A DNA stretch of 64,000 nucleotides from Spirochaetaceae bacterium (GCA_007693485.1 REDM01000178.1:1-64000), one strand, 5' to 3'; shown: positions 1 through 64,000, counted from the first letter of the stretch. Numbers and translations: made by a program. Notes: generated by a model not told the origin, from the sequence alone.

Positions 1-23
1 GTAGTCTGAGCGGGATTATCCGG

Positions 24-653
24 CTATTCCTGGGTGGAGATGACCATTACCAGCACCGTTGCGGCGGCGCCTACCAGGAAGACGGTGGCGGGGACCAGGA
101 TGCCGCCCTGTTCGATCATGGCGTTGTAGCCGCCGTGGAGGGCAACGGCGGCAAGGAAGGCGAGGCCGAGGCGGTTGGGGCGGTTGGTGGATGCCAGGCC
201 CCAGCCGAGGAGGCCGGCGGTGGTGGCGTGCAGGGGAACCGCGGTTACTCCGCGAAAGACCAGGACCAGGGTGGCGTCGGGCAGGTACCAGCTGTTCTCA
301 AAGAGGGCAAAGCCCAGGCCAAGTGCCATTCCGGCAAAGATGTTCTCGTGGCCACCGGCCGGCGGCAGACGCAGGCGCGACACACCAAGGCCTGCCAGCT
401 TTCCGGCTTCTTCGGTGACCGCCACCAGAATGCCGGTCGTCAGAAGCCCGGCGGACATGATTGCACGCGATACCGGCAGCTCGGCTGCCACCGCGCGAAA
501 CAGAACCACCGCTACCGCTGCAGCAATACCAAGCAGGAACTCGCGGGTGAAGTTTCGATGATCTCTGCTTACCCGATGATGATACGCCGTGATGACGGCC
601 AGGAGGCCGAACGAGAACAGTGCGGTAACGCCACCATTAACCAACAGTCGCAT
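24..653 (-). CDS. PrsW-family intramembrane protease-like protein
   Basis: Polytopic membrane protein of about 209 residues. The family pattern is visible in order: a glutamate pair (TEEAGKL), a second acidic motif in a helix (FALFENSWYLP), a histidine helix (VPLHATTAGLLG) and a last histidine helix (ALHGGYN). These are the conserved blocks of PrsW-type (CPBP-like) membrane metalloproteases, in which the Glu and His residues are thought to bind metal. I chose the ATG at 653 because it overlaps the end of hisC by 17 bases; the longer ORF from 695 begins with a Pro/Arg-rich non-membrane segment. The gene follows hisC in the same direction and is probably co-transcribed. Substrate unknown; Bacillus PrsW cleaves an anti-sigma factor, but nothing here points to such a partner. 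Confidence 0.75.
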   Translation of the reverse strand: MRLLVNGGVTALFSFGLLAVITAYHHRVSRDHRNFTREFLLGIAAAVAVVLFRAVAAELPVSRAIMSAGLLTTGILVAVTEEAGKLAGLGVSRLRLPPAGGHENIFAGMALGLGFALFENSWYLPDATLVLVFRGVTAVPLHATTAGLLGWGLASTNRPNRLGLAFLAAVALHGGYNAMIEQGGILVPATVFLVGAAATVLVMVISTQE

Positions 654-1731
654 GGGCCCGCCGGGGCAGCTCGGACGCCGCGGCGTCGAACGCAAAGAGA
701 AACCGGTCGATCTGTTCGTCGGTTCCTATGGTGACGCGGATCCAGTCGGGAAGACCAAAGCTCGTAAGCGGCCGAATGGTGACACCGTTGGACGCAACCC
801 GCTCGCAGAACGGTTTGGAGTCCTGGTCCACGTGTATGCAGAGGAAGTTTGCCTGCGTCGGATAGTACCGAAACCCGCGATCGTCCATTTCACGACAGAG
901 TCGCTCGCGTCCCGCACGGTTCACGTGAAGAGAGTGCTCAACAAACTTACGGTCGTCCAGAGCGGCAAGGGCGGCCTCTTGCGCAACCAGATTGGTATTG
1001 AACGGCATGCGCGTCTTCTCAAGCAGCGCAATAATCGGTTCCTGCGCGATACCATACCCAACGCGCAGACCGGCAAGGCCGTAGATCTTGGAAAACGTAC
1101 GCAGTACCAGCAGGTTGGGGTAGCGGTCTACCAGTCGGGCCCCGTCGGGTGCGTCCGGCGCGTCCATGTACTCGCAGTACGCCTCGTCGAGGACCACAAG
1201 AACGTGCGGGGGTACGCCGTCGAGCAGGCGAAGAACCTCGGATTCAGAAACGGCGGTGCCCGTTGGATTGTTGGGGTTACAGAAAAAGAGCAGTCGGGTC
1301 GAAGGCTCCGCGGCAACGGCGGAGAGGAAGTGGTCCACGTTGTGGTGTCCGTCGGTCATCGGGGTGGAGACGACGCGCCCGTCAAAGAGGTTGGTCGCAA
1401 ACCCGTAGACGGAAAACGTGTGCTCGGCGGTGACGGTGACATCGCCCGGGTTCAGGAAGGCGGCCGCGGCCATCACCATGATTTCGTCGGAACCGTTGCC
1501 GGTGATCACCTGCTTCTGCGTCACGCCCAGGCGCTGCGCAAGGGCAGCCCGAAGAGCGGTTGCACCCCCGTCGGGGTAGATCGAAACCAACGCGGCCGCA
1601 GACTGAATTGCGGCCACAGCCGAAGGCGCGCTTCCGAGCGGATTCTCGTTTGAGGAGAGTTTCAGTATTCCCGGCCGGCGCTCACCGGGTACGTATTCGT
1701 GCAGCCGACTGAGCGCTTTGCGCGCGACCAT
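637..1731 (-). CDS. hisC: histidinol-phosphate aminotransferase
   Basis: A 364-residue fold-type I PLP aminotransferase that would convert imidazole-acetol phosphate and glutamate to histidinol phosphate in histidine synthesis. Family landmarks are all present: SSNENPLG near the N-terminus, YPDGGATALRAALA, GNGSDEIM, the NPNNPTGT loop, VLDEAYCEY, and the PLP-lysine segment TFSKIYGLAGLRVGYG. Length is typical for HisC. It stands apart from other his genes in this window and is followed by the PrsW-like gene. Related aromatic aminotransferases share the same motifs, so substrate is inferred from overall similarity. Confidence 0.9.
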   Translation of the reverse strand: MVARKALSRLHEYVPGERRPGILKLSSNENPLGSAPSAVAAIQSAAALVSIYPDGGATALRAALAQRLGVTQKQVITGNGSDEIMVMAAAAFLNPGDVTVTAEHTFSVYGFATNLFDGRVVSTPMTDGHHNVDHFLSAVAAEPSTRLLFFCNPNNPTGTAVSESEVLRLLDGVPPHVLVVLDEAYCEYMDAPDAPDGARLVDRYPNLLVLRTFSKIYGLAGLRVGYGIAQEPIIALLEKTRMPFNTNLVAQEAALAALDDRKFVEHSLHVNRAGRERLCREMDDRGFRYYPTQANFLCIHVDQDSKPFCERVASNGVTIRPLTSFGLPDWIRVTIGTDEQIDRFLFAFDAAASELPRRAHATVG

Positions 1732-1783
1732 GGGCGGGAACTCCTTATCCGATCAGCATTGTACGGGTTCGATACCGGGTCGG

Positions 1784-2089
1784 TCAATTCGGTGCAACGG
1801 ATTCCTCGCCGGCGTCAGTGGCTCCGGGAGGAGAGGGTGACCGACCCTTCGCAATCGCGGGAGGGTTGCGTTTGAGGTATTCGTGGTCCTCGCACATGTC
1901 TTCGATCAGGTCCTTCAACACCATCGTCAACGATGTATCGGTGGTCTTGGCAAACACCAGGTCGCGCGGCGCGTCAAACTGCTGTTTCACCACCTTCATA
2001 ACCCGGTTGATCTCTTCGAAGGTAAATCCATGCATGATGATAACCTTGTGGTCCAGCGGATCGGGAGTCGGCTTTTCTTGCTCACTCAT
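1784..2089 (-). CDS. DUF3783-family small protein
   Basis: About 101 residues from the ATG at 2089. An upstream in-frame start at 2179 would add 30 residues that overlap the clpB promoter, so I prefer 2089. The core [18 protein letters not shown] followed by a helical stretch resembles DUF3783 proteins, small cytoplasmic proteins of unknown function. The last 30 residues are Pro/Ser/Glu-rich and probably disordered. It lies between hisC and the divergent clpB. No function can be assigned. Confidence 0.6.
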
Positions 2090-2139
2090 GCGTTCAATGT
2101 ACCAAAAAGCGCGATGACAATCCACGCCGCACACTCCGC

Positions 2140-2179
2140 TTGGTGGTCGTGCCAATCGTGTGTATATTATCTCATACAC
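2140..2179 (+). promoter_or_regulatory. putative clpB promoter with overlapping inverted repeat
   Basis: TTGGTG at 2140-2145, a 17-bp gap, then TATATT at 2163-2168 gives a sigma-70-like promoter with a weak -35. Overlapping it is the inverted repeat GTGTAT (2160-2165) / ATACAC (2174-2179). It is not a CIRCE element. An SD-like GGAG at 2181 and the ATG at 2191 follow directly, leaving a leader of only about 16 nt. Confidence 0.45.
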
Positions 2180-2190
2180 TGGAGATCGCC

Positions 2191-4764
2191 ATGAACTACG
2201 ACAAGCTGACCATCAAGACCCAGGAGGCACTCCAGGAGGCCTCCTCAATTGCCACGCGGCACAACCACGCGACCATCGACCCGGAGCACCTGCTTTCTGC
2301 CATGATGCTGCAGGCCGATGGGGTCATTCCGCCGCTTCTGAACCGGCTCGGCGTTGCACAGCCCGAGATTGCGGAGCGCACCGAGGCGCTCATCACCAAA
2401 AAACCGCGCGCCTACGGCGAGAACGCCGAACTGCGCATGTCGCCGGCGCTCTCCCGGCTGCTGGTGGCCGCGCAGACCGAGGCAACGGCGCTCAAGGACG
2501 AATACGTCAGCACCGAACACCTGCTGCTCGCGATGCTCGCCGACCAGAGCGACCTCGCTCGGATGCTGGCGTCCGTGGGGGTGACCAAGCCGCAGATCCT
2601 GCAGGCGCTGCAGAGCATCCGCGGCAACCAGCGCGTCACCGACCAGAACCCCGAAAACCGGTACCAGGTGCTGGAGAAGTACTGCCGCGACCTCACGGAG
2701 CTCGCGCGGCGCGAGAAGCTCGATCCGGTCATCGGTCGGGACGACGAGATCCGCCGCATCATGCAGGTGCTCTCGCGGCGCACCAAGAACAATCCGGTGC
2801 TCATCGGTGACCCCGGCGTGGGAAAGACCGCCATCGTCGAGGGACTCGCCCGTCGCATTGTCTCCGGCGATGTGCCCGAGTCGCTGAAAGACAAGCAGGT
2901 GCTCTCGCTGGATCTCGGCTCCCTGGTTGCGGGAACCAAGTTTCGCGGCGAGTTCGAAGAGCGGCTGAAGGGAGTTATCCACGAGATCACCCAGTCCGAA
3001 GGAAGGATCATTCTCTTCATCGACGAGTTGCACACCCTCGTGGGGGCCGGGAGTGCGGAGGGCTCCATGGACGCCTCCAACCTCCTGAAACCCGCCCTCG
3101 CGCGGGGAGAACTGCGCGCCATCGGGGCCACCACCCTCGATGAGTTCCGCAAGCACATCGAGAAAGATCCGGCCCTCGAGCGGCGATTCCAGCAGGTCTT
3201 CACCGGTGAACCGTCGGTGGAAAACACCGTGGCGATTCTTCGCGGCCTGAAAGAGCGCTACGAGGTCCACCACGGCGTGCGCATCAAGGACGAAGCCCTC
3301 ATCGCCGCGGCAACCCTCTCGGACCGGTACATCACCTCGCGGTTTCTTCCCGACAAGGCGATCGACCTCATCGACGAGGCGGCAAGCCGGCTCAAGATTG
3401 AGATCGAGAGCCAGCCTACAGAGCTCGATCAGCTCGACCGAAAGATCCTGCAGCTCAATATCGAAAAGCAGGCGCTGCAGAAGGAGCGCGATGACGCATC
3501 GCGCGAGCGACTCGGCAAGATCGAGCAGGAGCTCGCCGACCTCAAACACGCTCGTGACGCCAAGCAGATGCAGTGGCAGAACGAAAAGACCATCATCGAT
3601 TCGATCCGCGAGCTCAAGCAGAAGCTCGAGAACGCCAGCATGGAGGAGACCCGCTACGAGCGTGAGGGAAACCTCGCCAAGGCCGCTGAGATCAAGCACG
3701 GAATCATCCCGTCGCTCGAGCGAGAGCTCGCGGACAAGAGCGACCGCCTGAAAGAGATTCAGAAAGGACAGACCCTGCTGCGCGAAGAGGTCTCCGAGGA
3801 GGATATCGCTCTGGTGGTCTCTGCGTGGACCGGGATTCCGGTCTCGCGCATGCTGCAGTCCGAGATGGAGAAGCTGCTGCGGCTCGAGGCGATCCTGGAA
3901 GAGCGGGTCGTGGGACAGGCAGGTGCAATCGGGGCCGTGTCCGACGCCATTCGGCGCAACAAGAGCGGGCTCTCCGACGTCAACCGGCCTACCGGCACCT
4001 TTCTCTTCATTGGCCCCACCGGCGTGGGCAAAACCGAGCTGGCAAAGACGCTCGCGCAATTTCTCTTCAGCGACGAGAAGGCGCTCACCCGCATCGACAT
4101 GAGCGAGTACATGGAGAAGCACGCGGTTTCCCGGCTCATCGGGGCACCTCCCGGCTACGTTGGCTACGACCAGGGCGGCCAGCTCACCGAAGTGGTGCGT
4201 CGACGCCCCTACTCGGTGGTGCTCTTCGACGAGATCGAGAAGGCACACCCCGACGTCTTCAACGTGCTCCTGCAGCTGCTCGACGAGGGGCGGCTCACCG
4301 ACGGGCAGGGTCGCCTGGTAGACTTCCGGAACAGCATCATCATCATGACGAGTAATCTCGGAAGCGACATGATTCTGCAGGCCGAGACGGTGGAAGCGGT
4401 GCGGCCGCAGATCACGACCCTTCTGCACGCCACCTTCAAGCCGGAGTTTCTCAACCGGCTCGACGAGGTGATCACCTTCAACCGGCTCGGGAAACCGGAG
4501 ATCACCCGCATCGTTGACCTGGAGCTGAAGCGCGTTGCGGCGCGGCTGCAGGAGCGTCGAATCACCCTCGAACTCGACGAATCCGCAAAGCTGCTTCTGG
4601 CCGACCGCGGGTTTGACCCGGCCTTTGGGGCGCGGCCGCTCAAGCGGGCGGTGCAGAGCCTGCTGCAGAATCCGCTCGCCCGTCGTATCCTCTCCGGCGA
4701 GTTCCCGGAGGGTTCGCGGATTCGCGTCACCCGAAACGGAGAAGAGCTCGCCTTCGGCTCATAG
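2191..4764 (+). CDS. clpB: ATP-dependent disaggregase ClpB
   Basis: 857 residues, the usual size for ClpB. It has an N-terminal Clp repeat domain (about 1-145), a first AAA+ domain with Walker A GDPGVGKT (about 206-213), a long coiled-coil middle domain (about 400-530), and a second AAA+ domain with Walker A GPTGVGKT. The C-terminus contains [10 protein letters not shown]. The middle domain separates it from ClpA and ClpC. ClpB works with DnaK to resolve protein aggregates. I start at ATG 2191, preceded by GGAG, rather than the ORF start at 2140, because the extra 17 residues lie over the promoter. Transcribed alone; argH follows after 114 bp. Confidence 0.97.
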
Positions 4765-4878
4765 CAGTGCCGGCCCCGGGGGAGCCCGGAGCTGCAATCC
4801 GGCGCGTCCGACGCTTGCACGGGCGCGCCGTTGTGTGCACACTGAATCTCAACACGAACACCCGCGGGAGCGATCAGA

Positions 4879-6252
4879 ATGGCAACCCTCTGGCAGAAAG
4901 AGTATCAGGTCGATGACCTTGTGCACCGGTTTACCGTTGGAAACGACTACCTTCTGGATCGGCGGCTCGTTGCCGCTGACTGCGCAGGCAGCCTCGCCCA
5001 CGCCACCATGTTGCACAGTATCGGGGTGATCTCGGCGGCAGAACTCGACGAGTTGCGCGCCGGGCTGCTCGAGATCGTGGCCGATCACGAACGGAACGCC
5101 TTTGAGATCAAGCCCCAGGATGAGGACTGCCACACCGCCATCGAGAACCGGCTCACCGAGCGGTTCCCCGAGGCAGGGGCCAAGATCCATACCGGCCGTT
5201 CGCGAAACGATCAGGTGCTTACCGCAACGCGGATCTACCTTCGCGCAGCCCTGTTGGAGCTGATGCGCCATACGATCTCGGCTGCACACGCCTTTCTCGA
5301 TCTGGCCTCCACTCACCAGAACACGCCCATGCCCGGTCGCACCCACCTGCAGACGGCCATGCCATCCTCGGTTGGCCTCTGGGCCGCCTCCTTTGTTGAT
5401 GCCCTGCTCGATGACCTTTCCCTTCTGCAGACGGCGCTTGACCTTGCCGACCGCAGCCCCCTCGGCGCGGCCGCGAGCTACGGGGTACCGCTGCCGCTGG
5501 ACCGCGAGCTCACCGCGCGGCTGCTCGGCTTTGCATCGGTGCACGGCAACGTGCTCGCGGTCAACAACTCCCGCGGAAAGATCGAAGCAATCGCCCTCGA
5601 CGCGGCCGACTCCGCGGTGTCAACCGTCTCGAAGGCGGCGGTCGACCTCATTCTGTTTTCCCTGCCGGAGTTTGGCTACTTCGAGCTGCCCGTAGAGATG
5701 TGCACCGGCAGCAGCATCATGCCGCAGAAGAAGAACCCCGACGTGCTCGAGCTTACCCGCGCGAGGGCGGGGACGCTGTCGGGTATCGCAGTGCAGCTGA
5801 AGAACGCGGTGCGAAACCTGCCCTCGGGGTACAACCGCGATCTGCAGGAGACCAAGGAGCCAATGCTGCGCGGCATGGACATCGCCTGCGGGGTGATGGA
5901 GATCATGGCAGAGACGGTGCGCCGCCTGCGGGTCAATCCCGAAGCGCTCGTGCGCGCCTGCACCCCGGAGCTCTTTGCCACCGACGAGGCCTTTGCCCTG
6001 GTGCAGCAGGGGGTTCCGTTTCGTGAAGCGTACCGCCGCGTGGCCGCCAACCTCGACGCGGTCGCCTCGGCGGATCCCGTCGCGGCCCTCGCGCGGCGCA
6101 CCGCCACGGGCACTCCGGGCAACCTCGGGCTCGACGACCTTCGCTCACGGCTCGAGGGCGTTGCATCGGCACGGACTCAGCGAGAAGCGTACGTGACTGC
6201 TGCACTCACCGCGCTCTTCGGTCGTGAGGCTGCGGTGCTCGGCGGTCGCTGA
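4879..6252 (+). CDS. argH: argininosuccinate lyase
   Basis: 457 residues, typical for ArgH, which splits argininosuccinate into arginine and fumarate in the last step of arginine synthesis. Diagnostic segments: HTGRSRNDQVLT near residue 110, TPMPGRTHLQTAMPSS, and the superfamily signature GSSIMPQKKNPD near residue 280, whose flexible loop holds the catalytic serine. A GGGAG-like site precedes the ATG. No argG is nearby. It ends next to the convergent BMP-transporter operon. Confidence 0.96.
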   Translation: MATLWQKEYQVDDLVHRFTVGNDYLLDRRLVAADCAGSLAHATMLHSIGVISAAELDELRAGLLEIVADHERNAFEIKPQDEDCHTAIENRLTERFPEAGAKIHTGRSRNDQVLTATRIYLRAALLELMRHTISAAHAFLDLASTHQNTPMPGRTHLQTAMPSSVGLWAASFVDALLDDLSLLQTALDLADRSPLGAAASYGVPLPLDRELTARLLGFASVHGNVLAVNNSRGKIEAIALDAADSAVSTVSKAAVDLILFSLPEFGYFELPVEMCTGSSIMPQKKNPDVLELTRARAGTLSGIAVQLKNAVRNLPSGYNRDLQETKEPMLRGMDIACGVMEIMAETVRRLRVNPEALVRACTPELFATDEAFALVQQGVPFREAYRRVAANLDAVASADPVAALARRTATGTPGNLGLDDLRSRLEGVASARTQREAYVTAALTALFGREAAVLGGR

Positions 6253-7158
6253 TCAGAAGTGCGCGTCGATGCGGCGACGGCGTCGCCGCGGTTTGGTGGA
6301 ACGAAGCGCAGAATAGAAGATCATGGCAATGACGGTGATCGCGTAGGGCAGGCCCAGCAGAATCGTGCCGGGGATGTTCAGGAAGCCCTGGGCCGCCCCG
6401 GCGAGGCTGTCGGTCAGGCCAAAGAGCAGGGCGGCAATCACAATCCCCAGCGGTGTCCGGTATCCCAGATAGATGGCAACCAGGGCAATCCACCCCCGTC
6501 CCGCGCTGATATTGGGCAGATAGACCCCGAGACGAAGCGATATGGTGGATCCGGCGAGCCCGGCCGCAACCCCGGACACCACAATGGCGATGCTGCGGTA
6601 GCGTACCGCGTTGACACCTGAGACTACCGCGCTCTCAGCTCGCGCGCCCGTGGCCCGCAGCCGCAGACCGAAGGGGGTGCGATAGAGAAGCACCGCAGCG
6701 ATGACCGCCGTCAGCCACGCCAGGTAGACCGTCACGCTGTGTCCAAACAGAAGATCATCCAGCAGCGGCAATCCGGTGTGCACCCCCACCAGCAGGCGCG
6801 GCATCCGTGGCAGATCCGGGAAACGCAGGACCCCCTTGGTTCCAAACATCCAGGTGGACAGAAAGGGTATCATTCCGGCTGCCAGCAGGTTTACCGCCAG
6901 TCCGGCGATGAAGATATTCGCCTTCAGGCGCGAGGTCACCCAGGCGAGCAGACCCGCGAGCACTCCACCGGCAACCGCGGCCGCCACCATCCCCACCGCA
7001 AGGCTTCCCGTGGCGGCGGCAACGAGGATCCCGGTGAAAGCCCCAATCAGGATCAGCCCCTCGAGGGCGATATTGAGTACCCCGGCCATCTCGGCGAAGA
7101 GGCCGCCAAGCGCCGCGAGCAGGATGGGCGTCATGATCTCGACGCCGTTGAACATCAT
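6253..7158 (-). CDS. BMP-type ABC transporter permease (second permease)
   Basis: 301-residue integral membrane protein with about eight to ten hydrophobic segments, of the BPD_transp_2 family (YufQ/NupC-like permeases of nucleoside and sugar importers). The segment VSGVNAVRYRSIAIVVSGV and the downstream ISAGRGWIALVAIYLG are typical of the group. Its start overlaps the end of the preceding permease by 4 bp, so translation is probably coupled. It is the last gene of the four-gene importer operon and ends against argH. Confidence 0.85.
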   Translation of the reverse strand: MMFNGVEIMTPILLAALGGLFAEMAGVLNIALEGLILIGAFTGILVAAATGSLAVGMVAAAVAGGVLAGLLAWVTSRLKANIFIAGLAVNLLAAGMIPFLSTWMFGTKGVLRFPDLPRMPRLLVGVHTGLPLLDDLLFGHSVTVYLAWLTAVIAAVLLYRTPFGLRLRATGARAESAVVSGVNAVRYRSIAIVVSGVAAGLAGSTISLRLGVYLPNISAGRGWIALVAIYLGYRTPLGIVIAALLFGLTDSLAGAAQGFLNIPGTILLGLPYAITVIAMIFYSALRSTKPRRRRRRIDAHF

Positions 7159-8207
7159 GGAGCGCTCCGCTCCCGATGCGCGCGTCGCAGCTTCGGAAGG
7201 ACTATCTCAGCGGTGATCAGGAAGAAGATCACCGCCTGGATGATGGCGGCAAGCTCAAAGGTGAACTCGGTCTGCAATCCGGCAACCCGGGATCCCGCTT
7301 CAAGGTAGGCAAAGACCAGGGCGGCAGGAATGATCAGCAGGGGATGGTTGCGGCCAATGAGTGCCACCGCGATCCCGTTCCAACCCAACCCCGCGGTGAA
7401 CCCTTCGATGGCCGCGTGATGGGTCCCCAGAACAAAGAATGCCCCGGCGAGTCCGTGAAACCCGCCTGAGACCGCCATCGGAAGCACCGTGTACGCCCCA
7501 ACGGCCACACCACCATACCGGGCGAACTCGCGGTTCAATCCCGTCATGCGAAGCTCATAGCCGCGAAGCGTGGAGAAGAGAAACCCGTGAGCGAGCACGG
7601 CGAGGAGTACCGCGGCGCCAACCGACACGTTCAGCGTGGACGGGGGAAGCAGACGCAGAAATCGAAACTGCTCTGCCACCCGCACCGTTGTCATCAGGTT
7701 GCTGTCCGGATTGCGAAGCGGCCCAACAATCAGAAAGTTCACCGTTGGAACCAGCGCGGCCGAGATGAGAAACGAGGTGATCAGTTCGTCGGTCCCCCAG
7801 GCCCAGCGAAAGAGCCCGGACAGTCCCGCAAGAAGGGCCGCCACCAGAACCGCCGCACCCGTTGCCGCAAGAATTCCGATGGGTGCCGGTGCGGTGGGCA
7901 TCGAGAGCGCAACAACCGCCGTGGTCAGCGCCGCAATGTAGACCTGTCCCTCACCCCCGAGGTTGAACACCCCGGCGCGAAACGCCGCGCAGACACCGAG
8001 CCCCACCAGAATCAGAAGACCGAAGGTGTCGATCATATTCCCAAAGAAGAAGCGGTTGGAGAACGGCCCCAAGAAAAACGAGGTGAGGGCGCGGGCGGGG
8101 TTGGGGCTCCCAATTGCCAGTAGAATCACCGTAACCAGAATCGCGGCGGAAACCGCCACCAGGGTTCCGGCTGCACGGCGCGGAGCGGTCATCGGTTGCT
8201 CGCTCAT
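7155..8207 (-). CDS. BMP-type ABC transporter permease (first permease)
   Basis: 350-residue polytopic permease of the same family as its neighbour but of the YufP/NupB subtype, with an extra N-terminal helix. FNLGGEGQVYIAALTTAVV and DELITSFLISAALV match the conserved permease loop that contacts the ATPase. Overlaps the ATPase gene upstream and the second permease downstream by 4 bp each. The two permeases would form a heterodimeric channel. Substrate cannot be read from the sequence. Confidence 0.85.
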   Translation of the reverse strand: MSEQPMTAPRRAAGTLVAVSAAILVTVILLAIGSPNPARALTSFFLGPFSNRFFFGNMIDTFGLLILVGLGVCAAFRAGVFNLGGEGQVYIAALTTAVVALSMPTAPAPIGILAATGAAVLVAALLAGLSGLFRWAWGTDELITSFLISAALVPTVNFLIVGPLRNPDSNLMTTVRVAEQFRFLRLLPPSTLNVSVGAAVLLAVLAHGFLFSTLRGYELRMTGLNREFARYGGVAVGAYTVLPMAVSGGFHGLAGAFFVLGTHHAAIEGFTAGLGWNGIAVALIGRNHPLLIIPAALVFAYLEAGSRVAGLQTEFTFELAAIIQAVIFFLITAEIVLPKLRRAHRERSAP

Positions 8208-9769
8208 ACGCCGGCGCCTTCTCGCTCAACGCCGAGCATGAACTCGCCGATTCGCTCCCGGGTCCGTTCGTTGGCTTCGAGCATGGCGGCGATGCGTCCG
8301 CGAAACATCACGGCGATGCGGTCCGACATGCTCAAGATTTCGTCAATGTCGGCGGAGATCAGGATGACCACGGCCCCCTCGGACCGCAGCGCGTCCATCT
8401 CTTCGTAGACCCGATTGCGCGAGCGGATGTCGAGGCCCCAGCTGGGCTCGGAGAATACCACCACGAGGCGCCGCCCGGAAAGCTCGCGGGAGAGAATCAC
8501 CTTCTGAATATTCCCCCCGGAAAGACGGCGCATCGGCTGGTGGAGGGGGCCTGCGATGTCATACCGGAGCTTGAGTTTTTCAGCAAACTGTTCGACGGCC
8601 TTTCGCCGCAGCAGTCCTCCGCTCTGCAGTCCCTTTCGATGGAGCAGAATCAGGTTTTCGGCCACCGACGAGTCCATGCTCGACCCGCGAAGGATGCGAT
8701 CGGTGGGGATGTAGGAGATGCCGATACGGCGAAAATGGCGCGGCGTATACCGGGCAACGGGAATCCCGTTGAGCAGGATGGTACCGGAGTCGGGTGCAAT
8801 GGTCCCCGAGAGCACCTCTTCCAGAAACTCGAGTCCGTTCTCGCGGATGCCGGTTACCCCGAGAATGGTGCCTGATGTGGCCGTCAGGGTAATTCGATTC
8901 AGCACCGGAAGGTCCCCCGCATGGACGGTCACGTCGCGGAGCTCAAGGGTCGACTGGGGAGGGCCGCCCGGAGATGATGGAAGGATGCGCCGATCGAGTT
9001 CGGTTACCTGGCAGTCCTCTCCCAGCATCATGGAGGCAATTTCGGCGGCGGTGGTCTCGCGGCGGTCAACCGTGGCCACCACGGCGCCGGCGCGCATGAC
9101 GGTCACGCGATCGGCGATCTGCATCACCTCCTTGAGCTTGTGGGTAATCAGGACTACCGCGATTCCATCGGCAGCAAGCATGCGAAGCGCGGCAAACAGC
9201 TGTTCCACCTCCGGCTCGGTGCACGGGGCAGTCGGTTCGTCCAGAATGAGCAGGCGCGGCGCGCGCAGCAGCGCCCCGAGGACCGCCACAAAGTGCAGAC
9301 GGCTCGCGGCCAGTCGATCCATGCGCGCATCGGGGTCGACCGCGATGCCGTATTTCTCGGCGGTGCGCCGGATCTCGGCCAGGGCGGCCGTGCGGTCCAG
9401 CGCACCGATTCGGGTGGTCCACTCCGATCCCAGAGCGAGGTTCTCCCAGACCCGAAAGAAGGGTACAAAGGGCGGATGCTGGTGTACCATCACTACGCCG
9501 CGCGCGATTGCATCGGCAGGGGCGGTAAACCGCACGGCCACCCCATCGATTTCGATCTCACCGGAAGTAGGGGGGCGGTACCCGGAAAGTACGTGCATCA
9601 GGGTGGATTTCCCCGCACCGTTCTCACCCACGAGGGCATGGACCTCGCCCGATCGGATCGAGAGCGACACCGAATCGTTGGCGAGCACCTGGTTCTCGGG
9701 AAACCAGGTGGAAACATCGTTCATGCGGACGAGCATGCGGGCGAGGACGGGCTCGGGGGTATCTATCAT
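8204..9769 (-). CDS. fused double ATPase of BMP-type ABC importer
   Basis: 521 residues with two tandem nucleotide-binding domains, as in YufO/NupA and RbsA-like proteins. NBD1: Walker A GENGAGKST (48-56), Walker B LLILDE (about 173-178) and switch His210, but the signature position reads LAAS instead of LSVG/LSGG. NBD2: intact signature LSGGN (416-420) but a degenerate Walker A (GVTGIRENG, 304-312, no Lys), Walker B ending FSE, and Ser in place of the switch His (VILIS). The Walker A site of NBD1 pairs with the LSGGN of NBD2, so only one composite ATP site looks competent. A degenerate second Walker A is common in this family; the lost NBD1 signature is less so. Overlaps both neighbouring genes. 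Confidence 0.88.
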   Translation of the reverse strand: MIDTPEPVLARMLVRMNDVSTWFPENQVLANDSVSLSIRSGEVHALVGENGAGKSTLMHVLSGYRPPTSGEIEIDGVAVRFTAPADAIARGVVMVHQHPPFVPFFRVWENLALGSEWTTRIGALDRTAALAEIRRTAEKYGIAVDPDARMDRLAASRLHFVAVLGALLRAPRLLILDEPTAPCTEPEVEQLFAALRMLAADGIAVVLITHKLKEVMQIADRVTVMRAGAVVATVDRRETTAAEIASMMLGEDCQVTELDRRILPSSPGGPPQSTLELRDVTVHAGDLPVLNRITLTATSGTILGVTGIRENGLEFLEEVLSGTIAPDSGTILLNGIPVARYTPRHFRRIGISYIPTDRILRGSSMDSSVAENLILLHRKGLQSGGLLRRKAVEQFAEKLKLRYDIAGPLHQPMRRLSGGNIQKVILSRELSGRRLVVVFSEPSWGLDIRSRNRVYEEMDALRSEGAVVILISADIDEILSMSDRIAVMFRGRIAAMLEANERTRERIGEFMLGVEREGAGV

Positions 9770-10827
9770 CAGAACTGTGTCGGCATCTCCAGGACCAGAT
9801 CGCTGGTGCGCAATCGCTGGATCATGGCAGCGAGCCGGTTGCGGACGGCTTCGGGGACGTCGCGCTGAAAGAGACGGTGCTCGGTGTCAAAATCCACAAA
9901 TCCGTCGGCCACGCCCAGCACTTCTCCCCGGCCAAACTCGAGCGTTCCGTCAATCGCCTGAAGGACGCGCTGGTGGGCCGCGCGGTCGAGCCGCACGAGG
10001 GTACTCCCAATGACAATGCCGGCGGCCTCGTCGTAGCCGGACGAGTCGTACCAGAGTACGTAGGCCCCCTTGGTCCGGGCCGCGGCGATCACTCCCTGGT
10101 TTCCGCCACCGGCAATGGTCAGAATGACATCGGCACCGGTATCGATCATGCTGTTGGCGAGTTCGGTGGCCGCGGCGGCGTCAAACCAGTTTCCCAGCAC
10201 CCGGAAATCTACCTGACCCGAAGGCTCAACCGATTGCAGGCCGAGTTGAAAGGCGGGGCGGATGACCCGGTTCATGATCGGGTATTCCTGGCCTGCAAGC
10301 AGACCGGCGCGGGCACCCGGGCGGGCGTTGGGCATCGAGCTGCTGCTCACCAGCCCGGCAAAGTATCCGGACAGAAATGCCTGTTCCCGCTGGTTGAAGA
10401 GCACCGTCGCGACCGAGGGATTCCCCGACAGATAGCCGTCGAGTACCAGGAAGCGCTGATTGGGGAAGCTCTGTGAGACTTCGTCGGCAATCTCCGGCAT
10501 GGAAGGGTTGGAGGTGACGATGAGGTCGTGCTCACCCGAGGCGGCAAGTGCGGTCATGCTCTGCGGCCATTGCGCCTGGTTAAAGCCGCCTTCGATCACG
10601 CGCACCTCGGTTCCGGGACGCTCCTCGGCGGCTCGGCGCACTCCGGCGACGAGCATCTCGTAGGTGGGGCTTCCCTCAACCACGCCGGGAACAAAGACGG
10701 CAATCCGAAACTGTGCGTCGTCCGGCGTTTCCCGCGAACCCAGCGCCGCGAGGGGCAGGGCCGTGGTCGCCAGCAACGCCACCGCAATACATATCGTGAA
10801 GTGTCGATTCAAACGGGAATATGTCAT
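9769..10827 (-). CDS. BMP-family substrate-binding protein
   Basis: 352 residues with a signal peptide (hydrophobic 10-28, ending LPLAALGSRE) followed by a BMP/PnrA-like periplasmic binding domain beginning RIAVFVPGVVEGSPTYEMLV. Later blocks such as ADVILTIAGGGNQGVIAAA and VLWYDSSGYDEAAGIVIGS match the family. There is no cysteine at the cleavage site, so unlike most BMP proteins it is probably released into the periplasm rather than lipidated. First gene of the importer operon, with a good SD (CAGGGAGG). Known ligands of the family are mainly purine nucleosides; the divergent sugar kinase leaves other ligands possible. Confidence 0.85.
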   Translation of the reverse strand: MTYSRLNRHFTICIAVALLATTALPLAALGSRETPDDAQFRIAVFVPGVVEGSPTYEMLVAGVRRAAEERPGTEVRVIEGGFNQAQWPQSMTALAASGEHDLIVTSNPSMPEIADEVSQSFPNQRFLVLDGYLSGNPSVATVLFNQREQAFLSGYFAGLVSSSSMPNARPGARAGLLAGQEYPIMNRVIRPAFQLGLQSVEPSGQVDFRVLGNWFDAAAATELANSMIDTGADVILTIAGGGNQGVIAAARTKGAYVLWYDSSGYDEAAGIVIGSTLVRLDRAAHQRVLQAIDGTLEFGRGEVLGVADGFVDFDTEHRLFQRDVPEAVRNRLAAMIQRLRTSDLVLEMPTQF

Positions 10828-10912
10828 GAGGAAGAGCCTCCCTGGTGTAGAATGAAGACGACCTCCATACTACTCCAATCACCGCCAATGGAGAAGTAGA
10901 GGGCGACTCGAG

Positions 10913-10940
10913 TTGACCCGGTTTCGCCGCCCATGATAGG
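10913..10940 (+). promoter_or_regulatory. putative promoter of FGGY kinase gene
   Basis: TTGACC at 10913-10918, 16-bp gap, GATAGG at 10935-10940. Its -10 covers the upstream in-frame ATG at 10933, which argues for the downstream GTG start at 10990. The match is moderate. Confidence 0.35.
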
Positions 10941-10989
10941 TTCACCACGCTCGCCGGACGGTGCGAGCCTGCACTTCAGGGAGATTTCC

Positions 10990-12402
10990 GTGTCCGACCA
11001 CAGCCACAACGATCGTTCGGCCACGCTGCTCTGCGTTGATGTCGGGACATCGGCGATCAAGGCTGCCCTCATGCGCTACGACGGAACCTGTGCCCACTTC
11101 GAGTACGAGCGACTCCCCGTCGAGGCGCACGACGCCGATCGCTTCACTGCCGGGCTCTGGATGACCCACTTTTCCCGTCTGCTGCGCCGGATGATGGGAC
11201 GGGAAACCATCACCGGGGTGGTAATCAGTGGAAACGGGCCAACGATTGTCGCGGTGGACCGAAAGGGACGGGAAGTGGAGCCGGTCATGCTCTGGTTCGA
11301 CGGGCGGGAGCTGCGGATCTCCGGTGAGCCCTCCTTCTTCCTTCCCAAAATCGCCTGGTTTGCCGAGACCTTTCCGCGTCGGTTTGCGTCGGTCGCCCTG
11401 CTGCTCTCCTGTCCCGAGTATCTGAGCTATCGGCTCACCGGTGAGGCGTGTACCATCTCACCGTCCGACGAGTTTTCTTCCTTTATCTGGACACCGGACG
11501 GGATCGCCCGCTATGGATTGGATCCATCCCTGTTCCCGCCGATCGTCTCGTGCGGTACCGTGATTGGTGCGGTCCAACCGGCGATTGCCGCGGAGCTGGG
11601 AATCCCCGACGGGGTGCCCGTGATTGCCGGCGGCTCGGACTTCCTGATGAGCCTACTAGGCACGGCAACGGTGCTCCCCGGGCGCACCTGCGACCGCGCC
11701 GGCACCTCTGAAGGCATCAACCACTGCAGCGCCACCGTGGTTGACGATCCGCGGCTGCGCTGCCTTCCCCACGCGGTGGCGGGGCGGTACAACGTGGCGG
11801 GCATTCTCTCGTCCACGGGTCGGATCTTCGAGTGGTTCCGCGAGATCTCGGGACAGACCTCGGTTGCCTACGCCGACATACTCGAGGCGATCACGGCTCT
11901 TCCCTTCGACCGGCACATTCCCTGGTTTTTTCCCTCCATGCACCGCGGTGCCGCGTGGGAGTTCAGCCGCGGGATGTTCATCGAGCTCGGCGCACAGCAC
12001 GGCGTCGCGGAGATGGGACGCGCGGTGGTCGAGTCCATCGGCTACGCGGTGCGCGAAAGCGTGGACATCCTTGAGGAGAACGGCTGCGCAATTGATGAGC
12101 TGCGGGTATCCGGAGGCCAGGCAAAAAACGGCCCGTGGAACCAGATGAAGGCCGACATGATCGGCAAGCCGATCATCGTCGGGCAGATTGCCGACGCGGA
12201 GATCGTGGGCAACGCGTGTGCGGGGCTGGTTGGTCTTGGTCGATACGCTCGCCTCGATGAGGCGGCCGAGGCGCTCTATCGGGTATCGGCGCGCTACGAG
12301 CCCGACCCTGCGCGCCACCGCCGCTACCGCGACGGCTACGACCGGTATCAGCAGGCGTACGCTGCGTTTCGCCGCGCACTCGCAGACACGGGGTCACCAT
12401 AG
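10990..12402 (+). CDS. FGGY-family carbohydrate kinase
   Basis: 470 residues from the GTG at 10990, which has AGGGAGAT just upstream; the longer ORF from ATG 10933 would run through the promoter. Phosphate-binding segment CVDVGTSAIKAALM, substrate-side VMLWFDGRE, and the second-domain blocks GRTCDRAGTSEG and ELRVSGGQAKNGPWNQMKAD are those of FGGY kinases (XylB/GntK group), which phosphorylate pentoses, pentitols or similar sugars. Divergent from the BMP importer operon, suggesting that the importer brings in its substrate or a nucleoside-derived sugar. Exact sugar unknown. Confidence 0.85.
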   Translation: MSDHSHNDRSATLLCVDVGTSAIKAALMRYDGTCAHFEYERLPVEAHDADRFTAGLWMTHFSRLLRRMMGRETITGVVISGNGPTIVAVDRKGREVEPVMLWFDGRELRISGEPSFFLPKIAWFAETFPRRFASVALLLSCPEYLSYRLTGEACTISPSDEFSSFIWTPDGIARYGLDPSLFPPIVSCGTVIGAVQPAIAAELGIPDGVPVIAGGSDFLMSLLGTATVLPGRTCDRAGTSEGINHCSATVVDDPRLRCLPHAVAGRYNVAGILSSTGRIFEWFREISGQTSVAYADILEAITALPFDRHIPWFFPSMHRGAAWEFSRGMFIELGAQHGVAEMGRAVVESIGYAVRESVDILEENGCAIDELRVSGGQAKNGPWNQMKADMIGKPIIVGQIADAEIVGNACAGLVGLGRYARLDEAAEALYRVSARYEPDPARHRRYRDGYDRYQQAYAAFRRALADTGSP

Positions 12403-12406
12403 GCCG

Positions 12407-15400
12407 TCAGGGCGATTCCATCAGATAGCGCAGATAACACTCGCGTACGAAGGATCGGGTTGACCCAAGCTCATCGTAGAAATCTCCCTCCAACGACATC
12501 GCGCGCTTCATGCGTTTGGCAAGCGCCGTTCTCAGCTCGGGGCTCGACGGGAGTCGGTGAACCTGGCGGTCTTCAAGAATCTGCAGAAAGTGTTCCACGC
12601 GTCGCAGCAGCACGTAGGCGTGACTCAGACGCTGCGCGGTTGCCGTATCCAGCGAACCGTGTTCGGCGAGCGCGGCCAGCGCCTGCAGGGTGTTACCCGA
12701 GAGCAGCGCGTCACCGGACCGACCATGGATCATCTGCAGCCCCTGAACCAGAAACTCAATATCGCGAATGCCCCCAACTCCGTTCTTGACGTCGTTGTCC
12801 GTATCGGAGCGGTCCACCGCGGTATCGCGAAGCGACGAGATGGACGCCCGGATCTGCTCGGGGGAGCCGGAAGCAAAAAAGGCGGGTTTTACCGCTTCCA
12901 GGAACGACCACCCCACCGGGAGGGCACCGGCAATTGGGCGAAGTTTGAGCAGCGCCTGGTGCTCCCAGAGGGACGCATTCTGTTCGTAGTAGCGAATCAG
13001 AGACGCGGTCGGCTGGGCGAGGGTGCCGGACGAGCCGAAGGGGCGCAGGCGCAGATCCACGCGATAGAGGTAGCCTTCCGCGGTGTGGTTGGAGAGCGCG
13101 GCGCGCAGCTGCATCATGACCGTATCAAACAGCCGCTGATCGCGCGCGCGGTTGGCTTCCGGCCCCGGGTCAAAAAGGGCAAGCAGGTCGATGTCCGAGC
13201 TGTAGTTGAGCTCTCCGCCCCCCAGTTTGCCGAAGGCAAGCACGCAGAACCGCTCGCGCTCGTCCGGTCGGTCCGACGCGCTCCAGATTCGGTCCAGGGC
13301 CACCCGGGTCAGGGCGCAGGCCAGATCGGACAACTCGGCGGTAATCTCGGCGAGCGGGGCGTGCAGACAGATGTCGCGGGTACCAATCCGCAGGACCTCG
13401 CGGCGACGAAACCGGCGGAGCGCGTCGAGCCAGTCTTCATCATTGAGGTTGCGATCGACCACCGCCTGAAGATCGAGAAGGAACTCATCGAGCGTGCGCG
13501 CCCGACGGACCACTTCATACGCGGTTGCCCACTCGAGGAAGTCCGGATTCTGGATCAGGGTGTCGGAGAGAAACTGGCTTCCGGCAAAGATGGCGATCAG
13601 GATGCGAAGGCGTTGCGGTTGAGTCTGCAGTTGCCGAAGGTGTTCCTCCGGGTTCTCGATTGCCTCAACAAAGGTCTCCCAGTTATTCAGCGCCATGTCC
13701 GGGTCTGGGCAGGCACGCACCACATCCCAGGCGAGAATGGCAAGCTCGGCAAAGAGGAACTGCCGGTCGCCTTCCCCGGCGAGGCCGCTCCAGTTTCGAT
13801 ACGCCCGCTGGATGTTGGTAAAGCCCCCGGCGCTGAGGATGGCCTCTTTGCGCTGGTCGTCTATATCCTCGGTAAGAATCAGGTCGGCGATGTTGCCGGT
13901 TGCACTCCCGGGCAGCGCATCACGACCGAGCTCTCGCTCCACAAATGCGCGCACATCAGCCGATCGCGCTTCAAACTCCATGTGCAGCTGCTCGGCGGGG
14001 GAGAGTTCTCCGCGGGTCTGGTACCCCATGCGCCGCGCAAGGTGGAGGTACTCCAGCGAGTCAAGCTCCGGAAGAAAAAGGTCCTGGGCGTTGCCGCGCA
14101 GCATGCGTAGTCCGTTGATCAGAATGCGGAAAAACCGGTACGCGGCAACCAGTCGTGCCGCGTACTGCTCGTGCATGCGTCCCGCTTCAACCAGTGCGTG
14201 CAGCGCGCGGTGAATCCGTGGCGTTCGGAGGGCGCGGTTTGTGCATCCGTGAATCACTTGTAGAATCTGTACGCTGTACTCGAGGTCAACCAGTCCGCCG
14301 GGGCTGAACTTGGCGTTGAGCCGTCCCTCCGCACTCTTTTCCTGCAGCTGCAGCGCCCGGAGTCGCTTCAATTCGGGCAGATCGATCGATTGGCCCGAAT
14401 AGATCAGATCATCGCGGATGCTCTGTACGTGTTTTGCCAGTTCGCGGTCGCCGCCGATGCGCCGCATGCGAACCAGAGCGAGTCGTTCGAGAGCCACCGC
14501 TTCGCGGCTGTAGTAACGGGCAAACGAAGCCAGACTTACTGCAACCGGACCGGCGTTTCCATGGGGACGCAGACGCAGGTCAATATGGAAAATTCCTTCG
14601 CGTTTTGCCTCTATGAGCGAGACCGCTTCCTGGAACATTCTGTTGAAATACTCCCGGTTCTCGATGGACTCCGAACCGTCGGTGCGCCCGTCGTCAGAGT
14701 AGAGAAACATCAGTTCGATGTCGGACGCGTACCCCAGCGCCTCTCCGCCCAGCTTTCCCAGCCCCATGACCGCCCAGGATGCGGGGAGTCCCGCCACGCT
14801 GCGAGGGGTACCGTAGCGCTCTGTGGCCTCCTGCACTGCGATGTCGAGCGCCGCGTTCACAATTGCCTCAGCAAGCGCGGTGAGCCGGGTACTGAGGAAA
14901 AAAAACTCAAGCGAGGGATTCCGAATGTGGTCCAGATCGATGAGGTAGTTCTGGTTGTCCTTGAAATCGTTCAGGGCGCTTCGTTTCTGGTCCCGGGTGG
15001 TCTTGTCCGCGAGCACCCGTTGCAGCGACTCGGTCATCTGCTCGGGCTCCAGGCTCAGCAGCGTTTCACTGTCCGAGGGGTCGAGCATGGGAAGTACCGT
15101 TTCATACTGCAAGCGCAGGAAGTCTTCCCACAGGTAGTCGCTTGCGCCGAGCAGACGTGCCAGGTCCTGAAGGACTTTGGGGCTGGAGAGAAGGCTTCCG
15201 ATGGTTCCCTGGCGAGAGAGGTGAATGAAGTCCTGGATCATCGTCTCAAATCGTTGCAACGAGCGGTAGGGGTCGGGCGATTGATGGAGGAAGTAGGTGA
15301 ACTGCTTGGTAAAGGCAACCGAAAGGCGCAACTGGTTCAGCCACTGTTCGTCCTGCACCGCAGCGCCGGTGGCGTCAACCAGATCAAAACTGTCTTCGAT

Positions 15401-16231
15401 GCGCCGGCCATTGGTTCGAATCTCCACGTGTTCGATTGATAGTCCGTGCAGGGCAATCGCACTGCTGAGGGCGTAGAGAAAAAACGGCGTGTCCTCGGAG
15501 AGGATCTTCATGCGGGTGGTTTCGGTTACGGCTGTATCAAACTCTACGTCCACCGGGTAGAGGATCCGCTCTGCCTGGATGGTCGACTCGGCGAGCGCTT
15601 CGACCACAAGCTCGTTGATCGCCTGCTTCGCGGCTTCCAGACTCTCGGCAGTATTGCGATGCAGCAGAGGAATAAAGCGCCCGAGTTCAGCCTCAAAGCG
15701 CGCAAGCCATTCGTTCGCCGGTTCACGGATCCGTCCCGTGAAGCTGTCGACAATAATCCGTTTCCCACGCCCGCTGGTGCGGTCGGTCGCTTTCAGCCGC
15801 TGATGCTGCAGGTAGCGTGCGCGCGAGTCACGGTTGGGAAACACCCTGCGCAGCTCCCGTTGGTCGATTTCCTGAGCGGGATCATCGGTTGCGTCTGCGC
15901 CTGTACGCGAGGTGTAGATGTCACCGGCGGTCACGTTGAACCCGGTAGCGGCGAGTACGCCGGTCAGCACCGAGAACTCAGCAGCGTAATCCCACGCAAC
16001 CACCGTTACCGTTACCTCGGACTCACCGTCGCCGGTGTGTGGGCCCTTTGTCATCGAGAGGCGAAAGAGTCGCTCGCCGTCGAGGCTCGCGGCCAGGGTG
16101 AGGTGATCGGCAATTTCCTGCGGGGGGCGCTCGGCGGTATACCGCTCCGGCATGGTCTCGAGCCAGTTCTGTACCCGCTCGCGGGGCAGGTCAGGTACGA
16201 GTCGGGCGATCGCTTCTTCTGCGGGTTGCAT
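12407..16231 (-). CDS. glnE: GlnE-like glutamine synthetase adenylyltransferase with two N-terminal ACT domains
   Basis: 1274 residues, about 320 more than usual for GlnE. Residues about 72-165 and 238-290 read as GlnD-like ACT domains: VTVVAWDYAAEFSVLTGVLA followed by IIVDSFTGRI, and MKILSEDTPFFLYALSSAIA followed by IEDSFDLVDATG. Two nucleotidyltransferase/HD-like halves follow: GLGKLGGEALGYASDIEL (about 490-507) with DLRLRPHGNAGP, and AFGKLGGGELNYSSDIDL (about 999-1016) with VDLRLRPFGSSG. GlnE adenylylates and deadenylylates glutamine synthetase. The first half has D-x-E where the family usually has D-x-D. I start at ATG 16231; the ORF extension to 16363 would run back across a terminator and into the PII gene. 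No separate glnD is in the window. Confidence 0.88.
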   Translation of the reverse strand: MQPAEEAIARLVPDLPRERVQNWLETMPERYTAERPPQEIADHLTLAASLDGERLFRLSMTKGPHTGDGESEVTVTVVAWDYAAEFSVLTGVLAATGFNVTAGDIYTSRTGADATDDPAQEIDQRELRRVFPNRDSRARYLQHQRLKATDRTSGRGKRIIVDSFTGRIREPANEWLARFEAELGRFIPLLHRNTAESLEAAKQAINELVVEALAESTIQAERILYPVDVEFDTAVTETTRMKILSEDTPFFLYALSSAIALHGLSIEHVEIRTNGRRIEDSFDLVDATGAAVQDEQWLNQLRLSVAFTKQFTYFLHQSPDPYRSLQRFETMIQDFIHLSRQGTIGSLLSSPKVLQDLARLLGASDYLWEDFLRLQYETVLPMLDPSDSETLLSLEPEQMTESLQRVLADKTTRDQKRSALNDFKDNQNYLIDLDHIRNPSLEFFFLSTRLTALAEAIVNAALDIAVQEATERYGTPRSVAGLPASWAVMGLGKLGGEALGYASDIELMFLYSDDGRTDGSESIENREYFNRMFQEAVSLIEAKREGIFHIDLRLRPHGNAGPVAVSLASFARYYSREAVALERLALVRMRRIGGDRELAKHVQSIRDDLIYSGQSIDLPELKRLRALQLQEKSAEGRLNAKFSPGGLVDLEYSVQILQVIHGCTNRALRTPRIHRALHALVEAGRMHEQYAARLVAAYRFFRILINGLRMLRGNAQDLFLPELDSLEYLHLARRMGYQTRGELSPAEQLHMEFEARSADVRAFVERELGRDALPGSATGNIADLILTEDIDDQRKEAILSAGGFTNIQRAYRNWSGLAGEGDRQFLFAELAILAWDVVRACPDPDMALNNWETFVEAIENPEEHLRQLQTQPQRLRILIAIFAGSQFLSDTLIQNPDFLEWATAYEVVRRARTLDEFLLDLQAVVDRNLNDEDWLDALRRFRRREVLRIGTRDICLHAPLAEITAELSDLACALTRVALDRIWSASDRPDERERFCVLAFGKLGGGELNYSSDIDLLALFDPGPEANRARDQRLFDTVMMQLRAALSNHTAEGYLYRVDLRLRPFGSSGTLAQPTASLIRYYEQNASLWEHQALLKLRPIAGALPVGWSFLEAVKPAFFASGSPEQIRASISSLRDTAVDRSDTDNDVKNGVGGIRDIEFLVQGLQMIHGRSGDALLSGNTLQALAALAEHGSLDTATAQRLSHAYVLLRRVEHFLQILEDRQVHRLPSSPELRTALAKRMKRAMSLEGDFYDELGSTRSFVRECYLRYLMESP

Positions 16232-16246
16232 ACCCGTGCACTCTAC

Positions 16247-16282
16247 AAAAAAACGGCGCGAAGGACAAAGGCCCTTCGCGCC
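16247..16282 (-). terminator. rho-independent terminator between PII gene and glnE
   Basis: Perfect 10-bp stem GGCGCGAAGG (16255-16264) / CCTTCGCGCC (16273-16282) with an 8-nt loop. On the minus strand it is followed by seven U (A-run 16247-16253). It lies 33 bp after the PII stop and 16 bp before the glnE ATG. Confidence 0.9.
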
Positions 16283-16314
16283 GGGTGTGTGATATGAGCG
16301 AAACCAGCTGAGCG

Positions 16315-16656
16315 TCAGCCGATCGCTTCTTTTCCTTTCTCCCCGCTTCGGATGCGGATGCAATCCTCAAGCGGCAGTACAAAGATCTTGCCGTCACCGA
16401 TCTCTCCGGTTCGCGCTCCGCGAATCACGGCGTCAATGGTGGTCTGGACAAAGTCGTCGTTCACGGCGATCTCGATGCGCGTCTTCTTCAGAAGATTCAC
16501 CTCGATGTCAACGCCGCGGTACGATTCGGTGTACCCCTTCTGCTGTCCGCAGCCAAGGGAGTTTGTCACCGACATCTTGAAGACCTCCGACTTGTACAGC
16601 TCTTCTTTTACGTCGTTCAGCTTGTGCGGCTGAATGTATGCGATGATCAGTTTCAT
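16315..16656 (-). CDS. glnK: PII signal-transduction protein lacking Tyr51
   Basis: 113 residues, standard PII length, starting at ATG 16656 six bases after AGGGAGA; an in-frame GTG at 16662 sits directly on the SD. ATP and 2-oxoglutarate residues are conserved: G37, Q39, K40, K58, the TGEIGDGK loop (G87, G89, K90), R101 and R103. The T-loop reads [13 protein letters not shown], so position 51 is Ile and position 49 is Val. Neither uridylylation at Tyr51 nor the cyanobacterial Ser49 phosphorylation is possible. It follows amtB by 12 bp, so it is the GlnK-type partner that blocks the ammonium channel. Confidence 0.95.
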
Positions 16657-16668
16657 TGCCACTCTCCC

Positions 16669-18012
16669 TTACATGTTGCTGAAGATCTGGAATCCGGCGT
16701 ACGACTCCATACCGTGTTCACCGATGTCGAGACCGATGAGTTCCTCGGTTTCCGTTACGCGCAGCTTACCAGCAGCCTTCAGAATGCTGAACAGGATGAG
16801 CGTGGTAACCACAACCCAGGCAAACACCGCGACAACACCTACAAACTGTACACCGAGCTGGCCGATTCCGCCACCGTAAAAGAGCCCAACTACGTCCGGA
16901 TCGTTTACACCGGTTGCGAAGAGGCCAACCGCCAGAGTACCCCAGACACCGCAGATACCGTGGACGGAGATCGCACCAACGGGATCGTCAATGTGGAACA
17001 CCTTGTCGAAGAGCTCTACCGAACCCACAACGATGATACCGGCAATGAGACCCACGATGACCGACCCAAAGGGGCTGATGACCCAGGTTCCCGCCGTAAT
17101 GCCAACCAAGCCTGCCAGCGCACCGTTGAGCGAGAAGCTCGGATCCGGCTTTCCAAACGCAAACCATGAGGTGAACATGGCCGCCACGGCACCCGCTGAT
17201 GCGCCAAGGGTGGTGGTCACAAAGACGTGAGCGATGTCAAGGTCGGTTCCCGACAGGGTGCTTCCCCCGTTAAACCCATACCAGCCAAACCAGAGGATGA
17301 AGACGCCCAACGCGGCCAACGGCATATTGTGTCCGGGGATCGCCTTGGGAACAATCTTGCCGTCCACCTTGACGTACTTGCCCTTGCGGGGTCCCAGAAT
17401 GATCGCACCAACCATGGCCGCCCACGCACCAACGCTGTGCACGACGGTGCTTCCGGCAAAGTCATGGAAACCCATGCCGCCCAACCAGCCGTCGTCACTC
17501 CAGATCCAGTGTCCCGAGATCGGATAAATGATCGCGCTGATAATCACGCTGTAGATCAGATAGCCGGTGAACTGAGTCCGTTCAGCCATCGCTCCAGAGA
17601 CAATGGTCGCAGCGGTTGCGGCGAAGACCACCTGGAAAAACCAGTCCCGGTAGATCTCGTAGTCGGCACCGGCCAGGAAGAACTCGTCGGTTCCAAGAAA
17701 TCCACCTGCAGACGCTCCGTACATGAGCGCCCAGCCGATGGCCCAGTACGCAAGCGCGCCCGCCGAGAAGTCCATCAGGTTCTTCATGATGATGTTACCC
17801 GCGTTTTTTGCACGGGTAAGACCGGTCTCCACCATCGCGAAACCCGCCTGCATGAAGAACACCAAGGCACCTGCCAGCACAAGCCAGATCATGTCGAACG
17901 AGCTCTGATAGAGGTCCAACAGTTCGGCTGTGGCGGCATCCTGTGCGTACAGAGCAGTCCCACTAAGGAGCATGACAGCTGCAAAACACAGGAGAAGGAT
18001 CTTTTTGTTCAT
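16669..18012 (-). CDS. amtB: ammonium transporter AmtB
   Basis: 447 residues with a cleavable signal peptide (ending GTALYAQ) and eleven expected membrane helices. Amt landmarks include GFAMVETGLTRAKNAGNI, DFAGSTVVHSVGAWAA with the first pore histidine, and GAISVHGICGVWGT with the second. It conducts ammonium across the inner membrane. SD AGGAGGGC precedes the ATG. A sigma-54 promoter lies 45 bp upstream and a NifA-like activator gene ends about 190 bp beyond that, so expression is probably induced under nitrogen limitation. Confidence 0.97.
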   Translation of the reverse strand: MNKKILLLCFAAVMLLSGTALYAQDAATAELLDLYQSSFDMIWLVLAGALVFFMQAGFAMVETGLTRAKNAGNIIMKNLMDFSAGALAYWAIGWALMYGASAGGFLGTDEFFLAGADYEIYRDWFFQVVFAATAATIVSGAMAERTQFTGYLIYSVIISAIIYPISGHWIWSDDGWLGGMGFHDFAGSTVVHSVGAWAAMVGAIILGPRKGKYVKVDGKIVPKAIPGHNMPLAALGVFILWFGWYGFNGGSTLSGTDLDIAHVFVTTTLGASAGAVAAMFTSWFAFGKPDPSFSLNGALAGLVGITAGTWVISPFGSVIVGLIAGIIVVGSVELFDKVFHIDDPVGAISVHGICGVWGTLAVGLFATGVNDPDVVGLFYGGGIGQLGVQFVGVVAVFAWVVVTTLILFSILKAAGKLRVTETEELIGLDIGEHGMESYAGFQIFSNM

Positions 18013-18056
18013 CGTAGAAGCCCTCCTAAAAGAATTGGTTACTCTGGCTGTCAGTT

Positions 18057-18072
18057 AGCAAAACACATACCA
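18057..18072 (-). promoter_or_regulatory. sigma-54 promoter of amtB-glnK
   Basis: On the minus strand the sequence is TGGTATGTGTTTTGCT, matching TGGYAYG-N4-TTGCW, with GG and GC exactly 10 bp apart. The start of transcription would fall near 18046, 34 bp before the amtB ATG. Confidence 0.85.
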
Positions 18073-18163
18073 ACAAAATGGTTTGAGGAGAGAAAAATTT
18101 AAACCAATGTGGGGGAGTGATTTATCTATAACACCATGTGGAGAGCGATGAAAGCGGGAAGGC

Positions 18164-18201
18164 CATTCTCGTCCTCCGTGCTGAAAGAAGCAACGAGAAT
18201 G
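18164..18201. promoter_or_regulatory. inverted repeat, candidate upstream activator site
   Basis: CATTCTCGT (18164-18172) and ACGAGAATG (18193-18201) form a perfect 9-bp inverted repeat about 90-145 bp upstream of the sigma-54 promoter. No U-run follows the stem on either strand, so a terminator is unlikely. The remaining sequence 18073-18260 is AT-rich and shows no ORF. Confidence 0.4.
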
Positions 18202-18260
18202 TAGTAAAAAAGACGAAACAAAACAGAAATGTCAGTTGGCGGTGGGGGAGCGTCGGGATC

Positions 18261-19826
18261 TCAGCGGCCGGCCCGGAAGGCGCGCGGGTCCACGCCGTGC
18301 TTCTGCACGCGCAGTCCCATGATTCGCTCGCTGACCTTCAACAGACGGGCTGCCTTGGCCATATTCCCTTTGGTGGATTTGAGTGAATCCATCAGGAGTT
18401 CGCGCTCGAGGTTGTCGAGGGATTCCTGCAGCGAGCCCGATACGCGGGTGTCGGTTGACTCTGCGGATTGAAGAGACGGTGGAAGGTGATGGCTGTGAAT
18501 CACCTCGTCGACGCTGAGCAGAACCGCACGTTCGATGCAGTTCTCCAGTTCGCGAACATTTCCCGGCCAGTGGTAGTTGACCAGGAGATCGATCGCCGGC
18601 GTAGATATCCGGCGGATCTCGGTGTGGTTTGCTTCGCTGTACTTTCCCACGAAGTGGTCGGCAAGCAGCAGGACGTCGCTCTTTCGTTCGCGAAGCGGTG
18701 GAATCAGGATCGGGAAAACGTTCAGGCGGTAATAGAGGTCTTCGCGGAACTGTTCGGTCTCCATGAGCCGCTCGAGGTTGCGGTTGGTCGCCGTAATGAT
18801 TCGGACGTTCGCCCGGATGGTTTCGTTGCCTCCAACGCGCTCGAACTCCTTCTCCTGGAGAACCCGCAGCAGTTTCACCTGGAGCGTGGGCGAAAGATCG
18901 CCGATCTCATCGAGAAAGATCGTACCGCCGTTGGCCAGCTCAAAACGCCCTTTGCGCATGCTGATGGCACCGGTGAATGAACCCTTCTCGTGTCCGAAGA
19001 GTTCGCTCTCTATCACCGTCTCGGGCAGCGCGGCGCAGTTCACTTTAATGAAGGGTCGGGCGGCGCGTGGGCTGTTGTAGTGGATCGCCTGCGCTACCAG
19101 CTCCTTTCCCGTGCCGCTCTCTCCGCGGATCAGTACCGTCGCCTCGCTGCGCGAGACCTGCGCGATCATGTCGAAGACCGCCTGCATCGCCTTGGAATTC
19201 CCGATGATGTTGGACGGTTTGAACTTCTCGCGCAGCTCTTCGTGGAGACGGGTGTTCTCCTCTTGCAGGCGCCGTTTCTCTTCCATAATGTTCTGTCGGA
19301 TCTTCACCGCCTGTGCGACAAGCGAACAGACCACCGTAAGCAGCCGGGCATCCTCTTCGAGTTGTTCCCCCGGCGCCATCGGCCGGTCAACGCTCAGGGC
19401 TCCGATGGTTTCGTTTCCGATTTTGATTGGAATACAGAGAAACGAGATCTCTTTCTGTTTCACACCCTTGCGAGCGCCGGTTTTGTTCAGAAAGGTGGGT
19501 TCGTCGGAGATGCGGGGAATGATCTTGAGCTTGCCACTCTGTACCACGGTTCCGGTGACGCCTTCTCCCAGGACGTAGCGGCCTCGCTCGCGCTGACTGT
19601 TGGAGAGTCCGTACGCGGCCTCGATAAAGATTTCGCCGGTCTGCCGGTTCAGCAGGGTGATTGCGCCGCGCACCATCCCGAGGTGGTCGGTTACCGCCTT
19701 GAGCACCGGGTGAATTACCAGTTTCAGGTCCATGCTCTGGTCGAGAATCTGGCTTATCTCGAACAGGAGTGAGAGTTCTTCAAATTTTCCCCGGTATGAA
19801 AGTGGAGCGGTTTGCTCTGAGACCAC
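18261..19826 (-). CDS. nifA: NifA-like sigma-54-dependent transcriptional activator
   Basis: 521 residues with an N-terminal GAF domain (about 20-190) and a short coiled linker. The central AAA+ domain has Walker A GESGTGKE, the sigma-54-contacting loop written GSFTGA rather than GAFTGA, and Walker [10 protein letters not shown]. The Fis-type C-terminal helix-turn-helix ([20 protein letters not shown]) has the MGLRV-KHGVDP tail seen in NifA proteins. I start at GTG 19826, eight bases after GAGGAGG; the ATG at 19859 lacks an SD. It lies directly upstream of the sigma-54-driven amtB operon. No nif structural genes are in the window, so it may be a general nitrogen regulator. Confidence 0.82.
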
Positions 19827-19876
19827 AGATTTGCCTCCTCGGACATGCAACGCTACCATAATGTAAGAAAGAACTC

Positions 19877-19904
19877 AACAGAGGTCCATCGGCTGTTCTC
19901 TGTT
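19877..19904. promoter_or_regulatory. inverted repeat between divergent genes
   Basis: AACAGAG (19877-19883) / CTCTGTT (19898-19904), perfect 7-bp arms with a 14-nt spacer, between the NifA-like gene and the HAD gene. Possible operator; no further support. Confidence 0.25.
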
Positions 19905-19947
19905 TTCTCCGTATTTGGTAGACTGACCGCCACCAACGGGAGGCTTC

Positions 19948-20676
19948 ATGCGGCTGTTTCTGGATTTTGACGGAGTTGTCTGTGACTCGGTGGGCGAAGC
20001 GCAGGTCGCCTCGCATCGCGCCTACTGCCAGAAGGTGCTCGGCAGCAGCGCAGATGAGCTCTCGGAGGACGACCGCGCACGGTTCATCTCGTACCGGCCC
20101 TTCATACGCAACGGCGAGGACTTCGTGCTGCTGCAGCAGCTGATCCGGGAAGGTATTCAACTTTCCAGCCAGGCCGACTTTGACCGTGAGCTGCTGCGCG
20201 CGGGAGCCGCGACGATGCAGCGCTATCGCGACGCGATCTACTCCGTGCGTGAACAGATGCTCGCTGAAGATCGCGCCGGCTGGCTCGCGCTCAACCGCAT
20301 CTATCCGCACGTTCGCGCGGTCATCGATCGACCGGCTGGCGATGATCGCTGTTTCATTCTCTCCACCAAGAAGGCGCAGTACATCAACGAGATCCTGAAC
20401 GGGGAGGGCGTCCGCTGGCCGGCAACGCGCATCATCAGTACCGAGGGTCGCGAAAAAGTGACGCTGATTGAACAAACTGCGGGCGGCGACAACGAGATCC
20501 ACTTTGTGGAAGACCAGCCCGACCACTTTCCCTCACCCGGTGAGAGGCCGGCCGCGCTACACTGCGTACTCGCAACCTGGGGATACATCCAGCCTCAGTG
20601 GCTGGAGTCTTCGGCGTACACCACCATCGGACCGCAGGAGTTTGCGGATTTTCTTGATCGACTGTTGTCCCGATAG
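19948..20676 (+). CDS. HAD-superfamily hydrolase
   Basis: 242 residues. Motif I is FLDFDGVVCDS with both catalytic aspartates, motif II is ILSTKK, and motif IV is HFVEDQPDHF, giving a complete HAD phosphatase active site. A helical cap lies between residues 20 and 115. SD GGGAGG precedes the ATG. Substrate unknown. Stands alone between the nitrogen block and a convergent hypothetical gene. Confidence 0.8.
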   Translation: MRLFLDFDGVVCDSVGEAQVASHRAYCQKVLGSSADELSEDDRARFISYRPFIRNGEDFVLLQQLIREGIQLSSQADFDRELLRAGAATMQRYRDAIYSVREQMLAEDRAGWLALNRIYPHVRAVIDRPAGDDRCFILSTKKAQYINEILNGEGVRWPATRIISTEGREKVTLIEQTAGGDNEIHFVEDQPDHFPSPGERPAALHCVLATWGYIQPQWLESSAYTTIGPQEFADFLDRLLSR

Positions 20677-20682
20677 CGGAGC

Positions 20683-21141
20683 TCAGGGCGTGTCGTCGTC
20701 AGGCTGAAGCAGTGAGGCGATCTCTTCGTGCGACACCAGTTCGCCGTCGTCGGAATCGTCCTCGTCTCCGCGCGACAGCAGCGCTTCGATGTCGGCGCAG
20801 TCGTCCCGGTGCTCGATCCGGATCGCGCGCAGGCGCCCACTCGACGGAGAGAGCGCCTCGTGAAGCGGCGACTCCGGCTGCAGACAGGTATCGATGGTCT
20901 CCACCAGGGCGTGTTTGGCCCTCAGAACGCTTCGAAGATACTCCATGCGTCGCAGCAGCCGATCGCTTTCGCGCAGACGGCGAAAGAGCGCCTGAATGGT
21001 CCCGTCAATGAAATCGATGTCTTCGACCAGCTTCCCGGCAAACAGATCGGGGTCGAGGTCCAGGCGGACCGCGGATCCGAGGGTTTTGATCATCAGTTGC
21101 ACGAGGTAGAGGTCGTCGTCGTAATGTATCTGTATCGCCAT
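20683..21141 (-). CDS. conserved-looking hypothetical protein
   Basis: About 152 residues from ATG 21141. The first 100 residues are helical with alternating charged and leucine positions (FIDGTIQALFRRLRES, LLRRMEYLRSVLRAKHAL); the C-terminal 40 residues are strongly acidic. No known domain recognised. It is divergent from rpsF; the upstream in-frame extension to 21246 would cross the rpsF promoter. Presumed cytoplasmic. Confidence 0.6.
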   Translation of the reverse strand: MAIQIHYDDDLYLVQLMIKTLGSAVRLDLDPDLFAGKLVEDIDFIDGTIQALFRRLRESDRLLRRMEYLRSVLRAKHALVETIDTCLQPESPLHEALSPSSGRLRAIRIEHRDDCADIEALLSRGDEDDSDDGELVSHEEIASLLQPDDDTP

Positions 21142-21176
21142 GGCTCTTTCTATTTTCGGTCCCGCACCCCGCCGAC

Positions 21177-21205
21177 TTGACATCACCGAAGCTGCGTGGT
21201 AGCTT
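21177..21205 (+). promoter_or_regulatory. putative promoter of the rpsF-ssb-rpsR-rplI operon
   Basis: Perfect TTGACA at 21177-21182, 17-bp gap, TAGCTT at 21200-21205 (the T, A and final T are conserved). It leaves a leader of roughly 65 nt before rpsF. Confidence 0.6.
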
Positions 21206-21278
21206 TGCCGAACCTCTTTACCATCGGCGACAAAACAACATACCAATGCCGATGGTCATTTGTCCGCAAGGAGGAACA

Positions 21279-21563
21279 ATGACAAGAAGGTACGAGGCAG
21301 TGTGCGTCCTCCGTCCAGAGGAAGACGCGTTCACCAAGGGGAAGGAACAGGTCAGAAGCGAGCTCACCGAGCTCGGGGCAACCTTTGTCAAAGAACATGA
21401 CATGGGGCTGCGCACCTTCGCCTATCCGATCAAGAAGCTGAACCAGGGCCACTACTTCATCTTTGAAGTAGACATGGAGCCCGAAAAGGCCCACCAAACC
21501 GAAACCGCGCTGAAACACAAAGAAGACCTGCTTCGGTTTCTGATGGTTCGCCAGGAGGCGTGA
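21279..21563 (+). CDS. rpsF: 30S ribosomal protein S6
   Basis: 94 residues from ATG 21279 with SD AAGGAGG. RRYEAVCVLRPEE at the start and LRTFAYPIKKLNQGHYFIFE in the middle are typical of S6, which pairs with S18 on the 30S platform. First gene of a classical rpsF-ssb-rpsR-rplI-dnaB cluster; the ssb gene follows after 1 bp. Confidence 0.96.
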   Translation: MTRRYEAVCVLRPEEDAFTKGKEQVRSELTELGATFVKEHDMGLRTFAYPIKKLNQGHYFIFEVDMEPEKAHQTETALKHKEDLLRFLMVRQEA

Positions 21564-21564
21564 G

Positions 21565-22008
21565 ATGCGAGACATCAATCACGTAACCCTGGTGGGCCGG
21601 CTGACCCGTGACGCGGAATTGCGCTACACCAACAGCGGCTTGCAGATCTGCACGTTTTCCATTGCGGTGAACGGCAGCAAGAAGTCGGGAGATACGTGGG
21701 TTGATGAGGCAAACTTCTTTGACTGCGTGATGATGGGTCGGATGGCCGAGGCGATTCACAAGTTCATGAAGAAGGGCAAGCAGGTCGGGGTAGACGGCGA
21801 ATTGCGCCAGAATCGCTGGGAGCAGGACGGGCAGAAGCGCAGCAAGGTTGAAGTGTTTGCGCAGTTTGTTCAGCTGCTTGGCGGCGGTGGTGGTGGTGGT
21901 TCGGGATCGCCGGCCGGTGACCGTGGTGGGTTCTCTGAATCCAGCGGTGGTGGCTACGACGGTCCGGCGGGTCAGCCGGACAGCTTTGAAGACGACGTTC
22001 CATTCTGA
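21565..22008 (+). CDS. ssb: single-stranded DNA-binding protein
   Basis: 147 residues. The OB-fold begins [19 protein letters not shown] and continues FSIAVNG and [14 protein letters not shown] glycine-rich linker (about 108-138, with a run of eight Gly) leads to the acidic partner-binding tip DDVPF. SSB coats single-stranded DNA and recruits replication and repair proteins. It sits between rpsF and rpsR as in many bacteria. Confidence 0.97.
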
Positions 22009-22024
22009 GGAGTACACGAAAACA

Positions 22025-22405
22025 ATGTCTGACGGAGATACAAGAACAGAGAATCGAGACGGCGGATACGAATCGCGCCGCCCGATGAGAGACGATCGGG
22101 GGGGATCCCGCGATGGCCGCGACGGCAGAGATGGTCGCGACGGGAGAGACGGCCGTGACGGTGGTCGCGGAGACGACCGGGGCTTCCGTCCTCGGGGCAA
22201 GGTCTACTTCCGCAAGAAGATTGACAAGATCAAGGCGCAGAATCTGGTTATCGATTATAAGCACCCGGAGGTGCTGCGTCGATTTGTAACCGAAAAGGGA
22301 AAGATTCTCCCCCGACGCATCACCGGCACATCCGCCAAGAACCAGCGACGACTGATTCGCGAAATCAAGCGCGCCCGTGTTCTTGGGCTCTTGCCGATGG
22401 GTTGA
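22025..22405 (+). CDS. rpsR: 30S ribosomal protein S18 with N-terminal RDG extension
   Basis: 126 residues, whereas S18 is usually about 75. The C-terminal half is standard S18 ([39 protein letters not shown]). The first 58 residues are an extra, charged, low-complexity arm with six consecutive Arg-Asp-Gly triplets. I chose ATG 22025; the ORF track from 21848 is a frame running through ssb. Part of the rpsF operon. Confidence 0.95.
22109..22162 (+). repeat. six 9-bp units encoding Arg-Asp-Gly in rpsR
   Basis: Six in-frame copies of an Arg-Asp-Gly unit. Codons vary between copies (CGC/AGA/CGT, GAT/GAC, GGC/GGT/GGG), so the repeat is conserved as protein rather than as recent DNA duplication. 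Confidence 0.9.
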
Positions 22406-22424
22406 GGAAGGACAGGAAACACCG

Positions 22425-23078
22425 ATGAAAGTAATTCTCAATTGTGACGTACCGAATCTTGGAGAGGAGGGCGACATCTGTGAAGTCGCTCGTGGCTACG
22501 CGAGGAACTTCCTGATTCCCCGAAACATGGTGCTGATGCACAATCGGCAGAACAGCGCGTTGATTGAGGGCCGCCGGGCGGCGATCGAGCAGCGGAAGGT
22601 CGAAAAGCGCAAGCAGGCCTCCTCCATGAAAGAGCAGATCGAGTCCGAGCCACTGGTATTCACGATGGCCGCCGGAGATCGCGGCAAGCTGTTTGGATCG
22701 GTCACTACCGCGACCATCGTTGACGAGCTCGACAAGCGCGGTATCAGCGTCGAACGGCGCAAAGTCGACATCCCCGATGGAACAATCAAGAGCGTGGGAA
22801 CGCACAGCGTGCGGGTGCGCCTGTACGGCGAAGAAGAGGCCGAACTGACCGTTCGCGTTGAGACCGAGGCGGTGGAAACGGCATCAAAGAATGCAGCGGC
22901 AGCCGCTGCTGCACCCGCTCCCGCGGCGCCACCGGTCGAGTCGACACCAGTCGAGTCGGTAACCGAAGAACCGGAAACCGGCATGGCGGAAACTGAAAAG
23001 GCCGAACCTGACATGGCGGAAGCGACGTCCGAGGAATCGGACGCAACCGAAGAGTCAAGCGAGCAACCGTCCCTCTGA
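22425..23078 (+). CDS. rplI: 50S ribosomal protein L9 with acidic C-terminal tail
   Basis: 217 residues; L9 normally ends near 148. The N-domain (MKVILNCDVPNLGEEGD, ARGYARNFLIPR) and C-domain (GSVTTATIVDELDKRGI) are complete. Residues 150-217 form an Ala/Pro then Glu/Ser/Thr-rich acidic tail that is probably disordered. ATG 22425 lies after AGGAAGGACAGG. Followed by dnaB. Confidence 0.95.
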   Translation: MKVILNCDVPNLGEEGDICEVARGYARNFLIPRNMVLMHNRQNSALIEGRRAAIEQRKVEKRKQASSMKEQIESEPLVFTMAAGDRGKLFGSVTTATIVDELDKRGISVERRKVDIPDGTIKSVGTHSVRVRLYGEEEAELTVRVETEAVETASKNAAAAAAAPAPAAPPVESTPVESVTEEPETGMAETEKAEPDMAEATSEESDATEESSEQPSL

Positions 23079-23101
23079 CCGTGGCTGGCTGAGGGAGTGT
23101 C

Positions 23102-24445
23102 GTGGCGTCGTCAGGAGGGCTGAAGGATCGGGTTCCTCCGCACAATCATGATGCGGAGATCGCGACCCTCGGGGCAATCCTGCTCGATGCAGACGCCCTC
23201 GGTCAGGTGCTGGGCCATCTTCGGCCAAGCGATTTTTACCGCAACGCACACGCACGTGTGTTCGAAGGAATCCTTGCGCTCTACGAGCGCGGGGAGGAAA
23301 TCGACCTTATTACCCTTACGCAGGAACTGCGTAACCAGGGTGCCCTCGACAGCGTTGGGGGCGCCGGGTATATCTCCTCGCTCACCTCGAGCGTTCCAAC
23401 CAGCGCGAACATAGAATACTACGCAAAGATTGTGCGCGCCGGCTCGGTACGGCGCCGGCTGCTCAAGATTGCCAATGAGATCATCGCCAACGCGTACGAT
23501 GACACGCAGGAAAGTCGACTGATTATCGAAGACGCCGAGAAGCGGATCTTCGACATCACCGACAGCGAACAGGAGGCGGGGTATCAGAAGGCAAAGGAGA
23601 TTGTCGAAGAGACGGTAGAGGCAATCGAGCGACTCTACCAGACCAAAGACAGTTACACGGGCATCCCGTCGGGATTCCCCTCACTGGACAATATGCTCAG
23701 CGGGTTTCAGAACTCGGAGTTCATCATCATTGGTGCGCGTCCTTCGGTGGGAAAAACCGCCCTCGCGCTCACCATGGCGGCGAACATATCCATTCACCAG
23801 AAGATTGCCACGGGGTTCTTCACGCTGGAAATGTCCAAGCAGGCGCTGATGCAGCGGCTGCTTTCCTCGGAAGCGCGCATCGGCTCACAGACGCTGCGTA
23901 CCGGAATGCTGAAATCGTCGGACTTCAAGAACCTGACCGACGCGGCGGGACTGATCTATGAAGCGCCGCTGTGGATTGCGGACACGCCAAACATGCGCCT
24001 CCTGGATCTGCGCGCCCAGGCGCGAAGGATGGTTTCGCTGAACGGAGTCCGCGTTCTCTTTGTCGACTATTTGACCCTGATTTCGTCGGAGAACCCGGAA
24101 ATCCCCCGGCACGAGCAGATCGCGGAGATCTCGCGATCGCTGAAGGCGCTCGCGCGGGAGTTGGAGATTCCAATCATCGCGCTCTCACAGGTAACGCGGG
24201 ACTCCGAGGGCAAGCGGCCCAATCTTGCCAACATTCGCGAATCCGGCGCCATCGAGCAGGATGCCGATGTGGTCATGTTCCTGCACCGGGAGCGGACCTC
24301 GGAGCGGGAAATGCACGAACAGGCGCAGGTGGTTGAGACCGAACTGATCGTGGCCAAGCAGCGCAACGGCCCCGTCGGGACGGTGAAGATTGCCTTCGTT
24401 CCGCGCTATACCAAATTCGAGTCACTGGCTGAAGAGCCGGGTTAG
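23102..24445 (+). CDS. dnaB: replicative DNA helicase
   Basis: 447 residues, start GTG 23102 after GAGGGAG. N-terminal primase-interacting domain (HNHDAEIATLGAILLDADAL) and RecA-like C-domain with Walker A GARPSVGKTA, LEMSKQALMQRLLSSEARI, the DYLTLI Walker B, SRSLKALARELEIPIIALSQ and the arginine-finger region KQRNGPVGTVKIAF. No intein. Unwinds DNA at the fork. Follows rplI, as in many bacteria. Confidence 0.97.
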   Translation: MASSGGLKDRVPPHNHDAEIATLGAILLDADALGQVLGHLRPSDFYRNAHARVFEGILALYERGEEIDLITLTQELRNQGALDSVGGAGYISSLTSSVPTSANIEYYAKIVRAGSVRRRLLKIANEIIANAYDDTQESRLIIEDAEKRIFDITDSEQEAGYQKAKEIVEETVEAIERLYQTKDSYTGIPSGFPSLDNMLSGFQNSEFIIIGARPSVGKTALALTMAANISIHQKIATGFFTLEMSKQALMQRLLSSEARIGSQTLRTGMLKSSDFKNLTDAAGLIYEAPLWIADTPNMRLLDLRAQARRMVSLNGVRVLFVDYLTLISSENPEIPRHEQIAEISRSLKALARELEIPIIALSQVTRDSEGKRPNLANIRESGAIEQDADVVMFLHRERTSEREMHEQAQVVETELIVAKQRNGPVGTVKIAFVPRYTKFESLAEEPG

Positions 24446-24456
24446 GGGAGGCAGAG

Positions 24457-24747
24457 ATGGCGTTTGGCGATGACTACGATTTCGAACTGCTGGTAAACGA
24501 AGCTGAGCACATGGTGGTTGAGGAACTGGAGCGACAGCTTGAGCAGCCGGAGAACCGGGATCTGCGCCGGTCGCACGACGCGGTGCTCGATATCGCCGCC
24601 TTTGCGCTCAACGCCGTGCCGGCATCCTACCGGGTGAACCTCATGGGTCGCCTTTACGCGGAGGAACTGGACCGAAAGCACGGCGAAACGGTGCGCACCG
24701 CGGTCGCGCGCGCGATCGAAGTCGTGCGGGCTAACCCTCCCGCGTAA
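24457..24747 (+). CDS. ComFB-like small protein
   Basis: 96 residues with SD GGGAGG. LVNEAEHMVVEELERQLEQP followed by DAVLDIAAFALNAVPASYRVNLMG resembles ComFB (late competence development) proteins, whose core is an N-terminal helix and a D-x-x-x-x-ALN-x-x-P-x-Y motif. Some ComFB proteins, notably in cyanobacteria, bind c-di-GMP. That would fit the c-di-GMP phosphodiesterase elsewhere in this window, but this link is inference. Eleven bases after dnaB, probably co-transcribed. Confidence 0.6.
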   Translation: MAFGDDYDFELLVNEAEHMVVEELERQLEQPENRDLRRSHDAVLDIAAFALNAVPASYRVNLMGRLYAEELDRKHGETVRTAVARAIEVVRANPPA

Positions 24748-24752
24748 CCGTT

Positions 24753-26837
24753 TTATGCGTCGCGCGCCGTAGTAGGAAGAATCAGACGAAAGTCTTCCAG
24801 TGTCCGTCTGCGTCCCGTTCGTCCTGGAGCAGCGAGCAGCGAGAGATGCTGTTCGGCACGGGAATGACTCGCAAAATAGTAACCGTCGGTGGTCACGGCA
24901 ACCCAGTTTCCATCCCGAAACAGATAGAACGTCAACAGTGGATCTCCGGAGCGCAGATCCCACACGCTCATGGTTCCATCGCGGTTGATTGAAAAGAGGT
25001 GGCGATTGGCTACGTACAGCGCCCGAGGAACGTGCGCCACCGCCGAGATTCGCGTCAAACGCCGCCCGTCCCACACGCTCACACCTTCCATCCCGAGCGA
25101 ACTGAATAACCGCCCAGTTGCAGGATCGAGCGAGAGTCGAGCGTCGAGATCCTCTCCGTCGTAGGTGGAAATCGTTCGCCGGTTCTCAAAGTTGGCGCCG
25201 CGGTGGACGGTAACGGTGGTGCGGACCACGGAGCCGGACTGCTGAAGGCCGAGTGTGTAGAGCACACCGCGCGCACGATCGTAGACAAGGTCAAAAATCA
25301 GGAAGTTATCGCTCTGGATTCGGACCGTTTCACCCGTGCGCGTATCAACCCGCATCAGTGCAGAGTCGAAAGGGTTCGCGCGATTCTTTCCTATGACGAT
25401 GGTATCCCCAACGGCAACCAGCGCTTCCATGCCTTCACCCGTGTAGGTGAAGTCGGTGGAGCCGGTGTCCGGATCAATCCGGCGCAGAGTGGTCTGATCG
25501 TGGAGGACGATGAGTCTGCCGTCCGCCGAGACAACCTGTTTGGTGACGCGGGCTGAGTCAAGCGGAATGGTGGTCAACGCCGGAGCGACCGCAGCGTAGG
25601 TGGCGAGTTCGGGGTTCCGGCCGCTGGTGTCCCATACCACAACCCGCGACTCGTCGGAATCGGGTCCGGTAACCGCGGAGAGTCGTACCGTTCCCGGTTG
25701 CGGCATCCGGCGCGTAGTCACGTCGAGCGTCCGTACGCGGTTGACTGCGACGTCGGTCTCTCCGAAGAGGTCCGAACGCAGCGAGAGGATCTGCTGGGCG
25801 GTAGAGAGGTGGACCGTTCCCTCGGTAAACGCAAATCCGGTGACCGACTGAACCCGGTTCTCCGCGATCGTGCGGCCGCGACGGTCGGTCGATTCGAAGG
25901 TCGTGATGGTTCCATCACCGGTTGCAACAAAGAGCGCGTCGCCATGAAGGGTAGCCTGAGTGAGGCCGGAGGGCAGGGTGGGAACGGTGCTCATGGCTCG
26001 AGAGAGTCGACCACGCTCGCTGACGCGGAAGCTGGCCATTTCGATCTGCCGCCCGGAGCGTGTCATGACCGCGACGTCTCCGTTCACCTGGTTTACCAGA
26101 ATCCGCTCGATGCCGCTCATGGGAAAGCGGTCGCGAAGCGTGCCGTCCACGATATCCACGACAACGAGTTCATTATCCAGACGACCCACCGCGAACCGGC
26201 GGTTGGTATGGACCGAGAGCTGATCGATCTCGCGCGCAGTGGATATTGTCTGCACCTGACGGCCCGAGACTACCTCCCAATAGGTGATGACACCGTCGGA
26301 TGGGGTGTAGGTCATGATTCGTTCTTCACTCGAAGCGACCGTGGCAAAGGTGACAATGCCCGATCCGCGCCGAAGATACGGCAGGGAGCGTCCGGTGGAC
26401 GACGCGAGAAATCGCAAACTGTTGAACTCGTTCTGGGCAAACAGCAGGAAGGTGCCACGGGGAGAGTAGGTCAGGAAGATGGGCGCTTCGGGCAGCGTCT
26501 GGGTGAAGAGCCGTCGCTCCTGCTCCCAGTCCCACACCTCAAGGGTAAAGCGGCGGCGACCGTCGGTAACCAGAAGCGCAACCTGTGGGAGAGACGGATG
26601 GAGTGTGCCCTGGTGGATGGCGAGGCTCGAGATCTGGATCGAACGCTGCAGCTCGCCGGCAGAGTAATCCCATACCTTGAGCTTGCCGTCGTCGCCACCG
26701 GTCAGCAGCCGGCCGGTCCGGGCATCGTGCAGCAGGGTGCGAATCGCACCGGAGTGGCTGGTGTTTACCCGAATCTGTGCGGTTGCGCCGATGGTCACTG
26801 CAACAAGCAGGACCACAATCAGGGAAGAACGTTTCAT
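24753..26837 (-). CDS. secreted WD40/beta-propeller repeat protein
   Basis: 694 residues with a signal peptide (MKRSSLIVVLL... ending GATAQ). WD-like blades are recognisable, for example LLTGGDDGKLKVWDYSAGEL, GVITYWEVVSGRQ and GTMSVWDLRSGDPLLTFYLF. The sequence probably folds into one or two beta-propellers in the periplasm or at the surface. The C-terminal GNWVAVTTDGYYFAS is typical of bacterial WD40 proteins. No catalytic motif seen; a scaffold role is likely. It follows rseP by 14 bp, at the end of the rpsB-rseP cluster. Confidence 0.75.
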   Translation of the reverse strand: MKRSSLIVVLLVAVTIGATAQIRVNTSHSGAIRTLLHDARTGRLLTGGDDGKLKVWDYSAGELQRSIQISSLAIHQGTLHPSLPQVALLVTDGRRRFTLEVWDWEQERRLFTQTLPEAPIFLTYSPRGTFLLFAQNEFNSLRFLASSTGRSLPYLRRGSGIVTFATVASSEERIMTYTPSDGVITYWEVVSGRQVQTISTAREIDQLSVHTNRRFAVGRLDNELVVVDIVDGTLRDRFPMSGIERILVNQVNGDVAVMTRSGRQIEMASFRVSERGRLSRAMSTVPTLPSGLTQATLHGDALFVATGDGTITTFESTDRRGRTIAENRVQSVTGFAFTEGTVHLSTAQQILSLRSDLFGETDVAVNRVRTLDVTTRRMPQPGTVRLSAVTGPDSDESRVVVWDTSGRNPELATYAAVAPALTTIPLDSARVTKQVVSADGRLIVLHDQTTLRRIDPDTGSTDFTYTGEGMEALVAVGDTIVIGKNRANPFDSALMRVDTRTGETVRIQSDNFLIFDLVYDRARGVLYTLGLQQSGSVVRTTVTVHRGANFENRRTISTYDGEDLDARLSLDPATGRLFSSLGMEGVSVWDGRRLTRISAVAHVPRALYVANRHLFSINRDGTMSVWDLRSGDPLLTFYLFRDGNWVAVTTDGYYFASHSRAEQHLSLLAAPGRTGRRRTLEDFRLILPTTARDA

Positions 26838-26851
26838 CTCCCTTGCCTCCG

Positions 26852-28210
26852 TTATCGTCCCGTCAGGAACACGATATCGCTGAAAAACGCAAATGCGATC
26901 AGCGCGAGAACGATTGCCGTTCCGACCATCTGGTATCGGTAGACCAGCTTGGGATGCAGGGGCCGACGGGTGATCCCCTCAATAGTGTAGAGGAGAATCT
27001 GTCCTCCGTCGAGCACCGGAATGGGAAGCAGGTTCATGAAAAACAGCGCAATGCTGACCAGCGACAGAAAGTTGAAGAAGGCGCGTGCACCTTCGGCCAG
27101 ACCTACGGTGAGTCCTGCGGTTGCGACCTCACCCACAAAATAGGTGAGCCGGATCGGGCCAGCGACCGCCTGGGTGAGGTTTACTCCGCGAAACAGCAGC
27201 CCGAGACCGCGCACCGTCATCGCAAGGGTTGAAAAGGTCTCGGCGGTGCCGCGTCGAAGAGCCGCGACGGGACCCAGCGATGGACTCGGCACTTCGACGG
27301 CCTGGAAGGTGATTCCCACGTAGAGTGAGCCGTCTTCCCGTGATCCGGGCACCAGCTCGGTGGTGACAAGGTCGCCCTCGCGCTCAAGCGACAGCGATAC
27401 TCTGCGCCCGGTGCCACCAAATACTCGAAAGAACTCCATGGTGTGAGGAATTGGCTCGCCGTCTACCGCAACGATTCGGTCTCCCGAACGGATGTCTGCG
27501 ATTCCGGCTGGTGAGTCAGCACTGACCGTTTGGACAACCGGTTCGATCCAGGGGAATACCCCGATCAGCCCCGCACCGGTGTCGGGATCAAGTCGCGGTG
27601 TAATGGACGTTTCCTGTTCCGCGCCGTCGCGGTCCAGCGTCAGAACCAGGGTTCGACCCGCGGCGCGGGTAACGCGCTCCTGAATCTCGCGGAAGCTGCC
27701 GGTTGGTTCTCCGTCGATCGCAACGATGCGGTCGCCGGTTTGCAGTCCCGCTACCTGAGCCGGATGCTCAATGGCTGTGGGCTGATAATCGGACGCCAGA
27801 ATGATGCGATTCTCGAAGGTCATCACCGAAAACCCAAGCCCCCAGATGACCGAAAGCACAATGACGGCAAAGAGGAGGTTGACGAGGGGCCCGGCGGCGG
27901 CAACGAGGATGCGCTGCCAGGGGCCGGCGCTGAAGAAGGCGCCCTGCTCGTGGGGAATGCGGTCGGTTCCTTCGGCCCACGCGCGCTGCAGGAGCGCTTC
28001 CCCCTTCATCTTGCAGAAGCCCCCAAACGGGAACACCGAGATTTGATAGTCGGTTCCTTTGTAGCGGAATCCGGCAAGTTTGCGTCCCCAACCAATGGAA
28101 AAGGTCTCGACCTCTATTCCCACTGCTTTTGCGGCGACCAGATGGCCGGCCTCGTGAACAAAAATCACGATACCCAGTCCGATGAGACCAATGACGATAT
28201 TCAACACCAT
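26852..28210 (-). CDS. rseP: RseP-family site-2 protease
   Basis: 452 residues. The zinc site HEAGH is in the first helix (residues 19-23), there are two central PDZ-like domains (around GLQTGDRIVAIDGEP and ADIRSGDRIVAVDGEP), and the third metal ligand is in MNLLPIPVLDGGQ near the C-terminus. These proteases cut anti-sigma factors or leftover signal peptides in the membrane. It lies directly after cdsA; dxr, often found between them, is absent here. Confidence 0.95.
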   Translation of the reverse strand: MVLNIVIGLIGLGIVIFVHEAGHLVAAKAVGIEVETFSIGWGRKLAGFRYKGTDYQISVFPFGGFCKMKGEALLQRAWAEGTDRIPHEQGAFFSAGPWQRILVAAAGPLVNLLFAVIVLSVIWGLGFSVMTFENRIILASDYQPTAIEHPAQVAGLQTGDRIVAIDGEPTGSFREIQERVTRAAGRTLVLTLDRDGAEQETSITPRLDPDTGAGLIGVFPWIEPVVQTVSADSPAGIADIRSGDRIVAVDGEPIPHTMEFFRVFGGTGRRVSLSLEREGDLVTTELVPGSREDGSLYVGITFQAVEVPSPSLGPVAALRRGTAETFSTLAMTVRGLGLLFRGVNLTQAVAGPIRLTYFVGEVATAGLTVGLAEGARAFFNFLSLVSIALFFMNLLPIPVLDGGQILLYTIEGITRRPLHPKLVYRYQMVGTAIVLALIAFAFFSDIVFLTGR

Positions 28211-28216
28211 GTATTC

Positions 28217-29104
28217 CTATCCAATAAACAAGACAAGATAAAGATAATAAAAAACGAAGGCAGAAAATAGCGGAGAGTCAACGGAATCGAGCAGCCCGCC
28301 ACGGCCGGGAATGATGTCGCCGGAGTCCTTTACTACCGCGGACCGCTTCAGCGCCGATTCGGCCAGGTCTCCCACGATGGCGGCGCATCCAACGGCTGCT
28401 CCCAGAACGGCGGCTCGGATGAGACTGCCGGGAAACACGGCCGGCATGACGACCGCAGCCGCAACCATCACCACGATCGAGGTGACAAACCCGGCGACAA
28501 AACCGGCCAGACTCTTATTGGGGCTGACCGGAACGAGACGCTCGTTGCGTTTGCCAAAGAGCATACCAACCGCGTAGGCGAGAGAGTCGTTGAGATACAC
28601 CGACGCAACAAAGACCACAATCAGTATCTTCGAGTGCGCAAGGCCCGACAGTCGAACCAGATAGGACCCGAAGAGCCCGGGATACACCATGAGAAACAGG
28701 ACCGTGGTGAGCAGCGGTATGATGCCGGAAAAATGGCGTTCATCACGACGAAACCCTTGAAATCCAAGGATGAGGGCGGTGATCGTCACCACAACGGTGA
28801 GCAGCGAATACGGCGTTGCCCCGACGAAGAGGGTCAGCAGGGCGGTGACCGGGAGCACGGCGCCGAGCCCAAAGGCGATGGAGCGCGGAATGCGGTACGC
28901 ACCCGGTCGCGCGGCAAGAATACCCGCGAGCTCCACGGACGCAATGCCGGTCGCGAAAATGACAAGCACATTGAAGGGAAGGTGGTAGAAATTGGGCAGC
29001 AGAAGAATGAGCCCGATGAGTGCGGGAATTCCAACGGCAAATACCAGTACCCGCGTAATTACGTTTTTCATTGGGCGCCGTCGCGTGCTGGCTTCCGCGG
29101 TCAT
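28217..29104 (-). CDS. cdsA: phosphatidate cytidylyltransferase
   Basis: 295 residues, polytopic. It makes CDP-diacylglycerol from phosphatidate and CTP. The CdsA signature is present in altered form: ALKRSAVVKDSGDIIPGRGG followed by LLDSVDS, with Arg where most CdsA proteins have His (PGHGG) and Ser in place of the Arg of DR. Start ATG 29104 overlaps the uppS stop (ATGA). It lies between uppS and rseP, the usual place. Confidence 0.9.
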   Translation of the reverse strand: MTAEASTRRRPMKNVITRVLVFAVGIPALIGLILLLPNFYHLPFNVLVIFATGIASVELAGILAARPGAYRIPRSIAFGLGAVLPVTALLTLFVGATPYSLLTVVVTITALILGFQGFRRDERHFSGIIPLLTTVLFLMVYPGLFGSYLVRLSGLAHSKILIVVFVASVYLNDSLAYAVGMLFGKRNERLVPVSPNKSLAGFVAGFVTSIVVMVAAAVVMPAVFPGSLIRAAVLGAAVGCAAIVGDLAESALKRSAVVKDSGDIIPGRGGLLDSVDSPLFSAFVFYYLYLVLFIG

Positions 29105-29835
29105 CGCACGCCGCCGAAGTTGCGCGTGCGGCAGGCGTAATCCGCAAATGCCTCGCGCAGATCGTCGTGATCCCAGTCCGGCCACAGCTTGTCGCTGAAG
29201 TAGAGCTCCGCATAGGCGCACTGCCACAAGAGAAAGTTGCTGAGGCGCCGTTCCCCGCCGGTTCGGATGATGAGGTCGGGATCGGGTAGTTCGGGCAGAT
29301 CCAGCGCCCCGCGCAGCCGTTCCTCAGTGACGGGCGACCCGCACGGCGTGGCCCCGGATGCGGCATCTCCTTCGATTACCCGACCGACCGCGCGTACGAT
29401 CTCATCGCGTCCTCCGTAGTTGAGCGCGAGATTGACCGTGATTCGGTTGAACCCGGCGGTATCCTCCATGACACCGGCCAGCTGGGTCTGGACCGATTTG
29501 GGAAGGCGGGCGGTATCGCCGCTGTGCACTATCCTGACCCCCACTTCGGTGTAGAAGGGAAGCTCTTTGCGCAGATGCCGTCCCACGAGGCCCATCAGAA
29601 ACTTGACCTCGTCGGGGGTTCGATTCCAGTTTTCGGTGGAGAATGCGTAGAGCGAGAGATAGCGACAGCCCAGATCGGCGGCTGCGCGCACGATGCGCTT
29701 CGCCGCTTCCAGGCCCTCCTGGTGACCGTTGGTCCTCGGCAGGTTGCGGGCGGTTGCCCACCTGCCGTTTCCATCCATGATGATTCCCACGTGAGTCGGG
29801 ACGGCACCAGCAGGTGCCACCGGAGTCGCGCCCAT
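29101..29835 (-). CDS. uppS: undecaprenyl diphosphate synthase
   Basis: 244 residues. HVGIIMDGNGRWA with the catalytic Asp, YLSLYAFSTENW, LNYGGRDEI and DLIIRTGGERRLSNFLLWQC are all diagnostic of cis-prenyl transferases. Makes the C55 carrier for peptidoglycan. A short Gly/Ala/Pro insert (about 178-190) is not in the core. Starts in TGATG overlap with frr and ends overlapping cdsA. Confidence 0.97.
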   Translation of the reverse strand: MGATPVAPAGAVPTHVGIIMDGNGRWATARNLPRTNGHQEGLEAAKRIVRAAADLGCRYLSLYAFSTENWNRTPDEVKFLMGLVGRHLRKELPFYTEVGVRIVHSGDTARLPKSVQTQLAGVMEDTAGFNRITVNLALNYGGRDEIVRAVGRVIEGDAASGATPCGSPVTEERLRGALDLPELPDPDLIIRTGGERRLSNFLLWQCAYAELYFSDKLWPDWDHDDLREAFADYACRTRNFGGVR

Positions 29836-30389
29836 CAGATTTCCAGGATCTCTTTCTCTTTGGTTTCCACCACGCGGTTGATCTCTTCCACGAAGCGGTC
29901 GGTGAGCTTCTGAATCTCGTCCTCACCGCGCTTTGCCTCATCCTCGGACAGGTCGCCGTTCTTCTGCTGTTTCTTCAGATCGTCGTTGGCGTCGCGGCGG
30001 ATATTGCGAACAGCAACCCGGGCCTGCTCGGCCATGTTCTTGGCGACCTTCGCAAACTCCTTGCGCCGCTCTTCGGTGAGGGGCGGGATGTTGATGCGGA
30101 TCACCTTTCCGTCGTTCATGGGATTCACCGAGAGCTCGGACTTCTGAATCGCCTTCTCGATGTCGGAGATGACCGCCTTGTCCCACGGCTGAATGACCAC
30201 CAGCCGCGCTTCGGGCACCGAGATCGTCGCCACCTGGTTCAAGGGTGTCGAGTTTCCGTAATACTCAACCTTGATTTTATCGAAGAGGGACGCCGATGCA
30301 CGGCCGGTTCGGATAGTGTTAAACTCCTCCTCCAGCGCGTGCAGCGATTTCTTCATCCGTTCTTCAGACTGTTTCAGTAACTGGTCCAT
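29835..30389 (-). CDS. frr: ribosome recycling factor
   Basis: 184 residues. LEEEFNTIRTGRASASLFDK, NSTPLNQVATISVPEARLVV, IQPWDK and the C-terminal helix match RRF, which splits terminated ribosomes with EF-G. AGAGAGG precedes the ATG. pyrH, often found between tsf and frr, is not here. Confidence 0.97.
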   Translation of the reverse strand: MDQLLKQSEERMKKSLHALEEEFNTIRTGRASASLFDKIKVEYYGNSTPLNQVATISVPEARLVVIQPWDKAVISDIEKAIQKSELSVNPMNDGKVIRINIPPLTEERRKEFAKVAKNMAEQARVAVRNIRRDANDDLKKQQKNGDLSEDEAKRGEDEIQKLTDRFVEEINRVVETKEKEILEI

Positions 30390-30407
30390 GAGCGTGGCCT
30401 CTCTGGG

Positions 30408-31247
30408 TCACTCGGTTTCTTCGCCGACCCGGTAGTAGCGATAGTCTACCACGGAGACGGAACCGGCGGCCTGTTTGCCGACCTCGGTTGCCATCTGCGC
30501 AACGGACTTTTTGTCGTCTTTCACAAAGGGCTGATCGAGCAGACAGATCTCAGCGAGGTGCTTCTTCATTTTGCCCTTCACAATTCCCTGGAGCACGTTT
30601 TCCGGTTTGTCCAGATTCTGCGCCTGCTTGAGGAAGATTGCTTCCTGCTCCGCCACGTACGCCGCGGGTACCGCCTGCGCGTCGAGGTAGGTCGGGCGGA
30701 ACGCTGCCACGTGCAGCGCAACGTCGAAGGCAAACTGTTTCACCGCATCGGCGGTCGGCACGTCGGTTTTGACCTTGATCAGTACTCCGATATTGCCGCC
30801 GTCTCCGTGGATGTAGTCAACCACCAGCTCGTCCGACGCAATATCCATCGCTTCAAACCGCCGCGGAGACATGTTTTCCTTGATGGTGCTGATCGCCTTG
30901 GCAACTTCGTCCTGCACCACAGGTGCGTCGATGGCCAGATTCTGCTCCAGCATCATACCGACGAGCTTCTTTCCGAGGGCAATGAAATCGGTGTTGCGGG
31001 CGACGAAGTCGGTCTCGCAGGAGAGCTCCAGAATGCCCGCCTTACCGCCGCCCACCGTCGTGAACACGCGGCCCTCGTTGGTGGCCCGGCCCATGCGTTT
31101 GGCAGCCGCGGCGAGGCCCAGCTCCTTCAGAATCTTTTCCGCTTGGGCAAAGTCGCCGCCGGCGTCAACCAGCGCCTTCTTGCAGTCCATCATGCCGGCG
31201 CCCGTCTTGTCTCTCAGTTTCTTTACGTCTGATGCCTGTATATTCAT
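30408..31247 (-). CDS. tsf: elongation factor Ts
   Basis: 279 residues. The N-terminal motif DVKKLRDKTGAGMMDCKKAL and the core ELSCETDFVARNTDF are diagnostic. It exchanges GDP on EF-Tu. SD GGAGG lies before the ATG. Follows rpsB, as in nearly all bacteria. Confidence 0.97.
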   Translation of the reverse strand: MNIQASDVKKLRDKTGAGMMDCKKALVDAGGDFAQAEKILKELGLAAAAKRMGRATNEGRVFTTVGGGKAGILELSCETDFVARNTDFIALGKKLVGMMLEQNLAIDAPVVQDEVAKAISTIKENMSPRRFEAMDIASDELVVDYIHGDGGNIGVLIKVKTDVPTADAVKQFAFDVALHVAAFRPTYLDAQAVPAAYVAEQEAIFLKQAQNLDKPENVLQGIVKGKMKKHLAEICLLDQPFVKDDKKSVAQMATEVGKQAAGSVSVVDYRYYRVGEETE

Positions 31248-31303
31248 TGGGTTATCCTCCGTTATTGGTGCCGTCTCGTCGTATCCGTAGTGCGTGGGGA
31301 CGA

Positions 31304-32356
31304 TTACGGCTCTTCGTAGAGCTTCTCCTGGTCGATCCCCGCTTTCGCGGCAACCGCTTCTTCGGGAGTGAGGTTGTCGGTCGGATTCTCCTTGGTGGCA
31401 TCATCGGGAACGTACTCGGAGTAGTCGTCGGTCGCGAAGCTTTCCGATTCGTCGGGCGCTTGTTCTGCCGCCGGCGCTTCTTCCGCGGGTTTTTCTGCGA
31501 CGACCACTTCTTCAGCAACCTGCTCGGCGACGGGTGCGGTCTCTACCGCGGCAGCGCTTGGGCTCTCGGCAACGTATTCGTCCTCGTCATCGACGTCCCG
31601 GTCGACGACGTCTTCGCTGCCGTCTTCCATGACGTCTCCGTCTTCCTGCAGGTTCTCGATCACTTCAAGGCCAATCTCGTTGTCGGCTTCGATGACCGCT
31701 TTGGAGATGATGGAGGTGAAGAGGTTAATCGCGCGGATTGCGTCGTCGTTTCCGGGAATGGGGTAGGTGATGCCGTCCGGATTGCAGTTGGTATCAACTA
31801 CCGCGACAATGGGGATACCCATGCGCTGTGCCTCGGCAACCGCGATTCCCTCCTTGCGGGTGTCAATCACGAAGATAATGCCGGGAAGCTCTTTCATCTC
31901 TTTGATGCCGCCGAGGTTCTTCTCGAGACGAGCGCGCTCCTTGTTGAGTCGAGCGACCTCTTTCTTGGTCAGACTCTCGAAGGTACCGTCGACTTCCATC
32001 TTGTCGATCTTTTTCAACCGAAGAAGAGACTTTTTGATGGTTGAAAAGTTGGTGAGCATTCCGCCAAGCCAGCGGTTGTTCACGTAAAACATCCCGCAGT
32101 GCTGCGCCTCGCGCTCAATTGCCTGCTGGGCCTGTTTCTTGGTTCCAACAAACAGCACCGACTTGTTTTCGAGAACGGATTTGCGTACCGCGTCGTACGC
32201 TTCTTTGATGCAGACGATGGTCTTCTGCAGGTCGATGATGTGAATCCCATTACGTTCAGCGAAGATAAATCGCTTCATTCGGGGATCCCATCGCTTGGTC
32301 TGATGACCAAAGTGCACACCTGACTCAAGCAGGTTTTTCATGGTAACTACTGCCAC
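31304..32356 (-). CDS. rpsB: 30S ribosomal protein S2 with long acidic tail
   Basis: 350 residues from GTG 32356 (SD GGAGG, 5 bp upstream), reading [20 protein letters not shown] as in S2 of many bacteria. The core ends near residue 230; residues 231-350 are a Glu/Asp/Ala/Val-rich acidic tail absent from typical S2 (about 230-260 residues). The longer ORF from 32629 overlaps maf and is not used. The long tail could be disordered or bind another factor. Confidence 0.95.
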
Positions 32357-32429
32357 AAGGCCTCCTCTTCGCGCCGATAACTGCTCGACACGATCCTTCA
32401 CTGTTTCTCGAACGGCTCTGCCGTCGGAA

Positions 32430-32458
32430 GATTTACTGAGACGGTTGTTGCGTCCCAA
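32430..32458 (-). promoter_or_regulatory. putative rpsB promoter inside the end of maf
   Basis: On the minus strand TTGGGA (32458-32453), 17-bp gap, TAAATC (32435-32430). Downstream, ACGGC/GCCGT (32412-32416 and 32420-32424) can form a small hairpin in the rpsB leader. Confidence 0.35.
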
Positions 32459-33047
32459 TGTGTGGTCTGAGAATAGAATAAACGCGATGGATTGGCAAGC
32501 CCATGACCGTTGCGTAGGAGCCGTGAATTGACTCGAGGAAGCGGGCGGCAACCCCCTGCACGCGATAGCCGCCGGCCACTCCGCGCCACTCCTGGTGGTC
32601 GAGGTAATCGGCGATCTCCGACTCGTCAAGCGGCAGAAAGCGAACGTCGGCGGTGTCGATGAACTGGTGCAGGGTATCGCCGGGCGTCAGCATGGCGCAG
32701 GCGGTGACCACGGTGTGCGTACGACCCGCGAGCGATTGCAGCATGTGGGCCGCCTCTTCGCGGTTGGCCGGCTTTCCAAAGGTTGTGTTGCCGAGGAACA
32801 CCATCGTGTCGGCGCTCAGGAGCGCGGATTCATCGGGACGCATCAGGGGGCGTGCGACCTCGAGTTTGGCGGCGGCCCTCATGGCAGCGGTCTCGATGGG
32901 GTCCGGGTGGGAAATAGCCTCTTCGTCGACCTGGGGATGGACCACGCGAAACGCAATACCAACCTGCATCAACAGGGCGGAACGGCGTGGAGAAGACGAA
33001 GCGAGCACCAGGCAACCCGACCCCGATTCCAATTTCAAAACGCTCAT
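32433..33047 (-). CDS. maf: Maf-family nucleoside triphosphate pyrophosphatase
   Basis: 204 residues. [31 protein letters not shown] and the [15 protein letters not shown] region are Maf hallmarks. These enzymes hydrolyse non-canonical or canonical NTPs (dTTP/UTP type). Overlaps the DUF4321 gene upstream by 4 bp; the rpsB promoter lies in its 3' end. Confidence 0.92.
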
Positions 33048-33280
33048 ATGGACTGGAATACCCGGATGCCCGGGTAGACGGCAATGACGGTTCCGGGATT
33101 GATCCGCACCCAGACCGCGATGACAAAGGCGTCAAATCCTACCGGTCCCACCGAGACGTCGAGGGTCAGTCCCAGACTCGCTACAATGCGCTCGATAATC
33201 TCCCACGACAGCGTTCCGATAAAGAGGGCGAGCAGCAGCACCCCGACAAAAGTGCCGCGTGTTTTGGCGGTGAGTTTCAT
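33044..33280 (-). CDS. DUF4321-family small membrane protein
   Basis: 78 residues with an N-terminal membrane helix (GTFVGVLLLALFIGTLSWEI) and a C-terminal hydrophobic segment (VIAVWVRINPGTVIAVYPGI). This arrangement matches DUF4321 proteins, found beside maf in spirochaetes and other bacteria. Function unknown. Overlaps maf by 4 bp, so translation is probably coupled. Confidence 0.75.
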   Translation of the reverse strand: MKLTAKTRGTFVGVLLLALFIGTLSWEIIERIVASLGLTLDVSVGPVGFDAFVIAVWVRINPGTVIAVYPGIRVFQSI

Positions 33281-33323
33281 GCGCGCATTCTATCGGCAAC
33301 CGCGCTCTCCGGGAAGCGTGCTC

Positions 33324-33351
33324 GTGCGGCGCACTTGGTGCGGCGCACTTT
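33324..33351. repeat. two 14-bp tandem copies upstream of tRNA-Arg
   Basis: GTGCGGCGCACTTG (33324-33337) and GTGCGGCGCACTTT (33338-33351). Each copy contains the near-palindrome GTGC-GGC-GCAC. The region shows no ORF. Confidence 0.85.
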
Positions 33352-33391
33352 GTGCTTGACAGATGGCGGCCGTGCTTGACAGATGGCGGCC
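33352..33391. repeat. perfect 20-bp tandem duplication carrying TTGACA
   Basis: GTGCTTGACAGATGGCGGCC occurs at 33352-33371 and again at 33372-33391 without a mismatch. Each copy contains a perfect -35 hexamer (33356-33361 and 33376-33381). Confidence 0.95.
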
Positions 33392-33405
33392 CTTGAGAGT
33401 ACCGT
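33376..33405 (+). promoter_or_regulatory. putative promoter of tRNA-Arg
   Basis: TTGACA at 33376-33381, 18-bp gap, TACCGT at 33400-33405, about 20 bp before the tRNA. The -10 is weak. Confidence 0.5.
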
Positions 33406-33425
33406 GAGCGTCACCAAAGCAGTGG

Positions 33426-33499
<74 letters not shown>

Positions 33500-33546
33500 G
33501 TTCTCCGCTCTGTTTCCTTCGATTCCCCGTTCAGTGTTCTCCGACC

Positions 33547-34305
33547 TTACTCTCCGTGTTCTTCCTCCTCGCTCCAGTAAGGGTGGGTTGTGTAGTGGCC
33601 AAACAGCAGCTGTTCGAAATCCCGGGTGATCGGTTGATCGCTGTCGATCGCGGGAGCAGAGAGGATCTTCTCCTTGGACGCATTGACCGCCACGTGTGCC
33701 TTGGACCAGACCACGTGGTCGATCCACTTCGGGGATACCACGAGTCGGCGCATGCCCGGTTTGTGCGACAGCGAGGCCATCAGGTAGCGCAACGCCCAGG
33801 TCTGATCGTCAATGATGAAGTCGGTTATCTGCCCCAGATCGCCGTCAACCGCGTGCAGGCGGTAGCCGGTTACCTCTTTGGTGCTGCGCAGGTGGGCGTC
33901 TTCGTCGTTGGTGTCGGGCTGGTCGGAGGGTGGTGCCGGCCGGCCGTCGGGAACCATTTCGTGGCCCCAGAGCCCAAGCCCGCCCCAGTACGCGGGTACG
34001 TTGTAGTACAGGTGAAACTCGCTCTCCTTCTTGCGCGAGATGGGCTGGTGCGTGTCGATGTCGGGACTCTCCTCGACCTGAGTCTTGGTGAGCGCGACGT
34101 TGATCTCGCGCTTCTCGAGGTCGACTCCGGTGACCGAGTGCGGAGAGATGAGCACCTCCTTGCCGAGAAACCAGAAGCCGGTCTTCACGACCAGATACCG
34201 TACGACCCACTTCCCGTCATCAAAGTAGCAGTCCTCGACGTGACCAAGCTCACCGTCGGTCGCGTGAATCTTGAAACCGTGTAATGTGCGGATGCCGTAT
34301 ACCAT
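33547..34305 (-). CDS. protein with two PRC-barrel domains
   Basis: 252 residues from ATG 34305, eight bases after GGGAGG; a GTG at 34314 overlaps that SD. Two similar blocks can be aligned, LHGFKIHATDGELGHVEDCY with VVRYLVVKTG, and VTGYRLHAVDGDLGQITDF with ALRYLMASL. Each is a PRC-barrel, a small beta-barrel known from photosynthetic reaction-centre H subunits and RimM. No other domain or membrane segment. Soluble two-barrel proteins of this kind are widespread but functionally unclear. Confidence 0.8.
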   Translation of the reverse strand: MVYGIRTLHGFKIHATDGELGHVEDCYFDDGKWVVRYLVVKTGFWFLGKEVLISPHSVTGVDLEKREINVALTKTQVEESPDIDTHQPISRKKESEFHLYYNVPAYWGGLGLWGHEMVPDGRPAPPSDQPDTNDEDAHLRSTKEVTGYRLHAVDGDLGQITDFIIDDQTWALRYLMASLSHKPGMRRLVVSPKWIDHVVWSKAHVAVNASKEKILSAPAIDSDQPITRDFEQLLFGHYTTHPYWSEEEEHGE

Positions 34306-34381
34306 GTGTGCCACCTCCCGCTGCTTCCAGTATAACCCCGATCCGGAATTCGGGACACCGGTGACCGTGCCGAATAATTGC

Positions 34382-34410
34382 TTGAAAAACGAGCGGGAGT
34401 GGGATACACT
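34382..34410 (+). promoter_or_regulatory. promoter of the EAL gene
   Basis: TTGAAA at 34382-34387, 17-bp gap, TACACT at 34405-34410. The start of transcription would fall near 34417, the first base of the palindrome. Confidence 0.6.
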
Positions 34411-34416
34411 TTTTCG

Positions 34417-34437
34417 TGATATTCTAATAGAATATCA
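34417..34437. promoter_or_regulatory. perfect 21-bp AT-rich palindrome at the predicted start of transcription
   Basis: Arms TGATATTCTA and TAGAATATCA around a single A, without a mismatch. A second, looser pair TCTA/TAGA (34439-34442 and 34451-34454) follows before the ATG at 34456. Placement right after the -10 suggests a repressor operator; a hairpin in the leader is the alternative. Confidence 0.75.
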
Positions 34438-34455
34438 TTCTATGAGATATTAGAT

Positions 34456-36024
34456 ATGGGCAGTGAAACCGACGCATCTCCCCCCACCGGCGCGATCCTT
34501 CGCGAGGTGAGCGACATCTTTACTCGATCCGACGTTCCCGATGACGTCAAGGCGCGCGTGCGCGTCCTGGCCGAAAGCGTGGACCGCCTGGAGAACAACC
34601 TCGAATCCACCCTGCGCGACCTGCAGCAGCTCGGGAAAACGGTGCAGGAGCAGGAGCGACGGAAGCAAAAACTCGAGCAGCAGTTGATCTACAATCGCAA
34701 GACCGGATTGCCCAACCACGTGGTCATGGATCGCGACATCCACGCGGTGATTAACGAGGCGGAGCAATCGCCCACAACCAAGACGGTGTCGCTGGTGATT
34801 CTGGACCTCGACGATCAATACGCGCAAATCAAACAGACCATGGAAGCGGGTATCAGCGAGTGGATCATGTACCGCACGGCAGAGCGCATCCGCTCGCTGT
34901 TGCCGACCAATGCCCGGCTCTACCACACCCGCGAGAACGAGTTTGTCATCATGGCAATCAACCTCGAGGGCGAGGTGTCCGAACTGGTGGACCAGCTGAT
35001 CGACGAAGTGAATCGCCCGTTTCAGTTTCCCGAGTATACCCTGTCGGTGGGATGCACCTGTGGCATTGCGATCTACCCCGAACACGCGCGGACAAAACGG
35101 GTGCTGCTGCGCAGCGCCGACATCGCCCTCACCGAGGCGGTGCGGGCAAATCGCCCGTCCGTGATCTACAACCGACAGCTCGGACACGACATGATCGAGA
35201 AGATGGAGCTGCAAAACAGCATCATTCGCGCGATTGAGGAGCCCTCGATCACCGAGATCGACCGGCAGTTTGCGCTTCACTTTCAGCCGCTGGTACAGAT
35301 TGACTCGATCGAAAGCGCGGTGGTTGATTACCACGCCGTGGGAGCGGAGGCGCTGATCCGCTGGATGCACCCCAAACGCGGTATGGTATCGCCGGGCCGG
35401 TTCATCCCTCTGGCTGAAGAGACGGGGCTCATCGTTCCCATTGGATACTGGGCGCTCTTTTCGGCCACTGCCGAACTGAAGCTCTGGGCGGAATCCGAGC
35501 TTCGCGATCTGTATCTTTCGGTCAATCTCTCTCCGCGGCAGTTCAAGGATCGGTATCTCGTCTCCAACATCTCGCGGGTTCTCTCGAAGAACCAGATCGA
35601 TCCGTCGCGACTTCGGCTGGAGGTGACCGAAAGCAGCGTCATGGATGACCCCGACGATTCAATCCGCAAGATTCGCACCATTCACGAGATGGGGATCAAA
35701 GTGTCGATCGATGACTTCGGCACCGGGTACTCATCGCTCAATTATCTCAAACGGTTCCCCATAAGCACCATAAAACTGGATAAAAGCTTCATCGAAGATG
35801 TATTAATTAATCGGAACACCCAGGGAATCGTTCGCGCGATTCTCTCAATGGCGGCTGCAATGGGACTGAACGTGATAGCAGAAGGGATTGAAACGTACGA
35901 ACAGGCGAGTTTTCTCTATCATGAAGGGTGTACCTGCATCCAGGGGTACTACTTCAGCAAGCCTATGACGTCGGATGCGTTTCGCCGAGAGGTACTGAAC
36001 GACCTGCGGACTACGCGCGCATGA
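34456..36024 (+). CDS. c-di-GMP phosphodiesterase (EAL) with degenerate GGDEF domain
   Basis: 522 residues. The N-terminus (30-75) is a coiled coil. A GGDEF-like domain follows (80-230), but the signature position reads TRENEF, so it is unlikely to synthesise c-di-GMP. The EAL domain (about 270-515) has every active-site block: VGAEALIRW, VNLSPRQF, LEVTESSV, SIDDFGTGYSSL, IKLDKSFI, AEGIET and QGYYFSKP. It should hydrolyse c-di-GMP to pGpG. No membrane segment, so cytoplasmic. The stop overlaps the start of the PP2C gene, indicating an operon. Confidence 0.92.
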   Translation: MGSETDASPPTGAILREVSDIFTRSDVPDDVKARVRVLAESVDRLENNLESTLRDLQQLGKTVQEQERRKQKLEQQLIYNRKTGLPNHVVMDRDIHAVINEAEQSPTTKTVSLVILDLDDQYAQIKQTMEAGISEWIMYRTAERIRSLLPTNARLYHTRENEFVIMAINLEGEVSELVDQLIDEVNRPFQFPEYTLSVGCTCGIAIYPEHARTKRVLLRSADIALTEAVRANRPSVIYNRQLGHDMIEKMELQNSIIRAIEEPSITEIDRQFALHFQPLVQIDSIESAVVDYHAVGAEALIRWMHPKRGMVSPGRFIPLAEETGLIVPIGYWALFSATAELKLWAESELRDLYLSVNLSPRQFKDRYLVSNISRVLSKNQIDPSRLRLEVTESSVMDDPDDSIRKIRTIHEMGIKVSIDDFGTGYSSLNYLKRFPISTIKLDKSFIEDVLINRNTQGIVRAILSMAAAMGLNVIAEGIETYEQASFLYHEGCTCIQGYYFSKPMTSDAFRREVLNDLRTTRA

Positions 36025-36776
36025 TGCTGGAAATTGCTTGCATCAGCGACGTCGGGCTGGTGCGCGAGAACAACGAGGACATAGCGGTTGCCGCGCGAAC
36101 CTACGTGCGCGACGGCGTACTCTCGTCGGTGGAGCCGGTGGACCCGGTGCTGTCCACCGTACTCGGTGTAGCGGACGGGGTTGGCGGCAGCAACGCAGGC
36201 GAGGTAGCGAGCCGATTTGTGCTCGAGCAGCTTGCGCTCGGGATTCACACCCTGGACGGAGAACTCGATTCTGACGCCCTTGATGAGCGAGTGCGCCGGA
36301 TATGCGCCGAGGCGCATCAGGGGCTGATTCGCAAGGGGCTGACGAGTCCGCGGTTTGAGGGCATGGCGACCACCGCAACCGTGCTCTTCGCGTACCGGGG
36401 ATCGTGGTACGTGGCCCACGCCGGGGACTCGCGCTGTTATCACGCGGCCCGGGGGAGCTTGCGCCAACTGAGCCGCGACCACACCCTCCGGGAGTTCACC
36501 GGCAACCCAAAGATACCCGGCAACATCCTGGTGAACTGCTTTGGCACGCAGGACGAGTTCTTCATCGACTTCTTTCGCGTCTGCGACCAGTGCGAGGCGG
36601 GCGACGTCTTTCTGCTGTGCAGCGACGGTCTGTCCGACATGGTGTCAAATGATACGATCCTGACCACATTGACCGACGAGCCCGATCTCGCAACCGCAGC
36701 GCAGGAGCTGGTGTCGGCCGCCAAGGAATCCGGCGGCCGTGATAATATTACGCTGGTGGTTGCACGCGTATTGTAA
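36021..36776 (+). CDS. PP2C-family protein Ser/Thr phosphatase
   Basis: About 251 residues starting in the ATGA overlap with the EAL gene. Metal-binding and structural motifs are intact: DVGLVRENNEDI, VLGVADGVGGSNAGEVAS, YVAHAGDSRCYHAARG, LRQLSRDHT, LLCSDGLSDMVS and GGRDNITLVVARVL. Bacterial PP2C enzymes dephosphorylate Ser/Thr-kinase targets or anti-sigma antagonists. No kinase is nearby. The four-base overlap with the EAL gene points to joint expression. Confidence 0.92.
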   Translation: MMLEIACISDVGLVRENNEDIAVAARTYVRDGVLSSVEPVDPVLSTVLGVADGVGGSNAGEVASRFVLEQLALGIHTLDGELDSDALDERVRRICAEAHQGLIRKGLTSPRFEGMATTATVLFAYRGSWYVAHAGDSRCYHAARGSLRQLSRDHTLREFTGNPKIPGNILVNCFGTQDEFFIDFFRVCDQCEAGDVFLLCSDGLSDMVSNDTILTTLTDEPDLATAAQELVSAAKESGGRDNITLVVARVL

Positions 36777-36806
36777 CGCGACGCAGAGTCGGAGTACCTT
36801 GCAGTC

Positions 36807-37340
36807 GTGGACCGACGGCAATACGAAAAGCTCGAACTGATCGCCTTTATGGGCGCGCTCTGCCTGTTTTTCTCCACCATAGAGTACCTGTTCCCCAAGC
36901 CGTTTCCCTTTTTCCGGCTCGGACTGGCAAACCTGCCGGTTCTCGTCACCATCAAGCTCTTTCCGCCGGCATACGTGCTGTTGCTGGTACTGCTCAAGGT
37001 GTTGGGACACGGCCTCATCAACGGCACCCTTGCTTCCTACGTCTTTCTGTTCTCCACGGCCGGCTCCTTTGCAAGCGCTGTGGTGATGCTTGCGGCGTAC
37101 TATCTCTGCCGGGACCGCATAACGCTTCTGGGCATCAGCGTCTTTGGCGCCCTCGCGAGTAACGTGGTACAGATCTTTTTGTCGGTAACCTTCATCTTCG
37201 GCAGGTCGGCATGGATCATCGCGCCGCCCTTCATGGCGCTGGGATCGGTCAGCGGTGTGGTGGTAGGCATCTTCGCCCAGCGGTTTTTCACCCAGTCCCG
37301 CTGGGTGGCGGCTATTCGCACCTACTACGCGCCTGCCTGA
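36807..37340 (+). CDS. Gx transporter family membrane protein
   Basis: 177 residues, start GTG 36807, five to six hydrophobic segments. FPFFRLGLANLPVLVTIKLF followed by LLVLLKVLGHGLINGT is typical of the Gx_transp family, once annotated as heptaprenyl diphosphate synthase component I. The fold resembles substrate-binding S components of ECF importers. The next gene looks EcfT-like, supporting a transport role; the substrate is unknown. Confidence 0.7.
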   Translation: MDRRQYEKLELIAFMGALCLFFSTIEYLFPKPFPFFRLGLANLPVLVTIKLFPPAYVLLLVLLKVLGHGLINGTLASYVFLFSTAGSFASAVVMLAAYYLCRDRITLLGISVFGALASNVVQIFLSVTFIFGRSAWIIAPPFMALGSVSGVVVGIFAQRFFTQSRWVAAIRTYYAPA

Positions 37341-37347
37341 GTCTGAC

Positions 37348-38004
37348 ATGCCAACCAACCGCCGGCGTCGACGACCGCCCAACCGACTCAAGGAGCACTT
37401 CAACGCGATGCATCTCTTTCTTACCGGGGCCCTCGTGCTTCCCGCCTACCTGTTTCAGCCGCTGCTCGTTGTGCGGATCGCACAGGTGCTGCTCTTTGCC
37501 GGGCTCGCCCACCTGGCCGGAAAACGCATCATGTGGATCTACTTTGCCATTACCGTTGCGTCGATCGCCTTCTTCAACCTGCTCACGCCGTTTGGCCGGG
37601 TGTTGGTATCTCTTGGGCCCCTGACGATCACGCGCGGTGCGCTCGAGGGCGGACTGATGAAGGGGTTCACCATCGTTGGGCTCGTGTTTATCTCGCTCTT
37701 TTCCATTCGTCCTGACCTGCGATTGCCGGGACGTCTGGGGGGGCTGGTCGCGCGGGTGTTTTTCTACTTTGAGCGTATTATCGAGGGCAAAAAGCGGATT
37801 CAGGCCCGCCGCCTGATTGCGAGTATCGACGATGTTCTGGAAGAACTCTACGTGCCGGGCTCCGTTGCGGAAACTGCACCGGTGGAACGGATTGACACAA
37901 CGGCTTTGGGGTATGCTCTGATGGTGGCGGTCCTGGGACTCAACTGGGGGCTGCTCCTTGTTCAATCTCACATCGACTTGGTAGGATGGATGACATGGGT
38001 TTGA
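37348..38004 (+). CDS. membrane protein resembling an ECF transporter T component
   Basis: 218 residues with a basic N-terminus and about five membrane helices plus one at the C-terminus. [20 protein letters not shown] followed by [12 protein letters not shown] is the pattern seen in EcfT/CbiQ proteins, and the cytoplasmic stretch [18 protein letters not shown] sits where EcfT has its ATPase-coupling helices. Seven bases after the Gx gene. No ECF ATPase is nearby. Its last 10 bases overlap the kbl start. Assignment is by pattern only. Confidence 0.5.
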
Positions 38005-39200
38005 GTGCCCGAATGGAAGCAGAATTCTCCCGCATCGATGCGGATCTCGCGCGTCTCAAGGACAACGGGCTCTACAAGCGCGAGCGGATTATCACCGGAC
38101 CGCAAGACGCGCATATTTCGGTGGAAGACGGACGCACGGTCATTAACCTCTGCGCCAACAATTATCTGGGGCTTGCCGCCCACCCCGAGGTGATCGCAGC
38201 GGCTCACGAAGCGCTCGATCGCTGGGGTTACGGCCTCTCTTCGGTGCGGTTCATCTGCGGAACCCAGGAGATCCACCGCCGGCTTGAGCAGGAGCTCGCG
38301 GAGTTTCTCGGGACCGAAGATGCGATCCTCTACGCCTCCTGTTTTGATGCCAACGGCGGCCTGTTTGAGACCCTGCTCGGGCCCGAGGACGCAGTGATCT
38401 CGGACTCGCTGAACCACGCGAGTATCATCGACGGCATCCGGCTCTGCAAGGCGCGGCGCCATCTCTACCGCAACGCGGACATGAACGAGCTGGAGGAGCG
38501 GCTGCGGGAAACTCAAGATGCTCGCGTCCGGCTGATCGCGACCGACGGTGTTTTTTCGATGGATGGGACCATCGCGCCCCTGGATAAGATCTGCGATCTG
38601 GCAGAACGGTACGACGCCCTGGTAATGATTGATGATTGCCACGCCGTGGGGTTTCTGGGTGAGGGCGGACGGGGCACCCACGAGTACCGCGGAGTCATCG
38701 ACCGGGTGGACATCATCACCGGCACCCTCGGAAAGGCACTCGGGGGCGCGAGTGGTGGGTATACCGCGGCACGGCGCTCGGTGGTTGAGATGCTGCGCCA
38801 GCGTTCGAGACCCTATCTGTTCTCCAACTCGGTGGCACCGCCGATCGTCGGGGCGTCCCTGGCTGCCCTGGATCTGGTGCGCCGCGATACGACGCTTCGC
38901 ACCCGCCTCTTCGAGAACACCGCCTGGTTTCGCAGCGCCCTCGCTGCCGCAGGTCTGACCGTGCCCGAGGGTACCCATCCCATCGTGCCCATCATGCTGG
39001 GAGAGGCACAGATCGCCCAGACCATGGCAACGCGGCTTCTGGAGCACGGCATCTATGCGGTTGGATTTTTCTTCCCGGTGGTTCCGCAGGGAACCGCCCG
39101 TATTCGAACCCAGGTCTCCGCGGCGCACTCCCGCGAGGATCTCGAACGCGCGGTTACCGCCTTTGCCGAGGTGGCCCGCGATCTTGGCGTGTTGGCGTGA
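37995..39200 (+). CDS. kbl: glycine C-acetyltransferase (2-amino-3-ketobutyrate CoA ligase)
   Basis: 401 residues, nearly identical in pattern to E. coli Kbl: [62 protein letters not shown], the PLP-lysine motif [19 protein letters not shown], and [19 protein letters not shown]. It splits 2-amino-3-ketobutyrate with CoA to glycine and acetyl-CoA, or runs in reverse. Start ATG 37995 has AGGA eight bases before; ATG 37986 is an alternative. Threonine dehydrogenase (tdh), its usual partner, is absent; a VOC protein follows instead. Confidence 0.95.
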
Positions 39201-39231
39201 GTGTCGCCGTACCGTGAGAGGAGTAACACCG

Positions 39232-40296
39232 GTGGACTACATGATCAGTGGGATACAGCAGATTGGGGTTGGAATTCCCGACAAGGAGCGTGCCTGGCGC
39301 TGGTACCGCGAGCACTTCAACATGGATGTGCCGGTGTTTCAGGAGGCCGCGGAGGCCCCGCTCATGACGCTCTACACCGGGGGTGTGGTCCAGAGCCGTG
39401 ACGCGGCCCTCGCCCTCAACATGGCCGGTGGTGGCGGATTTGAGATCTGGCAGTACACAAGCCGGATTCCGGTGCCCCCGTCCTTCCAGCCCGCGCTCGG
39501 CGATTTTGGAATTCTCGCTGCGCGTATCAAGACGCAGGATACCCGCGCGGTGGAGCGAAGGCTGCGTGAGCGGGGGGCCATGGTGCTTGGAAAGAGCGCT
39601 GCCGATCCGGTCGGCAACCTGCACTGTTTTGTGCTCGACCCGCACGGTTTCCTGTTTGATGTGGTGACCGAACGGGAGGGCTGGTTTGGGAGGACGGGCC
39701 CGAGCGGAACCGGCGGAGTCAGCGGCGCCATGATCGGCGTGTCCGACGTGGAAGCCGCCCGGCGGCTCTACAGCGGTCTCTTGGGGTATGACCGGGTTGT
39801 GTACGACGAATCCGGGGTGTTCGACGACCTTTCAGCCCTTCCCGGTGGTGGGGCGACGCTGCGACGGGTACTGCTGACACACTCTCAGCCGCGAAGCGGT
39901 GCGTTCTCGCAGCTTCTGGGCCCCACGTCGATCGAGCTGATTCAGGGGCTGGACCGCGACGGCCGCAACCTCTTTCGCGACCGGTACTGGGGTGACCTCG
40001 GGTTCATTCACCTCTGTTTCGACGTCATCGGTATGAACGCGCTCAAGGAAGCCGCAGCGGATGCCGGATTCGCCTTCACCGTCGACAGCGGTGAAAGCTT
40101 TGACATGGGAGAGGCTGCCGGACGGTTTGCCTATCTGGAAGATCCGGACGGGAATCTGATTGAGTTTGTGGAAACGCACCGCGTCCCGATCATCAAGGCT
40201 GCCGGCTGGTACCTCAACCTGCAGAAGCGCAACCCGCGAAAGCCGTTGCCGCGCATGATGATCAGGGCGATGGGATTGGGCCGCATCAAGGAGTGA
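39232..40296 (+). CDS. two-domain VOC-family protein (glyoxalase/dioxygenase-like)
   Basis: 354 residues from GTG 39232 (SD GAGAGGAG). Two VOC modules: the first begins QIGVGIPDKERAWRWYREHF and the second SGAMIGVSDVEAARRLYSGL, with C-terminal LEDPDGNLIEFVET. Likely metal-ligand His and Glu residues appear in both halves (FVLDPHGFLFDVV, FIHLCFDV, LIEFVE). The family includes glyoxalases, extradiol dioxygenases and epimerases. It follows kbl by 31 bp and probably shares its transcript. Function cannot be narrowed. Confidence 0.75.
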   Translation: MDYMISGIQQIGVGIPDKERAWRWYREHFNMDVPVFQEAAEAPLMTLYTGGVVQSRDAALALNMAGGGGFEIWQYTSRIPVPPSFQPALGDFGILAARIKTQDTRAVERRLRERGAMVLGKSAADPVGNLHCFVLDPHGFLFDVVTEREGWFGRTGPSGTGGVSGAMIGVSDVEAARRLYSGLLGYDRVVYDESGVFDDLSALPGGGATLRRVLLTHSQPRSGAFSQLLGPTSIELIQGLDRDGRNLFRDRYWGDLGFIHLCFDVIGMNALKEAAADAGFAFTVDSGESFDMGEAAGRFAYLEDPDGNLIEFVETHRVPIIKAAGWYLNLQKRNPRKPLPRMMIRAMGLGRIKE

Positions 40297-40327
40297 TGCG
40301 GCCCGTCGGGCATCCGGGGAGAGCCGG

Positions 40328-40351
40328 GCAGCCTTCTATGCTGCGCTTTTT
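40328..40351 (+). terminator. weak intrinsic terminator after the VOC gene
   Basis: GCAGC (40328-40332) / GCTGC (40340-40344) stem with a 7-nt loop, followed by GC and five T (40347-40351). It overlaps the end of the convergent oxoamine synthase gene. Confidence 0.35.
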
Positions 40352-41625
40352 CCGTAGACCCGGGTGATCTTTGCTTCGTCTTCGCCGTTGAACTTCAGAT
40401 CCATCTTCAGCTCGTCGCGCATCTGCCGAAAGACTTCGATGGTCCGGTTGATGTCGTCGTCGTTGTGGGATGTGGTGGGAATCATCCGGAACATACAGAG
40501 CCCCAGCGGGATGACCGGGTAGGTGATTGCGGTGGCAAACACGCCGCGGTCGCGCAGGAAGCGGACCAGCTGCTTGCCGACCTCCTCGGTCTGACGCCCA
40601 TTGATAGGGGCAAACACCGCACAGATGGGGGACTCGCCCGCGCCAATGAAATACCCAAGCTCTCGCAGTCCATTTTTCAGTTTGTCGGAGTTTTCCCACA
40701 TCTTTGCGCGATTTGCATCGGCGTTCTTCACGAGATCCAGGGTCTTCTGCAGCGATTTCACGTAGATCATGGGAAGACTCTTGGCAAACACCTGGGTGCG
40801 AGCGTTGTAGCTTATCCAGTCGCGCACCGCCTTGGTTGTTGCCGAGAAACCGCCGATTGATGCGAACGCCTTGGCGAAGGTTCCAAAGTAGACGTCCACC
40901 TCGTCCTGCACGCCAAAGTGATCGGCAACGCCCCGTCCCTGAGAGCCCATGACGCCCCAGCCGTGCGCGTCGTCCACGAAGATGCGGAAGTTGTATTTCT
41001 TCTTCAGTGCGGCGATCTCGTCCAGTCGCGCAAGGTCGCCGGTCATGCCGTAGACGCCCTCGACAAGGACCATCGATCCACCCTTACCCTGCTTCTCTAC
41101 GCTCTGCAGCACACTCTCGAGGTCGGCGATGTTGTTGTGCTTGAACACCCGAACCTGCCCCGGCGCCATCATCGCCGCATCGACGATACAGGCATGGGCG
41201 AGCTTGTCCATGATGAGGGTATCCTCGGGACCCGCGAGTGAGGTGATGGTACCAATGACGCCCAGGTATCCGTAGTTAAACAGGATTGCGGCTTCCTTCT
41301 GCGTGAACGCTGCAAGTTCGCGCTCAAGCTGAAGGTGGTACGGGGTATTGCCGGTCATCATCCGGGAACCCATCGGTGCGCTGACCCCGTAGGTTTGAGC
41401 TGCCTCTACGGCGACCTGCTTGATCTCTTCGTTCTCCGCCAGGCCGAGGTAGTTGTTCACCGACCACATGATGCGAGGGCTCCCCTCGAACTCCATCATT
41501 CGTCCGGGAATCGGGTCGACAATCGGTCGGGTGAAGTAGTGATCGTCTTCTACCCGCTGGCCGCCATAGTACCCGCCATCACCATGACACTTATCAAAGA
41601 TGTCCGGTCGCGTGTTCATCTCCAT
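40336..41625 (-). CDS. alpha-oxoamine synthase, probable cysteate (or serine) fatty acyltransferase
   Basis: 429 residues, fold-type I PLP enzyme of the alpha-oxoamine synthase family. It differs clearly from Kbl at 38-39 kb. IMWSVNNYLGLAENEEIKQV, PMGSRMMTGNTPYHLQLERE, HACIVDAAMM, FVDDAHGWGVMG, the PLP-lysine segment FGTFAKAFASIGGF, and FAKSLPMIYVKSLQKTLDL match what I remember of Bacteroidetes serine palmitoyltransferase-like enzymes that condense cysteate with a fatty acyl thioester. Start ATG 41625, five bases after GGAGG. It lies 15 bp downstream of a cysteate synthase gene, which makes cysteate the likely amino acid. 3-Ketocapnine would be the product. Confidence 0.8.
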   Translation of the reverse strand: MEMNTRPDIFDKCHGDGGYYGGQRVEDDHYFTRPIVDPIPGRMMEFEGSPRIMWSVNNYLGLAENEEIKQVAVEAAQTYGVSAPMGSRMMTGNTPYHLQLERELAAFTQKEAAILFNYGYLGVIGTITSLAGPEDTLIMDKLAHACIVDAAMMAPGQVRVFKHNNIADLESVLQSVEKQGKGGSMVLVEGVYGMTGDLARLDEIAALKKKYNFRIFVDDAHGWGVMGSQGRGVADHFGVQDEVDVYFGTFAKAFASIGGFSATTKAVRDWISYNARTQVFAKSLPMIYVKSLQKTLDLVKNADANRAKMWENSDKLKNGLRELGYFIGAGESPICAVFAPINGRQTEEVGKQLVRFLRDRGVFATAITYPVIPLGLCMFRMIPTTSHNDDDINRTIEVFRQMRDELKMDLKFNGEDEAKITRVYGKSAA

Positions 41626-41640
41626 TGCTTCCTCCATATG

Positions 41641-42939
41641 CTATCGACGGGCACCGTCTGGTGCATCCATTACGAGCCGTGCAACCGTCTCAGGATGGGC
41701 TTCCGCGCGGGAAACCACCACTCTGGGAGCAACTGCATAGGTTTTCTGTTCTCGAGCAAACCGGCGCATACCGCCACCGGTGATGTTGAGCATGATTGTT
41801 GCATCGGGTTCGACCGAACCGTCGCGTACCGCGGCCACCAGGCTCGCAACCGCAACGGCGGCGGCCTCGGCAATGTCAATTCCTTCGGTATCTTCAAACA
41901 GCTGTGCGGCGGCACGGGCATCGTGGTTTTCGACCGCAAAGATCTCACCGTCGGTGGCGCAGAGTGCGTCGTAGAGACCACCGGTTACCGAGTAGGGTGG
42001 GTTGCGGTTTGAGAGCACCGCAGCGTAGATATCGTTGATCTGTGCTTTTTCGGTCGCCTCATCGCAATGCACGAGGGCCCGCGAGCGCAGCCTCCACGAG
42101 TCGTACATGAGGAGGAAGGGCGCGTTCTGGGACAGCATCAGTTTCATGGTGGTCTTCCCAAAGCGCCCGTCGGCGAGGAATCGCCGATTGGCCTCCCACG
42201 CGGCGATCGCTCCGGTCCCGCTTCCGATCGCCTGAAAGAAATAATCGGGGATGCGTCCGATGGTTGTGACGGCCGAGAGCACTGTGGTCCCCATTCCGTC
42301 GCGTCGGGCTACGTTGCGCGCACCGCCCTCGGCAACATAGCCGTCGAGCGATGCGATCATCGCAGCAAGGTCGATCGCGTCTGAGTAGTCGGCGCCGTCA
42401 CCTGCGGCCACTACCGTGACGCAGTTGTGCACCGGAAATGGGCTCCAGACGGCGTCGAGGTTTTTTTCGGGAACAACAACCACCGCCGGGATTCGATTCT
42501 GCGAACAGACGTGGATGAAGGCGCGCGCGGTGTTTCCCGCCGAGGCAACCACAAGCGATGCGGGAAAGTCGTCGGGAATGCGACCACACACCGAAAACGC
42601 CTCGCACTCCTTGAAGGTGCCGGTGAGCATCAGCGCGTCTCGTTCGGGCCAGTATCCGCTGAAGGTGACGTAGAGATTGTTCAGCCCCAGTTCGCGGGCG
42701 AGGCCGTTGCTTTTGTAGGTAATGGGAGCCGACGATCCCGAAAGGCTCCGCGACAGGGGGAGCCAGTCGCGGAAGCGATAGATCCCGTGATCGGCATCAA
42801 GCAGCTGTAACCGGCGCGCCTGGTACTCGGTACGAAGGAGGGCGGATTGAGGAGCCCCCGCGTTTCCCAGCAGAATGGTATTTCGACTGTCGGGAAGACG
42901 GTGGCCGGAACCCAAGCAGGTGAGTTCGTATTCTGTCAT
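41641..42939 (-). CDS. cysteate synthase (threonine synthase-like)
   Basis: 432 residues, fold-type II PLP enzyme. It would replace the phosphate of O-phosphoserine with sulfite to give L-cysteate. Recognisable segments: TYKSNGLARELGLNNLYVTF, GYWPE, the PLP-lysine region LTGTFKECEAF, VVASAGNTARAFIHV, EGGARNVARRDGMGT, FFQAIGSGTGAIAAWEA and the phosphate loop LNITGGGMRRF. These fit the cysteate synthase family known from Methanosarcinales coenzyme M synthesis and Bacteroidetes; ordinary threonine synthase is the main alternative. Start ATG 42939 after ACAGG; a TTG lies 6 bp upstream. First gene of a two-gene operon, divergent from a TetR regulator. Confidence 0.85.
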   Translation of the reverse strand: MTEYELTCLGSGHRLPDSRNTILLGNAGAPQSALLRTEYQARRLQLLDADHGIYRFRDWLPLSRSLSGSSAPITYKSNGLARELGLNNLYVTFSGYWPERDALMLTGTFKECEAFSVCGRIPDDFPASLVVASAGNTARAFIHVCSQNRIPAVVVVPEKNLDAVWSPFPVHNCVTVVAAGDGADYSDAIDLAAMIASLDGYVAEGGARNVARRDGMGTTVLSAVTTIGRIPDYFFQAIGSGTGAIAAWEANRRFLADGRFGKTTMKLMLSQNAPFLLMYDSWRLRSRALVHCDEATEKAQINDIYAAVLSNRNPPYSVTGGLYDALCATDGEIFAVENHDARAAAQLFEDTEGIDIAEAAAVAVASLVAAVRDGSVEPDATIMLNITGGGMRRFAREQKTYAVAPRVVVSRAEAHPETVARLVMDAPDGARR

Positions 42940-43050
42940 GAACAACCTGTTCTTTTCACGCTGTGCCGATGATCAACAACCTTTCCGCCTATTGTCAACT
43001 GATTTCTTGTCGAATGGCTGTTCCTCATCGTTTTCTTACCGTTTGGCCGG

Positions 43051-43062
43051 GAACGCGCGTTC
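43051..43062. promoter_or_regulatory. perfect 12-bp palindrome between cysteate synthase and tetR genes
   Basis: GAACGCGCGTTC reads the same on both strands. It sits in the 200-bp divergent region and is a candidate operator for the TetR protein. The same region has a perfect minus-strand TTGACA (42998-42993) that could serve the cysteate synthase operon, though its -10 is poor. Confidence 0.45.
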
Positions 43063-43120
43063 GTCGCTGCGCCGATTACAGAGAAAAGCAGTTTTTATGA
43101 CATAAAAGAGTAGTGAAGAT

Positions 43121-43149
43121 TTGAGAATTGGATTCATTTTGTGTATGAT
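43121..43149 (+). promoter_or_regulatory. strong promoter of the tetR-family gene
   Basis: TTGAGA (43121-43126), 17-bp gap, TATGAT (43144-43149), ten of twelve consensus bases. Transcription should start near 43156, at the GTG codon itself. Confidence 0.75.
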
Positions 43150-43155
43150 AGAGTG

Positions 43156-43821
43156 GTGAGCGAACAGAGCCGGATTGCATCCGGTCGAACCGATCGTCGT
43201 GCCCTGCTTCTCTCGGTCGGGCGAACCTTGTTCGAGCGCAATGGGTATCGTGGCGTTTCGGTCGAACAGGTGACCCGCCGGGCCGGCCTGAGCGCAGGTA
43301 CCTTCTACAACTATTTCTCCGGCAAAGAGGCGTTCTACTCGAGTGTACTCGACGAAATCGAGGCTGAGGGGATCCGCAAGGCCAATCAGATTGTCCAGCG
43401 GCTGCATTCTCCCATGAACAAACTGCGCGCCCTCTATCGGTTTATTACCCTCGGGTTGCGTCAGAACCCCATTCTCAAAGGCATCTTCCTCGGGAAGGCC
43501 GAATACCGCTTCCCCGGCGCAACCGAGCGGTCGGCTCGAAGAGACGGGCTGAGGCCGCACCTTGAGCGCATGGTTGATGAGATCATCCGTGAGGGAACGC
43601 GCAAGGGAGTGTTTCGTGCGAGCCTCTACCACAATACCACGGCCATGGTGACCGCCGTCTTTGACGCGGTGATTCTGCACGTAGAAGACGATAACGCCGA
43701 AGAACTGTTTGCCGATCTTCTCACCTTTCTCCAGCGCGGCCTCCGCCGTGCGCTCCACCTTCGACGGCGCGATGAGCGTCGCGACCGCCGGCTGCTCGGT
43801 GAAGCATCGGACTGGATTTAA
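43156..43821 (+). CDS. TetR-family transcriptional regulator
   Basis: About 221 residues. The DNA-binding domain is complete: LLLSVGRTLFERNGYRGVSV followed by EQVTRRAGLSAGTFYNYFSG and KEAFY. The C-terminal helical ligand domain ends in an Arg-rich tail. The ORF opens with GTG at 43141, but a near-consensus promoter overlaps that codon, so I place the start at GTG 43156 (or 43153). Divergent from the cysteate synthase/oxoamine synthase operon, which it probably controls. Its stop overlaps the end of the convergent DUF2007 gene. Confidence 0.85.
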   Translation: MSEQSRIASGRTDRRALLLSVGRTLFERNGYRGVSVEQVTRRAGLSAGTFYNYFSGKEAFYSSVLDEIEAEGIRKANQIVQRLHSPMNKLRALYRFITLGLRQNPILKGIFLGKAEYRFPGATERSARRDGLRPHLERMVDEIIREGTRKGVFRASLYHNTTAMVTAVFDAVILHVEDDNAEELFADLLTFLQRGLRRALHLRRRDERRDRRLLGEASDWI

Positions 43822-44057
43822 TCGAGTCCCGCATCGGACTCAAACATGTCGGCGTAGATCTCGCGGATACGCTCGACGTACTCATCCGGGGCCTCAACGT
43901 GTCCCCAACCGAGCTGCACCTGAAAAATGGCGGTGTAGGCAGAGTCGTGCCTGCTGACGATGACGTGGGGAATCTCTTCTGCTTCGAGGTGGGCCTGTAA
44001 TAATCGTGCCTCGACCTCGTTTCGCAGCTCGATAACCGGTTCGCGCTTGGACATCAT
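43818..44057 (-). CDS. DUF2007-like small protein
   Basis: About 79 residues from the ATG at 44057; the reading frame stays open to 44129. EPVIELRNEVEARLLQAHLE followed by AEEIPHVIVSRHDSAY fits DUF2007 (putative signal-transducing) proteins, which resemble PII-like ferredoxin folds. I see no clear SD at either start. Function unknown. Confidence 0.55.
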   Translation of the reverse strand: MMSKREPVIELRNEVEARLLQAHLEAEEIPHVIVSRHDSAYTAIFQVQLGWGHVEAPDEYVERIREIYADMFESDAGLD

Positions 44058-44122
44058 GGCAGAAGCGTACCCCAAGACGGGCGCACCGGCAATATGTGTA
44101 GAAATGTATACAGTGTGCATGG

Positions 44123-44151
44123 TTGACAAACAAAGGGCTATCCGGTAGGTT
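44123..44151 (+). promoter_or_regulatory. putative rny promoter
   Basis: Perfect TTGACA (44123-44128), 17-bp gap, TAGGTT (44146-44151). The -10 resembles that of the rpsF promoter (TAGCTT). Confidence 0.5.
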
Positions 44152-44185
44152 TGAGCATTATATGAATTGAATTGGAGGGGTGACG

Positions 44186-45715
44186 ATGCAACTACTGTGG
44201 TGGATCGCCCTTCCTCTCATTGGTGTTGTTCTAGGTTGGATAATTCGCTGGTTGTATGCCAGATTTCAGCTCTCATCGTCCGAACAGAGGGCTGAACGGT
44301 TAAAACGGGACGCAATCAAGGAAGCGGAAGCTCAGAAACGAGAGCTTCTCTTAGAGGCAAAAGATGAGCTGTTACGGGAGCGGAATGAACAGGAACGCGA
44401 GCTCAGAGAGCGGCGCAACGAGTTGCAGCGCATCGAGAAACGGCTTCTTCAGAAGGACGAAAACCTAGAAAACAAGACAGCGGCGGTCGAGCGACAGCAG
44501 ACAGCCTTCGCAGACCGAGAGAGGAAGTTGACCGAACGCGAGGACGAGATCTCGCAGCAAGAAAACGGCTGGCGCCTACGTCTGGAAGAAATTTCCGGGC
44601 TCACGGCGGAAGACGCAAAGAAGATGATCGTTCAATCCCTGGAGGACGAAGCGCGGCATGACGCGCAGGGATTGCTCAACAAGATCGAGCAGGAAGCCGG
44701 TGCGGCGGCCGAAAAGTCCGCGCGCGAGATCCTGGTTTCCACCATTCAACGGATGGCATCCGATGTCAACGCCGAAGTCACGGTGACATCGGTCACGCTT
44801 CCGTCGGACGAGATGAAGGGCCGGATCATCGGCCGCGAAGGGCGCAACATACGCACCCTCGAGACGCTCACCGGGGTGGATATCATCATCGATGATACGC
44901 CCGAGGCGGTGGTTGTGTCGTGCTTTGACCCGGTGCGCAAAGAGATCGCCAAGCGATCGCTGGAACGGCTTATCTCGGACGGCCGCATTCATCCCACCCG
45001 GATCGAAGAGGTGGTGCAGAAGGTAACCGCCGAAATCAGCCAGATCATCTACGAAGAGGGCGAGAAGGTTCTCTTTGACCTGGGCGTTCATCACATGAAG
45101 CCGGAGGGCATTCGTGCGATCGGGCGTCTCCATTTTCGGACGAGCTACGGACAGAACGTCTTGGCTCATACGAAGGAAGTGGCGATTTTCGCCGGTATGA
45201 TTGCCGCGGAAGTTGGCGCAGATCGTGATATCGCGCGTCGTGGTGGCCTGCTGCACGACGTGGGAAAAGGTATCGAGAGCGACGGCGACACCAACCACGT
45301 GGAGCTCGGCGTAGAGCTGGCAAAGCGGATCGGAGAAGACGATACGGTCATCAACTGTATCGCCGCTCATCACGGAGACGTGCCGCACAGCTGTGTCGAG
45401 TCGGTGATTGTGCAGATTGCCGATGCGCTCTCGGCGTCACGGCCCGGTGCCCGGCGTGAGACGCTTGACAACTACATCAAGCGGCTGGAGAACCTCGAGA
45501 AGATCGCCGAAGAGTTCGAGGGCGTTGAGAAGGCGTACGCAATCCAGGCGGGCCGAGAACTTCGTATCATGGTTGATCATGAAAAGGTCTCAGATGCAGA
45601 AGCACGCGACATCGCCAAGAGCATCGCGCGGCGCATCGAAGAACAACTGCGGTATCCGGGCCGGATCAAGGTCACCATGATCCGGGAGACCCGGATCATC
45701 GAGTATGCCCGATAA
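44186..45715 (+). CDS. rny: ribonuclease Y
   Basis: 509 residues from ATG 44186 (SD TTGGAGGGG). One N-terminal membrane helix, a long coiled coil (about 30-150), a KH domain (MKGRIIGREGRNIRTLE) and an HD domain with GGLLHDVGKGIESD. RNase Y starts mRNA decay by endonucleolytic cleavage at the membrane. Followed by ymdB with an 11-bp overlap, the arrangement found in Bacillus and many other bacteria. Confidence 0.97.
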   Translation: MQLLWWIALPLIGVVLGWIIRWLYARFQLSSSEQRAERLKRDAIKEAEAQKRELLLEAKDELLRERNEQERELRERRNELQRIEKRLLQKDENLENKTAAVERQQTAFADRERKLTEREDEISQQENGWRLRLEEISGLTAEDAKKMIVQSLEDEARHDAQGLLNKIEQEAGAAAEKSAREILVSTIQRMASDVNAEVTVTSVTLPSDEMKGRIIGREGRNIRTLETLTGVDIIIDDTPEAVVVSCFDPVRKEIAKRSLERLISDGRIHPTRIEEVVQKVTAEISQIIYEEGEKVLFDLGVHHMKPEGIRAIGRLHFRTSYGQNVLAHTKEVAIFAGMIAAEVGADRDIARRGGLLHDVGKGIESDGDTNHVELGVELAKRIGEDDTVINCIAAHHGDVPHSCVESVIVQIADALSASRPGARRETLDNYIKRLENLEKIAEEFEGVEKAYAIQAGRELRIMVDHEKVSDAEARDIAKSIARRIEEQLRYPGRIKVTMIRETRIIEYAR

Positions 45716-46502
45716 AGACTTCACCGTTCTGATCCTCGGCGACATCATCGGTCGCTCGGGGATCCGGGCGGTCATCTCGGGCCTCTCTTCCCTCGTGAAA
45801 CAGCACGGAGCGGATTTTGTCCTTGCAAACGGAGAGAACTCCGCCGGCGGCTTTGGCATCACGCAGGAGATCGCGGGGCAGCTCTTTGCGGCGGGCGTTC
45901 ACGTCATTACGACGGGAAACCACATCTGGCAGCAGTCGGAAGTGTTTCCCTACCTCGACCAGGAAGATCGAATTCTGCGCCCTGCCAATTATCCCGGCGG
46001 GAACCCCGGTCACGGCCACTGCGTGGTTGAGGCGCGTGGCGTGCGCGTTGGGGTCATCAATCTGCAGGGGCGCCGTCGCCTCTATCCCATTGACTGCCCG
46101 TTTCGCAAGGCCAAAGAGACCATCCGGAAAATCAGCTCCAGCGCAGATATCATCATCATCGACGTCCATGCCGAGGCAACGGAAGAAAAGGAGGCGCTCG
46201 CCTTCTTCCTCGATGGGCAGGTCAACGCACTGTTTGGAACCCACACGCACATTCAGACCGCAGACGATCGCATCCTGCCGGGTGGTACCGGGTACCTGAC
46301 CGACCTGGGTGCCTGCGGCCCTGCCGACAGCGTCATTGGTTTTGACCCGCAGATCAGCGTCGAGCGGGTGCGCTCGCAGATGCCGTTGCGCAACGAGGTG
46401 TCGGATAACGTCGCCGTTCTGCACGGCGCGGTGCTCACGGTGTCGCGGGCCGACTGGAAAACCGTTGTCTTCCACCGGTTTCAGGAACGCTCGCTGGTCT
46501 GA
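45705..46502 (+). CDS. ymdB: YmdB-family metallophosphoesterase
   Basis: 265 residues. Dimetal motifs: LILGDIIGRSG, LANGENSAGG, TTGNHIW, DVHAEATEEKEAL and FGTHTHIQTAD, then LTDLGACGPADSVIGFDP. The family hydrolyses 2',3'-cyclic nucleotides in vitro and affects biofilm and RNA turnover in Bacillus. It overlaps rny, consistent with a shared role in RNA metabolism. Confidence 0.93.
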   Translation: MPDKDFTVLILGDIIGRSGIRAVISGLSSLVKQHGADFVLANGENSAGGFGITQEIAGQLFAAGVHVITTGNHIWQQSEVFPYLDQEDRILRPANYPGGNPGHGHCVVEARGVRVGVINLQGRRRLYPIDCPFRKAKETIRKISSSADIIIIDVHAEATEEKEALAFFLDGQVNALFGTHTHIQTADDRILPGGTGYLTDLGACGPADSVIGFDPQISVERVRSQMPLRNEVSDNVAVLHGAVLTVSRADWKTVVFHRFQERSLV

Positions 46503-46504
46503 CC

Positions 46505-47293
46505 ATGATTCCGCTGTTACGCCTGTTGTGCGAACGGTTTCCCGACGTCGCTCCCAAGGAACTCCACGCGCGTATCCTCTGCGGCGAAGTGCTGGTGAAC
46601 GGTGACACCGAGCGGGATCCTGCGCGCACCGTTTCCGATGATTCGGCCATCGAGTGGCGCGTCAACCGATATGTGTCCCGCGGCGGTCTCAAGCTGGAAG
46701 CGGCGCTTTCAGCGTGGCGGTTGCCCGTGCTTGGGCGGGTGTTTGTAGATGCCGGTGCGTCCACCGGCGGCTTCACCGACTGCCTGCTTCACGCCGGAGC
46801 CGAGCGGGTCCACGCGGTTGACGTTGGCTACAACCAGCTTGACTACCGGTTGCGGCAGGACCGGCGCGTGGTGGTGCACGAACGAACCAATATCATGAGC
46901 GTAGCGCAACTCGATCCGCGGCCGCACGCCGGTGTGGCTGATCTCTCGTTTCGGTCTCTGAAGGGGGCAGCGCATCGGCTGCTGCAGCTCACGACCGAGC
47001 GGTGGGCGGTCGTTCTGGTCAAGCCTCAGTTTGAGCTTCCCGCCGGGGACCGGACCTTCGACGGCGTCATCCGCGACCGCACGCTCCTGCTGCAAACCCT
47101 GCTTCGTGTGGTGGATACGCTATCGACCGAGGATGTTGCGGTTGTCAAAACCATGCCGTCACCCGTAGTGGGACGACGGGGAAATCGCGAGTTCCTGTTT
47201 CTGGTGGCCGCCACCGGCACCATGGAGGCAGACGTCGCAGACGTGGCGGACCAACTACGCCTTCAGGTGGAACAGATTGCCATTCGCGAGTAG
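46505..47293 (+). CDS. tlyA: TlyA-family rRNA methyltransferase
   Basis: 262 residues. N-terminal S4 domain (ARILCGEVLVNGDTERDP), then an FtsJ-type methyltransferase with SAM loop VFVDAGASTGGFTDCLLH. Catalytic lysine and acidic residues lie in SRGGLKLEAAL, VADLSF, LVKPQFEL and GNREFLF. Relatives 2'-O-methylate 16S and 23S rRNA. Two bases after ymdB, so part of the rny operon. Sometimes annotated as haemolysin; that name is historical. Confidence 0.92.
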   Translation: MIPLLRLLCERFPDVAPKELHARILCGEVLVNGDTERDPARTVSDDSAIEWRVNRYVSRGGLKLEAALSAWRLPVLGRVFVDAGASTGGFTDCLLHAGAERVHAVDVGYNQLDYRLRQDRRVVVHERTNIMSVAQLDPRPHAGVADLSFRSLKGAAHRLLQLTTERWAVVLVKPQFELPAGDRTFDGVIRDRTLLLQTLLRVVDTLSTEDVAVVKTMPSPVVGRRGNREFLFLVAATGTMEADVADVADQLRLQVEQIAIRE

Positions 47294-47327
47294 ACCGGGG
47301 GCGAAAAATGCACAGCTTTGGGAACAC

Positions 47328-48185
47328 TCACCGGTCACTAAACGAGTTTCGGTCCAGCGGCGCACCGATGTATACCCCATCCCCGCCGAGATAGTTCACC
47401 GTTTCGCCTTCGATCAGAAACTGCACCCGCTGAATGGTGGAAAACTCGGTCGTGCTGAATACAACCTGCTGCAGTTGCGCAACAAAGCCCTCAACCCCCA
47501 TGGGGTTGAACCGGAAACTCTCGTTGAAGTTGAGGTAGGCGGTACCGTCGCGCACGGCTGCGGAGATCAAGCGGGTGTTTTCCGGGACAAGGTTGAGCAG
47601 TCCGGCGCTCAACTCGGTTGCGGTTGGACCGGCGAGCAGGGCGTGAAGGGTCTGAGTCATGGGGTTGTTGGTGTAACTGACGGTCCGCGTGACGTTTTGC
47701 GGGAAGATCCGTCCGTCGTCGGTAACCCGAATATAATAGATGGTTGACTCCCGGGTGCGGGTGACCGGCTGAGCTGGAGCGGGTTCGGGAGTCGTGGTGG
47801 CAACCGAGGGAGCGGTCGGTTCCGGTGTGCGTGCCGGTCCCGGAGTCGGCTGCGTCGGCTGAGGTGGTTCGGGTTGCACCGCGGGGGCGGTCGCCGGTGG
47901 GGCGGGCTGGGGTTCAGATGTCCGGCGCGGGGTGATCGGCTCGGGATCCGCGGGTTCCAGATCGATCACGGGGTCTTCCGGTTCTCGGGTTACAACCTGG
48001 GGCGGTGTGTCTCGCGGTTCACGGCCAAACCGCTCGCGCAGGACGTCGACCAGCCCGGTGTTTTCCAGCGTGCGTTCGATGGTGGGGCGGTTGTACAGGT
48101 AAATGACCACGATCAGGAGAATGAATGCGATCCAGAAGAGCACCCCAATGGAGCCCCCGGGTTTTTTTCTGCGCGGTTTTGCCAT
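47328..48185 (-). CDS. membrane-anchored GerMN-domain protein
   Basis: 285 residues from ATG 48185 (SD GAGGGTG). A basic start, one membrane helix (GVLFWIAFILLIVVIYLYN) and a Pro/Glu/Thr-rich linker (about 60-150) lead to a GerMN domain (STIYYIRVTDDGRIFPQ, MTQTLHALLAGPT, GLLNLVPENTRLISAAVRDG, AYLNFNESF, FLIEGE). GerMN proteins in spore formers bind or process the cell wall. In a spirochaete the domain would face the periplasm on a flexible stalk. Monocistronic, divergent from ptsI. Confidence 0.82.
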   Translation of the reverse strand: MAKPRRKKPGGSIGVLFWIAFILLIVVIYLYNRPTIERTLENTGLVDVLRERFGREPRDTPPQVVTREPEDPVIDLEPADPEPITPRRTSEPQPAPPATAPAVQPEPPQPTQPTPGPARTPEPTAPSVATTTPEPAPAQPVTRTRESTIYYIRVTDDGRIFPQNVTRTVSYTNNPMTQTLHALLAGPTATELSAGLLNLVPENTRLISAAVRDGTAYLNFNESFRFNPMGVEGFVAQLQQVVFSTTEFSTIQRVQFLIEGETVNYLGGDGVYIGAPLDRNSFSDR

Positions 48186-48277
48186 GACACCCTCAATATC
48201 GACCAACGCGGCGCTTCCATTGAGCCGTAGCACGTTGTTTGACAGTGGTTTCGAAAGGACGTATAGTTGTTGTCGCC

Positions 48278-50014
48278 ATGGATGAACTGGTCGGAATCTC
48301 GGCTTCGCCCGGTATCGCAATCGGTACCGCGTTTCTGTATCTCGACGACAATCCGACCGTTCCCCGCTATTCAGTGGATGATATCGGGCGGGAGTCGGAT
48401 CGCTTTCACCGAGCGATCGCGAAGGCGCGCGCCGAGATCGAGGCGCTGAAAGCGCGGCAGAACAGCACCCACACCCCGGAGCATCTCCAGTTTCTGGACT
48501 CGCACCTGCTGATGCTCGGCGACGCGGATTTCACTGCCTCGGTAGAAAAGAAACTGTCGGCCGAAAAGCAGAACGTGGAATGGGTCCTGTTCTCGACCAT
48601 GCAGGAGCTGATTTCCAAGCTCTCGGCCGCGGAGGACAGCTACCTTCGTGAGCGTACCGCGGACATTCACGACGTGTCCAAACGGGTTCTGGGACACCTC
48701 ATGTTCCGCGAGCGCATCTCGCTGGCCGACCTTACCCAGGAAGTAATCCTGGTGGGGCACGATCTGCTTCCCTCCGATGCAGTGGGAATGAACAAGCACA
48801 TGGTCAAGGGTATCGCCCTCGACGCCGGCGGCCGAACCTCGCACACCGCAATCCTCGCGCGCAGTTTTGAGATTCCCGCGGTGCTCGGGCTATCCGACGT
48901 GACCCGGCACGCGTCGCTCGGGGATCAGATCATTGTGGACGGCAACCGGGGGAAGGTGCTGCTTCGGCCCACGGAGAAGACCCGCAAGCGATACCTTCTG
49001 GTGCAACGGGAGTGGCGCAAGCGCGAAGTGCGTCTGATGGGTCTGAACGAGTTACCCGCCGAGACCCGCGACGGGAAGCTCATCATGCTGAAGGCGAATA
49101 TCGAGGTACCCGAAGAGGTCGATTCCATTGCGGCACACGGCGCCGACGGGATTGGCCTCTACCGTTCGGAGTTTCTTTTTCTCACACCGGGCGCCGTGCC
49201 CACCGAGGAGGAACAGTATCAGGCGTACCGGTACGTGCTGGAATCCGTAGACAGAAAACCGGTGACCATCCGCACCCTGGACGTCGGCGGGGACAAGGTG
49301 TTTTCGCAGCTGGAGAGTTCGCGAGAGCGGAATCCCATTCTCGGATGGCGGGCGGTCAGGTTCTGCCTCGCCAACACCGATATTTTTCATACGCAACTGA
49401 GGGCTCTGTTACGCGCCTCGGTACACGGCAATCTTCGGATCATGTTTCCGATGATCTCCGGTATCGAGGAGGTGAATCAGGTGCTCGAGTCATTACAAAC
49501 CGTCAAGGATGATCTGCGCCGCGAAGGAGTCACGTTCCGTGACGATATCCCGGTGGGCATCATGATCGAAGTGCCCTCGGCGGCCATAACCTCGGACATA
49601 CTCGCAAAGAAGAGCGACTTCTTTTCGATCGGAACCAACGATCTGATCCAGTATACCATCGCGGTTGACCGCGGGAACGAAAAAATTGCCTATCTGTACG
49701 AGCCCTTTCACCCAGGCGTGCTGCGCCTGCTCAAAATGATCATCGACAACGCGCACGCCATGGGAATATCGGCGGGAATGTGCGGCGAAATGGCCGGAGA
49801 CCCGCTGGCTACCCTCATTCTTCTCGGCCTTGGCCTGGACGAGTTCAGCATGAGCGCGTCCGGTATTCCCGAGGTCAAGCGCATCATCCGCTCAGTCTCC
49901 ATGTCCGAGGCCGAAGAGGTCGTTGGCGAAGTGCTTGAGATGAAATCGTTCGTTGAGATCGACCGCTTTGTACAGGAACTCATGGAGAAACGTTTTGACG
50001 TCCAAGTCTATTAA
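48278..50014 (+). CDS. ptsI: phosphotransferase system enzyme I
   Basis: 578 residues. Phospho-histidine motif GGRTSHTAILARSFEIPAVL, TIM-barrel blocks GIGLYRSEFLFL, TIRTLDVGGDKV, NPILGWRAVRFCL, PVGIMIEVPSAA, FFSIGTNDLIQYTIAVDRGN and the C-terminal GMCGEMAGD. It passes phosphate from PEP to HPr. No HPr or EII gene is nearby, as in spirochaetes that keep a partial regulatory PTS. Start ATG 48278 lacks a good SD; TTG 48239 is the alternative. Confidence 0.95.
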   Translation: MDELVGISASPGIAIGTAFLYLDDNPTVPRYSVDDIGRESDRFHRAIAKARAEIEALKARQNSTHTPEHLQFLDSHLLMLGDADFTASVEKKLSAEKQNVEWVLFSTMQELISKLSAAEDSYLRERTADIHDVSKRVLGHLMFRERISLADLTQEVILVGHDLLPSDAVGMNKHMVKGIALDAGGRTSHTAILARSFEIPAVLGLSDVTRHASLGDQIIVDGNRGKVLLRPTEKTRKRYLLVQREWRKREVRLMGLNELPAETRDGKLIMLKANIEVPEEVDSIAAHGADGIGLYRSEFLFLTPGAVPTEEEQYQAYRYVLESVDRKPVTIRTLDVGGDKVFSQLESSRERNPILGWRAVRFCLANTDIFHTQLRALLRASVHGNLRIMFPMISGIEEVNQVLESLQTVKDDLRREGVTFRDDIPVGIMIEVPSAAITSDILAKKSDFFSIGTNDLIQYTIAVDRGNEKIAYLYEPFHPGVLRLLKMIIDNAHAMGISAGMCGEMAGDPLATLILLGLGLDEFSMSASGIPEVKRIIRSVSMSEAEEVVGEVLEMKSFVEIDRFVQELMEKRFDVQVY

Positions 50015-51458
50015 CATCACCGTCTCGGCGGACACCGGTTCACCGCCGTCGTCACGCGAGCCCCTCATTGCCGTTGTCGGTCGACCAAACGTCGGGAAAT
50101 CGACGCTGTTCAACCGGCTTCTCAAAAAGCGCCGCGCCATTACGCATCCGCAGCCCGGGGTCACCCGGGACGTGGTCTCGGCCGAATGGAGCATCGACGG
50201 TCGGCCGGTTCGGCTCCTCGATACCGGCGGCGTCTCCCCGGAAGGTGACGCCTTCCATCGGGTGGTTTCCGAACGGAGTATGGCCGCCCTCGCGCGGGCG
50301 CATATCGTGCTTCTGGTCATGGACGTCACCGAGACGACTGCCGAGGATGAGCTCTTTCTCGAGGCGCTCGCGCCACAGCGTGACCGCACCATCCTGGTGG
50401 TCAACAAGGTTGATACCGAGAAACGAGATCCCGACGTATGGGACTTCCATCGGTTTGGATTCTCCGAGGTCATCGCGATCTCCGCCGAACACGGCCGCGG
50501 CATCGACGAGCTGCTTTCCGCGGTCACGGCGCGGTTGGATGCCATCCCGCGCTCGCTGATTGACACCGGCGCATCGTCCACAGGCGCACCGTCAACGTGC
50601 CCAACGTCAACGGACGGACCTACCGAGGGTACAGAAGAGGTGCCGGCGCCCATCGATCTCGGACTGATTCGTATCTCGGTACTTGGTCAGCCCAATACCG
50701 GGAAGTCCACCCTGTGCAACACCCTCATTGGATACGACGCGTCGATTGTGTCGGATCTTCCCGGAACCACCCGCGACGTGGTCGAAGAGCGATTCTCCGC
50801 AGGAGGGTATCACATTCGCATTCTGGACACCGCGGGGATCCGGCGAAAGAAGCGGGTGACCGAGGACATCGAATATTACTCGGTCACTCGAGCCATCGAT
50901 ACCATAGACGAAAGCGATGTTGTGCTGCTTCTGGTGGACGCCGACAAGGGCCTCTCGGAGCAGGACAAGAAAATCGCGTCGCTGGTGGTGAAGGCGGGCA
51001 AAGGGATCGTGCTGGTGCTCAACAAGTGGGACCTGCTTGCCGACACCAAAAACCAGTTTGAAGCGGTTCGCGATCGCATCCACTTCCTTTTTCCGGTTCT
51101 TGAGTTTGCGCCGGTGGTGCCCGTTTCCGCCCTCAACCGCACCGGGCTCGACCGGCTGCTGCGAGCTACCACTTCGGTGTTTCGTCAGCTCACCACGCGC
51201 GTCGACACCGGGCCGCTCAACGCGGCGCTGGCACGCTGGGTTACCAGAACGCCGCCACCCCTTGTCAATCGGCATCCGCTCAAGCTTCGGTATCTCACGC
51301 ACGTACAGGTGAATCCGTCGGTCTTCGTGCTGTTCTCAAACCGATCCGTCGGATTTCCTGATGCCTATCTCTCCTATATCAAGAACCAGATTCGGCGAGA
51401 GTTCGGGCTTACCGATATCCCGATTCGAATCGAGGTTCGCTCCGCGCAGAAGAGCTGA
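49995..51458 (+). CDS. der: ribosome-associated GTPase Der (EngA)
   Basis: 487 residues, two GTPase domains in tandem: first G1 GRPNVGKSTLFNRLL and G4 NKVD, second G1 GQPNTGKSTL and G4 NKWD, then a KH-like C-domain. The linker (about 183-205) is Ser/Thr/Gly/Pro-rich. Der is essential for 50S assembly. I chose the rare TTG start at 49995, seven bases after a GGAG, so the gene begins inside the 3' end of ptsI. The stop overlaps the next start (TGATG). Confidence 0.93.
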   Translation: MTSKSINITVSADTGSPPSSREPLIAVVGRPNVGKSTLFNRLLKKRRAITHPQPGVTRDVVSAEWSIDGRPVRLLDTGGVSPEGDAFHRVVSERSMAALARAHIVLLVMDVTETTAEDELFLEALAPQRDRTILVVNKVDTEKRDPDVWDFHRFGFSEVIAISAEHGRGIDELLSAVTARLDAIPRSLIDTGASSTGAPSTCPTSTDGPTEGTEEVPAPIDLGLIRISVLGQPNTGKSTLCNTLIGYDASIVSDLPGTTRDVVEERFSAGGYHIRILDTAGIRRKKRVTEDIEYYSVTRAIDTIDESDVVLLLVDADKGLSEQDKKIASLVVKAGKGIVLVLNKWDLLADTKNQFEAVRDRIHFLFPVLEFAPVVPVSALNRTGLDRLLRATTSVFRQLTTRVDTGPLNAALARWVTRTPPPLVNRHPLKLRYLTHVQVNPSVFVLFSNRSVGFPDAYLSYIKNQIRREFGLTDIPIRIEVRSAQKS

Positions 51459-52786
51459 TGAGCGCGTATCTGATCGGTGAGGTCTGCCGCCTGCTCGACG
51501 TGAAGCCACACGTCCTGCGCTACTGGGAGCAGCAGGTTCCGCTGCTTGCTCCCCGCAAAGACCACGCCGGCAGACGCATGTACTCACCTCGTGAGGTGCA
51601 GATTCTTTTCCGATTGAGGTATCTGATCGTCACCCGCCGCCTGACCACCGAGGGCGCCGCCCGAAAGATTCTGGAAGAGGTGCAGGGACCGGGAGCCGAC
51701 CTCAAGGCACAGGTTCACGAGCTGCGCGAGTCGCTTCTGAGTCTCCAGCGGGATATTCGCGCACGCTCCCGCGTGGGAGAGCCGTTGCTCCTTCCCCCGT
51801 GCGGCCATGAGCTCGTTGCATCGCTCGATCAGCTCTGGTCGGGAATGCCGGTGTCGCGCCGGGCGGCGGTGGCGACCGACCTCGCCCGCTGGAGCGCCGA
51901 GAGCACCCGGTACGCTGCGCTTCCGGCTTCGCGGGGCGACGGCACCTCGGCCGTTGAGCCCGACCGGCGTACCGTCCGCGTCTATCGCTGGCGGCGCCCG
52001 GAGCTCCAGCACTACTTTCCCGAGTCCGGTGGGCGGCTCCGTGTCGCGGTGCTGATTCTCGCAGGCACCGGAGGCGCGGCGCGGCTTCGCACCACGATCA
52101 CGCGGATCGCCGCGGAGCTTTCAGACTCGGCGCGCTACGGAATCGGCATCAACTCGTGGCTCATTGTCGCCTCTCCACGCGAACTCGCTGATCCCGCAAC
52201 GCTGCTGCGGTTCTGCTCGACGCGGGCTGGTATCACCGCGCCGGTGAACCTCATTGCGGAGTACCCGTTTCCATTGCGCGATGACGAGGGACGGTTTGTG
52301 ATGGACGCAGACGGGCAGGGGCTCGCGGGTTGCTCGGAGCCCTTGCTCTGGGCGGTGCGCGAGGTTGCGCAGCAGGAGGCGTTGGCTTCGTCGTGCGACG
52401 CTATGCTGCTCTGTGATCACGCAGCGACCCGTGAGGGTCCACCACCGGTGGAACTGCTCGCGTGGTTTGATCCCCGTCGGTGCGATGCGGTGGCGACCGC
52501 GGTGCGCGACCCGGCGTCGGAGCGTGCGCTCGGATACCGGAGGGCGGGGCCGGCGGTTGTTTCGGTGTCGCTGATGCGATCGGCTGCGGCTCATGGGGTT
52601 GGCAGCCTGGTGCGCCGGCGGCAACGGGTCTTCAGGCATTCGGTGGATCTGGACGATATTCAAACAGAAGAGCTGTATCGCAGCTCGCTCTCCGTCATGG
52701 ATCTGCTTGCCGCGGCGCGGAGACCGCGAGTATTTTCTACAGGGAAAACCGAATGGATTCGAGAACACGCCCGTCCGCTCGCGTAG
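51458..52786 (+). CDS. MerR-type DNA-binding domain fused to a nucleotidyltransferase-like domain
   Basis: 442 residues. Residues 1-75 are a MerR helix-turn-helix (YLIGEVCRLLDVKPHVLRYW, RMYSPREVQILFRLRYLI). After a helical linker (75-130) comes a region whose VAVLILAGTGGAARLRTT and EYPFPLRDDEGRFVMDADGQ look like degenerate forms of the UDP-sugar pyrophosphorylase fold (normally LAGGxGTRL and the PxxDxxG block). Canonical nucleotide-binding glycines are partly lost, so catalysis is doubtful; ligand sensing is possible. One-base overlap with der; the next gene starts inside its 3' end. Confidence 0.6.
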   Translation: MSAYLIGEVCRLLDVKPHVLRYWEQQVPLLAPRKDHAGRRMYSPREVQILFRLRYLIVTRRLTTEGAARKILEEVQGPGADLKAQVHELRESLLSLQRDIRARSRVGEPLLLPPCGHELVASLDQLWSGMPVSRRAAVATDLARWSAESTRYAALPASRGDGTSAVEPDRRTVRVYRWRRPELQHYFPESGGRLRVAVLILAGTGGAARLRTTITRIAAELSDSARYGIGINSWLIVASPRELADPATLLRFCSTRAGITAPVNLIAEYPFPLRDDEGRFVMDADGQGLAGCSEPLLWAVREVAQQEALASSCDAMLLCDHAATREGPPPVELLAWFDPRRCDAVATAVRDPASERALGYRRAGPAVVSVSLMRSAAAHGVGSLVRRRQRVFRHSVDLDDIQTEELYRSSLSVMDLLAAARRPRVFSTGKTEWIREHARPLA

Positions 52787-53874
52787 TCATCGCTCACCTC
52801 GCTGTGCTGCTCATTGTCGTTCCGGCAACCGTCGGTGCGTTGCCGCTGGTGCTTCCGGAGCACACCGAAACTCGGATTCGCTTGCAGGAGCTGGTAACCG
52901 GCCCCCTGTCGACCGTAGCGGTCACGGAAGCTGATATTCATCGGCAACGCTTCACGCCGCATCGGGTGCGGTTCTCCCACGAGGTGCGGGGAGAGTATCA
53001 CTATCTGATCTTTACCAACGAGATGAGGGGCGAGTTCCGGCTGCCGACGCGCGGTTCGTGGACGATTCGCCGACATCGGGAAACCGGCGCCATCGATGAG
53101 ATCAAGGTGTTTCTCGCCGATGACCAGCGCTTCTTCGCTCGGCTCGCTCCGGACGGAAACGGTCGCCGGGTTACGCGCATGGAGGTCACCCTCATGGACG
53201 ATGTGATCTACCGTGACGTGGTGGTGCCAATTCCGTTTGAGCGGGTGCTCGTCTCCTCGTTTGCCGAGATCCAGCGCGCCACCGAAGCGATCGTCGACTG
53301 GAGTCTGTTCCACATTCCGCCGGACCGTGCCGCACATCAGACGGTCGAGCGCATGGTGGGACGGATTCGCGCTTCCTTCGCCAATCGACAGGAGGGTGAT
53401 CCCGCAGCCATCGATCGCCTGATTGCCGAGACAGGGTTTGCCGATGCAGACAGCCTCGGTGATGGAAGGGTGATTGCAGTCCACGCGATCCGGTTTGCGA
53501 CGGTGGTACCCGACGTAGGGTTGCCAATCGAAGACCTCCGGCGTTCGCTCTATCTGCTCGTCCGGGAGCACCCTGACTCGTTTTACATCGGACGCATCAA
53601 CACGGGCCTGCGATCCAACGGGCAAATGGTTGCCGGGAGTGCCTTTACACGGCAGCATCATCGTCTCGTTGCGCTATTTCCCACCGTTGACCCTCGCGGA
53701 CGGTTCCAGACCGTGGTGATTGATGGGAACGCAGAGACAACCGTTACGTCACTGCGAACGCGGTACTCAGGCGATTCAATCCACCTGGTACGGGTGCGCG
53801 CGCACGATAATCTGTTTGCTGCCGGCGAATATGACCGCGTTTTGTTCAATGAGGTTTTGTTGAATAATGAGTGA
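52753..53874 (+). CDS. secreted protein of unknown function
   Basis: 373 residues from ATG 52753 (SD AGGGA), overlapping the MerR gene by 34 bp. A signal peptide (helix 11-29, ending ATVGALPL) and a mature part rich in beta-strand patterns (YHYLIFTNEMRGEFRLPTRG, HQRLVALFPT-like region near the end). No cysteine at the cleavage site, so periplasmic or outer-membrane associated. I do not recognise the family. It lies just upstream of the TonB operon and could belong to the cell-envelope group. Confidence 0.6.
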   Translation: MDSRTRPSARVVIAHLAVLLIVVPATVGALPLVLPEHTETRIRLQELVTGPLSTVAVTEADIHRQRFTPHRVRFSHEVRGEYHYLIFTNEMRGEFRLPTRGSWTIRRHRETGAIDEIKVFLADDQRFFARLAPDGNGRRVTRMEVTLMDDVIYRDVVVPIPFERVLVSSFAEIQRATEAIVDWSLFHIPPDRAAHQTVERMVGRIRASFANRQEGDPAAIDRLIAETGFADADSLGDGRVIAVHAIRFATVVPDVGLPIEDLRRSLYLLVREHPDSFYIGRINTGLRSNGQMVAGSAFTRQHHRLVALFPTVDPRGRFQTVVIDGNAETTVTSLRTRYSGDSIHLVRVRAHDNLFAAGEYDRVLFNEVLLNNE

Positions 53875-53898
53875 TGGTGAGATATCCTGATTACACGT

Positions 53899-56826
53899 AT
53901 GAAGCGACTTCTCCTGCTGACCGTCGTGCTTCTGTGCGCCGGCAGCCTTTTCGCGCAGAGTTCCGATCGGGACCTCTTTCTTCAGGCCGAGGCGCGGTTT
54001 CGCGCCGGCGAATTTGAAGTCGCGCTCGAGCGGTATGACGCGCTGATTCGCCAGTTTCCCGTTTCGCAGTTTGTCCCCGACGCACAGTTTCGTCGTGCCG
54101 TGACCCTTCATCGGCTTGGACGGCACCAGGAATCACTCGAGCTGTTACAGCGGGTGGAAACCCGGTTCCGCTCGACGCGATTTCTGCAGCAGGTGCCGTT
54201 CTGGAAGGGGGTGGCGCACTATCGACTCAGAAACTACACCACTGCGGCGGCCGATCTGCGCCTCTTTCTCAGCGCAAGCGCAGACGCGGGACAGCGAGTG
54301 CAGGCGTTGCTCTACCTGGCGCTCAGTGAGGTAGAGTTGGGCTCGCGCCCGGCGGCGCTGGCAGCGCTGGAACAGATGTTTGAGATTACCAACCCGTCCA
54401 GCGAGCTCTTTGCCGCGAGCGTCTACCTTGCGTTGCTGCTTCAGGAAGGACGGCCGCAGGACGGGGTTGAGTTTTTCGAGCAACTGAACCTTCCCGCGGT
54501 GGGTGGAACCCGAAGGGACACGGTGGTGCTCTATGCGGCCGAAGCGTATCGCCGGTCCGGAGCGGTGTCCGAGGCCCAAACCCTGCTGCGCGGCCTGCGC
54601 GGGGCGGATGCATCCGTTGCCGCGGTTGCCTTTCAACAGCTCTTTCAGATCGCGCAGGAGAGCGGAGATGAAACGGCACTGCTGACGGTGACCAGCGAGG
54701 CCGAGCAGGCACTCGCGGGGCGAACCGACGTCCTGGCTCAATTCTGGCTGCAGGTGGGCATTGAGACCTTTCACCAAGGTCGGTTCGATCTCTCAGAGCT
54801 CTACCTTCAACGGGTGTGGGATCTGCGACGCTCGCAGCCGGTCAGCGGCACGGTTCCGCTTCACCTCGCGGAAATTCTCGCCGCCCGTGGCGAGCGAACG
54901 CGAGCGGTTGCAGTGCTGAACGACCATCTGGAGCGCAGCAGAGACCAGATTGCTGCGGTTCTTTTCCGTCTCGGGCGCCTTCACGCCGCAGGTGGAGACT
55001 GGCGCCGGGCGGCCGAGGTGCTCACGGTTGTGTTCACCGAGCACCGTGATACGGATGTGTTTGCGCCGGCTGCGTATCAACTAGCCTTCGCGCGAAACCG
55101 TCTGCAACAGACCGACGATGCGCTTACCGTCATAGACGACGTGTTCTCCGCCGGGCTCGCGGGACAGTTTGCAGGAGACTTCCTGCGATTGCGCGCGCAG
55201 ATCTATCGCAGTCGCGGTGCCCTTGAGCAGGCTCTCCAGGCGCTGCGCGAGTATCTCGGACGGAATCCCGGAGACCTCGACGCGCTGATTGAGCAGGCAA
55301 CGCTGCTCTTCCAGCTCGAACGGTACGGGCAGGTCATCAGCGAACACCGGGACATTTCTGCAGCGCATCCCAGCCTGCAGAGCGACAGACCCGATCTTTC
55401 GGTTCAGCTCGATTACCTCGTTGGGCTCGCGTTGATCGCCGGTCGCGATTACCGCGCAGCGATCGCGGCGCTACGCCGCCTGCCCGACGACCCCGAGTCG
55501 CTACGAGCGCTCGCACCCGAACGTGACTTTGAGATCATCCACCCCTACGCCCTCTACTATCTTGGGTGGGCGTACTTTCGGCTCTCCGAGTATGCCTCGG
55601 CCATCGCTTCCTTCGACCGGCTTCTGCGTTTTGATGAGCGTCATCGCTTTGCACCGCAGGCCGCCCACCTCGCCGGGTGGAGCGCCTACAACCTCGAGCG
55701 CTACGATGCCGCCGAGGGGTACCTGCGGCGTCTTCGCGCAATGCGCGTTGGCGGGACCATCGAAACCGAGGCGGCGTTCCTCCTTGGTCAGACCTTTTCC
55801 GCCCGCAATCGTTACGAGGAAGCCCTGGTCGAGTTTCGAAACGTCTTTCTGGATAGTCCCAATTCCCCGCTCGCCGACGACGCGCTGTTTGAGTACGCCG
55901 GTGTGCTGGTTCGCATGGGGCGCGTGGATGATGGCGTCCAGCAGTATCGAAACGTGTTCAGCCGCTTTCCCACCGGTGAACTCGCCGAGGAGGCGTTGTT
56001 TCGCCGTGGCGAGATCCTCTTCGAACGCGGCCGGTATGACGATGCGCGCAGCGCATTCTTCGAACATCGAAGCAACTTTGCGCAAGGCGAACTCGTGCAC
56101 GCCTCGCTCTACTGGGCAGGCATTGCCTCCGAGCGCCTCGGCGAGCGGGCCGGAGCGCTCCTGCTGTGGGAACAGCTGATCAGGGATCATCGCGGCAGCC
56201 CATTCCGCCCGGACGCGATGCTGCGTTCGGTGACCCTCTATGAAGATCTCGGGCAGTACCGTAACGCACTCAACATCGTCACGGAGTTCATCGCCGCGTA
56301 TCCCGCCCAGGCCGAGGCGCTGCAGACCCGCCGGAAGGCGGATGAGTTGATTCTGCTGATCGGCGGTCTCTCCGAGCAGGAAGCACGGTTGTGGGTTCGC
56401 ATCGACGAGAACCGTCGCACCCAAACCAGCGCCGGTCGGGCTGCGATTCTCGAACTCGGGCGGCTTGCGATCATGGAAGGCGCGGGGAGCCCTGCGAACG
56501 AGAACCTCGTGGTGCAGCTTCTCGACGATACGGCGCGCCTGCGGAGCGAAGACCCGGCGGCTGCCGCCGAGGCGACCTTTCTCCTCGCTGAGTACCAGAT
56601 GCGCAGCTCCAACCCGGCCCCCGCCGCACAGCTGTTTTTGAGTGTTCCTGAGATCAATCCGGAAAACCGGGATCTCGCCGCGCGCTCGTTGTTCCGCGCA
56701 GCGGAAGCGCTGCAGTTTGCGGGGCGTGACGCCGATATGCGCGAAATTATCCGTCGCCTTGAACAGACCTTTCCGGCGTCAGAGTGGACAACTCGGGCGC
56801 GTCGCCTGCTGGGAGGCACCCCGTGA
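53899..56826 (+). CDS. large secreted TPR-repeat protein
   Basis: 975 residues with a signal peptide (ending GSLFAQ). At least ten TPR-like helix pairs are visible, such as ARFRAGEFEVALERYDALIR, YLGWAYFRLSEYASAIASF, RYEEALVEFRNVFLDSPNSP and ALFRRGEILFERGRYDDARS. The spacing, with P-x-S-P turn residues, resembles YbgF/BamD-type periplasmic scaffolds. It heads the operon TPR - beta-barrel - exbB - exbD - tonB; its stop overlaps the barrel gene start. Probably a periplasmic scaffold for the outer-membrane complex. Confidence 0.8.
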   Translation: MKRLLLLTVVLLCAGSLFAQSSDRDLFLQAEARFRAGEFEVALERYDALIRQFPVSQFVPDAQFRRAVTLHRLGRHQESLELLQRVETRFRSTRFLQQVPFWKGVAHYRLRNYTTAAADLRLFLSASADAGQRVQALLYLALSEVELGSRPAALAALEQMFEITNPSSELFAASVYLALLLQEGRPQDGVEFFEQLNLPAVGGTRRDTVVLYAAEAYRRSGAVSEAQTLLRGLRGADASVAAVAFQQLFQIAQESGDETALLTVTSEAEQALAGRTDVLAQFWLQVGIETFHQGRFDLSELYLQRVWDLRRSQPVSGTVPLHLAEILAARGERTRAVAVLNDHLERSRDQIAAVLFRLGRLHAAGGDWRRAAEVLTVVFTEHRDTDVFAPAAYQLAFARNRLQQTDDALTVIDDVFSAGLAGQFAGDFLRLRAQIYRSRGALEQALQALREYLGRNPGDLDALIEQATLLFQLERYGQVISEHRDISAAHPSLQSDRPDLSVQLDYLVGLALIAGRDYRAAIAALRRLPDDPESLRALAPERDFEIIHPYALYYLGWAYFRLSEYASAIASFDRLLRFDERHRFAPQAAHLAGWSAYNLERYDAAEGYLRRLRAMRVGGTIETEAAFLLGQTFSARNRYEEALVEFRNVFLDSPNSPLADDALFEYAGVLVRMGRVDDGVQQYRNVFSRFPTGELAEEALFRRGEILFERGRYDDARSAFFEHRSNFAQGELVHASLYWAGIASERLGERAGALLLWEQLIRDHRGSPFRPDAMLRSVTLYEDLGQYRNALNIVTEFIAAYPAQAEALQTRRKADELILLIGGLSEQEARLWVRIDENRRTQTSAGRAAILELGRLAIMEGAGSPANENLVVQLLDDTARLRSEDPAAAAEATFLLAEYQMRSSNPAPAAQLFLSVPEINPENRDLAARSLFRAAEALQFAGRDADMREIIRRLEQTFPASEWTTRARRLLGGTP

Positions 56827-58505
56827 TGCATCGTGTATGGCGTATCTCTCTGGTGGCACTGGTGCTCGTGTCGGCGACGGTTTCGGCGCAGCAGGGGGCG
56901 GCTCCGCAACAGAGCGATCGCACCCGCGGCAGCGGCCCGCAGGACACCGACATCACCTTGCCGGAGACCTTCCTCGAAGTCGAAGAGGTTCTGATCGAAC
57001 GGGTCGAGGCGGTTCTTCCTCAACCGGCCGATCTGCTTCCCGCAGTCCAGACGGTGCCGCTTCCGACCGAAGAGGAGCTTCGGATCTCCGACGGTCTGTT
57101 CGATATTCCGGGTATCGACGATCCGACCTTTCGCTCCGACGGTGGGGGAGAGTCATCCTTCTTTTCAGACGGCGTGCTCGGAACCGGCAGTAACTACCAT
57201 ATCCTCGGCTCCTTGACGCTGTTCAAGCTGGGAACGGATCCTCGGTTTCGGTTCCAGTTTGCCCATGAGAGCATCGACGGGTTTCAGTTTTCGGGGCCGG
57301 GCAGGGGGTTCTTTGAACGGGAAGACACCATCGAGGGGTGGATCGCATCGAGCGTGACCTCGCGCTTGAGAGCAGAAGGCGAAGCTCGCTTCTTCCAGCG
57401 CGAGATTGGTCTTCAGAATCAACCCGATCTCTTCTATTCAGCCGGCCACCGCTCGTTGTCCGGCAGCGCCCTCATGGAGTACTCGCTGTTCAACCGGGTG
57501 ACGCTGGGCCTGCAGACCGAAGCAGCTTTTGTTGAGCGCATCTTCACCGTGAAGGACCCGGCGCTCGATCCTCCGCGGCAAGATGAGATCTCGGTACAAC
57601 CGGCAATCTTTCTCGCGTTTCGCAGTAACCGCGTGCTGGTACGCGCAGACGGCGAGTACGAGTACCGCTCCTTTGGTGGGGGTGATCTCACCACCGACCA
57701 GGCTGGTGCGGCTTCGCTGACCGCCGAAGTGTCCGTACGAGACGCGCTTTTTCTGGAAGCAACCGGCGGGACTCGCATCTCAGCCGCCGACGGGTTGCTG
57801 TTCCCCTTCCGGGTCGCAGCCACCGCAAACCTCGACGACACACTCACCCTGTCTGCCGAGGGCGGGTACCGGGTGGTGCCGCCGCGGTTCTTCGATCTGT
57901 GGCAGCGGTTCCCGCTGCTCAGTTTTGGCCCGGAGGATCGTCGAAGGCCCGCGTCGGAGCGCGCCTGGTACGGTGCGGTCCACGGTGCCCTGGCTACGGC
58001 CGACCGGCGAGTCTCGTTGGAAGCGGGGGCCGAGTTCGCGGTTCGTTCCTACGCGCTCAATCTCGCCCCCTTCGACGCCGTGGGGGATGCCACCTTTGGA
58101 TTACTGCAGGAAGAACATACGACGCTCACGCCGGAAGTGGTGCTCACCTGGCGACCCGGTGTGGTTCAGTTTTCCGCGGGATGGGAGGCCAACCTCCTGG
58201 ATCGCTCGGTGTTTGCTCCTGAGCAGAGTCTGAGTGCGGGGCTGGAGGTTATCCACGCTTCGGAACGGTTTGGCGCAAACGTCGCCGCGCGTGCAGACCT
58301 GTTTGACGATGCAACGCTTCCGCGCCTGGGAGCAGGAGGCTTTTTCAACGTTGCCCGCGGGGTGCAGTTTCAGTTGGAACTGCGTGACCTGCTGGCGCCT
58401 GCCCTTCCTGACGGGCGACCGCAGATTGGCAGCGATGTCTCGTCCAATTTCCCCTTCATTGAACCCGGCTTCCGGGTCATCCTCAAAGCGAACGTATCCC
58501 TCTAA
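56826..58505 (+). CDS. predicted outer-membrane beta-barrel protein
   Basis: 559 residues with a signal peptide ending ATVSAQ. Residues 30-100 are acidic with the segment DITLPETFLEVEEVLIERVE, which may include a TonB-box-like stretch. From about residue 115 onward the sequence alternates amphipathic strands with short turns (FRFQFAHESIDGFQFSGPGR, RVLVRADGEYEYRSFGGGDL, VVQFSAGWEANLLDRSVFAP), ending FRVILKANVSL. I see no plug domain of the TonB-dependent receptor type. Starts in TGATG overlap with the TPR gene and is followed by exbB. Ligand unknown. Confidence 0.7.
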   Translation: MHRVWRISLVALVLVSATVSAQQGAAPQQSDRTRGSGPQDTDITLPETFLEVEEVLIERVEAVLPQPADLLPAVQTVPLPTEEELRISDGLFDIPGIDDPTFRSDGGGESSFFSDGVLGTGSNYHILGSLTLFKLGTDPRFRFQFAHESIDGFQFSGPGRGFFEREDTIEGWIASSVTSRLRAEGEARFFQREIGLQNQPDLFYSAGHRSLSGSALMEYSLFNRVTLGLQTEAAFVERIFTVKDPALDPPRQDEISVQPAIFLAFRSNRVLVRADGEYEYRSFGGGDLTTDQAGAASLTAEVSVRDALFLEATGGTRISAADGLLFPFRVAATANLDDTLTLSAEGGYRVVPPRFFDLWQRFPLLSFGPEDRRRPASERAWYGAVHGALATADRRVSLEAGAEFAVRSYALNLAPFDAVGDATFGLLQEEHTTLTPEVVLTWRPGVVQFSAGWEANLLDRSVFAPEQSLSAGLEVIHASERFGANVAARADLFDDATLPRLGAGGFFNVARGVQFQLELRDLLAPALPDGRPQIGSDVSSNFPFIEPGFRVILKANVSL

Positions 58506-58516
58506 GGAGAACTTCT

Positions 58517-59140
58517 ATGCTCATGCTCATTGAACGTGGCGGACTGATCATGATTCTCATTCTCTCGCTCTCGGTGGTCGCGGCTGCGATCATCATCGAG
58601 CGTCTGCTGTTCTTCCGCCGGATCAAGAGCGATCAGAGCGTGGTAGTAAACGGATTGAAAGAAGCGGTGTCTCAGGGACGCTTCGCTGAGGCGGACGTTA
58701 TCTGTAAGAACAACGATTCACCACTCACGCGACTGGCGCGTATCGCGATCGAAAACCGGCGCCGCAGCGAAGAATCGATCCAGGCCGCGGTAAGCGAAGC
58801 GGCCAATATGGAAATTCCCAAGATGGAGCGATACCTTACGTCATTAGGGACCATCGCCCACATTTCCCCTCTGCTGGGACTGTTGGGTACGGTCACCGGG
58901 AATATTCAGGCGTTTGGCGTGCTCGGGGGCTTTGAAGCGGCTGGAGGCAACCCCGCGTTGCTGGCGCGTGGCATCTCCGAGGCTTTGTTGACAACGGCTG
59001 CGGGAATTATTGTGTCAATTCCGGCGATCACCTTCTACAACTACCTGGTGAATCGGGTGAATCATCTGATCATCAGCATGGAGAATCAGGTCAACGCGAT
59101 CGTGCGGGAAATGAAGCGGGAAGGGCGGAATGCAGTTTAG
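58517..59140 (+). CDS. exbB: ExbB/TolQ/MotA-family proton channel subunit
   Basis: 207 residues, three membrane helices as in ExbB/TolQ. The conserved core is LTSLGTIAHISPLLGLLGTV followed by TGNIQAFGVL and ALLTTAAGIIVSIPAITFYN. With ExbD it uses the proton gradient to drive TonB. SD AAGGAG precedes the ATG. Overlaps exbD by 11 bp. Confidence 0.92.
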   Translation: MLMLIERGGLIMILILSLSVVAAAIIIERLLFFRRIKSDQSVVVNGLKEAVSQGRFAEADVICKNNDSPLTRLARIAIENRRRSEESIQAAVSEAANMEIPKMERYLTSLGTIAHISPLLGLLGTVTGNIQAFGVLGGFEAAGGNPALLARGISEALLTTAAGIIVSIPAITFYNYLVNRVNHLIISMENQVNAIVREMKREGRNAV

Positions 59141-59540
59141 ACGACGGCTGCGACCGAATGCCAACGTCGATCTCATTCCCATGATCGATGTGGTGTTCCA
59201 ACTCGTGGTCTTTTTCATGGTCTCGAGCACCTTCATCATGACGCCGGGGATTGCCCTCGATCTGCCGCAGTCCACCTCCGCCGAGCCGGTGGTCATGGAT
59301 CGGCTGGTCATCACGGTGGTGTCGACCGACGAGCTCTATCTGAACCGTCGTCGACTCGATCTGGTGGGATTGGACGGAGCGCTTTCCGAGCTCGGCGGCA
59401 ATCGCGATGAGCAGGCAACGCTCAGTGTCATCATCGAAGGCGACCAGAGCGTTCCGTACAATTTGATGGTCCAGGTGCTCGACCTTCTGCGCCGGAACGG
59501 ATTCCGGGCGGTGAACCTTCGAACCCTGGAAGCCAACTGA
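59130..59540 (+). CDS. exbD: ExbD/TolR-family biopolymer transport protein
   Basis: 136 residues with one membrane helix near the N-terminus. NVDLIPMIDVVFQLVVFFMV includes the essential helix aspartate. The periplasmic domain follows (LVITVVSTDELYLNRRRLDL, VMVQVLD-like end). Partner of the ExbB gene just upstream; tonB comes 16 bp later. Confidence 0.92.
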   Translation: MQFRRRLRPNANVDLIPMIDVVFQLVVFFMVSSTFIMTPGIALDLPQSTSAEPVVMDRLVITVVSTDELYLNRRRLDLVGLDGALSELGGNRDEQATLSVIIEGDQSVPYNLMVQVLDLLRRNGFRAVNLRTLEAN

Positions 59541-59556
59541 GGGGGGCGGTACGCAC

Positions 59557-60642
59557 ATGAGCGAATTCGCCGGTGGTGACGATCGACAACGACTTGGCCT
59601 CGCGCTGATTATTGCGACCCTGCTGCATGTCATGGTAGGGGTAGGCACGCTCTTCGTCGATTTTGCACCCGACATCCCCCAACCGGAGTTCCCCCCGGTC
59701 CTCGTCCGCCTCGAACCAATCGATCCAATACCACCACCGCCACCGCCGCCGCGACCGACTCCGGTACCAGCACAGCCGGTACCCCAGCCGACGCCACAGC
59801 CGACGCCACAGCCGCAACCCGCACCGGTGGTGCCTCAGCCGGCTCCCGCCCAGCCACAACAGCGGCCCGCGCAGCCGGCCCCGACGCAACCTGCTCCAAC
59901 GCAACCGCGACAGCCGGCACCGAGTACCGCTCCCGCTCCAAGCACAGCCCCGGCGCCGCCACCGGCACATAACATCCCGATGCAGCAGTGGGACGCTGCG
60001 GCGCTGCAGGGTACTCCGCGCAGCGATGCTCCCCGCACCACGAGCCCGTCTCCGAGCCGTGCGGTTGATGAAGCGGCCACCGCTGCGGCGGGCGAGCTCC
60101 CCGCGTGGGCCTCACAGGCAATGGCGAGTGCGGGTATCTCAACCGCAGGCATGGAGCGGGCGGCTGTGGAGCAGGTGGCGCAGCGCGTGCAGAGCGATGC
60201 GCGTTTCCGCGAACAGCTGCTATCGGCCATCGCCGCGGTGCAGCGGGCGCCGGCAACCAGACCGTCGACGTCGGGCACTGCCGGCGGGACAACCTCAGGA
60301 ACCGACCCGGGCGGTCCCGCCCTCACCGGTGACTCCGCGGGTGGCATGATTCAGTGGTCCGACGGTGCCGGGCGTGGGGGAATACCGCGCGAACCGCGCA
60401 TTACCGCGGCCATGTTCGGCGGGTCGGTTCCGGCCCGAACGGAGTTTGTGGTGCTCTTTGACGTGGGGCCAAACGGATCGGTTATACCGGGTTCTATTGT
60501 GTTCCAGACCCGTTCCGGGTACACTCGTGTCAACGAAGAGGTGCGGCGCACGATCAGCGGCTGGACCTTTCAACCCAAAGCGGGTGCATCCGTGGAGACG
60601 GCGATCGTGACCTTGATTGTCTTCCGGGAGGATGTGCTTTAA
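59557..60642 (+). CDS. tonB: TonB-family energy transducer
   Basis: 361 residues. N-terminal membrane helix (RLGLALIIATLLHVMVGVGT, including a His in the helix as in TonB), a very long Pro/Gln/Ala-rich spacer (about 50-150) with PQPT repeats, and a C-terminal TonB domain (FVVLFDVGPNGSVIPGSIVF, VNEEVRRTISGWTFQPK). It links the ExbBD motor to the outer membrane. Last gene of the TonB operon. The middle region (150-290) is low complexity with a small helical part. Confidence 0.88.
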   Translation: MSEFAGGDDRQRLGLALIIATLLHVMVGVGTLFVDFAPDIPQPEFPPVLVRLEPIDPIPPPPPPPRPTPVPAQPVPQPTPQPTPQPQPAPVVPQPAPAQPQQRPAQPAPTQPAPTQPRQPAPSTAPAPSTAPAPPPAHNIPMQQWDAAALQGTPRSDAPRTTSPSPSRAVDEAATAAAGELPAWASQAMASAGISTAGMERAAVEQVAQRVQSDARFREQLLSAIAAVQRAPATRPSTSGTAGGTTSGTDPGGPALTGDSAGGMIQWSDGAGRGGIPREPRITAAMFGGSVPARTEFVVLFDVGPNGSVIPGSIVFQTRSGYTRVNEEVRRTISGWTFQPKAGASVETAIVTLIVFREDVL

Positions 60643-60662
60643 AGAAAGGAACGCATTCCCCG

Positions 60663-61319
60663 ATGAAGCTCCGCGCGGTTGCCTTCGACATCGACGGCAC
60701 GCTCTACGACAACGCAATCATGCACCGACGCTCGATCTGGTTTGCGCTTCGCAACTGGAGGGTTCTCAACGCGTTTCGGCGCGTGCGTCACGAACTTCGC
60801 CTCATTCGTCCAATCGAGAACTTCCCCCGTATGCAGGCAGAGCTGCTCGCTGGAGAACTCAAGACCACACCGGAGCGGGCGCAGGAGATCATCCAGCAGC
60901 TCTTCTACGATACCTGGGAGCAGGTTCTGCATCGGGTGCCGTTGTGCGACGGGGTGCGCGAGACCATCGACAGTTTCCGAAGCGCCGGTCTCAAACTTGC
61001 GGTAGCCTCGGATTTTCCCGTGACGCGAAAACTCGGTATTCTGAATATCGAAGGGCTATGGAACTGCGAAATCTCGACAGAAGCGGTGGGTTACCTCAAG
61101 CCCAATCCCGAGCCGTTTCGGGCGCTTCTGGACTGTCTGGACGAACCGGCTGAATCGGTCCTTTACGTGGGCAACAGCTATCGGTACGACGTTGAAGGGG
61201 CGCGCAACGTCGGCATGCCGACAGCGCACTATACGCGTCGGGCCAGACCTGATTCGGTTGCCGATCTGTCGTTTTCGAATTACAAAATACTCCGCGATTG
61301 GGTATTGACAAAAGTCTGA
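60663..61319 (+). CDS. HAD-superfamily phosphatase
   Basis: 218 residues. Motif I AFDIDGTLYDN, motif II VASDFP, motif III YLKPNPEPF and motif IV VLYVGNSYRYDVEGARNVGM form a complete HAD-IA active site. The cap domain (20-95) is helical and basic. Twenty bases after tonB, perhaps read through from that operon. Substrate unknown. Confidence 0.85.
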   Translation: MKLRAVAFDIDGTLYDNAIMHRRSIWFALRNWRVLNAFRRVRHELRLIRPIENFPRMQAELLAGELKTTPERAQEIIQQLFYDTWEQVLHRVPLCDGVRETIDSFRSAGLKLAVASDFPVTRKLGILNIEGLWNCEISTEAVGYLKPNPEPFRALLDCLDEPAESVLYVGNSYRYDVEGARNVGMPTAHYTRRARPDSVADLSFSNYKILRDWVLTKV

Positions 61320-61348
61320 GATTCCATATGCATTCCCGGGTTTTTTGC

Positions 61349-61373
61349 GGTATAATACCCGTGGTAATTTACC
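61349..61373. promoter_or_regulatory. two palindromes over the -10 region of the SpiroCoCo gene
   Basis: GGTATAATACC (61349-61359) and GGTAATTTACC (61363-61373) are both perfect odd palindromes with shared ends GGTA...TACC, centres 14 bp apart. The first contains a perfect TATAAT (61351-61356). No good -35 is found at 16-18 bp; a TTGACA at 61305 is too far. Confidence 0.6.
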
Positions 61374-61389
61374 CTGGGGAGGGGAACAG

Positions 61390-64000
61390 ATGGTATTCTC
61401 AGCCGGAAACGTACTCGTACTGTTTATAGTACTGGTCATCCTCGCGATTTACCGCCAACTCGACCGCAATAACCGCTCACTGGAAAAGGTCAAACGCTTC
61501 GCGGAGCGCGTGCAGGGTGATCTCGATGCCCTTGTCGAGCAGAAGGCCACAGCAATCAAGGACATGGGAATCGAGCTCGAAGTTCACCAGCGTGCGGCGC
61601 GCGAGGTCCTCAAACGGATTCAAACGCTGGAAGATGGCCTGTCCAAACGCGCGGAGCAGATCGAGAACATCGGAAACCGCATTGGTGATTACGACACCGC
61701 CCTCGATGAGCTCCTCAAGATGACTGAGCGTGCGCAGGAAAACATCACCCGTATCAAGGACGAATCCGAATACATCGACACCGTGGGAAAGCGGCTGAAG
61801 CAGTCGCAGACGCGCATGGACGAGATTGGTACGCGGATCCCGGAGCTGGTCACCGAGTTTGCCCGGCACAACGCCGGAGAGCTCGAGAAGCTCGAAGAGT
61901 CCGTCTTCCGCAGGGCCGACGAACGGATCAACGCGCTCACCGAATCGCTTGATTCGGTTGCCTACCGCTTGAACGAGTTCGAGGAATCGGTGGCGACCGC
62001 CCGCGCGGCCAGCGACGAGGTGACCGCCGGCGCGATCGCCGATCTCGAGCGCACGGCCGAGAAAACGGTGGAGCGCCTGGCATCGAAGGGCGAAGAGGCT
62101 CACAAGGCAATCGAGCGCTACGCGGGACGCTTCTCCAAAGTGGAGCAGGACTACGAGAGTCGGCTCGAGAAGATCGCAGCGCGGGGCGAGAAGATGGAAA
62201 CCGCCGCGCTCGAAAAGCTCAAGGACCATATCAAGAATCGCGTGCAGGGAGTCTCCGAAGAGTTGTCGCGGACCATCGCCGAACAGCATAAGGAAGCCGA
62301 AGCGCGGATTAAGGAAGTTCGCCTGTTGATCAACAACGGCGGAACCGCAATGAAGAGCTGGGAAGCCGAGCTGGCGACGGTTGGCAAGCACGTTGCCGAC
62401 GAGATGCAGGCGCTGCGCGACCGTCTCGCCGGGTCCACGCAGGAAGTGGAGCAGCAGGTGCTCGCCGCGGTGGAGGCTCGGATCCACGAGTTCGAGGATG
62501 CGATCTCCTACCGTGTACAGAAGATCGAAGGCGTTACCAGCGATATCGATGCCCTGGAGGCGGCGCTTCGGCAATCGATGCTGGCCGCCCAGGAGCAGGT
62601 TTCGGCCGAGTTCGACCAGTTTGGCGCCAATCTCATGGAACAGCGGGAAGCGGATCGCAGCGCAGCGGAAGCCTCGTTTGCCGCGCTGCGCGATGAGATG
62701 GCCGGCTTGGAGCAGGGGCTCAATGAGCTCAAACAGCGTGCGTACGAGAACGTCTCAGAGAAACTTCAAGGCTTTGAGGACGAATTCTTTACCGATCTGC
62801 GCGATCGCAGCGTTGCCATCGAGGGTCGGCTTGACGAGTTCCAGACCGATCTTCGGACGCGCCTGGCCGAGATGGAGGAGCGCTACGCTGCCGAACGTGA
62901 GTCGGTGGAGGTTGGATACCGTGATCAGTTGCGTACGCGGCTGAACGAGCACCAGCAAACGGTACAGACCCGTCTGGAGACCACCAGCCGCAAGGCGGAA
63001 TCCCTTGAGAAAGAGCTCGGCGTCCGGTTCGTCGAGTGGGAGCAGAGCGTCGATGGATTCCGCGAACACGCGGCCGCCGAGCTGCAGGCTGCCGGAGAAG
63101 CGGCTCGCGCCCGGTTTGAAGAAGAGCTCGAACGGCGCGCGGCAGCGATCGCGTCACAGGTTGAGTCATTCGAACGTGGCGTTGCCGGACGCGTCCAGGA
63201 GCTGGACCAGAGCGTGTCGACGCGAATCCAGGAAGTATCCACCCGGATCGATGAGACGCAGTCCGACGTTGCCCTCGCGCAGGCAAAGCTTGAGCAGCAG
63301 ATTGGCGCAACCACCGACGAACTCGAACAGCAGATTGGCGACTTCCGCCGGCAGGTTACCGCGGAGATGGCCGAGTTTTCCGGTGAGGTTCGCGACAAGC
63401 GGGATCGGCTTGCGATCCAGGTTGGAGAGCTCGAGGATCGGCTGTCGACCGTGCGCAGCGACATGGACAGTCGGGTGGACGAGGTGCTGGTACGCTTCAA
63501 GTCGCAGTACGACGATCTGGAGCGCCATCTCGGCGCACGGGCATCTGAGGTTCAGGATCAATCCGAGGAGATCTCGCGTGAGATCACCTCCCTTGTGCAG
63601 CAGACGCGCGAACAGTTCTCCGGCATGCAGCAGAAGATGCTCGGCCGGCTCCAGGACGAAACCCGCGTCATCGCGGTCAACCTCGAAGAAATCGATAAGC
63701 GGCAGAAACAGTTTGTGGAACAGACCCGAATTTTCGAGCGGGCCGACACGCTCAAGGTTTCGCTCGAACAGAACGTCGATCAGCTGAAAACCGAAATCGG
63801 CCGGGTGGAACAGATGCGGTCCGAAGTTCGCGAGCTCGACGGTCAGGTGGGACGGCTGCGCAAAGCAGCCGGCGAGGCGGCCGAGAAGATGGCGCGCTTT
63901 GTCGCCGAAAAGCGGAGGATTGACGCGCTGGAAGACGACTTCCGCCGCCTGATCGCCATGTCGCAGTCGATTGAGACGCGGCTCGAACAGGTGACCGCGA
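61390..64000 (+). CDS. SpiroCoCo-type giant coiled-coil protein (5' part)
   Basis: ATG 61390 follows GGGGAGGGGAACAG. The reading frame is open for 870 codons to the window edge with no stop, so only the 5' part is here. One membrane helix at the start (GNVLVLFIVLVILAIYRQL), then almost unbroken heptad-like coiled coil rich in Glu, Arg, Gln and Ala. Very long membrane-anchored coiled coils of this type are characteristic of spirochaetes (SpiroCoCo family) and may act in cell shape or filament organisation; that role is inference. Large antisense ORFs inside it are shadows of the codon bias. Confidence 0.8.
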   Translation, partial: MVFSAGNVLVLFIVLVILAIYRQLDRNNRSLEKVKRFAERVQGDLDALVEQKATAIKDMGIELEVHQRAAREVLKRIQTLEDGLSKRAEQIENIGNRIGDYDTALDELLKMTERAQENITRIKDESEYIDTVGKRLKQSQTRMDEIGTRIPELVTEFARHNAGELEKLEESVFRRADERINALTESLDSVAYRLNEFEESVATARAASDEVTAGAIADLERTAEKTVERLASKGEEAHKAIERYAGRFSKVEQDYESRLEKIAARGEKMETAALEKLKDHIKNRVQGVSEELSRTIAEQHKEAEARIKEVRLLINNGGTAMKSWEAELATVGKHVADEMQALRDRLAGSTQEVEQQVLAAVEARIHEFEDAISYRVQKIEGVTSDIDALEAALRQSMLAAQEQVSAEFDQFGANLMEQREADRSAAEASFAALRDEMAGLEQGLNELKQRAYENVSEKLQGFEDEFFTDLRDRSVAIEGRLDEFQTDLRTRLAEMEERYAAERESVEVGYRDQLRTRLNEHQQTVQTRLETTSRKAESLEKELGVRFVEWEQSVDGFREHAAAELQAAGEAARARFEEELERRAAAIASQVESFERGVAGRVQELDQSVSTRIQEVSTRIDETQSDVALAQAKLEQQIGATTDELEQQIGDFRRQVTAEMAEFSGEVRDKRDRLAIQVGELEDRLSTVRSDMDSRVDEVLVRFKSQYDDLERHLGARASEVQDQSEEISREITSLVQQTREQFSGMQQKMLGRLQDETRVIAVNLEEIDKRQKQFVEQTRIFERADTLKVSLEQNVDQLKTEIGRVEQMRSEVRELDGQVGRLRKAAGEAAEKMARFVAEKRRIDALEDDFRRLIAMSQSIETRLEQVTA

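Follow-up and report, generated by a model that had tools for sequence, protein, structure and literature searches.

ACT-GlnE is a conserved family of spirochaete proteins in which GlnE is preceded by a module homologous to the entire C-terminus of GlnD, in genomes that have lost GlnD and in which nearly all PII proteins have lost Tyr51. We consider it probable that this module is the glutamine-sensing end of GlnD, fused to GlnE in a family that has dispensed with both GlnD and the PII tyrosine, and that the ACT pair is under glutamine control in its new position.

Organization of the ACT-GlnE protein

The member described here is encoded on the minus strand of the window (the whole 64,000-nucleotide stretch that was analysed, to which all positions refer), where a reading frame is open throughout from its ATG at 16231 to 12407 (12407..16231; all other features given below are likewise on the minus strand). 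ORF translation, Pfam, NCBIfam and the phylum sample define its product as a 1274-aa ACT-ACT-GlnE. Pfam finds GlnE twice, GlnD_UR_UTase twice and ACT in this protein, and no HD (uridylyl-removing) domain; the protein lies below the full-length NCBIfam cut-offs.

Residues 1–66 (MPERYT...EIADHL; 16034..16231) constitute a pre-ACT helical segment, homologous to the GlnD segment preceding ACT1 as judged by hhalign and AlphaFold2. ACT1 follows at residues ~70–192 (15656..16024; β70–80, α87–95, β99–107, β159–169 and α172–192 from AlphaFold2 and hhalign) and contains a basic, arginine-rich insert at residues ~109–156 (ELRRVFPNRDSRARYLQHQRLKA; 15764..15907), delineated by alignment and modeled by AlphaFold2 as a low-confidence helix. 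This insert is conserved, and among the aligned sequences it is present only in the window genus. ACT2, located by Pfam, NCBIfam and AlphaFold2, spans residues ~239–317 (15281..15517; β239–246, α251–261, β265–274, β277–285 and α295–317). The N-terminal nucleotidyltransferase half occupies residues 319–815 (13787..15277), with its catalytic motif, GKLGGEALGYASDIELMFL, aligned at 14702..14758; the C-terminal half occupies residues 816–1274 (12410..13786), with its motif, GKLGGGELNYSSDIDLLAL, aligned at 13175..13231. Both halves carry the GlnE-type motifs GKxGG...SDxD/E and DxRLRP, the N-terminal half having D-x-E in place of D-x-D.

Like GlnE of E. coli (PF03710/PF08335; 1V4A, 3K7D), ACT-GlnE is built from two homologous nucleotidyltransferase halves, each with a catalytic motif, and is found in genomes encoding a GS with the target tyrosine, often in an adjoining gene. 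It differs in having the N-terminal, GlnD-type ACT-ACT module and the D-x-E of its N-terminal half.

The N-terminal module is related to the GlnD C-terminus

The sequence-only reading had proposed two GlnD-like ACT blocks in the N-terminal ~300 residues, and profile and structural comparisons bear this out. In a scan restricted to the first 320 residues, ACT2 (residues 246–289) scores 28.3 bits against a Pfam ACT cut-off of 27 bits, whereas ACT1 (about residues 70–192) falls under the cut-off, so that the Pfam search succeeds for one of the two domains while structure prediction yields both folds. Residues ~202–303 match NCBIfam GlnD models (E 4e-22) in alignment with the C-terminal ACT of GlnD, and the C-terminus of a further GlnD model, PRK03381, aligns to residues 9–295. 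A profile–profile comparison (hhalign) of 15 ACT-GlnE N-termini with the C-termini of six spirochaete GlnDs gives 98.6% probability and E 1e-15 over residues ~13–300; the alignment takes in the helical segment preceding ACT1 and keeps the two ACT domains in register. AlphaFold2 predictions for four sequences show the beta-alpha-beta-beta-alpha arrangement twice (pTM 0.70), for which the best Foldseek matches in the PDB are the ACT-bearing region of the mycobacterial large glutamate dehydrogenase and single ACT domains. The first ~317 residues are therefore homologous to the pre-ACT helices, ACT1 and ACT2 of GlnD. Because the homology takes in the helical segment as well as both ACT domains, the fused piece corresponds to the entire GlnD regulatory tail and not to a stray ACT domain, and a derivation of the ACT pair from GlnD is supported by these sequence comparisons.

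In GlnD (TIGR01693) the same helical segment, ACT1 and ACT2, homologous over ~290 residues, are C-terminal; in ACT-GlnE they are N-terminal to GlnE, and the GlnD nucleotidyltransferase and HD domains are absent. The mycobacterial large (180 kDa) NAD-glutamate dehydrogenase has an ACT-type fold and a similar pre-ACT helical segment but is a different enzyme with low sequence identity. Plant ACR proteins such as ACR11 have GlnD-like ACT repeats, but are plant ACT-repeat proteins without GlnE; this type of domain is discussed as an amino-acid sensor (PMC3173338; PMC12702975).

The ligand loops of the module have diverged. The glycine of the ACT2 loop (DxPG in GlnD-type ACTs) is replaced by Phe in 14 of 15 sequences and by Tyr in the remaining one (G066), and the ACT1 glycine is Ala in the window genus and lost in several sequences. 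Glutamine may consequently bind differently, at one site, or not at all. These substitutions throughout ACT2 and in several ACT1 domains, the basic genus-specific insert within ACT1 and the fact that ACT domains bind many amino acids lend some weight to a reading in which the module senses a nucleotide or a different amino acid, has no more than a structural role, or serves to dock PII or GS. We nevertheless regard this as unlikely, since the homology is specific to GlnD, which senses glutamine in this very pathway, and reaches beyond the ACT domains, and since the module co-occurs with the loss of GlnD.

Order of the catalytic halves

E. coli GlnE has its AMP-removing activity (AR) in the N-terminal half and its AMP-adding activity (AT) in the C-terminal half (PMC12409994). 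This standard order is not found in ACT-GlnE, which appears to have an AT-like half followed by an AR half. The C-terminal half is of AR (deadenylylase) type by every measure applied: (i) its HMM scores are 366 bits for AR and 252 for AT; (ii) the hhalign profile scores are 723 and 503, respectively; (iii) the best PDB match is 1V4A (AR, 157.6 bits), ahead of 3K7D (AT, 124.2 bits); (iv) nearly every pairwise score favors AR and (v) it carries the AR signatures ELNYSSDID, GGIRDIEF and LRRVEHFLQ (LRRxExxLQ). In trees, the ACT-GlnE C-terminal halves and standard AR halves form one clade with support of 98/94, or 81/93 under different sampling; two long branches were removed from the larger half-domain tree, and the actinobacterial halves, which grouped together probably for compositional reasons, were excluded from the clade test.

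The N-terminal half is less easily assigned. It scores nearly equally against AR and AT (405 versus 392 by hhalign; 223 versus 206 bits by HMM), and pairwise scores often favor AR, the slower-evolving type. The trees place it outside AR and on the AT side with moderate support, 3K7D is its best structural match by a small margin over 1V4A, and its GYASD and GGLVDxE signatures are AT-like. An AT identity for this half therefore appears the better assignment, principally from the trees. Its D-x-E, present in all 14 aligned proteins, is compatible with nucleotidyltransferase chemistry in general. A structure prediction of the half from three sequences (pLDDT 51.5, pTM 0.37) was not used.

Taken together, we think it very probable that the order of the halves is swapped in ACT-GlnE. 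The competing possibility, which concerns the half order and not the ACT fusion, is a collinear GlnE with the usual AR-AT order, in which unequal evolutionary rates produce an apparent swap. The near-equal profile scores of the N-terminal half, the lean of its pairwise scores toward AR and the best stretch of the full-length NCBIfam models, which runs collinear, are all in keeping with this; the consistent AR scores and the AR signatures of the C-terminal half, its clade with AR halves and the signatures of the N-terminal half are not, and the collinear tree is rejected under both samplings (AU p 0.013 and 0.0008), making the collinear arrangement improbable. The sequence-only reading had described a complete double GlnE; both halves are indeed present, but their non-standard order had escaped notice.

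Loss of GlnD and of PII Tyr51

The initial impression that GlnD is missing holds genome-wide: in the source genome (92% complete, 304 contigs), PF08335 matches the ACT-GlnE gene only and there is no full-length TIGR01693 match. In 61 near relatives, no GlnD passes the family cut-off, under which spirochaete GlnDs usually score, and no GlnD-length match is found among those listed either. In an evenly drawn sample of 296 Spirochaetota genomes, GlnE is encoded by 25, of which 14 have ACT-GlnE and 11 an ordinary GlnE. GlnD is present in 0/14 of the former and 6/11 of the latter (Fisher p 0.003, a descriptive value that ignores kinship), and none of the 13 GlnD-positive genomes of the sample has ACT-GlnE. 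GlnD without a GlnE found by this query occurs in G029, G035, G038, G074, G094, G171 and G194.

Five genomes of a single family (G049, G056, G078, G103 and G108; 1.3–1.8 Mb) have an ordinary GlnE of ~930 aa with neither GlnD nor ACT, and GlnD can therefore be lost where GlnE carries no fusion. The three of these genomes that were placed in the tree have a highly divergent AT half (branch length 3.7), and some of the family's PIIs retain Tyr51.

The PII of the window (GlnB/GlnK family; 16315..16662, from Pfam and alignment) has Ile at residue 51 (codon 16504..16506), which supports the earlier suggestion that it cannot be uridylylated. Tyr51 is kept in 2 of 20 PIIs of ACT-GlnE genomes, as compared with 18 of 19 from the six genomes having both GlnE and GlnD (Fisher p 6e-8, again descriptive and with kinship ignored); the two exceptions are in G195 and one of three PIIs in G066.

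E. coli GlnE is reported to respond to glutamine directly, so an action of glutamine on GlnE is not new in itself. Together with the retention of PII beside glnE and the activation of R. rubrum GlnE by unmodified PII (PMC3480911), this response would fit a scheme in which glutamine acts at a site that ordinary GlnE already has, unmodified PII does the rest and the ACT pair only modulates. R. rubrum GlnE is itself reported as unresponsive to glutamine, according to the title of a paper cited in that article (ref. B5 in PMC3480911). A merely modulatory role is quite doubtful given that the module is kept in 12/12 complete copies of the phylum sample, is absent from ordinary GlnE and tracks the loss of both GlnD and Tyr51.

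GS target and gene neighborhood

The target of adenylylation is intact. The only GS in the source genome is a type I enzyme with the adenylylation site LDKDIYDLPP (Tyr397 region), and the motif D[KR][DN][IL]YD is present in the main GSI of every ACT-GlnE genome where it was read. The glnA gene adjoins ACT-glnE in G066, G122, G123, G150 and G223. An amtB-PII pair adjoins it in the window genus, G066 and G091 and is located 5–7 kb away in G006 and G046; in the window genus, the PII gene is directly upstream of glnE. The window's AmtB ammonium transporter gene (16669..18012) has as its neighbor a gene for a GAF-AAA+-HTH sigma-54 activator of NifA-like layout (18261..19859). Most of the ACT-GlnE genomes examined have such an activator beside amtB-PII; it is a candidate nitrogen regulator.

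A strong intrinsic-terminator-like hairpin (16254..16283) lies between PII and glnE. A stem-loop separates the two genes across the window genus, taking textbook terminator form in the window itself and in L011, and co-transcription is therefore not to be assumed. Every copy in the genus (L010, L011, L012 and L141–L144) has a conserved GTAGAGT from a few bases to ~15 nt 5′ of the glnE start codon. The stem-loop and this element suggest a separate, possibly leaderless glnE transcript. No Rfam family is found within 12000–20000.

Distribution of the family

The survey of other spirochaetes called for by the sequence-only reading shows that the architecture spans several orders of Spirochaetota. 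Full-length copies account for 12 of the 14 ACT-GlnEs of the phylum sample (frames of ~1230–1319 codons), all with the N-terminal module; the other two (G011 and G024) are at contig edges, carry the ACT region and are counted among the 14. The 11 ordinary spirochaete GlnEs are mostly 920–960 aa and lack the module. Among the near relatives, 52/61 match ACT-GlnE, with assembly breaks in several, and a scan of genome contigs returned four close loci only. The source assembly is fragmented into 304 contigs, but an artefact or a chance fusion in one metagenome-assembled genome is refuted by the occurrence of ACT-GlnE in four single-contig genomes (G006, G046, G122 and G195) and in dozens of others.

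Outside the Spirochaetota, where the distribution is based solely on GlnEs from a plasmid collection, none of 30 GlnE-bearing records (17 genera, mostly proteobacteria and actinobacteria) has a match upstream of residue 317. No description of an ACT-GlnE fusion or of a half-swapped GlnE was found in the titles and abstracts searched, among which subscription journals are thinly covered.

A proposed model for glutamine control of ACT-GlnE

The co-occurrence across the phylum of a GlnD-derived ACT pair, the absence of GlnD and the loss of Tyr51 makes a direct glutamine input on GlnE, by way of putative binding to the ACT domains, the best reading of the sequence data. In the model we propose, the sensor of the cascade would have moved from GlnD onto GlnE, and control of GS would have become monocyclic. 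PII uridylylation would afterwards have served no purpose, leading to loss of both GlnD and Tyr51. Glutamine, acting directly or at the ACT1/ACT2 interface, would set the conformation of the ACT pair, such that high glutamine favors adenylylation of GS and low glutamine permits deadenylylation, in place of the PII/PII-UMP signal of E. coli. With the apparently reversed half order (ACT-ACT, AT-like, AR-like), the sensor would abut the AT-like half.

The sequence-only reading went further in suggesting control without the PII relay. The GlnD-derived ACT domains, the missing GlnD and Tyr51, and their co-occurrence uphold the core of that interpretation, but PII-free control is unsupported: the PII gene is directly upstream of or near glnE, and unmodified PII activates GlnE elsewhere (PMC3480911). 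The proximity of the two genes in several genomes leads us to expect that PII persists as an input, and unmodified PII is probably a second signal to ACT-GlnE that would report 2-oxoglutarate and ATP/ADP. The loss concerns the uridylylation step, not necessarily PII itself.

We regard as evenly balanced the fuller proposition that ACT-GlnE is a self-contained, glutamine-gated GS switch, in which a bicyclic cascade has been made monocyclic by a sensor placed on a half-reordered GlnE in contact with its transferase half, and that PII uridylylation thereby became dispensable and was then lost across several Spirochaetota orders.

Textbooks illustrate cascade signaling with the GlnD-PII-GlnE-GS bicycle. 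If the model is correct, the sensor has moved one step down this cascade, and the upstream enzyme and the relay's modified residue have disappeared in parallel. ACT-GlnE would then show how a signaling cascade can shorten, and would make the contribution of the uridylylation step directly testable. The family may also offer a route to solving glutamine sensing by GlnD-type ACT pairs and, in a GlnE with reordered halves, a system for studying crosstalk between the two activities of the enzyme.
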